Shown here in pieces: positions 1 through 64,000 of a stretch of 64,000 bases of DNA; position 1 is the stretch's first letter, and the number at the start of each line of letters is the position of its first letter. This DNA comes from Kappaphycus alvarezii (Eukaryota; Rhodophyta; Florideophyceae; Gigartinales; Solieriaceae), in assembly GCA_002205965.3 (NCBI GenBank), contig NADL03000886.1, positions 1 through 64,000 of the forward strand. Reading direction: 5' to 3'. Under the pieces are notes generated by a model. It did not search any database. It saw nothing but the letters and a program-made list of their open reading frames with translations, and had not been told where the DNA came from. Position numbers and translations under genes: made by a program.

Positions 1-19
1 TCCCTTGTTCCTTTCATCA
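1..19 (+). repeat. Terminal scrap of an A-family LTR, plus orientation
   Basis: The first 19 bases match the last bases of the A LTR (ending CTTTCATCA) in plus orientation, opposite to A1 that follows. Position 20 switches abruptly to the reverse-complement LTR of A1. It is either an inverted copy that continues left of the window or a rearranged end. Confidence 0.6.
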
Positions 20-766
20 CTTAAATATATCTAAAAAAAGGCGTAAATACAAGTTTTTTGGCGGGCTTGTCTCACGTTGTTACGTAACAGTACGTAAATC
101 TCATGCAGGCCGTTCAACGTGAATTAAGCCTTACGTGCTATACGTGCAATACTGTAAAAGCAACGTGGCTGCATCAACATACTTTGGCTGCATACTTGTG
201 CAAGAGTGATTTGTATGCAGCCAGTATAATGAGTATAGTGTAAACTGTATGCAGCCAGTCCAGGCAACTATAGGATAAATATAGAAACCACTGTTTACTT
301 GTACACGTACGACACCTATAATACTGTACACGTACGACAGAGAGGAGACAGTACACGTATGCCACATAGGAGACAGTACACGTATGACACATTGGTACAG
401 TACTTTGAGCCTAGAATAGAGACAAACCATCAACCAACCATAACATGCCAAGTGTCAGAATGCTCCACAATGATCAGCTCAGACATCGCCACTTGGAGCG
501 ATGTGAGTGGTATGGAGGCGTATCTAGCAGCCAATCAGAGGGCAGAATACCAAGTGGTTTGAAAAATGGCAAAATGCGCCGTGATTTTGAGTTGCCCGAA
601 AATGGGCTTTCGTCCCAGGCAACTTTCGATTTGGCCCATTTTACACGTGTAGTAGGTGTACACACAGAAGAAGGGTGCAACTCGCTTTTTCATGCTACAA
701 GTGTACACGTGTCCAGGTGGCAACTAAAAACCATGGGATCGCATGCATTCTATCCCTTTTTCAACA
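20..766 (-). repeat. A1 3' LTR, truncated
   Basis: It matches 7084-7818 of the 5' LTR with a few single-base differences and one 3-nt indel. It ends in TTTCAACA (LTR start TGTTGAAA on the minus strand) directly beside the polypurine tract. It contains four spaced copies of a TACGTGTAC-type motif near 300-390 and a possible TATA box (TATATTTAT on the minus strand) near 273-281. Confidence 0.85.
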
Positions 767-788
767 CTCCCCCTCGATCACATTGTTT

Positions 789-2395
789 TTACATTAATTT
801 ATGCTCCCCCTTACTACCCATCACAATCAGTCTAACAAGTTTTGTCATCTGAACTCGCCCTAGTGGTTTTGTCAAAGCGTCAGCAACATTTTCAGTTGTT
901 GGCACGTACACCAAGTCCACCTCTTTACGCACAACTGCATCTCTTACAAAGTGGTATGCAATATCAATGTGCTTGTTGCGTCTGTTGGTGCTCTCGTTTC
1001 GAGCGAGCTCCATAGCCCCCTGGTTATCGCTGTATATTGTAGTAGCATGATCAATTCCAAGTGCTTTCATGCCCAGCGATGTCCAGGTTTCAAGGATGTC
1101 CCGAACGACACGTCTCAGCCATATTGCTTCTTTACTTGCTGCAGTTAACGAAATGTATTCGGCCTCACATGACGAAGCTGCGACAACCGTTTGCTTTCGC
1201 GAGCACCAACTTACCCCACTTCCAGCCATGCGAAACACGAAACCACTCGTCGATTTGCGATCGGACACATCTCCGGCCCAATCCGAGTCACAGTATGCAG
1301 ACAAGCCCAGATCAGCATTCCCTCGGAACACAAGACCTAAATCTTTGGTCCCAGCGAGATACCTTAACACTCTTTTTACTGCTAACCAATGCTTCTCTCT
1401 TGGTTCTTCGCAGAAACGTGCAAGTTTGCCAACCGCATAAGATATATCAGGTCGTGTTCCAACAGACAAATACATGAGAGATCCAATGGCGCTCCTGTAT
1501 GGAGCATCTGTCCGAGCATCACTACCCGTATCTACCGACCGATCCACGTTCAACTCGTCAGTGTTTAGATTCATAGGAGTTGGAACAGGTCTACAATTCT
1601 GCATTCCAAATCGCTCTAAAACGCTGTCTACAAACCGTGGCTGGGATAAACACAAGGATCGTTCGGATCTCCGGCGAGAAATTTCAAGCCCACAACCATT
1701 CTCGCTTCGCCCAAATCTTTCATTTCAAAACGGCGGTTCAGCTCCCCTTCATCCATGCAATCGCCTCCATGTTGTTTCCTGCAAGCAGCAAGTCATCAAC
1801 ATACAGGAGGATAATCATGATTGAGTCGGAGGTCGGGTCAAATTTTACATAAACACAGGGATCATTAGTGCTACTTTTGAATTTGAGCCCATCAACAAGA
1901 AAATCATCGATTTTCTGGTGCCACCGCCTATGTGCCTGTTTCAAACCATACAAGGCCTTCAGAAATTTGCAGACATGATTTGGTTTCGAGGCGTCCTTAA
2001 ATCCATCAGGCTGTTCCATGTACACGTCCTCCTCCACCTCACCGTTCAGAAATGCCGTCTTAACGTCCATTTGATGCAGCTCCAGGTCCTGATGTGCGAC
2101 AAGTGCCAAAAGCACCCGAATTGACGTGAGCTTCACGACAGGGGCGTACGTCTCATTATAATCTACCCCTTTCACCTGTTGGAAACCACGAGCGACAAGA
2201 CGCGCCTTCGATTTTCGGGAAAAGCCTCCGTTGGAGTCCTGGGCATCTTTTATTGCAAACACCCATTTTGGAGTCAGAATGTTTGAGGCCTCCAAACGTG
2301 GGACTAACTTCCATGTTTTGTTCCGAAGGATCGAGTCTCGCTCGGACTCGATGGCGGACTTCCAAAAGTCTGCGTCCGGTCCTGTCGCCGCGTGT
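789..2395 (-). pseudogene. pol: A1 pol: reverse transcriptase and RNase H, frameshifted
   Basis: The RT part (about 2395-1738) carries the copia block HQMDVKTAFLNGE, the GLKQA segment and the catalytic YVDD motif (LLYVDDLLLAG, near 1800). The RNase H part (1655-789) carries SDWAGD, CEAEY, SDNQGA and KHIDI, the acidic and His positions typical of copia RNase H. The frame is broken between about 1665 and 1740. A further single-base deletion near 2395 separates RT from the integrase frame; element A2 has the extra G there. The domains are clear from motifs, but the copy cannot make a continuous polyprotein as written. Confidence 0.9.
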
Positions 2396-4070
2396 CGTAC
2401 GAGATGTTGACAACATTTGTAACGAGAGCCGTGTCATTAGGTGTCAAGGATATGTTTGATCTCCACCAAGCATTTGGGGCTCTTCGAATCCTTTCAGATC
2501 TCCGAGGAGCTACAGACACCTCAGGGGGTTCAGGGATTTCGTTATCTGTACCTACGTTTTCGGCGACCGTTGGGTCGTTTCCAACATTAGCCTGGTCATT
2601 CCCTTGTCCCTGAATATCTTGTCTCGAAGATGCAGTTATTTCGACTGTGTCCGGTGTAGGAAGCCGGACTTGAGCATCCTGTTCAACGCCGAGACTTACA
2701 AGATCCTCATCGGAGCTAATTGAGAGATACTCATCTGATTCTTTCTCATTTATTTCAGACTGGCAGGTTTCGCTCTCACTGAATCTGACATCTCTGGAAA
2801 CAACTACCTTGTGTAATTCAGGATCCCACAGTTTGTAAGCTTTGCTGGCTTCCGCATATCCAAGCATAATTGCTTCCCGTGCTCGGTTGTCAAGCTTACT
2901 CAATTGACTTGCCGGGACGGTGTACCAACATTTGCTTCCGAACGTACGAAGGTGCGACAAATTGGGCTTGCGACCGTACCATATATGATGCGGGGTCGTG
3001 TGGCTTGGAAGTGCCCGAGTTGTAACTCTGTTTCGGATGTATACAGCAGTCGCCAGAGCTTCGGCCCAGAACTGTTTTGGCAGACTCTTTGCATGTAGCA
3101 TGGACCGAACCAGATCCATCAGTGTTCGGTTCAGCCGCTCTGAAACACCATTCTGTTCAGGTGACTCCACTGCACTAAGCTCATGTTTTGTGCCGCGCTC
3201 GGCAAGGTAGTCCTTGAATGCAGTGGACATATATTCTCCCCCTCGATCTGAACGAAGAATGCCAATGCGACGCCCAGTATGGGCTTCGCTACGAGCTTGG
3301 AACAGTTTATATTTATCAAAGACCTCTGACTTTCGCTGCATCATGTAGACGGTAACCCAGGAAGAGTGATCGTCCGTGAAGGTGACAAAGTAGCGTGCCC
3401 CTCCAACAGAAGAAACCTCCATAGGTCCACACACGTCACTGTGAACAAGGTCTAACATCGCTTCAGCTCTACCAGTCGTGCGTTCCTTCGGCACTGCTGA
3501 ACGATGAGCCTTTCCATGAACGCATGAGGTGCATATTTCGGATGTATTCGAGCCACTGATCTGCACGCCGTCCACAACATTGTTCCTTACCATAGATGCA
3601 ATGCCCTGCTTGCTTACGTGAGCCATTCTCTCGTGCCATGTCGAGAGTGTGGTGACTTTCGCAGAGTACAAGGTATCATTGGTATCTTCTGGACTATGTC
3701 GATAGCATAAAGAAGGCTATTGCACAGCATTTTTCCAGTTGCTACAACTCTCCCATTCTTAGTCATCTGCAAAGATTTGTTCTCAAATACAGTTTTGATC
3801 CCTTCTATGTCCGCTTTGCCTACAGAGATGAGAGAATATTCGAAACTAGGAACGTGGACAACATCTCGCAGAATACACCGCTTTCGAGAACCATCTACTA
3901 ATAATGTGAGCTCCACGTCACCTCGCCCAGCAATCTTAGCCCGGGCTTTAGTTCCCATTTCGACTGAGGCTGCAGAAAATTCGGTATAATTCGTGAAAAC
4001 ACTCCTATCGTAAGTCATATGGGAAGTACATGCGGAATCTGCGTACCAGAGGAAGTTCCGGCCGAAATCC
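2396..4070 (-). pseudogene. pol: A1 pol: protease and integrase, frameshifted
   Basis: The protease active site reads WYADSACTSHMTYD at about 4045-4004 (D-S-A catalytic triplet). The integrase zinc-binding region has WHERMAH and a C-x2-C pair (CTSCVHGK, near 3520). The DDE core shows HSDVCGP, RSDRGGEY and SPEQNGVSERLNR. The ORFs 4018-3614 and 3671-2304 are in different frames, so a break lies at about 3614-3671. Another lies at about 4015-4050, between the gag zinc knuckle and the protease. The acidic, Ser-rich stretch after the core (about 2790-2600) is the usual variable linker before RT. Confidence 0.9.
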
Positions 4071-5014
4071 CGGCCTGTTTAATTCGTGACATGAGGCAAA
4101 CAATTTCATCATCAACGCTGTCCCCACTATCAGCTGAAGGATGAGAATCAGTCGAATCAAATACATTTGCACCTACGAACGCCTGCTGATCTCTTCTCGG
4201 GCGATTTTTCTCGTTTCGATGATTATTAGATGCTCTGCCACTACGAGAACCGGATGCACGATAGCCCCTTGGAGCTTCCGGGCGCCTACCGTTCACATCT
4301 TTGCCCCAGCATCTGTCCGCGGTGTGACCAGAATGACCGCAGTTCGTACAGTGCAGCTGTCTAGCATTACCTCCGTAGTCATTCGGACGGGCATTGGATA
4401 TGAGTGCAGCATTGGATTTTGTCCCTTTTGACTCCCTCATTTGAGCACGCTCCTCTTCCTGCAACAACCGGCTCTTCACAAATTCCAAAGTAAACACCCT
4501 GTCCTCATTGCCGAGCGCATCCAAGGCAACGATGAGATTGTCGAACCGAGGTGGCAATCCATTAAGCACAGCCATGGCTATCTCTTTGTCATCAATAGTC
4601 ACATCCATGGATTTCAGGGTCGCTGCTAGCTGCGTCACACGGTTAACATACTGCAAAACTCTCTCGTTACCGTCCATAGCCGCGGTGTAAAACCGGCGTC
4701 GAGCCGCAAGCTTATTGAGGAGTGTGTGCCTTCAAACGTGTTGAGAATAATAGTCCACATCTCCTTTGCAGTTGCCGCAGTGCGCACATGCTCAAGGTGC
4801 TCATCAGAAAGGGACAACCCGATGAGCGCCCGTGCTTTGCGGTCGGCCCGAGTCCATGATTTGAGAGCCCTATCATCCGATTCCTCAGGCGGATCATCCA
4901 CAATGTAGTCATCAAGCTCCCGGAGGCGAGAAGAAGCTGCACCTTCTGCTTCCAAACATGGAAATTATTGTTGGTGAGCTTTTCAATTCGAACTCCGCCT
5001 CCGCGATCGTCCAT
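4015..5014 (-). pseudogene. gag: A1 gag with CCHC zinc knuckle, frameshifted
   Basis: The ATG at 5014 begins MDDRGGGVRIEKL, aligning with MSSGEDQGGGSMKIEKL of families B and C, which is why I choose it over upstream non-ATG starts. The nucleocapsid motif C-x2-C-x4-H-x4-C (CTNCGHSGHTADRC) lies near 4345-4306. The UBN2/Ty1-copia-type gag core (KEMW, NGLPPRF) lies between. Frame breaks occur near 4935-4955 and 4635-4735, each probably a single-base indel compared with element B. Confidence 0.85.
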
Positions 5015-5088
5015 GACTACGTCTTTATCCAAGACCCTTTGTATCTGAAACCTCTATTACCACGTATGCAGTGAGTATGCAAAGTCCT

Positions 5089-5153
5089 CTGTTCGGGTAT
5101 CCCAAGCCGGCGACCGATAGTCGCTTGTCACGGCAAGCCTTTCCCTATAAGAA
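5089..5153 (-). ncRNA. Conserved structured leader element before gag (family A form)
   Basis: Read on the minus strand, this segment from TTCTTATAG to CCGAACAG aligns with the same segment upstream of gag in families B and C. It holds two predicted hairpins: GCTTG...CAAGC (5123-5138) and GCGAC-TATCG-GTCGC (5110-5124). In B and C the second is GGGAC-TATCG-GTCCC, so a base pair switches C-G to G-C while the loop is unchanged. This favours a selected RNA structure. Its function (packaging, dimerisation, translation) is not known. Confidence 0.6.
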
Positions 5154-5262
5154 GTTTGCAGCGTTTACTCAAAGACACGTGGTGTTTAATTTCCAACTCT
5201 TTACCTCTTTAGTTTTCCTCCTCTTTACCTCTTTACCACCTCTTTATTTGTGCCTTAGGGCG

Positions 5263-5427
5263 CTACCCCTGTATATCGGCCAGTGCTGGTCTTTCAACTT
5301 TGAGCGCAATCCGTGTGCCACGAGTAAGCACAGCGACTTTACCTGTAGACGGCCAGGAATTTTCAGCCACTACCCCGAAAGGTCCCCGCAGCAAAGGGCG
5401 TCTTACCACAATCACAGTCTTTCCGTA
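5263..5427 (-). other. Short ORF with a KOW-like glycine pattern (tentative)
   Basis: A 54-codon stretch between two stops on the minus strand shows alternating hydrophobic residues and a G-P-x-G-x-V-like segment (RGPFGVVAE) followed by TGKVAVLTRG, reminiscent of a KOW-type SH3-like fold. It has no clear ATG, and the frame upstream (about 60 more residues, rich in Arg and Ser) is closed by a TAG. It could be the remnant of an accessory protein or chance. Low confidence. Confidence 0.2.
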
Positions 5428-6146
5428 CTAACTCAGGCGCGTTTCCTTCCGGACTGTGTTGCTTGACTTCCGTCGTACTCGTGTGAAAGCACTCAAGGTC
5501 ACCAATGAGCCTCGTCCTTCCGTGCACAGCACGTATCTACACCTCAACAGAAGTATAGCCAGCAGGTACCAAAGTACAAGTGCAGAACACTAGTACCCGG
5601 TATGCTACCAGAGTAAGGAATTAGAAGACAGTCGTTCCCTCTCCGACCACGGGCGATGGTGTTTCGCGTACGTATCGGTCGTTCAAGCGAGGAGCGTCTC
5701 TGTCCCGCCGGCGCGCAAAAGGGCCACTGCAACGGACCGACTCGGCTGGTACACCGTGATTCCCACCGGGAATCGGGTTCAGTCTTACGACTTCTGATAA
5801 CTCGCGTTATCGACCGCGTGGGTTTGTATGGTACGGTCCGTCCAACTCGCGTTACACAAAGGCACTGTTCTCAAAAGAGTACAGCCGGTGAGAGGATCAC
5901 AAAACCGATTGCCAAGACCACGATTCGGCAAAAGAATCGGACAAACTTGGGCGGACCCCCGGCACTCTGTCTTCTTCTTTTCCGTTGCCGTGAAGGCTTT
6001 CCAAGAGTGCAAGGGGTATCAACAACCAGGCCTAGATTACTCCTCAAACAACAAGGCCAATATTTCCAAACAATAAACTCGAGCTGACAGATTGCCGAAT
6101 GACCACGACCACCACAAAAGAGACAGAAAACCAAACCAACAAACAA

Positions 6147-6405
6147 CAATCAGAGCAATGACACCACAAAGCACTCAGGATCCTCACACAGAGTGCTTGA
6201 AAACACAAAATTGTTCTCAACAGTAGTAGAGCACAAACAACGATTGCTCTGATTCAACACACAATGGTAACCACAAAAACACTCAGGATCCACACACAGA
6301 GTGCTTGACAACCTTAAAGTTGGTTCGTATCAACAAAAGCTTCCAACAACACACAATGAGAACCACAAAAACACTCAGGATCCACACACAGAGTGCTTAA
6401 CAATC
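6147..6405 (-). repeat. Three direct repeats in the A1 leader
   Basis: Three copies of a unit of about 50-60 bp sharing CACTCAGGATCC-CACACAGAGTGCTT begin near 6147, 6257 and 6344. Each contains the inverted pair AGCACTC/GAGTGCT, so each can form a hairpin around GGATCC. Confidence 0.7.
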
Positions 6406-6562
6406 ACCAAATGGGTCCTAACAAAGACAAGAACCCAACAACAATCACCACAAAGCAACAAATGACAACACCAACAGCACCAACAACACAGAGAAAGCAA
6501 TTACCTCAACGTCAACGTCAACGGTTGAGGGACGGATCAAGCGGAAAGAGCGGTAGCGTGGA

Positions 6563-6576
6563 CTGGGCCCATAACC
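6563..6576 (-). other. Primer-binding site of A1 (initiator tRNA-Met, internal)
   Basis: GGTTATGGGCCCAG on the minus strand directly follows the LTR end CTTTCATCA. It is complementary to the anticodon stem-loop of initiator tRNA-Met (CTGGGCCCATAACC), not to a tRNA 3' end. This is the half-tRNA priming known for Drosophila copia. The next bases on the plus strand (GCGGTAGCGTGGA before CTGGG) also resemble the D-arm region of that tRNA. Confidence 0.85.
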
Positions 6577-7818
6577 TGATGAAAGGAACAGGGGATGATG
6601 AGGGATGAGGAGAGAGAATGAAAAGGGAAGTAGGGAAAGAGTGTAGATGGATAAAAGAAACAGAAAGGAGATAGAACGGCAAGGGTGAGGTTGGTGTTGA
6701 AATCAAAGGCAAGTCCGTACCTCTTCTTTACTTGGGTGAGCTATTAGACTACAACTATATACTGTTTGCCGGTACTCACTTCGGCTTCGTGACAGCAAAA
6801 TGAAAGTAGCAAAATCTACATTTGCAGTACTATCTTTGTTGATCCTATAGCCTACCCAAGCCGAGATGCCTCAGAATCCCTGATTTGCATGCGCGGGAAA
6901 TTCATAATTACCGATATTCAAAACGTAAGTAACATTGCGTGCATGCTAGCCATGCATGTTCTGTTACGTAAACGTACACTAAAACAGTCAACCCGTGAAT
7001 TATGCCTTACGTGACCCGCCAACGCAACTGTAATCTCTCGGCCTGTAACAGAACCCAAAGGCGGGAACTTAAGGCGGGAACTTAAAATATCATAAAAGTA
7101 GAAAACAATTTTTGGCGGGCTTGTCTCACGTTGTTACGTAACAGTACGTAAATCTCATGCAGGCCGTTCAACGTGAATTAAGCCTTACGTGCTATACGTG
7201 CAATACTGTAAAAGCAACGTGGCTGCATCAACATACTTTGGCTGCATACTTGTGCAAGAGTGATTTGTATGCAGCCAGTATAATGAGTATAGTGTAAACT
7301 GTATGCAGCCAGTCCAGGCAACTATAGGATAAATATAGAAACCACTGTTTACTTGTACACGTACGACACCTATAATACTGTACACGTACGACAGAGAGGA
7401 GACAGTACACGTATGCCACATAGGAGACAGTACACGTATGACACATTGGTACAGTACTTTGAGCCTAGAATAGAGACAAACCATCAACCAACCATAACAT
7501 GCCAAGTGTCAGAATGCTCCACAATGATCAGCTCAGACATCGCCACTTGGAGCGATGTGAGTGGTATGGAGGCGTATCTAGCAGCCAATCAGAGGGCAGA
7601 ATACCAAGTGGTTTGAAAAAGGCAAAATGCGCCGTGATTTTGAGTTGCCCGAAAATGAGCTTTCGTCCCAGGCAACTTTCGATTTGGCCCATTTTACACG
7701 TGTATAGGTGTACACACAGAAGAAGGGTGCAACTCGCTTTTTCATGCTACAAGTGTACACGTGTCCAGGTGGCAACTAAAAACCATGGGATCGCATGCAT
7801 TCTATCCCGTTTTCAACA
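6577..7818 (-). repeat. A1 5' LTR, complete
   Basis: This is 1242 bp, TGTTGAAA...CTTTCATCA on the minus strand, bounded by the PBS on one side and foreign sequence at 7819 on the other. It shares with the B and C LTRs the motif TTCGTCCCNGGNAACTTT (plus-strand form). It is the reference for the A2 LTR (55835-57072) and for the inverted LTR (60320-61571). Confidence 0.88.
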
Positions 7819-7899
7819 CTTTTATCTATCTACACTCTTTGCCTACTTCCCTTTTCATTCTCTCTCCTCATCCCTCATCATCCCCTGTTCCTTTCATCA
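7819..7899 (+). repeat. A-LTR 3' terminal fragment, plus orientation
   Basis: These 81 bp match the last bases of the A LTR read on the plus strand (compare 61491-61571), ending CTTTCATCA. The piece abuts the outer end of A1's 5' LTR head to head and interrupts a family F pol fragment. Confidence 0.75.
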
Positions 7900-8041
7900 G
7901 CTCGAACGTTCCATTTTCTCGTATGTAGTCTTCTTCCTTTTTGATTCCAGGCATCCAAAAGTCGACGTTCTCTGAAGAAGTAGCTTCCTCGTATGATGCT
8001 GGAATTCCAATAGAGACGAGAGCTGTTTCCGCAATTAGCGA
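7900..8041 (-). pseudogene. pol: Family F copia pol fragment (just upstream of RT)
   Basis: The minus-strand frame reads GIPASYEEATSSENVDFW followed by a charged stretch and ENGTFEL. This is the conserved copia segment just before the RT fingers (P-x-S/T-Y-x-E-A...W...E...L...N-x-T-W/F-E-L). It is cut at FEL by the A-LTR fragment. Upstream the frame meets a TAA near 8043, so the fragment is short and dead. It matches none of A-E closely. Confidence 0.6.
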
Positions 8042-8642
8042 TACATCTTAAGAAGACCTGGATGTTGAAAAGGGTAGGTGGAGGAAGGGATGTAGTGCCG
8101 AGTCTAACTTTACTCATCTCGAAAATTCAGGTGCTTATATGCACCAACACACTACACTATTACCCTGGGTTACGTTTCTACCATCGTACATGACAGTCCA
8201 GCTCACTATTCTGATGACATCACACGCAATCATCAATTCACTGTGATCACCACATCATAGTTACGTGCATGTACGTAACATTCTACATCACTGTAATCCA
8301 TCCATGTCATCACAATTCACATCACCCGTAACCTGTAATCACACAACCGGTGACAGCAAACTTGCACAGTACATATACACCTCCACTCGCACATACTGTA
8401 ATCACTTGTCATACCATACAGTATGTGCACACAGTGTACTGTACATCCAACAACGTGCATGTACGTAACATTCTACATCACTGTAATCCATCCATGTCAT
8501 CACAATTCACATCACCCGTAACCTGTAGTCACACAACCGGTGACAGCAAACTTGTACAGTACATATACACCTCCACTCGCACATACTGTAATCACTTGTC
8601 ATACCATACAGTATGTGCACACAGTGTACTGTACATCCAACA
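8042..8642 (-). repeat. D1 3' LTR region (partial)
   Basis: Read on the minus strand the LTR starts TGTTGGATGTAC at 8642, right after a polypurine tract (AGAGGGGGGG, about 8643-8652). It contains a TATA-like CATATAAGC near 8136-8144. The distal limit against the family F fragment cannot be placed exactly. Confidence 0.65.
8263..8642. repeat. Two tandem 190-bp units in the D LTR
   Basis: 8263-8452 and 8453-8642 are nearly identical (only a few substitutions, such as CTGTAATC/CTGTAGTC and TTGCAC/TTGTAC). Each unit starts ACGTGCATGTACGTAAC and ends at CATCCAAC. Confidence 0.92.
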
Positions 8643-8653
8643 CCCCCCCTCTG

Positions 8654-9754
8654 TCACTGGTTTCGACGTTCCAATCCAAGTGATGCAACAAATGATTCCA
8701 ACTTTACACGTCCAATTGCTTTCGTTAGAACATCTGCAACCACGTCTTCGGTCGGGCAATACTCCAACGTCACCGACTTGTTCGAAAGTGCCTCTCTCGT
8801 AAAGTGATACCGGATATCGATGTGCTTAGTGCGACGCTTGACCGATGCATTTTTGGCCAAGTGCATAGCACCTTGGTTATCTACCTTCAGCATCATCGGT
8901 TCCATATCGCCATTCTCATCGGTACCCAGGTTGCCCACAAGCCGCTTAAGCCAAATCGCTTCCTTTACACCTTCACACAACCCAATGTACTCAGCCTCAG
9001 TTGAAGATAATGCAACAACATCTTGTTGACGTGAGCACCATGATATCGCGGCACCGGCAAGCATGAATACATATCCGCCAGTCGACTTGCGGTTGCCAGT
9101 GTCACCTGCCCAGTCGGCATCAACATACCAAATGGTACCATACCTGCGTTTCCATCATAACAGAGTCCATATTCCATAGTGCTAACCAAGTAACGCATAA
9201 TGCGTTTCACTGCTTTCGAATGCACCTCCTTAGGCCGTTCAACGTACTTGGCCAGTTTGCACACTGCAAATGCAATATCCGGACGTGTCCCAACCATCAA
9301 GTACATCAAGCACCCGATGGCCTCGCGATATGGAACATCCGCGATGTCTTCATCGGCGATATCGGCATCTAAGTCCAACTTGACCTCCATAGGTGTGTTC
9401 ATCCCTTTGGCCTCCGACATGTTGAAACCGCTCCAATACAGCCTTGACGTACTTGGATTGGGACAGATGAAGACGTTTTCCGTTGATATCACGATAGATT
9501 TCGAATCCCAAACATGTACGGACTTCGTTCAAGTCCTTCATACGGAAACGTTTGCACACTGTTCCTTGACTTCTTGCAGCTTCGTAAGGCTGTTGCAAGC
9601 AATAAGAAGGTCATCCACATAGAGTGCAACAATCACAAATGTGTCTCGATCGCGATAAAAGTACACACATTCGTCCGCTTCGTTACGACTCCTGCGAAGC
9701 TCCTCGTTAGGAACTCGTCAATCTTCTTGTGCCATCGACATGATGCTTGTTTCA
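8654..9754 (-). pseudogene. pol: D1 pol: RT C-terminus and RNase H, frameshifted
   Basis: The RNase H segment 9064-8654 carries STEAEYIGL, VDNQGAM and TKHIDIRYHF and ends in a stop beside the polypurine tract. Upstream frames (9492-8965 and 9598-9350) carry the copia segment RFRMKDLNEVRTCLGFEIYR and the PYREAIGCLMYL...GTRPDIAFAV block. At least three frame breaks separate them. The copy ends at 9754, where a C LTR begins. The last 280 bp overlap the start of D2 (61572 onward) at high identity. Confidence 0.85.
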
Positions 9755-11044
9755 TAATGGAATCGGAAAGTGTGAAGGACTTTGCTGGACGGATGAAGTT
9801 GCGGCTTGGCTACCCAGAATTTACTCGGAACTCTAAAATCTTGGCCTTAAGTACAACCTACAACTACTTCCTAACTCACTGCGTCCAATAACAGAATCCC
9901 GCAAACTATTGCCATTTGAGCGGATTTCAAGATCTTGGCCGGTGATAACAGTCATTAGGGGCAATTTTAGAACTGCTTCCAAAGTTGACACATTTGTGTA
10001 AACAAGTTGGCCCAATACAATCATCAATACAGTACCTTATTTTCAGACTTATCGGAACCGAATTCCCTTGTGCCAAAATAACGGACTCAATCCGTCATAC
10101 GTATAATAGATCCACATAACTGATTTTGGATGCAGTCGGTCCAATCTTCATCATAATTAGGAACCTCATACATATGATGAAATCACATAACTGATTTTTG
10201 GATGCAGATGTACATCAGTATCATAACTAGAAACCACATACGTATGATGGAATCACATAACTGATTTTTGGATGCAGTTGTAGAAACCAATATCATAACT
10301 AGAAACCACATACGTATGACGGAATCACATAACTGATTTTTGGATGCAGTTGTAGAAACCATATCATAACTAGAAACCACATACGTATGATGGATTCACA
10401 TAACTGATTTTTGGATGCAGATGTACAAATCAGTATCATAACTAGAAACCTCATACGTATGATGGATTCACATAACTGATTTTTGGATGCAGTTGGATAA
10501 AGCCCATAATCATAACTAGAATCCTCATACATAATATAAAATCAAATACCTCTTTCTAACAGTCATGACAGTATTGCCATAATTGATTCCTACTGTACAA
10601 ACTCAGGTATAGTAAGGAGTACAGTACTTGGTATATACGATGTACAGTTCGAAGTACAGTTCCTCATTTGCACTAGTACAGTACGTGTACACCACTGCAC
10701 AAAAGGTTTCTACTCTTAGCTGTACCTCGTGTACATCACATACACAACTGCCACCACGTACACGTGTACATAGCTTCCTCAGCATATCTCTCATACAGTA
10801 TACTCCTCATCCACTTATAGTACCCTACCCTACGTAAAATCACCCATAAACAACATTTTGTCTAAGTCGCTGACCTCTCAAAATCATACTTTCGTCCCTG
10901 GGAACTTTGGATTTCTTCCGAAATGCCTTAGGCCACCCTTCAATCAACACGTGTGCATGTGTACACGTGGATTATGCCTTATGCCTCTCATGAGGTTCGG
11001 CACCGATGTGGGGGCCATGTGATCGTCTTGCCAAATCAACAACA
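9755..11044 (-). repeat. C-family LTR, 3' LTR of C1
   Basis: Minus-strand ends are TGTTGTTGATTTGG...CCATTA. It starts directly against D1 (TTTCA|TAATGG on the plus strand) and ends beside the polypurine tract (11045-11052). It contains six copies of the GGATGCAG repeat. Confidence 0.88.
10085..10535. repeat. Tandem repeats of about 70 bp in the C LTR
   Basis: Six spaced copies of a unit carrying CACATAACTGATTTTTGG-ATGCAG and the palindrome CATACGTATG. The unit is 72 bp where undamaged, and copy number differs between LTRs. In the element's direction it lies downstream of the TATA-like CTATAAGTGG, so it is probably transcribed. Confidence 0.88.
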
Positions 11045-11064
11045 CTCCCCCTCGATTACATGAC

Positions 11065-11882
11065 CTAAGCATCGTGCAGCCTCCGAGGCCTAGAGATTTT
11101 ATGCATTTTATGAATAGAATGCGACCAAGAGGCTTGGTGAGTATATCTGCGGGCATATCTGTAGAAGGTACGTGAAACAGTGAAACAATCTTTCGAGTCA
11201 CAGCATCTCGGACAAAATGATATGATATGTCAATGTGCTTATTTCGCCTGTTCACTCCTTCGCTACCCGCAAACGCTATTGTACCAGCATTATCACACCC
11301 GATTGTAACTGTGCTGTCTTTCGACTTTCCCAAGCGTCTGCAAGAAGGCACCTGAGCCAAGCTGCCTCTTTGCAAGCCTCACACAGTGCAATATACTCCG
11401 CTTCGCATGTGGATTTCGCAACGACCGTTTGTCTCCTGGACGACCAACTAATAGCTCCCCAACACAGTTTTAACACATATCCACTGGTGGACTTTCTCGA
11501 GTCCAAGCAACCACCCCAGTCTGCATCGCTGAAGCCCTCTAGAGTTTGCACTGGGAGATTTCCATCTAGAACTACACCTAGTGACAGCGTTCCTTTGATA
11601 TATCTCAGAACTCTTTTGGCTGCTTGCCAGTGGTCCTCGCGAGGGTTCTCACAGTGTTGGGACAGTTTTCCCACCACATATGCAAGATCTGGACGTGACC
11701 ATACCATAAGAAACATTAAGCAGCCAATGATCTGTCGATATGGTACATCGCGATACGGGCTAGTTGACGTCTCAGGGTGTAATCCTTGTTCCATCGGAGT
11801 CCGCACGGGATTGCAACTGGCCATACCAAAAAGTTTCAAAATGGACTTGGCATACTCTGTCTGCGAGATATAGATCCGTCTA
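11065..11882 (-). pseudogene. pol: C1 pol C-terminus (RNase H), interrupted by a solo LTR
   Basis: It contains PYRQIIGCLMFL, SDADWGGCLDSRKSTSGY, KSTCEAEYIALC, CDNAGTIAF and KHIDISYHFVRDA, all as in intact B. The stop codon lies at 11065-11067. Frame breaks occur near 11080 and 11330. The frame is cut at 11882 by the solo LTR insertion, after the IYISQTE segment has started. Confidence 0.88.
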
Positions 11883-13184
11883 TAATGGAATCGGAGAGGG
11901 TGAAGACTTTGCTGGACGGATGAAGTTGCGGGCTTGGCTACCCAGAATTTACTCGGAACTCTAAAATCTTGGCCTTAAGTACAATACAACTACTTCCTAA
12001 CTCACTGCGTCCAATAACAGAATCCCGCAAACTATTGCCATTTGAGCGGATTTCAAGATCTTGGCCCGGTGATAACAGTCATTAGGGGCAATTTTAGAAC
12101 TGCTTCCAAAGTTGACACATTTGTGTAAACAAGTTGGCCCAATTCAATCATCAATACAGTACCTTATTTTTCAGACTTATCGGAACCGAATTCCCTTGTG
12201 CCAAAATAACGGACTCAATCCGTCATACGTATAAATAGATCCACATAACTGATTTTGGATGCAGTCGGTCCAATCTTCATCATAATTAGGAACCTCATAC
12301 ATATGATGAAATCACATAACTGATTTTTGGATGCAGATGTACAGATCAGTATCATAACTAGAAACCACATACGTATGATGGAATCACATAACTGATTTTT
12401 GGATGCAGTTGTAGAAACCAATATCATAACTAGAAACCACATACGTATGATGGATTCACATAACTGATTTTTGGATGCAGATGTACAAATCAGTATCATA
12501 ACTAGAAACCACATACGCATGATTGAATCACATAACTGATTTTTGGATGCAGCTGGATAAAACCATAATCATTACTAGAAACCTCATACGTATGATGGAT
12601 TCACATAACTGATTTTTGGATGCAGTTGGATAAAGCCCATAATCATAACTAGAAACCTCATACGTAATATAAAATGAAATACCTCTTTCTAACAGTCATG
12701 ACAGTAATGCCATAATTGATTCCTACTGTACAAAATCAAGTACAGTAAGAAGTACAGTACTTGGTATATTACGATGTACAGTTCGAAGTACAGTTCCTAA
12801 TTTGGCACTAATACAGTACGTGTACACCACTGCACAAAAGGTTTCTACTCTTAGCTGTACCACGTATACATCACATACACAACTGCCACCACGTACACGT
12901 GTACATAGCTTCCCTCAGCATATCTCTCATACAATATACTCCTCATCCACTTATAGTACCCTACCCCACATAAAATCACCCCATAAACAACATTTTGCCT
13001 CCAAGTCGCTGACCTCTCAAAAATCATACTTTCGTCCTGGGAACGTTGGATTTCTTCCGCAATGCTTAGGGCCACCCTTCATTCAACACGTGTGCATGTG
13101 TACACGTGGAACATGCCTCATGCCTCTCATGAGGTTTGGCACCGATGTGGGGGTCATGTGATTCGTCTTGCCAAATCAACAACA
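11883..13184 (-). repeat. Solo C LTR inserted in C1, with 5-bp target duplication
   Basis: A complete LTR (TAATGG...CAACAACA on the plus strand) flanked by GTCTA at 11878-11882 and 13185-13189. Uninterrupted copies (C5, C7, C8) read straight through this site. The 5-bp duplication fits integrase-mediated insertion followed by LTR-LTR recombination to a solo LTR. Confidence 0.9.
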
Positions 13185-13830
13185 GTCTAGGGACCCTTTT
13201 TCTACTTATTTCAAGCCCAATGCACTTTTTGGCCTCACCTAAATCTTTCATCTCAAATCTCTTGTTCAGTTCATCTTTCATCCAGGTCACGGCTTCAGGT
13301 CACTTCCCGCAAGAAGCAAGTCATCCACATATAGGGCAATCAGCATAACGCCTTTTTCTGATATGTTTGTATATAGACAGGCGTCACTTCTCGTAGTCTT
13401 GAAACCAAGAGTGTGAATAAGGAAATCGTCTATCTTTTTGTGCCATTGTCGACTCGCTTGCTTAAGACCATAGATAGCCTTGAGAAGTTTGGAAACATGA
13501 TTGGGCCTGGAAGAGTCAACGATACCTTCAGGCTGCTCCATATAAATATCCTCTTCTAAGTCACCATTCAGAAAGGCCGTGACTACGTCCATTTGATGAA
13601 GCTCTAAATCGAAGTGGGCTACAATCGCCAACAACAATCGAATCGTTGTAAATTTGATCACCGCGCAAAAGTCTCTGAGTAATCAATCCCCTCAATTTGT
13701 TGAAAGCCCGCACAACCAGCGACCTTTTCCCTTTTGAATCAACGTGCCGTTATCGTCCGGCATGTCCTTTACAGTAAATACCCAGCGAAAGTTAGAATAT
13801 TGGCACCTTCCGATCGTGGCACTAGTGCCC
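13185..13830 (-). pseudogene. pol: C1 pol: RT, frameshifted
   Basis: It contains the HQMDVVTAFLNGD block, GLKQASRQWHKK and the catalytic LYVDDLLLAG (near 13335). Breaks lie near 13290-13300, 13665 and 13790. The C-terminal RT/RNase H part continues at 11882 across the solo LTR. Confidence 0.88.
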
Positions 13831-15620
13831 AGGTTTTGTTTTGCGTTGGGACTCTAGCTCCTTATCAATCGCTTTCTGCAGAACTGTTGTTGTGGTCCAT
13901 CCATCGCCTCTTTAAAGGAGCTCGGTATGTTGATGTCGCCACAGGAAGGTGTGAGTAAGCTGGTTCCCACCAGGCCTGTCCACCACTGTCGGGGTGGGCG
14001 TCGTGAACGAGTGGAGCGGCGAGGTTCCACATCGCCGGGACCAGCATCTTGATCACCACTCACTTCTTCTGGTTGCAAAGTCTCATTAGTTGAGTCGGGC
14101 TCAATACCTTGACTTTGAAAGTTCTCAACCTCCGCCGGTGACCCTGTTCAATGCCATGTTCATTATCACCATCGATAATTCAGACTCAATTTCGTCAGTA
14201 TTGGTCGCCTCCTCTGGGTCAACGTCCACGTCATTATCATCGGAAAAATGTTCATCGTAAGAGCAAGCCCCTGGTCTCGACTCATCGAACTGCACATCCC
14301 TGGAAATAACAATGCGATGTAGATTGTCATCCCAAATTTTGTAGGCCTTAGTTCCCGGCGGATACCCAACAAACATTCCGTTGTTGCGCGGTCGTCAAGT
14401 TTACGCACCTCATTACCAGGCACCTTGTACCAGCATTGACATCCAAACACACGTAGGTGAGATACATCGGGCCTTTTTCTTCATCCATAGGTGAAATGGA
14501 GTAACGAGACCACCCAAAGCTCTTGTCGTGACACGATTGCGAACGTAAACTGCGTTATCCAGAGCTTCAGCCCAAAAAGCTTTCGGAACCTTCATATGGG
14601 ACAGCATAGACCTGACGAGATCAATCAGGGTACGATTGAGCCGTTCTGCCACACCATTTTGTTCAGGTGTGTATGCAGCGGTCGTTTGATGAACAGTTCC
14701 TTGTGACGATAGAAAGGATTGGAACTCTGAAGAAAGATACTCTCCACCACGATCAGATCGAAGCGCTTTCACGCGTTGACCAGTGTGTGTGAAGGCATAT
14801 TGGGCAAACTTCTGATAAAAATGGAACGTTTCATCTTTACTCTTCATCGGATAGACAACACTCCAGTTTGAGTGGTCATCGATAAAAGTGACAAAGTATC
14901 TAGCACCACCTACTGACTGTACTTGGAGTGGGCCGCAGACGTCCGAATGACCAAGTCTAGCAAATGTTTGGCCCTGCCTCCAGAGCGCTGTTTAGGAATC
15001 ACAGCACGAGTTGCTTTTCCTAACACACACGCATCACATGTCACAGATTCACAGTCAGAAGATGAGCTAGCGTCTCTTGTTATATCTGAAGAGGAGATAT
15101 GAAGTCCACTCCACGTTCTTACGAGCCATGGACAATATTCCTTGAGTGTGAACGTGGGCCAATCTTTCATGCCATGTCTTCAAAGAGGCTTTGTGCGCCG
15201 AATGAACCTCGTTACATGTGTCAAGCACATACAGCTCTCCTCGACTTGTGGCAGTAGCCACGATGCAGTCACTCCTCTCACAGTGCACTTGTCACGAACG
15301 AACTCAACGTCAAATCCATTATCGACCTCTACGTACAGAAATTAGGGAAAAAGCAAAGCTTGGAACGTGCAGCATATTGGTGAGCTTGCATGACTTTTGA
15401 ACTCCGTCACTAAAAGCGTAATGGGGAACGGCCCGACTCCAGCTACTACTGCACACGCTTTTGTTCCCATTTCTACGCGGCTGTTTGAGACCTCCCTGTA
15501 GTCGGAGAACAGTCTCTTGTCAAATGTCATGTGTGCGGAGCATCCAGAGTCGATAAGCCAAGTGTTTGACGTTATGTTGATACCAGAGTTATCTACCTTG
15601 TTCATCAGACATATGTACTC
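13831..15620 (-). pseudogene. pol: C1 pol: protease and integrase, frameshifted
   Basis: The protease site WLIDSGCSAHMTFD lies near 15560. The integrase HHCC region (WHERLAHVHTQG; CDACVLGKATR) and DDE core (RSDRGGEYLS, TPEQNGVAERLNRTL) lie between 15190 and 14620. Breaks are frequent (near 15115, 14955, 14430, 14385, 14145), mostly one-base losses relative to C5 or C7. Confidence 0.88.
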
Positions 15621-16451
15621 GATTCATTAATTTCCGATCTTCTTTCTTGAGCAATCATCGCAGTAGGCTTCTGTGACTGTCTACGTAGGAACCGGTCAGG
15701 TGGCGGTGGTCGCCTTCCGTTGATGTCCTTTCCCCAGCAGCGGGCAGCGGAGTGTCCATTGTGACCACAGTTGGTGCATGTCAAAGTCGAAACACGCCTT
15801 GCCTCAGGGATGTGCCCAATAAGAGCAGAACTTGGCGGATTCTGCCTTCTAGTAAGCTTCATCGATGCACGTTGCTCCTCTTGGAGCAGGCGACTTTTTA
15901 CATATTCTACTCCGAACGTTTATCTTCGGATCCAAGAGCGTCAAGCGCTACAATGAGATTTTGAAACCTCTGCGGAAGACCATTGAGAACTGCCATAGCC
16001 ATTTCCTTGTCATCAATGATGACTCCCATTGACTTTAAGCGAGCTGCTAGGTGTCGCACACGTCCTATGTACGGCAAAACTTTCTCATTGTCTAGCATGG
16101 TGACCGTGTAGAAGTCTCTCCGGGCCGCCAGCTTATTTAGTAATGTGTGGCGCTCAAAAACTTCCAAGATGGCGTCCCACATTTCTTTGGCTGTGACAGC
16201 ATCTCTCACATGATCCAGGTGATCATCAGACAGCGACAGGCCGATGATGGCCCGGGCCTTTCGATCCCCTTGCTTCCATGCCTTGTAAGTGGAAGATTGT
16301 TCATCTTCAGGAACGGTGCCATCAGTAATGTACTGTTCCACATCGCGAAGGGCCAACAGGAGCTGAATCTTCTGTTTCCACACGTAGAAATTGGTATCCG
16401 TGAGCTTTTCGATCTCATCGATCCTCCTCCTTGATCTTCTCCGCTACTCAT
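15606..16451 (-). pseudogene. gag: C1 gag, frameshifted
   Basis: The ATG at 16451 begins MSSGEDQGGG. The CCHC knuckle CTNCGHNGHSAARC lies near 15785-15740. A 2-nt deletion near 15920 (GATAAACG where C5 has GATAACACG) ends the frame early; the same deletion is present in C2 and C7. Confidence 0.88.
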
Positions 16452-16462
16452 TGCAATATTCT

Positions 16463-16542
16463 AGAGGTGCTAATGTTCTGTTCGAAGATCCCAAGCCGGG
16501 GACCGATAGTCCCTTGTAGTGGCAAGCCCACCTCTATAAGAA
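16463..16542 (-). ncRNA. Conserved structured leader element before gag (C1)
   Basis: This is the same segment as in C5 and C7, with hairpins CTTG...CAAG and GGGAC-TATCG-GTCCC. A possible closing stem is formed by AGAGGTG and CACCTCT at the two ends. Confidence 0.6.
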
Positions 16543-16611
16543 CACAGCACACGAAACTCTAGACTAAAGCAAAGGCCAAAGACGTCGCTTCAAACAAACA
16601 AATGGATCTCT

Positions 16612-17276
16612 TTAAATTCTCTGGGACAAAACTACTTTCAAGTGTTCCTTCCCGTTCTCGTGACGCTTGAGAACCTCGTGGGAATCGAACACTCTATCAC
16701 AAGCAGTACACCTAGGGGTCTTTTTCTTGTTTTTCTCTCTAGTCCTATGACCCTTAGAATTGATGTGATCGTAGAATGTCTGTGCGCTATTGCAGCTAAT
16801 ATCACAGAGCTTGCAGTACCTCTTGTTCCTCGGCGGAACTCTTCGTTTAGCCTTTAGTTCCTTCTTGGCAACTCGATCGGCGAGGGCTTTAGCTTTCTTT
16901 GCCGAGAGGCGTTGAACTTTCTTTATTGGCTTATCCAGAGGTACTGACTTACGAGGGATCCTATACCTTTCCCTAGACGAGGGAAGCGCGAGCGTCTTTG
17001 GCGGCGGTCCTTCTGGTTCGAGTACTTCGATCGATTCCACAACTGTCCTCCCCACAGATGGCAAAGTCCTAACTGTCGCAGCCCTGGGCACTCGGGGCAC
17101 CAGGGCTAATTCCGAGTCTAGCACAACCCGCAAAAGCAGGCACAAAAGTGGAAGTGATCGTTAGTAACAGCTTTTGGGATTATGAGTCTTTAGACCAACC
17201 AAAAGGTGCAAAGAGAATCACTTCGATGTGCAAAGAAATGGAATTATTCAAATAGCTTACCGGAACGAGTAGACAT
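16612..17276 (-). CDS. C1 accessory zinc-finger protein (two exons), intact frame
   Basis: The product is a predicted 173-residue nucleic-acid-binding protein encoded between the LTR and gag, which is not part of the standard copia plan. Exon 1 is 17261-17276 (ATG plus four codons plus one base), the intron is 17118-17260 (GTAAGC...TGTGCTAG) and exon 2 is 16612-17117. Residues 66-99 are Lys/Arg-rich. Residues 107-129 and 142-164 are two fingers of the form C-x2-C-x12-H-x5-H, the spacing of U1-type/matrin-type or dsRNA-binding C2H2 fingers. Without splicing, exon 2 has no ATG before the fingers. The stop is 16612-16614. A role in RNA binding, packaging or host interaction is inference. Confidence 0.7.
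17118..17260 (-). other. Intron in the C1 zinc-finger gene
   Basis: The donor G|GTAAGC and acceptor TGTGCTAG|AC join the 16-nt first exon in frame to the finger-encoding exon. The position and phase are the same in C2, C5, C7 and the diverged family B. A second possible short intron lies upstream in the leader (CCCC|GTAAGT to a pyrimidine-rich CTCAG). Confidence 0.65.
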
Positions 17277-17357
17277 AATCAAGAGACTGAGATAGACAAA
17301 AAACAATGCAGCAACACACGGCGACTTACGGGGTTCAGAGAAAGAGACGGCGTTGAA

Positions 17358-17371
17358 CTGGGCCCATAACC
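17358..17371 (-). other. Primer-binding site of C1
   Basis: GGTTATGGGCCCAG on the minus strand directly follows the LTR end CCCATTA. It is complementary to the initiator tRNA-Met anticodon arm. Confidence 0.85.
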
Positions 17372-18656
17372 TAATGGGAATCGGAGAGGGTGAAGGACTT
17401 TGCTGGACGGATGAAGTTGCGGGCTTGGCTACCCAGAATTTACTCGGAACTCTAAAATCTTGGCCTTAAGTACAACCTACAACTACTTCTAACTCACTGC
17501 GTCCACTAACAGAATCCGCAAACTATTGCCATTTGAGCGGATTTCAAGATCTTGGCCCGGTGATAACAGTCATTAGGGGCAATTTGGAACTGCTTCCAAA
17601 GTTGACAAATTTGTGTAAATAGGTTGGCCCAATACACACATCAATACAGTACCTTATTTTTCAGACTTATCGGAACCGAATTCCCTTGTGCCAAAATAAC
17701 GGACTCAATCCGTCATACGTATAATAGAATCACATAACTGATTTTGGATGCAGTCGGTCCAATCTTCATCATAATTAGAACCTCATACATATGATGGAAT
17801 CACATAACTGATTTTTGGATGCAGTGTACAATCATATCATAACTAGAAACCACATACGTATGATGGAATCACATAACTGATTTTTGGATGCAGTTGTACA
17901 AACCAATATCATAACTAGAAACCACATACGTATGATGGAATCACATAACTGATTTTTGGATGCAGTTGTAAAACCAATATCATAACTAGAAACCACATAC
18001 GTATGATGGAATCACATAACTGATTTTTGGATGCAGTGTACAATCAGTATCATAACTAGAAACTCATACGTATGATGGATCACATAACTGATTTTGGATG
18101 CAGTTGGATAAAACCCATAATCATAACTAGAATCCTCATACATAATAAAATCAAATACCTCTTTCTAGCAGTCATGACAGTATTGCCATAATTGATTCCT
18201 ACTGTACAAACTCAGGTATAGTAAGGAGTACAGTACTTGGTATATTACGATGTACAGTGCGAAGTACAGTTCCTCATTTGGCACTAGTACAGTACGTGTA
18301 CAACACTGCACAAAAGGTTTCTACTCTTAGCTGTACCACGTGTACATCACATACACAACTGCCACCACGTACACGTGTACATAGCTTTCCTCAGCATATC
18401 TCTCATACAGTATACTCATCATCCACTTATAGTACCCTACCCTACGTAAAATCACCCCATAAACAACATTTTGCCCTCTAAAGTCGCTGACTCTCAAATC
18501 GTACTTTCGTCCCTGGGAACTTTGGATTTCTTCCGAATGCCTTAGGCCACCCTTCATTCAACACGTGTGCATGTGTACACGTGGAACATGCCTCATCCTC
18601 TTATGAGATTTGGCACCGATGTGGGGTCATGTGATCGTCTTGCCAAATCAACAACA
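17372..18656 (-). repeat. C-family LTR shared by C1 (5') and C2 (3')
   Basis: A single LTR serves as 5' LTR of C1 and 3' LTR of C2, the signature of a tandem array. It carries several internal 72-bp-type repeats with scattered single-base losses. Confidence 0.88.
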
Positions 18657-18676
18657 CCCCCCCTCGATTACATGAC

Positions 18677-19488
18677 CTAAGCATCGTGCAGCCCTCCGAG
18701 GCCTAGAGATTTTATGCATTTTATGAATAGAATGCGACCAAGAGGCTTGGTGAGTATATCTGCTGGCATATCTGTAGAAGGTACGTGAAACAGTGACACA
18801 TCTTTCGAGTCACAGCATCTCGGACAAAATGATATGATATGTCAATGTGCTTATTTCGCCTGTTCACTCCTTCGTTACCCGCAAACGCTATGTACCAGCA
18901 TTATCACACCCGATTGTAACTGTGCTGTCTTCGACTTTCCCAAGCGTCTGCAAGAAGGCACCTGAGCCAAGCTGCCTCTTTGCAAGCCTCACACAGTGCA
19001 ATATACTCCGCTTCGCATGTGGATTTCGCAACGACCGTTTGTCTCCTAGACGACCAACTAATAGCTCCCCCACACAGTTTGAACACATATCCACTGGTGG
19101 ACTTTCTCGAGTCCAAGCAACCACCCCAGTCTGCATCGCTGAAGCCCTCTAGAGTTTGCACTGGGAGATTTCCATCTAGAACTACACCTAGTGAGCGTTC
19201 CTTTGATATATCTCAGAACTCTTTTGGCTGCTTGCCAGTGGTCCTCGCGAGGGTTCTCACAGTGTTGGGACAGTTTTCCCACCACATATGCAAGATCTGG
19301 ACGTGACCATACCATAAGAAACATTAAGCAGCCAATGATCTGTCGATATGGTACATCGCGATACGGTTAGTTGACGTCTCAGGGTGTAATCCTTGTTCCA
19401 TCGGAGTCCGCACGGATTGCAAACTGGCCATACCAAAAGTTTCAAAATGGACTTGGCATACTCTGTCTGCGAGATATAGATCCGTCTA
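18677..19488 (-). pseudogene. pol: C2 pol C-terminus (RNase H), interrupted by a solo LTR
   Basis: It has the same RNase H motifs as C1 (SDADWGG, CEAEYIALC, CDNAGT). Breaks lie near 18890, 18940, 19195 and 19420. It is cut after GTCTA (19484-19488) by an LTR, at exactly the site hit in C1. Confidence 0.88.
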
Positions 19489-20810
19489 TAATGGGAATCG
19501 GAGAGGGTGAAGACTTTGCTGGACGGATGAAGTTGCGGCTTGGCTACCCAGAATTTACTCGGAACTCTAAAATCTTGGCCTTAAGTAAACCACAACTACT
19601 TCCTAACTCACTGCGTCCAATAAAGAATCCCGCAAACTATTGCCATTTGAGCGGATTTCAAGATCTTGGCCCGGTGATAACAGTCATTAGGGCAATTTTA
19701 GAACTGCTTCCAAAGTTGACACATTTGTGTAAACAAGTTGGCCCACAATTCATCATCAATACAGTACCTTATTTTTGACTATCGGAACCGAATTCCCTTG
19801 TGCCAGAATAACGGACTCAATCCGTCTACGTATAATAGATCACATAACTGATTTTGGATGCAGTCGGTCCAATCTTCATCATAATTAGGAACCTCATACA
19901 TATGATCTTCATCATAATTAGGAACCTCATACATATGATGAAATCACATAACTGATTTTTGGATGCAGATGTACAGATCAGTATCATAACTAGAAACCAC
20001 ATACGTATGATGGAATCACATAACTGATTTTTGGATGCAGTTGTTAGAAACCAATATCATAACTAGAAACCACATACGTATGATGGATTCACATAACTGA
20101 TTTTTGGATGCAGATGTACAAATCAGTATCATAACTAGAAACCACATACGCATGATTGAATCACATAACTGATTTTTGGATTCAGCTGGATAAAAACCCA
20201 TAATCATTACTAGAAACCTCATACGTATGATGGATTCACATAACTGATTTTTGGATGCAGTTGGATAAAGCCCATAATCATAACTAGAAACCTCATACGT
20301 AATATAAAATGAAATACCTCTTTCTAACAGTCATGACAGTAATGCCATAATTGATTCCTACTGTACAAAATCAAGTACAGTAAGAAGTACAGTACTTGGT
20401 ATATTACGATGTACAGTTCGAAGTACAGTTCCTCATTTGGCACTAGTACAGTACGTGTACACCACTGCACAAAAGGTTTCTACTCTTAGCTGTACCACGT
20501 ATACATCACATACACAACTGCCACCACGTACACGTGTACATAGCTTCCCTCAGCATATCTCTCATACAATATACTCCTCATCCACTTATAGTACCCTACC
20601 CCACATAAAATCACCCATAAACAACATTTTGCCTCCAAGTCGCTGACCTCTCAAAATCATACTTTCGTCCCTGGGAACGTTGGATTTCTTCCGCAATGCC
20701 TTAGGGCCACCCTTCATTCAACACGTGTGCATGTGTACACGTGGAACATGCCTCATGCCTCTCATGAGGTTTGGCACCGATGTGGGGTCATGTGATCGTC
20801 TTGCCAAATC
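19489..20810 (-). repeat. Solo C LTR in C2 at the same target as in C1
   Basis: It starts TAATGGG at 19489. The far end reads CCAAATC|TCTAGGG, so about nine bases of the LTR end and target duplication are lost compared with 13176-13190. It also has an internal duplication of a segment of about 37 bp near 19868-19940. Confidence 0.85.
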
Positions 20811-21470
20811 TCTAGGGACCCTTTTTCTACTTATTTCAAGCCCAATGCACTTTTTGGCCTCGCCTAAATCTTTCATCTCAAATCTCTTGTTCAGTTCACC
20901 TTTCATCCAGGTCACGGCTTTCAGGTCACTTCCCGCAAGAAGCAAGTCATCCACATATAGGGCAATCAGCATAACGCCTTTTTCTGATATGTTTGTATAT
21001 AGACAGGCGTCACTTCTCGTAGTCTTGAAGCCAAGCGTGTGAATAAGGAAATCGTCTATCTTTTTGTGCCATTGTCGACTCGCTTGCTTAAGACCATAGA
21101 TAGCCTTGAGAAGTTTGCAAACATGATTGGGCCTGGAAGAGTCAACGATACCTTCAGGCTGCTCCATATAAATATCCTCTTCTAAGTCACCGTTCAGAAA
21201 GGCCGTGACCACGTCCATTTGATGAAGCTCTAAATCGAAGTGGGCTACAATCGCCAACAACAATCGAATCGTTGTAAATTTGATCACCGGCGCAAAAGTC
21301 TCTGAGTAATCAATCCCCTCAATTTGTTGAAAGCCCCGCACAACCAGGCGACCTTTTCCCTTTTGAATCAACGTGCCGTTATCGTCCGGCATGTCCTTTA
21401 CAGTAAATACCCAGCGAAAGTTAGAATATTGGCACCTTCCGATCGTGGCACTAGTGCCCAGGTTTTGTTT
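20811..21470 (-). pseudogene. pol: C2 pol: RT
   Basis: The frame 21392-20811 is open and holds HQMDVVTAFLNGD, GLKQASRQWHKK, LYVDDLLLAG and RFEMKDLGEAKKCIGLE. It runs into the LTR at 20810, so RT is separated from its RNase H by the insertion. One break near 21420 separates it from the upstream linker. Confidence 0.88.
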
Positions 21471-23300
21471 TTGCGTTGGGACTCTAGCTCCTTATCAATC
21501 GCTTTCTGCCAGAACTGTGGTTGTGGTCCATCCATCGCCTCTTTAAAGGAGTTCGGTATGTTGATGTCGCCACAGGAAGGTGTGAGTAAGCTGGTTCCCA
21601 CCAGGCCTGTCCACCACTGTCGGGGTGGGCGTCGTGAACGAGTGGAGCGGCGAGGTTCCACATCGCCGGGACCAGCATCTTGCTCACCACTCACTTCTTC
21701 TGGTTGCAAAGTCTCATTAGTTGAGTCGGGCTCAATACCTTGACTTTGAAAGTTCTCAACCTCCGCCGGTGACCCTGTTTCAATGCCATGTTCATTATCA
21801 CCATTAGATGTTTCAGACTCAATTTCGTCAGTATGGTCGCCTCCTCTGGGTCAACGTCCACGTCATTATCATCGGAAAAATGTTCATCGTAAGAGCAAGC
21901 CCCTGGTCTCGACTCATCGAACTGCACATCCCTGGAAATAACAATGCGATGTAATTGTCATCCCAAATTTTGTAGGCCTTAGTTCCCGGCGGATACCCAA
22001 CAAACATTCCCGTTGTTGCGCGGTCGTCAAGTTTACGCACCTCATTACCAGGCACCTTGTACCAGCATTGACATCCAAACACACGTAGGTGAGATACATC
22101 GGGCTTTTTCTTCATCCATAGGTGAAATGGAGTAACGAGACCACCCAAAGCTCTTGTCGTGACACGATTGCGAACGTAAACTGCGTTATCAGAGCTTCAG
22201 CCCAAAAGCTTTCGGAACCTTCATATGGGACAGCATAGACCTGACGAGATCAATCAGGGTACGATTGAGCCGTTCTGCCACACCATTCTGTTCAGGTGTG
22301 TATGCAGCGGTCGTTTGATGAACAGTTCCTTGTGACGATAGAAAGGATTGGAACTCTGAAGAAAGATACTCTCCACCACGATCAGATCGAAGCACTTTCA
22401 CGCGTTGACCAGTGTGTGTGAAGGCATATTGGGCAAACTTCTGATAAAAATGGAACGTTTCATCTTTACTCTTCATCGGATAGACAACACTCCAGTTTGA
22501 GTGGTCATCGATAAAAGTGACAAAGTATCTAGCACCACCTACTGACTGTACTTGGAGTGGGCCGCAGACGTCCGAATGGACCAAGTCTAGCAAATGTTTG
22601 GCCCTGCCTCCAGAGCGCTGTTTAGGAATCACAGCACGAGTTGCTTTTCCTAACACACACGCATCACATGTCACAGATTCACAGTCAGAAGATGAGCTAG
22701 CGTCTCTTGTTATATCTGAAGAGGAGATATGAAGTCCACTTACCACGTTCTTACGAGCCATGGACAATATTCCTTGAGTGTGAACGTGGGCCAATCTTTC
22801 ATGCCATGTCTTCAAAGAGGCTTTGTGCGCCGAATGAACCTCGTTACATGTGTCAAGCACATACAGCTCTCCTCGACTTGTGGCAGTAGCCACGATGCAG
22901 TCACTCCTCTTCACAGTGCACTTGTCACGAACGAACTCAACGTCAAATCCATTATCGACCATCTTACGTACAGAAATTAGGGAAAAAGCAAAGCTTGGAA
23001 CGTGCAGCACATTGGTGAGCTTGCATGACTTTTGAACTCCGTTCACTAAAAGCGTAATGGGGACGGTCCCGACTCCAGCTACTACTGCACACGCTTTTGT
23101 TCCCATTTCTACGCGGCTGTTTGAGACCTCCCTGTAGTCGGAGAACAGTCTCTTGTCAAATGTCATGTGCGCGGAGCATCCAGAGTCGATAAGCCAAGTG
23201 TTTGACGTTATGTTGATACCAGAGTTATCTACCTTGTTCATCAGACATATGTACTCGACTTCATTAATTTCCAGATCTTCTTGCTCTTGAGCAATCATCG
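21471..23300 (-). pseudogene. pol: C2 pol: protease, integrase and linker, frameshifted
   Basis: The frame 23502-22189 is open for 437 codons, from the gag zinc knuckle through the protease (WLIDSGCSAHMTFD) and the integrase catalytic core to FWAEAL, where one base is lost. The integrase C-terminal part and acidic linker (DDNDVDVDPEEAT) follow in other frames, with breaks near 22190, 21955 and 21835. Confidence 0.88.
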
Positions 23301-24091
23301 CAGTAGGCTTCTGTGACTGTCTACGTAGGAACCGGTCAGGTGGCGGTGGTCGCCTTCCGTTGATGTCCTTTCCCCAGCAGCGGGCAGCGGAGTGTCCATT
23401 GTGACCACAGTTGGTGCATGTCAAAGTCGAAACACGCCTTGCCTCAGGGATGTGCCCAATAAGAGCAGAACTTGGCGGATTCTGCCTTCTAGTAAGCTTC
23501 ATCGATGCACGTTGCTCCTCTTGGAGCAGGCGACTTTTTACATATTCTACTCCGAACGTTTATCTTCGGATCCAAGAGCGTCAAGCGCTACAATGAGATT
23601 TTGAAACCTCTGCGGAAGACCATTGAGAACTGCCATAGCCATTTCCTTGTCATCAATGATGACTCCCATTGACTTTAAGCGAGCTGCTAGGTGTCGCACA
23701 CGTCCTATGTACGGCAAAACTTTCTCATTGTCTAGCATGGTGACCGTGTAGAAGTCTCTCCGGGCCGCCAGCTTATTTAGTAATGTGTGGCGCTCAAAAA
23801 CTTCCAAGATGGCGTCCCACATTTCTTTGGCTGTGACAGCATCTCTCACATGATCCAGGTGATCATCGACAGCGACAGGCCGATGATGGCCCGGGCCTTT
23901 CGATCCCCTTGCTTCCATGCCTTGTAAGTGGAAGATTGTTCATCTTCAGGAACGGTGCCATCAGTAATATACTGTTCCACATCGCGAAGGGCCAACAGGA
24001 GCTGAATCTTCTGTTTCCACACGTAGAAATTGGTATCCGTGAGCTTTTCGATCTTCATCGATCCTCCTCCTTGATCTTCTCCGCTACTCAT
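23301..24091 (-). pseudogene. gag: C2 gag, frameshifted
   Basis: The ATG is at 24091. A 1-nt loss near 23870 and the shared 2-nt deletion near 23560 break the frame. The CCHC knuckle lies near 23425-23380. Confidence 0.88.
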
Positions 24092-24102
24092 TGCAATATT
24101 CT

Positions 24103-24182
24103 AGAGGTGCTAATGTTCTGTTCGAAGATCCCAAGCCGGGGACCGATAGTCCCTTGTAGTGGCAAGCCCACCTCTATAAGAA
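24103..24182 (-). ncRNA. Conserved structured leader element before gag (C2)
   Basis: Identical in layout to the copies in C1 and C5: hairpins CTTG...CAAG and GGGAC-TATCG-GTCCC, with AGAGGTG/CACCTCT at the ends. Confidence 0.6.
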
Positions 24183-24251
24183 CACAGCACACGAAACTCT
24201 AGACTAAAGCAAAGGCCAAAGACGTCGCTTCAAACAAACAAATGGATCTCT

Positions 24252-24916
24252 TTAAATTCTCTGGGACAAAACTACTTTCAAGTGTTCCTTCCCGTTCTCG
24301 TGACGCTTGAGAACCTCGTGGGAATCGAACACTCTATCACAAGCAGTACACCTAGGGGTCTTTTTCTTGTTTTTCTCTCTAGTCCTATGACCCTTAGAAT
24401 TGATGTGATCGTAGAATGTCTGTGCGCTATTGCAGCTAATATCACAGAGCTTGCAGTACCTCTTGTTCCTCGGCGGAACTCTTCGTTTAGCCTTTAGTTC
24501 CTTCTTGGCAACTCGATCGGCGAGGGCTTTAGCTTTCTTTGCCGAGAGGCGTTGAACTTTCTTTATTGGCTTATCCAGAGGTACTGACTTACGAGGGATC
24601 CTATACCTTTCCCTAGACGAGGGAAGCGCGAGCGTCTTCGGCGGCGGTCCTTCTGGTTCGAGTACTTCGATCGATTCCACAACTGTCCTCCCCACAGATG
24701 GCAAAGTCCTAACTGTCGCAGCCCTGGGCACTCGGGCACCAGGGCTAATTCCGAGTCTAGCACAACCCCGCAAAAGCAGGCACAAAAGTGGAAGTGATCG
24801 TCAGTAACAGCTTTTGGGATTATGAGTCTTTAGACCAACCAAAAGGTGCAAAGAGAATCACTTCGATGTGCAAAGAAATGGAATTATTCAAATAGCTTAC
24901 CGGAACGAGTAGACAT
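24252..24916 (-). pseudogene. C2 accessory zinc-finger gene, one-base frameshift
   Basis: Exon 1 is 24901-24916, the intron 24757-24900 (144 nt) and exon 2 24252-24756. Both fingers are intact in sequence, but one G is missing near 24735 (CTCGGGCACC versus CTCGGGGCACC in C1 and C5), so the start and finger frames do not connect. Confidence 0.7.
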
Positions 24917-24997
24917 AATCAAGAGACTGAGATAGACAAAAAACAATGCAGCAACACACGGCGACTTACGGGGTTCAGAGAAAGAGACGGCGTTGAA

Positions 24998-25011
24998 CTG
25001 GGCCCATAACC
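24998..25011 (-). other. Primer-binding site of C2
   Basis: GGTTATGGGCCCAG on the minus strand, directly after the LTR end CCCATTA. Confidence 0.85.
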
Positions 25012-26362
25012 TAATGGGAATCGGAGAGGGTGAAGGACTTTGCTGGACGGATGAAGTTGCGGGCTTGGCTACCCAGAATTTACTCGGAACTCTAAAATCT
25101 GGCCTTAAGTACAACCTACAACTACTTTCTAACTCACTGCGTCCACTAACAGAATCCCAAACTAGCCATTTGAGCGGATTTCAAGATCTTGGCCCGGTGA
25201 TAACAGTCATTAGGGGCAAATTTGGAACTGCTTCCAAAGTTGACAAATTTGTGTAAATAGGTTGGCCCAATACACACATCAATACAGTACCTTATTTTGC
25301 AGACTTACGGAACGAATTCCCTTGTGCCAAAATAACGGACTCAATCCGTCATACGTATAATAGAATCACATAACTGATTTTGGATGCAGTCGGTCCAATC
25401 TTCATCATAATTAGGAACCTCATACATATGATGGAATCACATAACTGATTTTGGATGCAGTTGTACAATCTATCATAACTAGAACCACATACGTATGATG
25501 GAATCACATAACTGATTTTTGGATGCAGTTGTACAAACCAATATCATAACTAGAAACCACATACGTATGATGGAATCACATAACTGATTTTTGGATGCAG
25601 TTGTACAAACCAATATCATAACTAGAAACCACATACGTATGATGGAATCACATAACTGATTTTTGGATGCAGTTGTACAAACCAATATCATAACTAGAAA
25701 CCACATACGTATGATGGAATCACATAACTGATTTTTGGATGCAGTGTAAAACCATAATCATAACTAGAAACCTCATACGTATGATGGATCACATAACTGA
25801 TTTTTGGATGCAGCTGGATAAACCCATAATCATAACTAGAATCCTCATACATAATATAAATCAAATACCTCTTTCTAGCAGTCATGACAGTATTGCCATA
25901 ATTGATTCCTACTGTACAAACTCAAGTACAGTAAGAGTACAGTACTTGGTATATTACGATGTACAGTGCGAAGTACAGTTCCTCATTTGGCACTAGTACA
26001 GTACGTGTACACACTGCACAAAAGGTTTCTACTCTTAGCTGTACCACGTGTACATCACATACACAACTGCCACCACGTACACGTGTACATAGCTTCCTCA
26101 GCATATCTCTCATACATATACTCCTCATCCACTTATAGTACCCTACCCACGTAAAATCACCCCATAAACAACATTTTGCCTCAAGTCGCTGACCTCTCAA
26201 AATCATACTTTCGTCCCTGGGAACTTTGGATTTCTTCCGAATGCCTTAGGGCCACCCTTCATCAACACGTGTGCATGTGTACACGTGGAACATGCCTCAT
26301 GCCTCTCATGAGGTTTGGCACCGATGTGGGGGTCATGTGATCGTCTTGCCAAATCAACAACA
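25012..26362 (-). repeat. C-family LTR between C2 and C3
   Basis: This LTR of about 1350 bp acts as 5' LTR of C2. Its other end joins directly to GTCTAGGG of C3 (26363), the target of the solo LTR in C1 and C2. It holds seven copies of the GGATGCAG repeat unit, some with an open reading frame running through consecutive 72-bp units. Confidence 0.88.
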
Positions 26363-29027
26363 GTCTAGGGACCCTTTTTCTACTTATTTCAAGCCCAATG
26401 CACTTTTTGGCCTCACCTAAATCTTTCATCTCAAATCTCTTGTTCAGTTCATCTTTCATCCAGGTCACGGCTTTCAGGTCACTTCCCGCAAGAAGCAAGT
26501 CATCCACATATAGGGCAATCAGCATAACGCCTTTTTCTGATATGTTTGTATATAGACAGGCGTCACTTCTCGTAGTCTTGAAACCAAGAGTGTGAATAAG
26601 GAAATCGTCTATCTTTTTGTGCCATTGTCGACTCGCTTGCTTAAGACCATAGATAGCCTTGAGAAGTTTGGAAACATGATTGGGCCTGGAAGAGTCAACG
26701 ATACCTTCAGGCTGCTCCATATAAATATCCTCTTCTAAGTCACCATTCAGAAAGGCCGTGACTACGTCCATTTGATGAAGCTCTAAATCGAAGTGGGCTA
26801 CAATCGCCAACAACAATCGAATCGTTGTAAATTTGATCACCGTCGCAAAAGTCTCTGAGTAATCAATCCCCTCAATTTGTTGAAAGTCCCGCACAACCAG
26901 GCGACCTTTTCCCTTTTGAATCAACGTGCCGTTATCGTCCGGCATGTCCTTTACAGTAAATACCCAGCGAAAGTTAGAATATTGGCACCTTCCGATCGTG
27001 GCACTAGTGCCCAGGTTTTGTTTTTGCGTTGGGACTCTAGCTCCTTATCAATCGCTTTCTGCCAGAACTGTTGTTGTGGTCCATCCATCGCCTCTTTAAA
27101 GGAGCTCGGTATGTTGATGTCGCCACAGGAAGGTGTGAGTAAGCTGGTTCCCACCAGGCCTGTCCACCACTGTCGGGGTGGGCGTCGTGAACGAGTGGAG
27201 CGGCGAGGTTCCACATCGCCGGGACCAGCATCTTGATCACCACTCACTTCTTCTGGTTGCAAAGTCTCATTAGTTGAGTCGGGCTCAATACCTTGACTTT
27301 GAAAGTTCTCAACCTCCGCCGGTGACCCTGCTTCAATGCCATGTTCATTATCACCATCAGATAATTCAGACTCAATTTCGTCAGTTTTGGTCGCCTCCTC
27401 TGGGTCAACGTCGACGTCATTATCATCGGAAAAATGTTCATCGTAAGAGCAAGCCCCTGGTCTCGACTCATCGAACTGCACATCCCTGGAAATAACAATG
27501 CGATGTAGATTGTCATCCCAAATTTTGTAGGCCTTAGTTCCCGGCGGATACCCAACAAACATTCCGGTTGTTGCGCGGTCGTCAAGTTTACGCACCTCAT
27601 TACCAGGCACCTTGTACCAGCATTGACATCCAAACACACGTAGGTGAGATACATCGGGCTTTTTCTTCATCCATAGGTGAAATGGAGTAACGAGACCACC
27701 CAAAGCTCTTGTCGTGACACGATTGCGAACGTAAACTGCGTTATCCAGAGCTTCAGCCCAAAAAGCTTTCGGAACCTTCATATGGGACAGCATAGACCTG
27801 ACGAGATCAATCAGGGTACGATTGAGCCGTTCTGCCACACCATTTTGTTCAGGTGTGTATGCAGCGGTCGTTTGATGAACAGTTCCTTGTGACGATAGAA
27901 AGGATTGGAACTCTGAAGAAAGATACCTCCACCACGATCAGATCGAAGCGCTTTCACGCGTTGACCAGTGTGTGTGAAGGCATATTGGGCAAACTTCTGA
28001 TAAAAATGGAACGTTTCATCTTTACTCTTCATCGGATAGACAACACTCCAGTTTGAGTGGTCATCGATAAAAGTGACAAAGTATCTAGCACCACCTACTG
28101 ACTGTACTTGGAGTGGGCCGCAGACGTCCGAATGGACCAAGTCTAGCAAATGTTTGGCCCTGCCTCCAGAGCGCTGTTTAGGAATCACAGCACGAGTTGC
28201 TTTTCCTAACACACACGCATCACATGTCACAGATTCACAGTCAGAAGATGAGCTAGCGTCTCTTGTTATATCTGAAGAGGAGATGTGAAGTCCACTCCCC
28301 ACGTTCTTACGAGCCATGGACAATATTCCTTGAGTGTGAACGTGGGCCAATCTTTCATGCCATGTCTTCAAAGAGGCTTTGTGCGCCGAATGAACCTCGT
28401 TACATGTGTCAAGCACATACAGCTCTCCTCGACTTGTGGCAGTAGCCACGATGCAGTCACTCCTCCTCACAGTGCACTTGTCACGAACGAACTCAACGTC
28501 AAATCCATTATCGACCATCTTACGTACAGAAATTAGGGGAAAAACAAAGCTTGGAACGTGCAGCACATTGGTGAGCTTGCATGACTTTTGAACTCCGTTC
28601 ACTAAAAGCGTAATTGGGACGGTCCCGACTGCAGCTACTACTGCACACTCTTTTGTTCCCATTTCTACGCGGCTGTTTGAGACCTCCCTGTAGTCGGAGA
28701 ACAGTCTCTTGTCAAATGTCATGTGCGCGGAGCATCCAGAGTCGATAAGCCAAGTGTTTGACGTTATGTTGATACCAGAGTTATCTACCTTGTTCATCAG
28801 ACATATGTACTCGACTTCATTAATTTGCGTATCTTCTTTCTCTTGAGCAATCATCGCAGTATGCTTCTGTGACTGTCTTCGTAGGAACCGGTCAGGTGGC
28901 GGTGGTCGCCTTTCGTTGATGTCCTTTCCCCAGTAGCGGGCAGCGGAGTGTCCATTGTGACCACAGTTGGTGCATGTCAAAGTCGAAACTCGCCTTGCCT
29001 CAGGGATGTGCCCAATAAGAGCAGAAC
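26363..29027 (-). pseudogene. pol: C3: partial gag-pol (gag knuckle to RT)
   Basis: On the minus strand it begins inside gag (ALIGHIPEARRVST before the CCHC knuckle) at 29027, then protease (WLIDSGCSAHMTFD), integrase, linker and RT with LYVDDLLLAG, ending at the GTCTA recombination point. The frames 28980-27811, 27838-26951 and 26945-26363 are each long. Breaks lie near 27926 (two bases lost in the GGEY region) and 26985. Gag N-terminus, leader and 5' LTR are missing. Confidence 0.88.
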
Positions 29028-29184
29028 TGAAGATGAGTTGCGATGGGGAAGGCTGGTGGGAGGGAGGATGAAGCTGCGGGCTTGGCTACCCAGACTTTAC
29101 TCGGTACTCTAAAATTCTGACCTTAAGTACAACCTGCAACTACTCTCTAACTCACTGCGTCCATTAACAAAAACATAGAAACTG
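29028..29184 (-). repeat. B-LTR terminal fragment
   Basis: 157 bp matching the outer end of the B LTR (TGAAGATGAGTTGCG... on the plus strand; compare 42500 onward). It stops at GAAACTG, where C7 begins. The same bases appear again at the outer end of the B 3' LTR beyond C7, so C7 sits within what was B's 3' LTR. AACTG (29180-29184) would be the left target duplication. Confidence 0.8.
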
Positions 29185-30342
29185 TGTTGTTGATTTGGCA
29201 AGACGATCACATGACCCCACATCGGTGCCAAATCTCATAAGAGGCATGAGGCATGTTCCACGTGTACACATGCACACGTGTTGAATGAAGGGTGGACCTA
29301 AGGCATTCCGGAAGAAATCCAAGGTTCCCAGGGACGAAAGCACGATTTTGAGAGATCAGCGATTTAGAGGGCAAAATGTTGTTTATGGGGTGATTTTACG
29401 TAGGGTAGGGTACTATAAGTGGATGATGAGTATACTGTATGAGAGATATGCTGAGGAAAGCTATGTAGACATGTACATGGTGGCAGTTGTGTTTGTGATG
29501 TACACGTGGTACAGCTAAGAGTAGAAACCTTTTGTGCAGTGTTGTACACGTACTTACTAGTGCCAAATGAGGAACTGTACTTCGCACTGTACATCGTAAT
29601 ATACCAAGTACTGTACTTCTTACTGTACCTGAGTTTGTACAGTAGGAACCAATTATGGCAATACTGTCATGACTGCTAGAAAGAGGTATTTGATTTTATA
29701 TTATGTATGAGGATTCTAGTTATGATTATGGGCTTTATCCAACTGCATCCAAAAATCAGTTATGTGATTTCATCATATGTATGAGGTTTCTAGTTATGAT
29801 ATTGGTTTGTACAACTGCATCCAAAAATCAGTTATGTGATTCCATCATACGTATGTGGTTTCTAGTTATGATATTGGTTTGTACAACTGCATCCAAAAAT
29901 CAGTTATGTGATTCCATCATATGTATGAGGTTCGTAATTATGATGAAGATTGGACCGACTGCATCCAAAATCAGTTATGTGATTCTATTATACGTATGAC
30001 GGATTGAGTCCGTTATTCTGGCACAAGGGAATTCGGTTCCGATAAATCTGCAAAATAAGGTACTGTATTGATGTGTGTATTGGGCCAACCTGTTTACACA
30101 AATGTGTCAACTTTGGAAGCAGTTCCAAAATTGCCCCTAATGACTGTTATCACCGGGCCAAGATCTTGAAATCCGCTCAAATGGCTCAGTTTGTGGGATT
30201 CTGTTAGTGGACGCAGTGAGTTAGAAAGTAGTTGTAGGTTGTACTTAAGGCCAGGATTTTAGAGTTCCGAGTAAATTCTGGGTAGCCAAGCCCGCAACTT
30301 CATCCGTCCAGCAAAGTCCTTCACCCTCTCCGATTCCCATTA
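29185..30342 (+). repeat. C7 5' LTR
   Basis: 1158 bp, TGTTGTTGATT...CCCATTA, with a TATA-like CTATAAG at 29413-29419 and four GGATGCAG-type repeat units downstream of it. Confidence 0.9.
29414..29419 (+). promoter_or_regulatory. Putative TATA box of the C LTR
   Basis: TATAAG lies about 230 bp into the LTR, in a context (GGGTAGGGTACTATAAGTGG) kept in all C LTRs. It is followed 20-30 bp later by GTATACTGTATGAGAG, a plausible start region. By position, the VNTR block would be transcribed. Confidence 0.5.
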
Positions 30343-30356
30343 GGTTATGGGCCCAG
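30343..30356 (+). other. Primer-binding site of C7
   Basis: GGTTATGGGCCCAG, complementary to the initiator tRNA-Met anticodon arm, directly after CCCATTA. Confidence 0.87.
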
Positions 30357-30384
30357 TTCAACGCCGTCTCTTTCTCTGAACCCC

Positions 30385-30426
30385 GTAAGTCGCCGTGTGT
30401 TACTGCATTGTTTTTTTCTATCTCAG
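30385..30426 (+). other. Possible short leader intron in C7
   Basis: A strong donor (CCCC|GTAAGTCG) and a pyrimidine-rich acceptor (TTTTTTTCTATCTCAG) are 42 nt apart, and both recur in family B (42175-42220, 46 nt). The length is short for an intron, so the donor may instead pair with a downstream acceptor. Confidence 0.35.
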
Positions 30427-30436
30427 TCTCTTGATT

Positions 30437-31101
30437 ATGTCTACTCGTTCCGGTAAGCTATTTGAATAATTCCATTTCTTTGCACATCGAAGTGATTCTC
30501 TTTGCACCTTTTGGTTGGTCTAAAGACTCATAATCCCAAAAGCTGTTACTGACGATCACTTCCACTTTTGTGCCTGCTTTTGCGGGGTTGTGCTAGACTC
30601 GGAATTAGCCCTGGTGCCCCGAGTGCCCAGGGCTGCGACAGTTAGGACTTTGCCATCTGTGGGGAGGACAGTTGTGGAATCGATCGAAGTACTCGAACCA
30701 GAAGGACCGCCGCCAAGACGCTCGCGCTTCCCTCGTCTAGGGAAAGGTATAGGATCCCTCGTAAGTCAGTACCTCTGGATAAGCCAATAAAGAAAGTTCA
30801 ACGCCTCTCGGCAAAGAAAGCTAAAGCCCTCGCCGATCGAGTTGCCAAGAAGGAACTAAAGGCTAAACGAAGAGTTCCGCCGAGGAACAAGAGGTACTGC
30901 AAGCTCTGTGATATTAGCTGCAATAGCGCACAGACATTCTACGATCACATCAATTCTAAGGGTCATAGGACTAGAGAGAAAAACAAGAAAAAGACCCCTA
31001 GGTGTACTGCTTGTGATAGAGTGTTCGATTCCCACGAGGTTCTCAAGCGTCACGAGAACGGGAAGGAACACTTGAAAGTAGTTTTGTCCCAGAGAATTTA
31101 A
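30437..31101 (+). pseudogene. C7 accessory zinc-finger gene, one-base frameshift
   Basis: Exon 1 is 30437-30452 (ATG at 30437) and the intron 30453-30596 (GTAAGC...GTGCTAG, 144 nt). Exon 2 runs from 30597 to the TAA at 31099-31101. The fingers CKLC...H...H and CTAC...H...H are intact (30898-31075), but one G is missing near 30713 (GCCGCCAAGACG), shifting the frame between the N-terminal part and the fingers. Confidence 0.72.
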
Positions 31102-31170
31102 AGAGATCCATTTGTTTGTTTGAAGCGACGTCTTTGGCCTTTGCTTTAGTCTAGAGTTTCGTGTGCTGTG

Positions 31171-31250
31171 TTCTTATAGAGGTGGGCTTGCCACTACAAG
31201 GGACTATCGGTCCCCGGCTTGGGATCTTCGAACAGAACATTAGCACCTCT
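31171..31250 (+). ncRNA. Conserved structured leader element before gag (C7)
   Basis: It reads TTCTTATAGAGGTG, then hairpins CTTG-CCACTA-CAAG and GGGAC-TATCG-GTCCC, then GGGATCTTCGAACAG and CACCTCT. The first AGAGGTG (31178-31184) can pair with CACCTCT (31244-31250) to close the fold 12 nt before the gag ATG. The family A copy keeps both hairpins, with a swapped base pair. Confidence 0.62.
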
Positions 31251-31261
31251 AGAATATTGCA

Positions 31262-32095
31262 ATGAGTAGCGGAGAAGATCAAGGAGGAGGATCGATGAAG
31301 ATCGAAAAGCTCACGGATACCAATTTCTACGTGTGGAAACAGAAGATTCAGCTCCTGTTGGCCCTTCGCGATGTGGAACAGTACATTACTGATGGCACCG
31401 TTCCTGAAGATGAACAATCTTCCACTTACAAGGCATGGAAGCAAGGGGATCGAAAGGCCCGGGCCATCATCGGCCTGTCGCTGTCCGATGATCACCTGGA
31501 TCATGTGAGAGATGCTGTCACAGCCAAAGAAATGTGGGACGCCATCTTGGAAGTTTTTGAGCGCCACACATTACTAAATAAGCTGGCGGCCCGGAGAGAC
31601 TTCTACACGGTCACCATGCTAGACAATGAGAAAGTTTTGCCGTACATAGGACGTGTGCGACACCTAGCAGCTCGCTTAAAGTCAATGGGAGTCATCATTG
31701 ATGACAAGGAAATGGCTATGGCAGTTCTCAATGGTCTTCCGCAGAGGTTTCAAAATCTCATTGTAGCGCTTGACGCTCTTGGATCCGAAGATAAACGTTC
31801 GGAGTAGAATATGTAAAAAGTCGCCTGCTCCAAGAGGAGCAACGTGCATCGATGAAGCTTACTAGAAGGCAGAATCCGCCAAGTTCTGCTCTTATTGGGC
31901 ACATCCCTGAGGCAAGGCGTGTTTCGACTTTGACATGCACCAACTGTGGTCACAATGGACACTCCGCTGCCCGCTGCTGGGGAAAGGACATCAACGGAAG
32001 GCGACCACCGCCACCTGACCGGTTCCTACGTAGACAGTCACAGAAGCCTACTGCGATGATTGCTCAAGAGCAAGAAGATCTGGAAATTAATGAAG
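31262..32095 (+). pseudogene. gag: C7 gag, frameshifted
   Basis: The ATG at 31262 opens MSSGEDQGGGSMKIEKL. The frame runs to 31807 and ends early because of the 2-nt deletion at about 31794. The rest, including CCHC knuckle CTNCGHNGHSAARC (near 31936-31977), is in the next frame fused to pol. Confidence 0.9.
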
Positions 32096-33985
32096 TCGAG
32101 TACATATGTCTGATGAACAAGGTAGATAACTCTGGTATCAACATAACGTCAAACACTTGGCTTATCGACTCTGGATGCTCCGCACACATGACATTTGACA
32201 AGAGACTGTTCTCCGACTACAGGGAGGTCTCAAACAGCCGCGTAGAAATGGGAACAAAAGCGTGTGCAGTAGTAGCTGGAGTCGGGACCGTCCCCATTAC
32301 GCTTTTAGTGAACGGAGTTCAAAAGTCATGCAAGCTCACCAATGTGCTGCACGTTCCAAGCTTTGCTTTTTCCCTAATTTCTGTACGTAAGATGGTCGAT
32401 AATGGATTTGACGTTGAGTTCGTTCGTGACAAGTGCACTGTGAAGAGGAGTGACTGCATCGTGGCTACTGCCACAAGTCGAGGAGAGCTGTATGTGCTTG
32501 ACACATGTAACGAGGTTCATTCGGCGCACAAAGCCTCTTTGAAGACATGGCATGAAAGATTGGCCCACGTTCACACTCAAGGAATATTGTCCATGGCTCG
32601 TAAGAACGTGGTAAGTGGACTTCATATCTCCTCTTCAGATATAACAAGAGACGCTAGCTCATCTTCTGACTGTGAATCTGTGACATGTGATGCGTGTGTG
32701 TTAGGAAAAGCAACTCGTGCTGTGATTCCTAAACAGCGCTCTGGAGGCAGGGCCAAACATTTGCTAGACTTGGTCCATTCGGACGTCTGCGGCCCACTCC
32801 AAGTACAGTCAGTAGGTGGTGCTAGATACTTTGTCACTTTTATCGATGACCACTCAAACTGGAGTGTTGTCTATCCGATGAAGAGTAAAGATGAAACGTT
32901 CCATTTTTATCAGAAGTTTGCCCAATATGCCTTCACACACACTGGTCAACGCGTGAAAGCGCTTCGATCTGATCGTGGTGGAGAGTATCTTTCTTCAGAG
33001 TTCCAATCCTTTCTATCGTCACAAGGAACTGTTCATCAAACGACCGCTGCATACACACCTGAACAGAATGGTGTGGCAGAACGGCTCAATCGTACCCTGA
33101 TTGATCTCGTCAGGTCTATGCTGTCCCATATGAAGGTTCCGAAAGCTTTTTGGGCTGAAGCTCTGGATAACGCAGTTTACGTTCGCAATCGTGTCACGAC
33201 AAGAGCTTTGGGTGGTCTCGTTACTCCATTTCACCTATGGATGAAGAAAAGGCCCGATGTATCTCACCTACGTGTGTTTGGATGTCAATGCTGGTACAAG
33301 GTGCCTGGTAATGAGGTGCGTAAACTTGACGACCGCGCAACAACGGGAATGTTTGTTGGGTATCCGCCGGGAACTAAGGCCTACAAAATTTGGGATGACA
33401 ATCTACATCGCATTGTTATTTCCAGGGATGTGCAGTTCGATGAGTCGAGACCAGGGGCTTGCTCTTACGATGAACATTTTTCCGATGATAATGACGTGGA
33501 CGTTGACCCAGTGGAGGCGACCGATACTGACGAAATTGAGTCTGAAATCTAATGGTGATAATGAACATGGCATTGAAGCAGGGTCACCGGCGGAGGTTGA
33601 GAACTTTCAAAGTCAAGGTATTGAGCCCGACTCAACTAATGAGACTTTGCAACCAGAAGAAGTGAGTGGTGAGCAAGATGCTGGTCCCGGCGATGTGGAA
33701 CCTCGCCGCTCCACTCGTTCACGACGCCCACCCCGACAGTGGTGGACAGGCCTGGTGGGAACCAGCTTACTCACACCTTCCTGTGGCGACATCAACATAC
33801 CGAACTCCTTTAAAGAGGCGATGGGTGGACCACAACCACAGTTCTGGCAGAAAGCGATTGATAAGGAGCTAGAGTCCCAACGCAAAAACAAAACCTGGGC
33901 ACTAGTGCCACGATCGGAAGGTGCCAATATTCTAACTTCTCGCTGGGTATTTACTGTAAAATGCCGGACGATAACGGCACGTTGA
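32096..33985 (+). pseudogene. pol: C7 pol: protease, integrase and linker
   Basis: The open frame 31852-33552 (566 codons) includes the knuckle, protease WLIDSGCSAHMTFD, integrase WHERLAHVHTQG, CDACVLGKATR, HSDVCGP, RSDRGGEYLS and TPEQNGVAERLNRTL. A 2-nt loss near 33548 shifts the frame in the acidic linker; the downstream frame continues to 33985, through the segment NSFKEAMGGPQPQFWQKAIDK just before RT. Confidence 0.9.
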
Positions 33986-35357
33986 TCAAAAGGGAAAAGG
34001 TCGCCTGGTTGTGCGGGGCTTTCAACAAATTGAGGGGATTGATTACTCAGAGACTTTTGCGCCGGTGATCAAATTTACAACGATTCGATTGTTGTTGGCG
34101 ATTGTAGCCCACTTCGATTTAGAGCTTCATCAAATGGACGTGGTCACGGCCTTTCTGAACGGTGACTTAGAAGAGGATATTTATATGGAGCAGCCTGAAG
34201 GTATCGTTGACTCTTCCAGGCCCAATCATGTTTGCAAACTTCTCAAGGCTATCTATGGTCTTAAGCAAGCGAGTCGACAATGGCACAAAAAGATTGACGA
34301 TTTCCTTATTCACACGCTTGGCTTCAAGACTACGAGAAGTGACGCCTGTCTATATACAAACATATCAGAAAAAGGCGTTATGCTGATTGCCCTATATGTG
34401 GATGACTTGCTTCTTGCGGGAAGTGACCTGAAAGCCGTGACCTGGATGAAAGGTGAACTGAACAAGAGATTTGAGATGAAAGATTTAGGCGAGGCCAAAA
34501 AGTGCATTGGGCTTGAAATAAGTAGAAAAAGGGTCCCTAGACGGATCTATATCTCGCAGACAGAGTATGCCAAGTCCATTTTGAAACGTTTTGGTATGGC
34601 CAGTTGCAATCCCGTGAGGACTCCGATGGAACAAGGATTACACCCTGAGACGTCAACTAGCCCGTATTGCGATGTACCATATCGACAGATCATTGGCTGC
34701 TTAATGTTTCTTATGGTAGGGTCACGTCCAGATCTTGCATATGTGGTGGGAAAACTGTCCCAACACTGTGAGAACCCTCGCGAGGACCACTGGCAAGCAG
34801 CCAAAAGAGTTCTGAGATATATCAAAGGAACGCTCTCACTAGGTGTAGTTCTAGATGGAAATCTCCCAGTGCAAACTCTAGAGGGCTTCAGCGATGCAGA
34901 CTGGGGTGGTTGCTTGGACTCGAGAAAGTCCACCAGTGGATATGTGTTCAAACTGTGTGGGGGAGCTATTAGTTGGTCGTCTAGGAGACAAACGGTCGTT
35001 GCGAAATCCACATGCGAAGCGGAGTATATTGCACTGTGTGAGGCTTGCAAAGAGGCAGCTTGGCTCAGGTGCCTTCTTGCAGACGCATTGGGAAAGTCGA
35101 AAGACAGCACAGTTACAATCGGGTGTGATAATGCTGGTACAATAGCGTTTGCGGGTAACGAAGGAGTGAACAGGCGAAATAAGCACATTGACATATCATA
35201 TCATTTTGTCCGAGATGCTGTGATTCGAAACGTTGTTTTATTGTTTCACGTACCGTCTACAGATATGCCCGCAGATATACTCACCAAGCCTCTTGGTCGC
35301 ATTCTATTCATAAAATGCATAAAATCTCTAGGCCTCGGAGGGCTGCACGATGCTTAG
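33986..35357 (+). pseudogene. pol: C7 pol: RT and RNase H (open frame of about 448 codons)
   Basis: The open frame 34011-35357 starts in RT (GFQQIEGIDYSETFAPV) and is uninterrupted to the stop. It holds HQMDVVTAFLNGD, LYVDDLLLAG, SDADWGG, CEAEYIALC, CDNAGTIAF and KHIDISYHFVRDA. Small losses near 33960 and 33986 separate it from the upstream linker. All catalytic acidic residues of RT and RNase H are present. Confidence 0.9.
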
Positions 35358-35376
35358 GTCATGTAATCGAGGGGGG

Positions 35377-35946
35377 TGTTGTTGATTTGGCAAGACGATC
35401 ACATGACCCCACATCGGTGCCAACCTCATAAGAGGCATGAGGCATGTTCCACGTGTACACATGCACACGTGTTGATTGAAGGGTGGCCCTAAGGCATTTC
35501 GGAAGAAATCCAAAGTTCCCAGGGACGAAAGCACGATTTTGAGAGATCAACGACTTAGAGGCAAAATATTGTTTATGGGGTGATTTTACGTGGGGTAGGG
35601 TACTATAAGTGGATGAGGAGTATACTGTATGAGAGATATGCTGAGGAAAGCTATGTACACGTGTACGTGTGGCAGTTGTGTATGTGATGTACACGTGGTA
35701 CAGCTAAGAGTAGAAACCTTTTGTGCAGTGTTGTACACGTACTGTACTAGTGCCAAATGAGGAACTGTACTTCGCACTGTACATACTAATATACCAAGTA
35801 TGTACTCCTTACTGTACCTGAGTTTGTACAGTAGGAATCAATTATGGCAATACTGTCATGACTGCTAGAAAGAGTTATTTGATTTTATATTATGTATGAG
35901 GATTCTAGTTATGATTACGGGTTTTATCCAGCTGCATCCAAAAATC
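35377..35946 (+). repeat. C7 3' LTR, truncated
   Basis: It starts TGTTGTTGATT after GAGGGGGG and stops in the first repeat unit (GCATCCAAAAATC), half way through the LTR, where a rearranged B-LTR end begins. Confidence 0.88.
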
Positions 35947-35947
35947 T

Positions 35948-35973
35948 GAAGATGAGTTGCGGTACTCATCTTC
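35948..35973. repeat. Perfect 10-bp inverted repeat at the C7/B junction
   Basis: GAAGATGAGT (35948-35957) and ACTCATCTTC (35964-35973) flank a 6-nt spacer. The normal LTR has only the first arm, so the second arm is a templated inverted copy of the LTR end. Confidence 0.8.
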
Positions 35974-36279
35974 TACTCGGTACTCTAAAATTCTGACCTT
36001 AAGTACAACCTGCAACTACTCTCTAACTCACTGCGTCCATTAACAAAAACATAGAAACTGAACCATTTGGACAGATTGAAATATATTGGCCCAGTAATAA
36101 CGTTCAATTGGGGCATTTTTAGAACTGCTTCCAAAGTTGTCAAATTCGTGTAAGACAGTTTGGCCCAATACACACATCAATACAGCAACTTATTTTGTAA
36201 ACTCATCCGCATCGAATTCTCTCGTGCCAAAATAACGGACTCAACCCGTCATACGTATTATGGAATCACACAACTGATT

Positions 36280-36505
36280 TTGGATGCAGACGGCAAACCG
36301 TAATCATAATCAGAAACCTCATACGTGTTATAGAATCACATAACTGATTTTGGATGCAGCGGGCAAACCTTAGTCATAATCAGAAACCTCATACGTATTA
36401 TGAAATCACACAACTGATTTTGGATGCAGCCGGATAACCCGTAATCATAATTAGAAACCCATACGTATTATAGAATCACAAAACTGATTTTGGATGCAGC
36501 CGGCG
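36280..36505. repeat. 70-bp tandem repeats in the B 3' LTR (four copies)
   Basis: The unit carries CATAACTGATTTTGGATGCAG and CATACGTATTAT. It is homologous to the 72-bp unit of family C. Confidence 0.88.
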
Positions 36506-37230
36506 GATACAGCAGGCATTCTACTGTACCTGGAGAGACCGGAGCGGTGTAGCCATGATAGTATTTTCATAACCAACTCCCACTGTACGAACTCAAGTGC
36601 AGTAAGAAGTACAGTACGAGGTACAGTAAGAAGCACAGTACGAGGTACAGTACGAAACTTGACACCAGTACAGTATGTGTACACCACTGCACCAAAGGTT
36701 TCTACTCTTTGCTGTACCACGTGTACATCACATACACAACTGCCACCACGTACACGTGTACATACCTACCTCGACATACCTCTTATACAGTATACTCCTC
36801 ACCCACTTACAGTGCCCTACCCTATGTAAAATGACCCCATAAACACCATTCTGCCCTCTAAAATAGCTCAAAGTCAACCCTTACACCTCTACAGCCATTA
36901 CACGTGTACATCACCAGCCAATAGAATTGCAGCATTTGACCTATCAGCCAATAGGATTAAAGCAGGCAATTCTTAGCCTAGGCATTATGGGCCAAGTTCC
37001 ACTTGTCAACAATTATGCAAAATTTGCATTTATCGTCGACCCCTCGAAAATGGCTTTTCGTCCCCGGCAACTTTGTTTTTCGGGTAAATTTGGCATATAT
37101 TATCCTTCAGAACCACATGTGTCCACGTGTACAGATATACAGCTTCCCAACCTCCGTGCGAGACGTCTAGTCAAGGCGATGGGCGTGTGATCGTCTCACA
37201 AAATCACCAAACCCCCCTCGATCACATGCC

Positions 37231-40200
37231 CTAAGCATCGCGCAGATCGCCAAGTCCCAGAAACCTCACACATTTATTGAACGAAAGTCGTCCAAGAGGC
37301 TTCGTTAGTATATCTGCTGGCATTTCGGAAGACGGTACACGGAAGAGGGAAACGATATTGCGATGGATAGCATCTCTGACAAAGTGGTATGAGATATCGA
37401 TATGCTTGTTACGCCGGTTGACCCCCTCGTTGCCTGCAAAGGATATAGTTCCTGTATTATCACAACCGATTGTAACAGTACCATCTTCTGATTTTCCCAA
37501 TGCATCTGCCAGAAGGCATCTTAGCCAGGCGGCTTCTTTGCAGGCATCACAAAGCGCGATGTACTCTGCTTCGCAGGTAGACTTTGCAACAACCGTTTGC
37601 CTCCTCGACGACCAGCTGACGGCTCCACCACAAAGCTTGAATACATAGCCGCTGGTGGACTTTCTTGAGTTCAAGCAGCCACCCCAGTCCGCATCACTAA
37701 AGCCTTCGAGGTACTCCACTGAGAGATTTCCGTTTAGGACAACACCAGTTGAGAGTGTTCCTTTGATGAACCTCAAAACCCTTTTCGCGGCCTGCCAGTG
37801 GTCCTCGCGAGGCTTCTCACAGTGTTGAGACAGTTTTCCAACGGCGTAGGCTAAATCTGGACGAGAACCAACCATCAGGAACATCAGACAGCCGATGATC
37901 TGTCGATACGGGACATCGCAGTACGGGCTTGTCGAAGACTCGGGGTGGAATCCCTGTTCCATTGGTGTAGTCACGGAATTACAACTGAACATTCCAAAAC
38001 GTTTCAGTACGGATTCGGCATACGCCTTCTGCGATATACAGACTAGCTTGGACGACCTTTTCCTACTAATTTCAAGCCCTATGCACTTTTTCGCCTCTCC
38101 CAGGTCTTTCATCTCAAACCTTTTATTTAATTCCGCTTTCATCCAGGCCACGGCGGTTATATCACTACCGGCGAGCAGCAAGTCATCCACATAAAGGGCA
38201 ATGAGCATTATGCTGTCATTCGATATGTTTGTGTACAAGCACGCGTCACTTCTCGTCGTCTTAAACCCAAGCCCATTAATCAAGAAGTCGTCAATCTTTT
38301 TGTGCCATTGACGACTCGCTTGTTTAAGGCCATAAATAGCCTTGAGGAGTTTGCAAACATGGTTTGGTTTGGAAGGGTCGACGCATCCTTCCGGTTGTTC
38401 CATGTAAATATCCTCCTCTAATTCTCCATTTAGAAACGCGGTAACCACGTCCATTTGGTGGAGCTCTAAGTCAAAATGGGCAACAATAGCTAGTAGCAAT
38501 CGAATTGTCGTGAATTTGATTACCGGGGCGAAAGTCTCTGAGTAATCAACTCCTTCAATCTGCTGGAAACCTCTTGCGACTAGGCGACCCTTTCCTTGCT
38601 GAATAAGGTGGCCCTGATCATCTGGAATATCTTTAACGGTGAAAACCCAGCGCGATGAGAGGATGTTAGAGGCTTGTGAGCGCGGAACCAGCGTCCAAGT
38701 CTGGTTTTTGCGTTGGGATTTTAACTCTTTGTCAACTGCTTTCTGCCAGAAATCTGGTTGCGTCCCACTCATCGCTTCCTTGAACGAGTCTGGTACCGGA
38801 ACATCCTCATTAGACGTGCTGAGTAAATTAGTTCCTAAGAGGCCCTTCCACCATTGTCTTGGTGGGCGACGTGATCGACCTGATCTGCGAAGTGGTACAT
38901 TGCTAGGTCCATCTCCGTCTGCACCACTTGTATGCTCTGGTTCCAAGCTCGCATCCGGGGGCTCTGGGTTCATATTTGGATTTAGAACGGGCTCATTTTG
39001 ACCTCCCAATGACTCAGAGTTGCCATTTTCACCGATATTTGCCATTAAAGTATCGGGGTCAGTTTCGTCAGCAACGCTCACATCCTCTGGCTCAAAATTT
39101 TCGTCATTTTGATGCGATATATTGTCGTCAACCGAACAAGGCCCTCGCCTGGACTCATCAAACTGCACATTTCGTGAAATAACTACGCGATTCAGTTCGT
39201 CATCCCATACCTTATAGGCCTTCGTTCCGGCTGGGTATCCAAGAAACATTCCTTTCACTGCACGTTCATCAAGTTTCTGCACCTCATGGGCATGCAGTTT
39301 GTACCAGCATTGGCAGCCAAATACCCTCAAGTGAGACACATCTGGTTTATCCTTCATCCACAAGTGATGAGGCGTAATGGAACTTCCCAAGGCTCTGGTT
39401 GTTACACGATTCCGCACATACACGGCATTGTCTAGGGCTTCAGCCCAAAATGACTTTGGAACCTGCATGTGGGACAGCATAGACCGAACCAGATCTATCA
39501 ATGTACGGTTGAACCGTTCTGCGACGCCATTTTGTTCAGGCGTGTAAGCGGCGGTCGTTTGATGAACCGTTCCTTGTGAGGATAAGAAGGATTGGAACTG
39601 CGAGGAAAGATACTCCCCTCCACGATCTGAACGAAACACTTTCACTCGCTGACCGGTATGCGTAAGGGCATAATTGGCAAACTTCTTATAGAACTCGAAA
39701 GTTTCATCTTTACTTTTCATCGGATAGACAACGCTCCAGTTGGAGTAATCATCGATGAACGTGACAAAGTATCTCGCACCACCTAATGACTGTGTTTGGA
39801 GTGGGCCACAGACGTCCGAATGGACTAAGTCTAGCAGCTGCTTTGCCCTACCTCCTGAGCGATGTTTGGGAATTACAGCACGAGTTGCTTTTCCTACCAC
39901 ACAAGCATCGCATTTCACGGAATCACAGTCAGAAGATGAGCCAGTATCTTTGGTATCATTTGAAGAAGAAAGATGAAGTCCACTTACCACGTTCTTGCGA
40001 GACATAGACAAGATTCCTTGAGTATGAACGTGAGCAAGTCTTTCGTGCCACGTCTTCAAGGAGGCTTTGTGAGCCGAATGAGTCATATCACACGTATCAA
40101 GCACGTAGAGCTCTCCTTTACTTGTCGCGGTTGCCACAGTACAGTCATTTTTCTTTACAGTACACTTGTCACGAACAAACTGAACATCAAGTCCATTGTC

Positions 40201-41337
40201 GACCATCTGGCGTACTGAAATTAGAGAAAAGGCAAAACTGGGAACGTGTAGCACATTGCTGAGCTTACAAGATTTTTCAATGCCGTTCACTGATAGCATC
40301 AAATGAATGCTCCCGACTCCAGCCACAATCGCACAAGCCTTGGTTCCCATCTCAACGCGGCTGTTCGAGACCTCACGGTAGTCTGTAAAGAGGCTTTTGT
40401 CAAACGTCATGTGCGCGGAGCACCCGGAATCTATAAGCCATGTGTTAGAGGTTATTTTAACGTTAGACTTATCCGCTTTGTTCACCAGACAAATATACTC
40501 CACCTCATTCACTTCCGAGCCATCCTTTTCTTGAGCGATCATTGCCGTTGGCTTCTGTAATTGCCTCCGCTGAAATCGTTCGGGTGGAGAAGGTCGCTTT
40601 CCATTAACATCCTTTCCCCAGCAACGGGAGGCGGTGTGTCCGGTGTGACCACAATTAGTGCACGTCAAGGAAGACTGGCGCCTTCCTTCAAAAACATTGC
40701 CAATAAGGGCGGCACTTGAAGTCATCTGTCGCCTGGACGACTTCATTGAAGCTCGTTGTTCCTCTTGAAGTAGACGACTTTTGACATACTCCACTCCAAA
40801 GGAGTTGTCTTCAGATCCAAGAGCGTCCAGAGCAACAATGAGGCTGTGAAAACGCGGTGGAAGGCCGTTAAGCACTGCCATAGCCATCTCTTTGTCATCG
40901 ATAACGACCCCCATGGACTTCAAACGAGCCGCCAGGTGTCTCACACGTCCGATATACGGAAGCACCTTCTCATTTTCTAGCATACTGACAGTGTAAAACT
41001 CTCTACGAGCAGCCAACTTGTTCAGCAGCGTATGTCGCTCAAACACCTCTAGAATAGCATCCCACATACCCTTGGCAGTAACAGCATCTCTTACATGGTC
41101 CAAATGGTCATCAGAAAGAGACAGCCCTATGATTGCTCTGGCTTTTCGATCTCCCTGCTTCCATGTCCTGTACGTTGAAGAATTTTCATCAGCAGGGACG
41201 GTATCATCTGTTATGTACTGTTCTACATCTCGCAGTGCCAAAAGTAGCTGTATTTTCTGCTTCCACACATAAAAATTCGTATCCGTCAGCTTCTCTATCT
41301 TCATTGACCCTCCTCCTTGATCTTCTCCGCTACTCAT
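37231..41337 (-). CDS. gag-pol: B gag-pol polyprotein, uninterrupted (1368 aa)
   Basis: The ATG at 41337 begins MSSGEDQGGGSMKIEKL, equivalent to the gag start of the other families. The frame stays open about 34 codons further upstream but without an ATG. Approximate positions: gag core 1-220; CCHC knuckle CTNCGHTGHTASRC near 225-238; protease WLIDSGCSAHMTFD near 299; integrase WHERLAH near 428, CDAC near 474, catalytic D/D/E in HSDVCGP (503), RSDRGGEY (567) and TPEQNGVAER (598); RT MDVVTAFLNGE (957) and LYVDDLLLAG (1044); RNase H SDADWGG (1212), CEAEYIALC (1247), CDNTGT (1290), KHIDISYHF (1308). The length is normal for copia and every key residue is present. It is the only polyprotein in the window that could be functional as written. 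Gag and pol share one frame, so a splice or processing step would have to set their ratio. Confidence 0.93.
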   Translation of the reverse strand: MSSGEDQGGGSMKIEKLTDTNFYVWKQKIQLLLALRDVEQYITDDTVPADENSSTYRTWKQGDRKARAIIGLSLSDDHLDHVRDAVTAKGMWDAILEVFERHTLLNKLAARREFYTVSMLENEKVLPYIGRVRHLAARLKSMGVVIDDKEMAMAVLNGLPPRFHSLIVALDALGSEDNSFGVEYVKSRLLQEEQRASMKSSRRQMTSSAALIGNVFEGRRQSSLTCTNCGHTGHTASRCWGKDVNGKRPSPPERFQRRQLQKPTAMIAQEKDGSEVNEVEYICLVNKADKSNVKITSNTWLIDSGCSAHMTFDKSLFTDYREVSNSRVEMGTKACAIVAGVGSIHLMLSVNGIEKSCKLSNVLHVPSFAFSLISVRQMVDNGLDVQFVRDKCTVKKNDCTVATATSKGELYVLDTCDMTHSAHKASLKTWHERLAHVHTQGILSMSRKNVVSGLHLSSSNDTKDTGSSSDCDSVKCDACVVGKATRAVIPKHRSGGRAKQLLDLVHSDVCGPLQTQSLGGARYFVTFIDDYSNWSVVYPMKSKDETFEFYKKFANYALTHTGQRVKVFRSDRGGEYLSSQFQSFLSSQGTVHQTTAAYTPEQNGVAERFNRTLIDLVRSMLSHMQVPKSFWAEALDNAVYVRNRVTTRALGSSITPHHLWMKDKPDVSHLRVFGCQCWYKLHAHEVQKLDERAVKGMFLGYPAGTKAYKVWDDELNRVVISRNVQFDESRRGPCSVDDNISHQNDENFEPEDVSVADETDPDTLMANIGENGNSESLGGQNEPVLNPNMNPEPPDASLEPEHTSGADGDGPSNVPLRRSGRSRRPPRQWWKGLLGTNLLSTSNEDVPVPDSFKEAMSGTQPDFWQKAVDKELKSQRKNQTWTLVPRSQASNILSSRWVFTVKDIPDDQGHLIQQGKGRLVARGFQQIEGVDYSETFAPVIKFTTIRLLLAIVAHFDLELHQMDVVTAFLNGELEEDIYMEQPEGCVDPSKPNHVCKLLKAIYGLKQASRQWHKKIDDFLINGLGFKTTRSDACLYTNISNDSIMLIALYVDDLLLAGSDITAVAWMKAELNKRFEMKDLGEAKKCIGLEISRKRSSKLVCISQKAYAESVLKRFGMFSCNSVTTPMEQGFHPESSTSPYCDVPYRQIIGCLMFLMVGSRPDLAYAVGKLSQHCEKPREDHWQAAKRVLRFIKGTLSTGVVLNGNLSVEYLEGFSDADWGGCLNSRKSTSGYVFKLCGGAVSWSSRRQTVVAKSTCEAEYIALCDACKEAAWLRCLLADALGKSEDGTVTIGCDNTGTISFAGNEGVNRRNKHIDISYHFVRDAIHRNIVSLFRVPSSEMPADILTKPLGRLSFNKCVRFLGLGDLRDA

Positions 41338-41349
41338 TGCAAATAGATT

Positions 41350-41429
41350 AGAGGTGCTTGTGTTCTGTTCGAAGATCCCAAACCGGGGACCGATAGTCCC
41401 TTGCAATGGCAAGCCCACCTCTATAAGAA
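41350..41429 (-). ncRNA. Conserved structured leader element before gag (B)
   Basis: It has the same order as in C: AGAGGTG...CTTG-CCATTG-CAAG, GGGAC-TATCG-GTCCC, then CACCTCT. Differences from C fall mostly in the first loop. The gag frame is also open through this region here, so a coding role cannot be excluded for B alone. Confidence 0.6.
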
Positions 41430-41500
41430 CACAGCACACGAAACTCTAAGCTAAATGCAAAGGCCGAGCACTCGCTTTTAACCAAAGTATAGGATCCCTT

Positions 41501-42164
41501 TTACTGCTGAGACAAAACTACTTTCAAGTGATCTTTCCCGTTCTCGTGGCGTTTCAGAACTTCGTGGGAGTCGAACACTCTATCACAAACAGTACACCTA
41601 GGGGTCTCCTTTTTGTTGGCTACTCTAGTATTATGACCCTTAGAATGTACGTGATCGTAGAATGTCTTAGCACTATTGCAGCTAATCTGGCAGGTCTTGC
41701 AGTACCTTTGTGCCTCGGCGGAACTCGCTTCTTCGCCTTCAGCTCCCTCTTCGCGACTCGATCGGCAAGCGCTTTGGCTTTCTTGGCCGAGAGTCGTTGA
41801 ATTTTTCTAATCGGCTTCTGTGGAGGTACTGACCTGCGGGGGATCCTATATCCTTCCTGGGCGGCAGGAAGGGCGAGCGTCGGCGGCGGTGGTGTTGTCG
41901 GTTCAATAACCTCGATCCTCTCCACACTTGACCTCCTCCCTGACGGTAAACCTCTGACCGATGGAGCCCTGGGCACTCGCGGCACCAGGGCTAATTCCGA
42001 GTCTAGCACAACCCCGCAGAAGCAGGCACAGATAGTGGAAGTGATCGTCAGTAACAGCTTTATGGAATTGCAAGTCTTTAGACCAACCAAAAGGTGCAAA
42101 GAGAATCACTTCGATGTGCAAAGAAATGGAATTATTCAAAACACTTACCAGGAACGTGAGACAT
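41501..42164 (-). pseudogene. B accessory zinc-finger gene, one-base frameshift
   Basis: Exon 1 is 42149-42164 (ATG plus four codons plus one base), the intron 42003-42148 (GTAAGT...GTGCTAG, 146 nt) and exon 2 41501-42002. The N-terminal part keeps DSELALVPRVPRA, as in C. A Lys/Arg-rich stretch follows (QRLSAKKAKALADRVAKREL), then two C-x2-C-x12-H-x5-H fingers. One base is missing near 41707 just before the first finger. First-exon length, intron phase and finger spacing all match family C despite the divergence elsewhere, which supports a real conserved gene. Confidence 0.72.
42003..42148 (-). other. Intron in the B zinc-finger gene
   Basis: The donor G|GTAAGTG is stronger than that in C (GTAAGC); the acceptor TGTGCTAG|AC is identical. 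A possible upstream 46-nt leader intron is 42175-42220 (CCC|GTAAGTCG to TTTGTCTCAG). Confidence 0.6.
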
Positions 42165-42248
42165 ATTCAACAGGCTGAGACAAACAAAGCGAAACAGGAC
42201 AACGACAAAGGGCGACTTACGGGAATCAAAGAGATACATAGCGTTGAA

Positions 42249-42262
42249 CTGGGCCCATAACC
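42249..42262 (-). other. Second primer-binding site, adjoining the B leader
   Basis: GGTTATGGGCCCAG follows the end (TTCTACA) of the 80-bp miniature LTR and precedes the normal B leader (TTCAACGC...). Confidence 0.82.
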
Positions 42263-42342
42263 TGTAGAAAACGTTAACCACTGAGCCACATGCGCTGGCT
42301 CTCTTGTGCCACTGAGCGGACCACAACATATATAGACCAACA
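42263..42342 (-). repeat. 80-bp LTR of a TRIM-like element, with a Pol III A-box
   Basis: Minus-strand ends TGTTGG...TTCTACA. It is preceded by a polypurine tract (GAGCGAGGGGGG) and followed by a PBS, exactly the context of a copia LTR. It has a TATA-like CTATATATG near its start. TGGCTCAGTGG (42278-42288) matches the tRNA A-box consensus TRGCNNAGYNGG. Confidence 0.7.
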
Positions 42343-42446
42343 CCCCCCTCGCTCAGAGGCACTACCACAAGGTGCTTGTCGAGGGGTTCAGGGCTTACAC
42401 AGAGCATTACAGTAACGCTCATAACAAATATCCAACTCAGTGCACC

Positions 42447-42470
42447 CAGCGGGGCTCGAACCCGCGACCA
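42447..42470 (-). promoter_or_regulatory. tRNA-like T-arm with perfect B-box
   Basis: The minus strand reads GCGGG-TTCGAGC-CCCGC, a full 5-bp T-stem with a canonical T-loop, and contains GGTTCGAGCC (B-box consensus GGTTCGANNCC). TGGGTGC, a possible acceptor 3' strand, follows it. No complete tRNA can be folded in this copy, because the 5' domain lies downstream in the LTR. Confidence 0.7.
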
Positions 42471-42485
42471 CAGCGGCAACGTCAA

Positions 42486-42499
42486 CTGGGCCCATAACC
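42486..42499 (-). other. Primer-binding site directly after the B 5' LTR
   Basis: GGTTATGGGCCCAG follows the B LTR end CATCTTCA. It leads into the TRIM-like internal region rather than the B leader. Confidence 0.85.
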
Positions 42500-44020
42500 T
42501 GAAGATGAGTTGCGATGGGGAAGGCTGGTGGGAGAGAGGATGAAGCTGCGGGCTTGGCTGCCCAGAATTTACTCGGTACTCTAAAATTCTGACCTTAAGT
42601 ACAACCTGCGACTACTCTCTAACTCACTGCGTCCATTAACTAAAACATAGAAACTGAACCATTTGGACAGATAGAAACATATTGGCCCAGTAATAACGTT
42701 CAATTGGGGCATTTTTAGAACTGCTTCCAAAGTTGTCAAATTCGTGTAAGACAGTTTGGCCCAATACACACATCAATACGGCACCTTATTTTGTAAACTC
42801 ATCCAAATCGAATTCCCTTGTGCCAAAATAACGGACTCAACCCGTCATACATATTATGGAATCACACAACTGATTTTGGATGCAGCCCGCAAACCGTAAT
42901 CATAATTAGAAACCTCATACGTATTATAGAATCACATAACTGATTTTGGATGCAGCCGGCAAACCGTAATCATAATTAGAAACCTCATACGTATTATAGA
43001 ATCACATAACTGATTTCGGATGCAGCCGGACTAACCATAATCATAACTAGAAACCTCATACGTATTATAGAATCACATAACTGATTTTGGATGCAGCTGG
43101 CAAACCGTAATCATAATTAGAAACCTCATACGTATTATAGAATCGCATAACTGATTTTGGATGCAGCCGGCAAACCGTAATCATAATTAGAAACCTCATA
43201 CGTATTATAGAATCACATAACTGATTTCGGATGCAGCCGGACTAACCATAATCATAACTAGAAACCTCATACGTATTATAGAATCACATAACTGATTTTG
43301 GATGCAGCCGGCGGATACAGTAGGCATTCTACTGTACCTGGAGAGACCGGAGCGGTGTAGTCATGATAGTATTTTCACAACCAAATCCCACTGTATGAAC
43401 GCAAGTGCAGTAAGAAGTACAGTACGAGGTACAGTAAGAAGCACAGTACGAGGTACAGTACGAAACTTGACACCAGTACAGTATGTGTACACCACTGCAC
43501 CAAAGGTTTCTACTCTTTGCTGTACCACGTGTACATCACATACACAACTGCCACCACGTACACGTGTACATACCTTACCTCGACATACCTCTTATACAGT
43601 ATACTCCTCACCCACTTACAGTGCCCTACCCTATGTAAAATGACCCCATAAACACCATTCTGCCCTCTAAAATAGCTCAAAGTCAACCCTTACACCTCTA
43701 CAGCCATTACACGTGTACATCACCAGCCAATAGAATTGCAGCATTTGACCTATCAGCCAATAGGATTAAAGCAGGCAATTCTTAGCCTAGGCATTATGGG
43801 CCAAGTTCCACTTGTCAACAATCATGCAAAATTTGCATTTATCGTCGACCCCTCGAAAATGGCTTTTTGTCCCCGGCAACTTTGTTTTTCGGGTAAATTT
43901 GGCATATATTATCCTTCAGAACCACATGTGTCCAACGTGTACAGATATACAGCTTCCCAACCTCCGTGCGAGACGTCTAGTCAAGGCGATGGGCGTGTGA
44001 TCGTCTCACAAAATCACAAA
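42500..44020 (-). repeat. B 5' LTR, with seven 70-bp repeats
   Basis: About 1520 bp; the plus-strand start is TGAAGATGAG. It holds seven GGATGCAG repeat units (about 42870-43315) and the shared motif TTTGTCCCCGGCAACTTT near 43864. The inner boundary is exact; the outer one (AAATCACAAA) meets C8. Confidence 0.86.
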
Positions 44021-44021
44021 C

Positions 44022-45368
44022 AACATCAACATTCCGAACTCCTTTAAAGAGGCGATCGGTGGACCACAACCAAAGTTCTGGCAGAAAGCTATTGATAAGG
44101 AGCTAGAGTCCCAACGCAAAAACAAAATCTGGGCACTAGTGCCACGATCGGAAGGTGCCAATATTCTAACTTCTCGCTGGGTATTTACTGTGAAGGACAT
44201 GCCGGACGTTAACGGCACGTTGACTCAAAAGGGAAAAGGTCGCCTGGTTGTGCGGGGCTTTCAACAAATTGAGGGGATTGGTTACTCAGAGACTTTTGCG
44301 CCGGTGATCAAATTCACAACGATTCGATTGTTGTTGGCGATTGTAGCCCACTTCGGTTTAGAGCTTCATCAAATGGACGTTGTCACGGCATTTCTGAACG
44401 TTGACTTAGAAGAGGATATTTATATGGAGCAGCCTGAAGGTAGCGTTGACTCTTCCGGGCCCAATCATGTTTGCAAACTTCTCAAGGCTATCTACGGTCT
44501 TAAGCAAGCGAGTCGACAATGGCACAAAAAGATAGACGATTTCCTTATTCACACGCTTGGCTTCAAGACTACGAGAAGTGACGCCTGTCTATATACAAAC
44601 ATATCAGAAAAAGGCGTTATGCTGATTGCCCTATATGTGGATGACTTGCTTCTTGCGGGAAGTGACCTGAAAGCCGTGACCTGGATGAAAGGTGAACTGA
44701 ACAAGAGATTTGAGATGAAAGATTTAGGCGAGGCCAAAAAGTCCATTGGGCTTGAAATAAATAGAAAAGGGGTCCCTAGACGGATCTGTATCTCGCAGAC
44801 AGAGTATGCCAAGTCCATTTTGAAACGTTTTGGTATGGCCAGTTGCAATCCCGTGCGGACTCCGATGGAACAAGGATTACACCCTGAGACGTCAACTAGC
44901 CCGTATTGCGATGTACCATATCGACAGATCATTGGCTGCTTAATGTTTCTTATGGTAGGGTCACGTCCAGATCTTGCATATGTGGTGGGAAAACTGTCCC
45001 AACACTGTGAGAACCCTCGCGAGGACCACTGGCAAGCAGCCAAACGAGTTCTGAGATATATCAAAGGAACGCTGTCACTAGGTGTAGTTCTAGATGGAAA
45101 TCTCCCATTGAAAACTCTAGAGGGCTTCAGCGATGCAGACTGGGGTGGTTGCTTGGACTCGAGAAAGTCCACCAGTGGATATGTGTTCAAACTGTGTGGG
45201 GAGCTATTAGTTGGTCGTCTAGGAGACAAACGGTCGTTGCGAAATCCACATGCGAAGCGGAGTATATTGCACTGTGTTAGGCTTGCAAGGAGGCAGCTTG
45301 GCTCAGGTTCCTTCTTGCAGACGCATTGGGAAAGTCGAAAGACAGCACAGTTACAATCAGGTCTGATA
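44022..45368 (+). pseudogene. pol: C8: C-family RT-RNase H fragment
   Basis: It begins at INIPNSFKEAIGGPQPKFW just before RT and is open from about 44025 through RT (HQMDVVTAFLNVD, LYVDDLLLAG) into RNase H (SDADWGGCLDSRKSTSGY). There one G is lost near 45200 (GTGGGGAGC), ending the correct frame. It stops at ...TCTGATA, where the LTR of E begins. It carries private substitutions (a Gly for Asp in AHFGLELH, NVD for NGD in the RT block) and is the most diverged C copy. Confidence 0.88.
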
Positions 45369-45801
45369 TGTTGTTACAATTACAGCTTACTGACAATGTA
45401 TGCGGGGACAGCTACTGTACTTTACTGTACTTTACTGTTCAACATAGATCTTGACCGTTACGTTTATGCACTGTACTGTGCTGTGAGCTTGAGCTGATTT
45501 TTTCCAGATCAACTCAGATAGGTTTAGGGTTATTCTTTCACCGTCGTCTACATGGCTTCTGGAAACTTCCACAGGTCGTGCCGAAGCATCAAGCGACTCG
45601 AATGAAGTCCATATAAGCTATGGTCTCAGCCCACTCTTGGTCGAAGTAAAGCCTCTCACCACTTTCCCTTCTCTCAACTCTTCTCCTTGGTCGCTCACTC
45701 CCTCTCTCCTCTTGCTCTCTCTCTCTCTCCACTCGCTCTCTCTCCCTCCTCTCGCTCTCTCTCTCGTCCGCTCGCGCTCTCTCCCTTCTCCTTGTCCATC
45801 A
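45369..45801 (+). repeat. E 5' LTR (433 bp)
   Basis: TGTTGTTACAATTACAG...TTGTCCATCA, with a TATA-like CATATAAGC at about 45609-45617, followed by a pyrimidine-rich CTCTCTC stretch. It is shorter than the LTRs of A-D and unrelated in its body. Confidence 0.8.
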
Positions 45802-45815
45802 GGTTATGGGCCCAG
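45802..45815 (+). other. Primer-binding site of E
   Basis: GGTTATGGGCCCAG directly after the LTR end CCATCA. Confidence 0.87.
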
Positions 45816-45889
45816 GACACTAGCGCTGCTCACGAATCCATCTCGCTTGCTCGCGCACCCCGGACGCTACCCTACACTCCGTGTAGGGA

Positions 45890-46765
45890 CAGACTGACAG
45901 TGTTCATCTCACTCTCCGTATTTCGTCGCGGCATCGACATCCCTCCGAACGATCCCGTGATTCGCCGCCTTACCTTCGACGAATCCTCCGCCAAGCCTCC
46001 TGCCCGTCCGAAGTGCCGTTTCATCGACGATTCAGCTATTGCGTCGGACGGCGAAGGTAACGAAATTCCTTCCACCGCGACTACTCCAGAGTTTGTTCAC
46101 GTCGAAGTCGTCTCCAAGCCTCCTCCTCCGGAGAAGAAGGACTCCTTCTTAAACCATATCCTTTCCCTTGCCAACCGTCCGAAACTGTCTGCTCGTCCGA
46201 GATCTCTAGCTCCGAAACCTCTACGAAGAAGTCAAAGACAACGAACCCTCGCTCCAAGCCGCTTCCTGCCTCATCGAGCAGAGTATCGAAGCCAAGCAGG
46301 AAATCAAAGGGAGGAAAGCCGAAGAAAAAGAAGGATCCGAAACCTCCGACACCCCGACCCATTCAAGTGATTTCCCTCATCTCCCCTTCTCCGGCTTCGA
46401 CGTCTCCAGCTCCAGCTGCTCCCATCCAATCTCCACTCTCTCCTGCTGCCCCTACTGTTGTATTTGTTCCTTCATCTCCAAGGGTTCCGACTCCTCTTTC
46501 AGTCGAACCTCTCTCTTCGGCTCCATTCGTTCCCCTACCTCCAACTCCTGTTCCTCCTATCTCCAAGCCCAAGTCTTCCCTCCTGATTTGTGACCTTTGC
46601 CAACTCAAAGCCTCGGGTCCAAAGCAGCTCGAGTAGCACAGAGGTGGAAAGAAGTGTCGAAACAGAGTCGAGAGGAGATCAGCCATCACTCCGTGTGTTT
46701 GCTGCAATCGCCTCTTCCAGACGAGACACGATCGCAACAGGCACATTAATCGTAGAAATATGTAA
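45890..46765 (+). pseudogene. E accessory zinc-finger protein gene, frameshifted and with an in-frame stop
   Basis: The first part (about 45897-46190) encodes FRRGIDIPPNDPVIRRLTFD and an acidic/Pro region. The second part, in another frame (about 46190-46765), is Lys/Ser/Pro-rich (GKPKKKKDPKPPTPRP, then long Ser-Pro-Ala runs). It ends in two metal-binding-like segments: CDLC...H...C (46589-46657) and CVCC...H (46688-46738). A TAG at 46634-46636 falls one residue before the His of the first segment. It sits in the same place as the two-finger ORF of B and C, so it is probably a diverged homologue. No ATG is visible at its start; a first exon may be missing. Confidence 0.55.
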
Positions 46766-46781
46766 ATCTGTTCTCGACCCC

Positions 46782-46808
46782 CTGTGCTCCTTCCATCTAT
46801 AAGCACAG
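46782..46808 (+). ncRNA. Hairpin before E gag
   Basis: CTGTGCT (46782-46788) and AGCACAG (46802-46808) form a 7-bp stem with a 13-nt loop, 27 nt before the gag ATG. It occupies the place of the structured leader element of A-C but does not resemble it in sequence. Confidence 0.4.
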
Positions 46809-46835
46809 TTTTCTCTCACTCCACTGCTTTACTCC

Positions 46836-46891
46836 ATGAACTCTTCAGGACTTCGACTCGACAGTCTCGAGAAGCTCCGTGATGACAACTT
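46836..46891 (+). pseudogene. gag: E gag N-terminus, truncated by C5
   Basis: The ATG at 46836 opens MNSSGLRLDSLEKLRDDNF, which aligns with the gag starts of A-C (IEKLTDTNF). The frame stops after 18-19 codons because the C5 LTR begins at 46892. Confidence 0.75.
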
Positions 46892-48105
46892 TAATGGGAA
46901 TCGGGGAGGGTGAAGGACTTTGCTGGACGGATGAAGTTGCGGGCTTGGCTACCCAGAATTTACTCGGAACTCTAAAATCTTGGCCTTAAGTACAATCTAC
47001 AACTACTTTCTAACTCACTGCGTCCATTAAAAGAATCCCACAAACTAAGCCATTTGAGCGGATTTCAAAATATTAGCCCGGTGATAACAGTCATTAGGGG
47101 CAATTTTGGAACTGCTTCCAAAGTTGACACATTTGTGTATACAGGTTGGCCCAATACACACATCAATACAGTACCTTATTTTGCAGGCTTATCGGAACCG
47201 AATTCCCTTGTGACAAAATAACAGACTCAATCCGTCATAGATGAAATAGAACCACATAAGTGATTTTGGATGCAGTCGGTCCAATCTTCATCATAATTAC
47301 GAACCACATACGTATGATGGAATCACATAACTGATTTTTGGATGCAGATGTACAAATCAGTATCATAACTAGAAACCACATACGTATGATGGAATCACAT
47401 AACTGATTTTTGGATGCAGTTGTACAAACCAATATCATAACTAGAAACCACATACGTATGATGGAATCACATAACTGATTTTTGGATGCAGTTGTACAAA
47501 CCAATAGCATAACTAGAAACCACATACGTATGATGGAATCACATAACTGATTTCTGGATGCAGCTGGATAAAACCCATAATCATAACTAGAAACCTCATA
47601 CGTAATATAAAATCAAATACCTCTTTCTAGGAGTCATGACAGTATTGCCATAATCGATTCCTACTGTACAAACTCAAGTACAGTAAGAAGTACAGTACTT
47701 GGTATATTACGATGTACAGTTCGAAGTACAGTTCCTCATTTGGCACTAGTACAGTACGTGTACACCACTGCACAAAAGGTTTCTACTCTTAGCTGTACCT
47801 CGTGTACATCACATACACAACGTGTACATAGCTTTCCTCAGCATATCTCTCATACAGTATACTCCTCATCCACTTATAGTACCCTACCCTACGTAAAATC
47901 ACCCCATAAACAACATTTTGCCCTCTAAGTCGCTGACCTCTCAAAATCGTACTTTCGTCCCTGGGAACTTTGGATTTCTTCCGAATGCCTTAGGCCACCC
48001 TTCATTCAACACGTGTGCATGTGTACACGTGGAACATGCCTCATGCCTCTTATGAGGTTTGGCACCGATGTGGGGTCATGTGATCGTCTTGCCAAATCAA
48101 CAACA
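46892..48105 (-). repeat. C5 3' LTR
   Basis: 1214 bp, TAATGGG...CAACA on the plus strand, with five GGATGCAG repeat units (about 47265-47570). Confidence 0.9.
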
Positions 48106-48125
48106 CCCCCCCTCGATTACATGAC

Positions 48126-49583
48126 CTAAGCATCGTGCAGCTCTCCGAGGCCTAGAGATTTTATGCATTTTATGAATAGAATGCGACCAAGAGGCTTGGT
48201 GAGTATATCTGCTGGCATATCTGTAGAAGGTACGTGAAACAGTGAAACAATCTTTCGAGTCACAGCATCTCGGACAAAATGATATGATATGTCAATGTGC
48301 TTATTTCGCCTGTTCACTCCTTCGTTACCCGCAAACGCTATTGTACCAGCATTATCACACCCGATTGTAACTGTGCTGTCTTTCGACTTTCCCAATGCGT
48401 CTGCAAGAAGGCACCTGAGCCAAGCTGCCTCTTTGCAAGCCTCACACAGTGCAATATACTCCGCTTCGCATGTGGATTTCGCAACGACCGTTTGTCTCCT
48501 AGATGACCAACTAATAGCTCCCCCACACAGTTTGAACACATATCCACTGGTGGACTTTCTCGAGTCCAAGCAACCACCCCAGTCTGCATCGCTGAAGCCC
48601 TCTAGAGTTTGCACTGGGAGATTTCCATCTAGAACTACACCTAGTGAGAGCGTTCCTTTGATATATCTCAGAACTCGTTTGGCTGCTTGCCAGTGGTCCT
48701 CGCGAGGGTTCTCACAGTGTTGGGACAGTTTTCCCACCACATATGCAAGATCTGGACGTGACCCTACCATAAGAAACATTAAGCAGCCAATGATCTGTCG
48801 ATATGGTACATCGCAATACGGGCTAGTTGACATCTCAGGGTGTAATCCTTGTTCCATCGGAGTCCTCACGGGATTGCAACTGGCCATACCAAAACGTTTC
48901 AAAATGGACTTGGCATACTCTGTCTGCGAGATATAGATCCGTCTAGGGACCCTTTTTCTACTTATTTCAAGCCCAATGCACTTTTTGGCCTCGCCTAAAT
49001 CTTTCATCTCAAATCTCTTGTTCAGTTCACCTTTCATCCAGGTCACGGCTTTCAGGTCACTTCCCGCAAGAAGCAAGTCATCCACATATAGGGCAATCAG
49101 CATAACGCCTTTTTCTGATATGTTTGTATATAGACAGGCGTCACTTCTCGTAGTCTTGAAGCCAAGCGTGTGAATAAGGAAATCGTCAATCTTTTTGTGC
49201 CATTGTCGACTCGCTTGCTTAAGACCATAGATAGCCTTGAGAAGTTTGCAAACATGATTGGGCCTGGAAGAGTCAACGATACCTTCAGGCTGCTCCATAT
49301 AAATATCCTCTTCTAAGTCACCGTTCAGAAAGGCCGTGACCACGTCCATTTGATGAAGCTCTAAATCGAAGTGGGCTACAATCGCCAACAACAATCGAAT
49401 CGTTGTAAATTTGATCACCGGCGCAAAAGTCTCTGAGTAATCAATCCCCTCAATTTGTTGAAAGCCCCGCACAACCAGGCGACCTTTTCCCTTTTGAGTC
49501 AACGTGCCGTTATCGTCCGGCATGTCCTTTACAGTAAATACCCAGCGAGAAGTTAGAATATTGGCACCTTCCGATCGTGGCAC
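48126..49583 (-). CDS. pol: C5 pol: RT and RNase H, open frame of 485 codons
   Basis: This uninterrupted segment runs from PRSEGANILTSRWVFTVKD through GFQQIEG, HQMDVVTAFLNGD, GLKQASRQWHKK, LYVDDLLLAG, YRQIIGCLMFL, SDADWGG, CEAEYIALC, CDNAGTIAF and KHIDISYHFVRDA to the stop. It has no ATG of its own because it is the C-terminal half of a polyprotein; one-base losses near 49595 and 49647 separate it from the upstream part. All catalytic residues are present, so the break could be recent or a sequencing error. Confidence 0.88.
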   Translation of the reverse strand: MPRSEGANILTSRWVFTVKDMPDDNGTLTQKGKGRLVVRGFQQIEGIDYSETFAPVIKFTTIRLLLAIVAHFDLELHQMDVVTAFLNGDLEEDIYMEQPEGIVDSSRPNHVCKLLKAIYGLKQASRQWHKKIDDFLIHTLGFKTTRSDACLYTNISEKGVMLIALYVDDLLLAGSDLKAVTWMKGELNKRFEMKDLGEAKKCIGLEISRKRVPRRIYISQTEYAKSILKRFGMASCNPVRTPMEQGLHPEMSTSPYCDVPYRQIIGCLMFLMVGSRPDLAYVVGKLSQHCENPREDHWQAAKRVLRYIKGTLSLGVVLDGNLPVQTLEGFSDADWGGCLDSRKSTSGYVFKLCGGAISWSSRRQTVVAKSTCEAEYIALCEACKEAAWLRCLLADALGKSKDSTVTIGCDNAGTIAFAGNEGVNRRNKHIDISYHFVRDAVTRKIVSLFHVPSTDMPADILTKPLGRILFIKCIKSLGLGELHDA

Positions 49584-51410
49584 TAGTGCCCAGGTTTGTT
49601 TTTGCGTTGGGACTCTAGCTCCTTATCAATCGCTTTCTGCCAGAACTTGGTTGTGGTCCACCCATCGCCTCTTTAAAGGAGTTCGGTATGTTGATGTCGC
49701 CACAGGAAGGTGTGAGTAAGCTGGTTCCCACCAGGCCTGTCCACCACTGTCGGGGTGGGCGTCGTGAACGAGTGGAGCGGCGAGGTTCCACATCGCCGGG
49801 ACCAGCATCTTGCTCACCACTCACTTCTTCTGGTTGCAAAGTCTCATTAGTTGAGTCGGGCTCAATACCTTGACTTTGAAAGTTCTCAACCTCCGCCGGT
49901 GACCCTGTTTCAATGCCATGTTCATTATCACCATTAGATGTTTCAGACTCAATTTCGTCAGTATCGGTCGCCTCCTCTGGGTCAACGTCCACGTCATTAT
50001 CATCGGAAAAATGTTCATCGTAAGAGCAAGCCCCTGGTCTCGACTCATCGAACTGCACATCCCTGGAAATAACAATGCGATGTAATTGTCATCCCAAATT
50101 TTGTAGGCCTTAGTTCCCGGCGGATACCCAACAAACATTCCCGTTGTTGCGCGGTCGTCAAGTTTACGCACCTCATTACCAGGCACCTTGTACCAGCATT
50201 GACATCCAAACACACGTAGGTGAGATACATCGGGCTTTTTCTTCATCCATAGGTGAAATGGAGTAACGAGACCACCCAAAGCTCTTGTCGTGACACGATT
50301 GCGAACGTAAACTGCGTTATCAGAGCTTCAGCCCAAAAGCTTTCGGAACCTTCATATGGGACAGCATAGACCTGACGAGATCAATCAGGGTACGATTGAG
50401 CCGTTCTGCCACACCATTCTGTTCAGGTGTGTATGCAGCGGTCGTTTGATGAACAGTTCCTTGTGACGATAGAAAGGATTGGAACTCTGAAGAAAGATAC
50501 TCTCCACCACGATCAGATCGAAGCACTTTCACGCGTTGACCAGTGTGTGTGAAGGCATATTGGGCAAACTTCTGATAAAAATGGAACGTTTCATCTTTAC
50601 TCTTCATCGGATAGACAACACTCCAGTTTGAGTGGTCATCGATAAAAGTGACAAAGTATCTAGCACCACCTACTGACTGTACTTGGAGTGGGCCGCAGAC
50701 GTCCGAATGGACCAAGTCTAGCAAATGTTTGGCCCTGCCTCCAGAGCGCTGTTTAGGAATCACAGCACGAGTTGCTTTTCCTAACACACACGCATCACAT
50801 GTCACAGATTCACAGTCAGAAGATGAGCTAGCGTCTCTTGTTATATCTGAAGAGGAGATATGAAGTCCACTTACCACGTTCTTACGAGCCATGGACAATA
50901 TTCCTTGAGTGTGAACGTGGGCCAATCTTTCATGCCATGTCTTCAAAGAGGCTTTGTGCGCCGAATGAACCTCGTTACATGTGTCAAGCACATACAGCTC
51001 TCCTCGACTTGTGGCAGTAGCCACGATGCAGTCACTCCTCTTCACAGTGCACTTGTCACGAACGAACTCAACGTCAAATCCATTATCGACCATCTTACGT
51101 ACAGAAATTAGGGAAAAAGCAAAGCTTGGAACGTGCAGCACATTGGTGAGCTTGCATGACTTTTGAACTCCGTTCACTAAAGCGTAATGGGACGGTCCCG
51201 ACTCCAGCTACTACTGCACACGCTTTTGTTCCCATTTCTACGCGGCTGTTTGAGACCTCCCTGTAGTCGGAGAACAGTCTCTTGTCAAATGTCATGTGCG
51301 CGGAGCATCCAGAGTCGATAAGCCAAGTGTTTGAGTTATGTTGATACCAGAGTTATCTACCTTGTTCATCAGACATATGTACTCGACTTCATTAATTTCC
51401 AGATCTTCTT
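49584..51410 (-). pseudogene. pol: C5 pol: protease, integrase and linker, frameshifted
   Basis: The protease motif is split by a one-base loss near 51335 and another near 51181. The integrase frame 51177-50320 holds WHERLAHVHTQG, CDACVLGKATR, HSDVCGP, RSDRGGEYLS and TPEQNGVAERLNRTL. One base is lost near 50322 and two near 50083. The acidic linker follows in the frame 50058-49615. Confidence 0.9.
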
Positions 51411-52221
51411 GCTCTTGAGCAATCATCGCAGTAGGCTTCTGTGACTGTCTACGTAGGAACCGGTCAGGTGGCGGTGGTCGCCTTCCGTTGATGTCCTTTC
51501 CCCAGCAGCGGGCAGCGGAGTGTCCATTGTGACCACAGTTGGTGCATGTCAAAGTCGAAACACGCCTTGCCTCAGGGATGTGCCCAATAAGAGCAGAACT
51601 TGGCGGATTCTGCCTTCTAGTAAGCTTCATCGATGCACGTTGCTCCTCTTGGAGCAGGCGACTTTTTACATATTCTACTCCGAACGTGTTATCTTCGGAT
51701 CCAAGAGCGTCAAGCGCTACAATGAGATTTTGAAACCTCTGCGGAAGACCATTGAGAACTGCCATAGCCATTTCCTTGTCATCAATGATGACTCCCATTG
51801 ACTTTAAGCGAGCTGCTAGGTGTCGCACACGTCCTATGTACGGCAAAACTTTCTCATTGTCTAGCATGGTGACCGTGTAGAAGTCTCTCCGGGCCGCCAG
51901 CTTATTTAGTAATGTGTGGCGCTCAAAAACTTCCAAGATGGCGTCCCACATTTCTTTGGCTGTGACAGCATCTCTCACATGATCCAGGTGATCATCAGAC
52001 AGCGACAGGCCGATGATGGCCCGGGCCTTTCGATCCCCTTGCTTCCATGCCTTGTAAGTGGAAGATTGTTCATCTTCAGGAACGGTGCCATCAGTAATAT
52101 ACTGTTCCACATCGCGAAGGGCCAACAGGAGCTGAATCTTCTGTTTCCACACGTAGAAATTGGTATCCGTGAGCTTTTCGATCTTCATCGATCCTCCTCC
52201 TTGATCTTCTCCGCTACTCAT
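51411..52221 (-). CDS. gag: C5 gag, open through the zinc knuckle
   Basis: The ATG at 52221 (MSSGEDQGGG) opens a frame of 309 codons that runs to about 51292. It includes the whole gag core, the region damaged in C1, C2 and C7 (SEDNTFGVEYVKSRLLQEE is intact here), the CCHC knuckle CTNCGHNGHSAARC near 51555-51510 and the start of the protease linker. As in B, gag and pol share one frame, so this would be the N-terminal part of the polyprotein. Confidence 0.88.
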
Positions 52222-52232
52222 TGCAATATTCT

Positions 52233-52312
52233 AGAGGTGCTAATGTTCTGTTCGAAGATCCCAAGCCGGGGACCGATAGTCCCTTGTAGTGGCAAGCCCA
52301 CCTCTATAAGAA
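52233..52312 (-). ncRNA. Conserved structured leader element before gag (C5)
   Basis: The two hairpins and terminal AGAGGTG (52233-52239)/CACCTCT (52299-52305) complementarity are as in C7. It ends 12 nt before the gag ATG. Confidence 0.62.
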
Positions 52313-52381
52313 CACAGCACACGAAACTCTAGACTAAAGCAAAGGCCAAAGACGTCGCTTCAAACAAACAAATGGATCTCT

Positions 52382-53047
52382 TTAAATTCTCTGGGACAAA
52401 ACTACTTTCAAGTGTTCCTTCCCGTTCTCGTGACGCTTGAGAACCTCGTGGGAATCGAACACTCTATCACAAGCAGTACACCTAGGGGTCTTTTTCTTGT
52501 TTTTCTCTCTAGTCCTATGACCCTTAGAATTGATGTGATCGTAGAATGTCTGTGCGCTATTGCAGCTAATATCACAGAGCTTGCAGTACCTCTTGTTCCT
52601 CGGCGGAACTCTTCGTTTAGCCTTTAGTTCCTTCTTGGCAACTCGATCGGCGAGGGCTTTAGCTTTCTTTGCCGAGAGGCGTTGAACTTTCTTTATTGGC
52701 TTATCCAGAGGTACTGACTTACGAGGGATCCTATACCTTTCCCTAGACGAGGGAAGCGCGAGCGTCTTCGGCGGCGGTCCTTCTGGTTCGAGTACTTCGA
52801 TCGATTCCACAACTGTCCTCCCCACAGATGGCAAAGTCCTAACTGTCGCAGCCCTGGGCACTCGGGGCACCAGGGCTAATTCCGAGTCTAGCACAACCCC
52901 GCAAAAGCAGGCACAAAAGTGGAAGTGATCGTCAGTAACAGCTTTTGGGATTATGAGTCTTTAGACCAACCAAAAGGTGCAAAGAGAATCACTTCGATGT
53001 GCAAAGAAATGGAATTATTCAAATAGCTTACCGGAACGAGTAGACAT
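52382..53047 (-). CDS. C5 accessory zinc-finger protein (two exons), intact frame
   Basis: Exon 1 is 53032-53047, the intron 52888-53031 (144 nt, GTAAGC...TGTGCTAG) and exon 2 52382-52887, giving 173 residues starting MSTRSDSELALV. It has an acidic/Pro-rich N-terminal third, a basic middle (residues about 66-99) and two C-x2-C-x12-H-x5-H fingers (107-129 and 142-164) separated by a Lys-rich linker (REKNKKKTPR). This matches C1 in length and splice positions. The fingers resemble U1-type/dsRNA-binding C2H2 domains, so an RNA-binding accessory role is likely; this is family-level inference. Gag has its own CCHC knuckle, so the protein is not simply a displaced nucleocapsid. Confidence 0.72.
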
Positions 53048-53129
53048 AATCAAGAGACTGAGATAGACAAGAAAACAATGCAGCAACACACGGCGACTTA
53101 CGGGGTTCAGAGAAAGAGACGGCGTTGAA

Positions 53130-53143
53130 CTGGGCCCATAACC
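53130..53143 (-). other. Primer-binding site of C5
   Basis: GGTTATGGGCCCAG on the minus strand, directly after the LTR end CCCATTA. Confidence 0.87.
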
Positions 53144-54295
53144 TAATGGGAATCGGAGAGGGTGAAGGACTTTGCTGGACGGATGAAGTTGCGGGCTTGG
53201 CTACCCAGAATTTACTCGGAACTCTAAAATCCTGGCCTTAAGTACAACCTACAACTACTTTCTAACTCACTGCGTCCACTAACAGAATCCCACAAACTGA
53301 GCCATTTGAGCGGATTTCAAGATCTTGGCCCGGTGATAACAGTCATTAGGGGCAAATTTGGAACTGCTTCCAAAGTTGACAAATTTGTGTAAATAGGTTG
53401 GCCCAATACACACATCAATACAGTACCTTATTTTGCAGACTTACGGAACGAATTCCCTTGTGCCAAAATAACGGACTCAATCCGTCATACGTAAATAGAA
53501 TCACATAACTGATTTTGGATGCAGTCGGTCCAATCTTCATCATAATTACGAACCTCATACATATGATGGAATCACATAACTGATTTTTGGATGCAGTTGT
53601 ACAAACCAATATCATAACTAGAAACCACATACATATGATGGAATCACATAACTGATTTTTGGATGCAGTTGTACAAACCAATCATAACTAGAAACCACAT
53701 ACGTATGATGGAATCACATAACTGATTTTTGGATGCAGCTGGATAAAACCCTAATCATAACTAGAATCCTCATACATAATATAAAATCAAATACCTCTTT
53801 CTAGCAGTCATGACAGTATTGCCATAATTGATTCCTACTGTACAAACTCAGTACAGTAAGGAGTACAGTACTTGGTATATTACGATGTACAGTGCGAAGT
53901 ACAGTTCCTCATTTGGCACTAGTACAGTACGTGTACAACACTGCACAAAAGGTTTCTACTCTTAGCTGTACCACGTGTACATCACATACACAACTGCCAC
54001 CACGTACACGTGTACATAGCTTTCCTCAGCATATCTCTCATACAGTATACTCATCATCCACTTATAGTACCCTACCCTACGTAAAATCACCCCATAAACA
54101 ACATTTTGCCCTCTAAATCGCTGATCTCTCAAAATCGTACTTTCGTCCCTGGGAACTTTGGATTTCTTCCGGAATGCCTTAGCGCCACCCTTCATTCGAC
54201 ACGTGTGCATGTGTACACGTGGAACATGCCTCATGCCTCTTATGAGGTTTGGCACCGATGTGGGGTCATGTGATCGTCTTGCCAAATCAACAACA
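53144..54295 (-). repeat. C LTR shared by C5 (5') and C6 (3')
   Basis: 1152 bp with four repeat units. One LTR serves two elements, as in the C1-C2-C3 array. Confidence 0.9.
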
Positions 54296-54314
54296 CCCCC
54301 CTCGATTACATGAC

Positions 54315-55834
54315 CTAAGCATCGTGCAGCTCTCCGAGGCCTAGAGATTTTATGCATTTATGAATAGAATGCGACCAAGAGGCTTGGTGAGTATATCTGC
54401 TGGCATATCTGTAGAAGGTACGTGAAACAGTGAAACAATCTTTCGAGTCACAGCATCTCGGACAAAATGATATGATATGTCAATGTGCTTATTTCGCCTG
54501 TTCACTCCTTCGTTACCCGCAAACGCTATTGTACCAGCATTATCACACCCGATTGTAACTGTGCTGTCTTTCGACTTTCCCAATGCGTCTGCAAGAAGGC
54601 ACCTGAGCCAAGCTGCCTCTTTGCAAGCCTCACACAGTGCAATATACTCCGCTTCGCATGTGGATTTCGCAACGACCGTTTGTCTCCTAGATGACCAACT
54701 AATAGCTCCCCCACACAGTTTGAACACATATCCACTGGTGGACTTTCTCGAGTCCAAGCAACCACCCCAGTCTGCATCGCTGAAGCCCTCTAGAGTTTGC
54801 ACTGGGAGATTTCCATCTAGAACTACCTAGTGAGAGCGTTCCTTTGATATATCTCAGAACTCGTTTGGCTGCTTGCCAGTGGTCCTCGCGAGGGTTCTCA
54901 CAGTGTTGGGACAGTTTTCCCACCACATATGCAAGATCTGGACGTGACCCTACCATAAGAAACATTAAGCAGCCAATGATCTGTCGATATGGTACATCGC
55001 AATACGGGCTAGTTGACATCTCAGGGTGTAATCCTTGTTCCATCGGAGTCCTCACGGGATTGCAACTGGCCATACCAAAACGTTTCAAAATGGACTTGGC
55101 ATACTCTGTCTGCGAGATATAGATCCGTCTAGGGACCCTTTTTCTACTTATTTCAAGCCCAATGCACTTTTTGCCTCGCCTAAATCTTTCATCTCAAATC
55201 TCTTGTTCAGTTCACCTTTCATCCAGGTCACGGCTTTCAGGTCACTTCCCGCAAGAAGCAAGTCATCCACATATAGGGCAATCAGCATAACGCCTTTTTC
55301 TGATATGTTTGTATATAGACAGGCGTCACTTCTCGTAGTCTTGAAGCCAAGCGTGTGAATAAGGAAATCGTCAATCTTTTGTGCCATTGTCGACTCGCTT
55401 GCTTAAGACCATAGATAGCCTTGAGAAGTTTGCAAACATGATTGGGCCTGGAAGAGTCAACGATACCTTCAGGCTGCTCCATATAAATATCCTTCTAAGT
55501 CACCGTTCAGAAAGGCCGTGACCACGTCCATTTGATGAAGCTCTAAATCGAAGTGGGCTACAATCGCCAACAACAATCGAATCGTTGTAAATTTGATCAC
55601 CGGCGCAAAAAGTCCCTGAGTAATCAATCCCCTCAATTTGTTGAAAGCCCCGCACAACCAGGCGACCTTTTCCCTTTTAAATCAACGTGCCGTTATCGTC
55701 CGGCATGTCCTTTACAGTAAATACCCAGCGAGAAGTTAGAATATTGGCACCTCCCGATCGTGGCACTAGTGCCCAGGCTTTGTTTTTGCGTTGGGACTCT
55801 AGCTCCTTATCAATCGCTTTCTGCCAGAACTTTG
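54315..55834 (-). pseudogene. pol: C6: RT-RNase H fragment, frameshifted
   Basis: It carries the same motifs as C5 (LYVDDLLLAG, SDADWGG, CEAEYIALC, KHIDISYHF). Breaks lie near 54358, 54826, 55172, 55378, 55493, 55610 and 55678. It ends in the QKAIDKELESQ segment before RT, at CCAGAACTTTG, where the A2 LTR starts. Its nucleotide variants (such as GACATCTCAGG near 55015) are those of C5, so C5 and C6 are close relatives. Confidence 0.87.
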
Positions 55835-57072
55835 TGATGAAAGGAACAGGGGATGATGAGGGATGAGGAGAGAGAATGAAAAGGGAAGTAGGGAAAGAGT
55901 GTAGATGGATAAAAGAAACAGAAAGGAGATAGAACGGCAAGGGTGAGGTTGGTGTTGAAATCAAAGGCAAGTCCGTACCTCTTCTTTACTTGGGTGAGCT
56001 ATTAGACTACAACTATATACTGTTTGCCGGTACTCACTTCGGCTTCGTGACAGCAAAATGAAAGTAGCAAAATCTACATTTGCAGTACTATCTTTGTTGA
56101 TCCTATAGCCTACCCAAGCCGAGATGCCTCAGAATCCCTGATTTGCATGCGCGGGAAATTCATAATTACCGATATTCAAAACGTAAGTAACATTGCGTGC
56201 ATGCTAGCCATGCATGTTCTCTTACGTAAACGTACATAAAACAGTCAACCCGTGAATTATGCCTTACGTGACCCGCCAACGCAACTGTAATCTCTCGGCC
56301 TGTAACAGAACCCAAAGACGGAACTTAAGGCAGGAACTTAAATATCATAAAAGTAGAAAACAATTTTTGGCGGGCTTGTCTCACGTTGTTACGTAACAGT
56401 ACGTAAATATCATGCAGGCCGTTCAACGTGAATTAAGCCTTACGTGCTATACGTGCAATACTGTAAAAGCAACGTGGCTGCATCAACATACTTTGGCTGC
56501 ATACTTGTGCAAGAGTGATTTGTATGCAGCCAGTATAATGAGTATAGTGTAAACTGTATGCAGCCAGTCCAGGCAACTATAGGATAAATATAGAAACCAC
56601 TGTTTACTTGTACACGTAGACACCTATAATACTGTACACGTACGACAGAGAGGAGACAATACACGTATGCCACATAGGAGACAATACACGTATGACACAT
56701 TGGTACAGTACTTTGAGCCTAGAATAGAGACAAACCATCAACCAACCATAACATGCCAAGTGTCAGAATGCTCCACAATGATCAGCTCAGACATCGCCAC
56801 TTGGAGCGATTGAGTGGTATGGAGGCGTATCTAGCAGCCAATCAGAGGGCAGAATACCAAGTGGTTTGAAAAATGGCAAAATGCGCCGTGATTTTGAGTT
56901 GCCCAAAATGGGCTTTCGTCCCAGGCAACTTTCGATTTGGCCCATTTTACACGTGTCATAGGTGTACACACAGAAGAAGGGTGCAACTCGCTTTTTCATG
57001 CTACAAGTGTACACGTGTCCAGGTGGCAACTAAAAACCATGGGATCGCATGCATTCTATCTCTTTTTCAACA
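55835..57072 (-). repeat. A2 3' LTR, complete
   Basis: 1238 bp, TGATGAAAGG...TTTCAACA on the plus strand. It is homologous to 6577-7818, with scattered substitutions and indels. Confidence 0.9.
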
Positions 57073-57091
57073 CTCCCCTCGATACATTGTT

Positions 57092-58830
57092 TTTTTACAT
57101 TAATTTATGCTCCCCCTTACTACCCATCACAATCATCTAACAAGTTTTGTCATCTGAACTCGCCCTAGTGGTTTTGTCAAAGCGTCAGCAACATTTTCAG
57201 TTGTTGGCACGTACACCAAGTCCACCTCTTTACGCACAACTGCATCTCTTACAAAGTGGTATGCAATATCAATGTGCTTGTTGCGTCTGTTGGTGCTCTC
57301 GTTTCGAGCGAGCTCCATAGCCCCCTGGTTATCGCTATATTGTAGTAGCATGATCAATTCCAAGTGCTTTCATGCCCAGCGATGTCCAGGTTTCAAGGAT
57401 GTCCCGAACGACACGTCTCAGCCATATTGCTTCTTTACTTGCTGCAGTTAACGAAATGTATTCGGCCTCACATGACGAAGCTGCGACAACCGTTTGCTTT
57501 CGCGAGCACCAACTTACCCCACTTCCAGCCATGCGAAACACGAAACCACTCGTCGATTTGCGATCGGACACATCTCCGGCCCAATCCGAGTCACAGTATG
57601 CAGACAAGCCCAGATCAGCATTCCCTCGGAACACAAGACCTAAATCTTTGGTCCCAGCGAGATACCTTAACACTCTTTTTACTGCTAACCAATGCTTCTC
57701 TCTTGGTTCTTCGCAGAAACGTGCAAGTTTGCCAACCGCATAAGATATATCAGGTCGTGTTCCAACAGACAAATACATGAGAGATCCAATGGCGCTCCTG
57801 TATGGAGCATCTGTCCGAGCATCACTACCCGTATCTACCGACCGATCCACGTTCAACTCGTCAGTGTTTAGATTCATAGGAGTTGGAACAGGTCTACAAT
57901 TCTGCATTCCAAATCGCTCTAAAACGCTGTCTACAAACCGTGGCTGGGATAAACACAAGGATCGTTCGGATCTCCGGCAGAAATTTCAAGCCCCACAACC
58001 ATTCTCTTCGCCCAAATCTTTCATTTCAAAACGGCGGTTCAGCTCCCCCTTCATCCATGCAATCGCCTCCATGTTGTTTCCTGCAAGCAGCAAGTCATCA
58101 ACATACAGGAGGATAATCATGATTGAGTCGGAGGTCGGGTCAAATTTTACATAAACACAGGGATCATTAGTGCCACTTTTGAATTTGAGCCCATCAACAA
58201 GAAAATCATCGATTTTCTGGTGCCACCGCCTATGTGCCTGTTTCAAACCATACAAGGCCTTCAGAAATTTGCAGACATGATTTGGTTTCGAGGCATCCTT
58301 AAATCCATCAGGCTGTTCCATGTACACGTCCTCCTCCACATCACCGTTCAGAAATGCCGTTTAACGTCCATTTGATGCAGCTCCAGGTCCTGATGTGCGA
58401 CAAGTGCCAAAAGCACCCGAATTGACGTGAGCTTCACGACAGGGGCGTACGTCTCATTATAATCTACCCCTTTCACCTGTTGGAAACCACGAGCGACAAG
58501 ACGCGCCTTCGATTTTCGGGAAAAGCCTCCGTTGGAGTCCTGGGCATCTTTTATTGCAAACACCCATTTTGGAGTCAGAATGTTTGAGGCCTCCAAACGT
58601 GGGACTAACTTCCATGTTTTGTTCCGAAGGATCGAGTCTCGCTCGGACTCGATGGCGGACTTCCAAAAGTCTGCGTCCGGTCCTGTCGCCGCGTGTCGGT
58701 ACGAGATGTTGACAACATTTGTAACGAGAGCCGTGTCATTAGGTGTCAAGGATATGTTTGATCTCCACCAAGCATTTGGGGCTCTTCGAATCCTTTCAGA
58801 TCTCCGAGGAGCTACAGACACCTCAGGGGT
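57092..58830 (-). pseudogene. pol: A2 pol: RT and RNase H, frameshifted
   Basis: RNase H motifs are SDWAGD, CEAEY, SDNQGA and KHIDI. RT motifs are HQMDVK, GLKQA and YVDD. Breaks are near 57338 (two bases lost in the SDNQ region), 57965-57990, 58361 and 58827. The position near 2395 that is broken in A1 is intact here, so the two copies carry different lesions. Confidence 0.9.
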
Positions 58831-60319
58831 TCAGGGATTTCGTTATCTGTACCTACGTTTTCGGCGACCGTTGGGTCGTTTCCAACATTAGCCTGGTCAT
58901 TCCCTTTCCCTGAATATCTTGTCTCGAAGATGCAGTTATTTCGACTGTGTCCGGTGTAGGAAGCCGGACTTGAGCATCCTGTTCAACGCCGAGACTTACA
59001 AGATCCTCATCGGAGCTAATTGCGAGATACTCATCTGATTCTTTCTCATTTATTTCAGACTGGCAGGTTTCGCTCTCACTGAATCTGACATCTCTGGAAA
59101 CAACTACCTTGTGTAATTCAGGATCCCACAGTTTGTAAGCTTTGCTGGCTTCCGCATATCCAAGCATAATTGCTTCCCGTGCTCGGTTGTCAAGCTTACT
59201 CAATTGACTTGCCGGGACGGTGTACCAACATTTGCTTCCGAACGTACGAAGGTGCGACAAATTGGGCTTGCGACCGTACCATATATGATGCGGGGTCGTG
59301 TGGCTTGGAAGTGCCCGAGTTGTAACTCTGTTTCGGATGTATACAGCAGTCGCCAGAGCTTCGGCCCAGAACTGTTTTGGCAGACTCTTTGCATGTAGCA
59401 TGGACCGAACCAGATCCATGAGTGTTCGGTTCAGCCGCTCTGAAACACCATTCTGTTCAGGTGACTCCACTGCACTAAGCTCATGTTTTGTGCCGCGCTC
59501 GGCAAGGTAGTCCTTGAATGCAGTGGACATATATTCTCCCCCTCGATCTGAACGAAGAATGCCAATGCGACGCCCAGTATGGGCTTCGCTACGAGCTTGG
59601 AACAGTTTATATTTATCAAAGACCTCTGACTTTCGCTGCATCATGTAGACGGTAACCCAGGAAGAGTGATCGTCCGTGAAGGTGACAAAGTAGCGTGCCC
59701 CTCCAACAGAAGAAACCTCCATAGGTCCACACACGTCACTGTGAACAAGGTCTAACATCGCTTCAGCTCTACCAGTCGTGCGTTCCTTCGGCACTGCTGA
59801 ACGATGAGCCTTTCCATGAACGTATGAGGTGCATATTTCGGATGTATTCGAGCCACTGATCTGTACGCCGTCCACAACATTGTTCCTTACCATAGATGCA
59901 ATGCCCTGCTTGCTTACGTGAGCCATTCTCTCGTGCCATGTCGAGAGTGTGGTGACTTTCGCAGAGTACAAGGTATCATTGGGTATCTTCTGGACTATGT
60001 CGATAGCATAAAGAAGGCTATTGCACAGCATTTTTCCAGTTGCTACAACTCTCCCATTCTTAGTCATCTGCAAAGATTTGTTCTCAAATACAGTTTTGAT
60101 CCCTTCTATGTCCGCTTTGCCTACAGAGATGAGAGAATATTCGAAACTAGGAACGTGGACAACATCTCGCAGAGTACACCGCTTTCGAGAGCCATCCACT
60201 AGTAATGTGAGCTCCACGTCACCTCGCCCAGCAATCTTAGCCCGGGCTTTAGTTCCCATTTCGACTGAGGCTGCAGAAAATTCGGTATAATTCGTGAAAA
60301 CACTCCTATCGTAAGTCAT
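58831..60319 (-). pseudogene. pol: A2 pol: protease remnant and integrase, open frame of about 490 codons
   Basis: It runs uninterrupted from the protease segment MTYDRSVFTNYTEFSAASVE through integrase WHERMAH, CTSYVHGK, HSDVCGP, RSDRGGEY and SPEQNGVSERLNR to the linker. The second cysteine of the integrase C-x2-C pair is Tyr here (CTSY; CTSC in A1), which would damage zinc binding. The protease D-S-A triplet is missing because the inverted LTR replaces everything before MTYD. The frame continues upstream for about 30 codons into the inverted LTR. Confidence 0.88.
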
Positions 60320-61571
60320 TGTTGAAAAAGGGATAGAATGCATGCGATCCCATGGTTTTTTAGTTGCGACCTGGACACGTGTACACTTGTAGCATGAAAA
60401 AGCGAGTTGCACCCTTCTTCTGTGTGTACACCTATGACACGTGTAAAATGGGCCAAATCGAAAGTTGCCTGGGACGAAAGCTCATTTTCGGGCAACTCAA
60501 AATCACGGCGCATTTTACCTTTTTTCAAACCACTTGGTATTCTGCCCTCTGATTGGCTGCTAGATACGCCTCCATACCACTCACATCGCTCCAAGTGGCG
60601 ATATCCGAGCTGATCGTTGTGGAGCATTCTGACACTTGGCATGTTATGGTTGGTTGATGGTTTGTCTCTATTCTAGGCTCAAAGTACTGTACCCAGTGTG
60701 TCATACGTGTATTGTCTCCTATGTGGCATACGTGTATTGTCTCCTCTCTGTCGTACGTGTACAGTATTATAGGTGTCCTACGTGTACAAGTAAACAGTGG
60801 TTTCTATATTTATCCTATAGTTGCCTGGACTGGCTGCATACAGTTTACACTATACTCATTATACTGGCTGCATACAAATCACTCTTGCACAAGTATGCAG
60901 CCAAAGTATATTGATGCAGCCACGTTGCTTTTACAGTATTGCACGTATAGCACGTAAGGCTTAATTCACGTTGAACGGCGTGCATGAGATTTACGTACTG
61001 TTACATAACAACGTGAGACAAGCCCGCCAAAAATTGTTTTCTACTTTTATGATATTTTAAGTTCCCGCCTTAAGTTCTCGCCGTTGGGTTCTGTTACAGG
61101 CCGAGAGATTACAGTTGCGTTGGCGGGTCACGTAAGGCATAATTCACGGGTTGGCTGTTTTAATGTACGTTTACGTAACAGAACATGCATGGCTAGCATG
61201 CACGCAATGTTACTTACGTTTTGAATATCGGTAATTTTGAATTTCCCGCGCATGCAAATCAGGATTCTGAGGCATCCCGGCTTGGGTAGGCTATAGGCTA
61301 TAGGATCAACAAAGATAGTACCGCAAATGTAGATTTTGCTACTTTCATTTTGCTTTTACAAAGCCGAAGTGAGTACCAGCAAACAGTATATAGTTGTAGT
61401 CTAATAGCTCATCCAAGTAAAGAAGAGGTACGGACTTGCCTTTGATTTCAACACCAACCTCACCCTTGCCGTTCTATCTCCTTTCTGTTTCTTTTATCCA
61501 TCTACACTCTTTCCCTACTTCCCTTTTCATTCTCTCTCCTCATCCCTCATCATCCCCTGTTCCTTTCATCA
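60320..61571 (+). repeat. Complete A LTR in inverted orientation, fused to A2 protease
   Basis: 1252 bp, TGTTGAAAAAGGG...CTTTCATCA in plus orientation. Its TG end joins the A2 protease, and its CA end joins D2 at GTTTTCCGTTG. Neither A2 nor D2 continues on the other side, so this is not a simple solo-LTR insertion. Confidence 0.88.
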
Positions 61572-62175
61572 GTTTTCCGTTGATATCACGATAGATTTCG
61601 AATCCCAAACATGTACGGGCTTCGTTCAAGTCCTTCATACGAAAACGTTTGCACAACTGTTCCTTGACTTCTTGCAGCTTCGTAAGGCTGTTGCAAGCAA
61701 TAAGAAGGTCATCCACATAGAGTGCAACAATCACAAATGTGTCTCGATCGCGATAAAAGTACACACATTCGTCCGCTTCGTTACGACTCATGCGAAGCTC
61801 CCTCGTTAGGAACTCGTCAATCTTCTTGTGCCATCGACATTATGCTTGTTTCAAACCGTATATGGCCTTCCAAAGTCGACGTACCCAATGTTCCTTGCCC
61901 TTGCGTTTAAACCCTTCTGGCTGCTCGAGGTACACTTCCTCCTCGAGGTCACCGTTTAGGAATGCGGAGTCGACATCCATTTGGTGCAGAAACAATGCAA
62001 AGAATGTCATAAGTGCCAAGATGATCCGGACCGAAGTAAACTTCACCACAGGTGCATATGTCTCGGTGTAGTCGACGCCTTCGACCTGTGAGAATCCACG
62101 TGCCACTAGTCTCGCCTTGCGCTGTTTTTTAATCTCACCGTTCGGTTGAGGTTTGTCCTTGGTCAAAACACCCAC
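61572..62175 (-). pseudogene. pol: D2 pol: RT
   Basis: It contains GFSQVEGVDYTETYAPVVKF, HQMDVDSAFLNGDLEEEVYLEQPEGF, AIYGLKQA and the catalytic LYVDDLLIACNS (near 61710). A break lies near 61800-61840. The RT C-terminal third and RNase H are missing. Confidence 0.88.
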
Positions 62176-62702
62176 TTGGACGAAACAACGTTGTGGTCGG
62201 ACGGACGAGGCACGACATCCCAGGTCTTGTACTCCATGAGTGCGTCATATTCCTTCTGCATGGCAGCGCGCCACTCGTCGTTATTCGTGCTGGACATGGC
62301 CTGATGATAAGTCGTTGGGTCCGGCGGACACGCTGGTGACATGAGCGCAGTAGTCCTCCACCATTCCTTTGGTGGCTGACGCTTACGACCTGACCGGCGA
62401 GTGGCCTGAGGTTGTTGCTGCGAGTCATTTGACGTCTCCGATTCGCCATGTCCATCATTGTCTACAGTACCATTGTCGTCATTGGGATCATCAGTAGTAT
62501 CATTGACGCCTTCAGTAGGACCATCGCTGACGTTCGTGGGTTCAGTGATGTCTGTGGCCTGTGCATCATCAAAGTGAACTCGGTTCTCACAGCGGTCTTC
62601 GTCAACAGGCACCTCGACATGGTCATCACTGCGCGATGTACCCTCTTCATCAAATCGAACGTCACGTGACACCTCTACCTTCTTATGTGTTTCGTCGTAC
62701 AA
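62176..62702 (-). pseudogene. pol: D2 pol: linker between integrase and RT
   Basis: An acidic, Asp/Asn/Thr-rich segment (TDDPNDDNGTVDND) is followed by RRSGRKRQPPKEWW, then the pre-RT block MSSTNNDEWRAAMQKEYDA. This order is typical of copia. The frame is open from 62702 to about 62163. Confidence 0.85.
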
Positions 62703-63785
62703 CTTGTACCCTTTTGACCCTTGGCGTAACCAATCAGACGAGCCTCACAAGCACGCGCATCGAGTTTCTTCGTGCTCCCATCGCGAATCGTGTACCACAA
62801 TTTCGTACCAAATACGCGCATATGACTCATGTCGGGCTTGTGACCTGTCCACAACTCGTACGGTGTGACATTGCAAGGTAGTCCTCTCGTTGTGACACGA
62901 TTTCGGACATGCACGGCGACCGATAATGCCTCTGCCCAGAAGTGCTTCGCCATCTTGCCGTGGTGTAACATGGTGCGGACAAGTTCAACAAGCGTCCGGT
63001 TTAGTCGTTCAGCGACACCATTCTGGTGGGGTTATACTGCACCGTCGGGTTATACAAGATCCCGCGTGCACTCGAGTAGTCCTCAAATTCCTTGGACACG
63101 TACTCTCCACCGTTGTCGGCACGGATGGCCTTGAGCTTGTCCCAGTCTGGCGTTTGACCATTGCGAGCCACTTCTTAAAACATGCAAAGGTCTCTGACTT
63201 GTGCTTCATTGCGTACACAGTGCAGTATCGTGAATGGTCATCAGTGAATGTAGCAAAGTACCTTGAACCGCCAAGTGATCGTACCTGCATCGGGCCATGA
63301 ACGTCAGAGTGTACAAGGTCAAGGACGTTTGCAGAGCGTGCCCCCCTTGTTTGGGTATCGGTGCACGACAACTCTTACCGTAGATGCATGACTCACATGT
63401 GTCGACCTTTTGCTTTACATTGGTGTCGATGCCTTTCACGACTTGTCTGCTGACCATGTTCCGAATGCCATCAACATGTACATGTGCAAGGCGTGCATGC
63501 CAAAGTTGCAGGTCGGTCGTCGCAAGTGCTGCCTCCGCTGTTGTGGTACCCTCGACGTTCGTCGTCGCATTTGACATCGTCCTCACACGATACAAGCCGT
63601 TGGTGCGTGGTGCTTGTAGGATGGTTGTGGAACCCTTCGTGACGATACAAGTGCCACCTTCAAATGCGATCTTCATGCCTGCACGTTCCATCGTCGAAAC
63701 CGAAATCAGATGATAGGCGAGTTCCGGTACCCACAACACATTCTTCAAATGGCGCACAGCATACTTGCCGTTCACATTCATATGT
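62703..63785 (-). pseudogene. pol: D2 pol: integrase, frameshifted
   Basis: WHARLAHVHVDG and CESCIYGKSC form the zinc-binding region (near 63510-63380). HSDVHGPMQV and FTDDHSR follow, then FWAEALSVAVHVRNRVTTRG and KLDARACEARLIGYAKGQKG. The region around the second Asp and the Glu is broken (frames change near 63345, 63170 and 63030), but the NRTL-type segment is visible. Confidence 0.85.
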
Positions 63786-64000
63786 AGGATGACCGAGCCA
63801 CGACCGCGAGCAGTACACTCGAGTCATTACCCATGCCAACATCGAAAGCGGCAGTTCCTTCGAAGTCTTGAAACAACGACTTGTCAAAGGTCATATGCGA
63901 TGTAGCACTAGAGTCGACATGCCAGGTCATTGACCTAGCCTGTGATACTTTCTGCGAGGATACCATGAGGCACACAAAGTCACCAGAGTCACTAGTATCA
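63778..64000 (-). pseudogene. pol: D2 pol: protease
   Basis: WHVDSSATSHMTFDKSLF, with a D-S-S active-site triplet, is preceded by VCLMVSSQKVSQA, the linker from gag. A one-base break near 63810-63825 separates it from integrase. It runs off the window edge. Confidence 0.85.

Follow-up and report, generated by a model that had tools for sequence, protein, structure and literature searches.

What is a stretch of DNA without a gene, but with the signals of an LTR retrotransposon and both boxes of a tRNA-type promoter, doing in the leader of a Copia element, and could the two boxes work together? We analysed the window, by which we mean the whole stretch of 64,000 nucleotides, and searched the host genome (336 Mb in 884 contigs) with a query of 551 bases around the segment. 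The segment is a fragment of a TRIM, a gene-less LTR retrotransposon about 316 bp long when whole, and lies inside the leader of Copia element B. Every part claimed in the earlier note (PBS, internal region, polypurine tract, 80-bp LTR, second PBS, A-box and B-box) could be located on the minus strand:

42500-44022, minus strand: 5' LTR of Copia element B, in whose leader the TRIM segment lies
42263-42499, minus strand (element sense): TRIM segment, consisting of a PBS, a non-coding internal region with a polypurine tract, and an LTR, followed by a second PBS
42486-42499, minus strand: PBS1, GGTTATGGGCCCAG, at the joint with the 5' LTR of element B
42343-42499, minus strand: TRIM internal region, 157 bp, non-coding
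42452-42462, minus strand: B-box, GGTTCGAGCCC, in a T-arm-like stem 3' of the PBS (internal region), within a T-arm block common to family 2 at 18/19
42441-42448, minus strand: TGGGTGCA, acceptor-stem-like 3' strand of the tRNA-like region, from the cmscan alignments of L006 and L018
42343-42350, minus strand: polypurine tract, GAGGGGGG, in a block common to family 2 at 13/14
42263-42342, minus strand: LTR of the family-1 TRIM, 80 bp, TGTTG...TACA
42289-42295, minus strand: GCGCATG, acceptor-stem-like 5' strand of the tRNA-like region, from the full-length cmscan alignment to RF00005 in the intact copies L006 and L018
42278-42288, minus strand: A-box, TGGCTCAGTGG, within the LTR near its 3' end, inside a 22/23 block common to family 2
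42268-42271, minus strand: TTTT directly before the LTR 3' end, a candidate Pol III terminator when in a 3' LTR
42249-42262, minus strand: PBS2, GGTTATGGGCCCAG, at the downstream joint with element B, 14 nt complementary to the anticodon arm of the initiator tRNA-Met (L090)
37231-41445, minus strand: 1404-codon open frame, stop to stop, of Copia element B

When both strands of the 64-kb window were searched, the strict patterns for box A (TGGC..AGTGG) and box B (GGTTCGA..CC) gave a single match each, and the PBS core occurs eight times. Read in element sense, the window copy has box B first and box A second, and hence no assembled promoter.

Copies with two 80-bp LTRs and 5-bp target duplications, which the earlier note had proposed to look for in the genome, are present. 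The family-1 search gave at least 104 matches (40 of 1790 candidates scored), and 39 loci were taken; many of them contain LTR-internal-LTR elements, among them a 316-bp copy with 80-bp LTRs in L014. A second TRIM family, with an LTR of 84 bp, was first met in L057 and is represented by a 323-bp copy in L064. The search with this family gave at least 55 matches (40 of 307 candidates scored), and 20 more loci were taken. Among 38 complete elements or arrays, which are best-scoring matches or chosen variants and not a random sample, the 5-bp target duplication was perfect in 16, agreed at four of five positions in 7 and at three or fewer in 15; chance would give about 0.04 perfect duplications (38/1024). 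L007 repeats L006 and L026 repeats L014, leaving about 36 independent sites with about 15 perfect duplications, and two adjoining copies in L063 have an identical upstream 5-mer. This set leaves out eight entries flagged as duplicates (two of them, L066 and L078, with perfect duplications), matches covering less than 80% of a part, and 16 of the first 39 loci, chimeras or partial copies that have no 80-bp LTR upstream of the internal region. One locus, L011 (C23:712500-719700), is a tandem array in which 28 LTRs alternate with 27 internal units; it carries 24 exact A-boxes and 23 exact B-boxes, and a single 5-bp duplication, GTCGG, bounds the array as a whole.

These elements have the makings of a TRIM: two LTRs, a non-coding body and a total length below about 1 kb (L014 and L064), a PBS and a polypurine tract at the two ends of the internal region, with GAGGGGGG preceding the 3' LTR, and a target duplication of fixed length (5 bp). 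tRNA-derived SINEs, which are moved by LINEs, have a non-coding body preceded by a Pol III promoter with A and B boxes, and are without LTRs, PBS and polypurine tract. The boxes, the non-coding body and a tRNA-like region of 92 nt in the intact copies resemble such a SINE, and its insertion into the Copia leader by another route was the alternative that had been raised at the outset. The TG...CA ends, two LTRs, PBS, polypurine tract and 5-bp duplications mark it as an LTR element, and we regard this alternative as ruled out for all practical purposes.

Both families have box A inside the LTR, 15-19 nt before its end, and box B past the PBS, in the internal region. Placing box B outside the LTR is not a choice of annotation, because the sequence past the 3' LTR is, according to the duplications, target DNA. 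The starts of the two boxes are usually about 44 nt apart in tRNA genes; they are 63 nt apart in family 1 (L014) and 43 nt apart in family 2 (L064). The predicted order, A before B, is thus borne out in intact copies only, and the predicted distance of about 50 nt has to be replaced by these two values. Both the exact A-box (TGGCYYAGTGG) and the exact B-box (GGTTCGANNCC) are kept at 44 of 55 family-1 and 16 of 28 family-2 LTR/internal junctions, counts that cover the scanned loci with array units included and are therefore not independent. With up to three mismatches, a 24-nt A-box pattern had 496 matches in the genome and a 25-nt T-arm pattern 184, the reversed control giving none in either case. 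The host tRNA-Lys(CTT) genes have a T-arm that is almost the same as the one in family 1, and at least 6 of the 184 T-arm matches are ordinary genes of this kind.

The elements could be conventional TRIMs whose LTR drives transcription by Pol II, with the boxes left over from a tRNA gene or SINE captured long ago and telling of ancestry, not of function. TATATA, found close to the 5' end of the family-1 LTR in the window copy, could serve Pol II. Moreover, in 56 distinct LTR and 59 distinct internal sequences of family 1, variation was 0.032 in box B and 0.033 in the rest, with box A somewhat lower at 0.018; 28% of windows were as low as box A and 62% as low as box B. Box positions that are not clearly more conserved than the rest suit the Pol II explanation, and are also what is expected if most copies are dead.

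The comparison between families, with one natural copy each (L014 and L064), provides stronger evidence than that within family 1. As an internal yardstick we used the polypurine tract, a known functional part. Three blocks are shared: 22 of 23 nt around the A-box (E 9e-8), at LTR position 44-66 in both families; 18 of 19 nt in the T-arm (E 2e-5); and 13 of 14 nt at the polypurine tract (E 0.014). The next match has an E of 0.77, and outside these blocks the two copies differ. The longest exact common word is 16, and 200 mononucleotide shuffles of the family-2 unit gave 13 once and otherwise 10 or less. Two families with unlike U3, PBS and internal regions have thus kept the A-box and T-arm blocks at 95-96% identity, against 93% for the polypurine tract (one copy each), and a TATA motif was not seen in the family-2 LTR (read in L064). 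Both points argue against transcription by Pol II with idle boxes, which we consider unlikely. The earlier note had made its case depend on the boxes being conserved among copies, and they are, both as exact boxes at most junctions and as blocks common to two otherwise different families. Judged from their sequences, the boxes are kept while the primer site between them differs across families.

To identify the primer, we searched the host for initiator tRNA-Met genes with a 17-nt pattern, allowing one mismatch. There were 11 matches (control 0), and at the eight loci read ARAGORN called tRNA-Met(CAT) seven times and gave one undetermined call. The family-1 PBS is complementary over 14 nt to the anticodon arm of this host tRNA (L090), and the family-2 PBS, TGGTAGCATCGC, is complementary over 12 nt (9 encoded plus CCA) to its 3' end; each family thus uses its own part of this one tRNA. 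TGGTAGCATCG is present in 18 of the 24 family-2 leaders matched in L060-L079, and L064 itself is one base off.

We also asked how closely the junction resembles a tRNA. In an Rfam covariance scan (cmscan, E up to 5) of 11 loci, 7 of family 1 and 4 of family 2, the RF00005 tRNA model aligned from end to end of the junction at 24.2 bits in L006 and at 20.9 bits in L018, both below the gathering score of 29; a tRNA match was listed in these 2 of the 11 loci only. A weak match to tmRNA, a model of the same clan, was obtained in L014, L015, L027 and L037 (13.1-15.6 bits, with four overlapping lower-scoring matches left out), while the scan listed neither a tRNA nor a tmRNA match in L030 or the four family-2 loci. 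In L006 and L018 the tRNA-like region runs without interruption across the LTR end, from the acceptor 5' strand to the acceptor 3' strand; L018 differs by one base in GCGCATG. The 92-nt junction of L014 was given a stable fold by RNAfold, and this fold is not a cloverleaf. A canonical tRNA gene was considered as well and rejected: ARAGORN found none in the window and, at default settings, made just two calls among the 39 loci, both in the L011 array. Its permissive setting with introns produced many scattered calls and was set aside.

Helenus TRIMs have a tRNA-like sequence, boxes A and B included, within the LTR (Kojima 2024, PMC10886601). The elements studied here may descend from a TRIM of that type in which priming moved upstream inside the tRNA-like sequence, so that the LTR was shortened and box B was left internal. 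The split would then be a side effect, and the promoter might or might not still be functional. A tRNA-like region contiguous across the LTR end (L006 and L018) and two families priming with different parts of one tRNA would both fit such a descent, but none of the loci read showed a member whose LTR contains both boxes, and we put it forward only tentatively, as a possibility we somewhat doubt. It is an origin story compatible with the explanation we prefer, and the likelihoods of the two overlap.

A run of at least four Ts, the candidate Pol III terminator, lies close to the 3' end of the LTR at 39 of 55 family-1 and 27 of 28 family-2 junctions, leaving 16 family-1 junction LTRs without such a run, and in the family-1 unit of L014 the LTR-end run is the only one of this length. 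Internal regions contain a T-run of four or more in 3 of 82 cases in family 1 and in 29 of 30 in family 2. The latter count is at odds with family 2 being a clean Pol III template, unless Pol III of this host reads through four Ts.

Taking these results together, we infer Pol III transcription of the elements from the boxes, their spacing, their conservation between families and the T-runs at the LTR ends. The explanation that we favour, and think probable as a whole, is that of a TRIM whose promoter spans LTR, PBS and leader, which depends on Copia for its mobilisation, and whose copy in the window became a chimera by way of the PBS. TFIIIC would bind box A of the 5' LTR jointly with box B of the leader, and Pol III would start some 10-20 nt upstream of box A. 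The transcript would run through the PBS, internal region and polypurine tract into the 3' LTR and stop at the T-run near its 3' end, giving a terminal repeat R of about 30-35 nt. This T-run is also present in the 5' LTR, between the start and box B, and the first one must be read through. Copia proteins would act in trans, packaging the RNA and integrating the DNA, and initiator tRNA-Met would be the primer, through its anticodon arm in family 1 and its 3' end in family 2. Since duplication as LTR ends at the PBS, box A is the only box in 3' LTRs and solo LTRs; a full promoter would be found only where an LTR precedes a leader, the units of tandem arrays included. The narrower proposal, that the LTR boundary divides a working Pol III promoter, with the PBS between its boxes, in two families that keep the boxes and differ in the PBS, and that reverse transcription duplicates box A only and makes the promoter one-ended, so that 3' and solo LTRs are silent and LTR-leader joints, those of intact array units too, are active, is one towards which we lean slightly.

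LTR elements normally hold their whole promoter in the LTR, and it is thereby copied to both ends. If the proposal is right, the complete promoter is present here only at the 5' end, and DNA synthesis begins midway through it. An LTR element could then do without a duplicated promoter, and the arrangement would offer a means of keeping 3' LTRs and solo LTRs from being transcribed. The two families, with the same boxes and different primer sites, would also offer a natural comparison for studying how primer use changes.

The window copy itself is a Copia/TRIM chimera. We found the element-B chimera in three places (the window, L098 and L099), with identical 5' flanks in all three. The 3' flanks of L098 and L099 are identical, and there the chimera is bounded by the duplication GATGT, and so was integrated as one unit; in the window its 3' LTR end is disrupted. 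A single integration as a chimera, duplicated later together with its surroundings, is most likely. That the joint falls at the shared PBS supports Copia as the partner and suggests that the chimera probably arose by template switching between co-packaged RNAs.

Other chimeras have a similar form. In the 16 of the first 39 loci without an upstream 80-bp LTR, the sequence found in its place stops at the PBS, and two such upstream sequences recur, each in five or six loci; we take these to be LTR ends of other elements, as demonstrated for element B only. In the chimera L047 the LTR comes from another element. The LTR-like sequence of this partner had 25 matches, among them four pairs 4.0-4.6 kb apart, and no B-box was found in the seven relatives read beside L047's own locus; the idea that it represents a third TRIM family was dropped on these two grounds. 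In L109 the leader of the partner element contains the same 14-nt PBS, and in L105 a near match to it. Four of the seven (L104, L105, L106 and L109) have TGGCCAAGTGG, an A-box-like word (TGGCNNAGTGG), in the LTR shortly 5' of its 3' end. Separately, L032, L055 and L057 are chimeras between family-1 and family-2 TRIMs, and in L032 the two LTR types meet at or beside the shared A-box block.

We then compared these elements with known ones. The nearest known kind is Helenus/TRIMp3, the latter being a name proposed for TRIMs with Pol III promoters; the boxes, their spacing and the T-runs are consistent with membership of TRIMp3, going by the parts of Kojima 2024 (PMC10886601) that we draw on, in which Pol III use in Helenus itself is not validated. 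Helenus elements are 311-1263 bp long and, like those described here, are gene-less TRIMs with tRNA-like boxes A and B, a link to Copia and 5-bp duplications. The likeness is closest to fungal Helenus, in size, PBS, duplications and Copia link: its PBS matches the anticodon loop of tRNA-iMet, as in family 1 (anticodon arm), and some members use the tRNA 3' end, as in family 2 (PMC10886601). In Helenus, as far as this source goes, both boxes are inside the LTR, whereas here, in both families, the LTR ends between them and box B stands behind the PBS. The earlier note had called a tRNA-type promoter across this boundary a different design. This holds for the split arrangement, which was not found in a literature search and which alone is new, with the proviso that the Helenus supplements could contain such a family; it does not hold for TRIMs with tRNA promoters as such, which had already been described (PMC10886601).

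Cassandra is likewise a TRIM with an internal Pol III promoter (here a predicted one) and tandem arrays of LTR-internal units, but its promoter is 5S-type and lies within the LTR, in contrast to the split, tRNA-type arrangement considered here (PMC7215508, PMC10886601). The longest array here has 27 internal units (L011), compared with 12 internal domains detected in Cassandra by PCR, a figure set by the limit of that method (PMC7215508). Ajax resembles our elements as a TRIM with a Pol III-type promoter and 5-bp duplications, and differs in that its promoter is 5S-derived and inside the LTR (PMC10886601). Cassandra was rejected as an identity for the segment: no Rfam family reached its gathering score in the window, and there was no 5S match (E up to 5) in the 11 element loci.

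Several other features of the window and assembly were recorded. A minisatellite with 70-71-bp spacing occupies 42775-43336, inside the 5' LTR of element B, and LTR length differs by several hundred bases among element-B copies. The leader of element B, between PBS and main frame, also contains an open frame (41501-41806, minus strand) in which two C2H2 zinc-finger-like motifs were recognised by eye. Two inverted arms of 1083 nt (44119-45201 and 48521-49603), 98% complementary, both lie within Copia-like frames. Contig C581 (L080 and L100-L102) carries a bacterial LSU rRNA with tRNA-Ile and tRNA-Ala upstream and bacterial-looking frames, which means that the assembly includes bacterial sequence. 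Searches for the protein families PF04082 and PF00016 gave no match; the control for PF00016 responded in 5 of 14 cases and that for PF04082 in none, so that the PF04082 result carries no information. Finally, a QueC-like frame (PF06508, 7e-17 in L081) lies near a tRNA-Lys gene at L081:2664-3071 and in L082.
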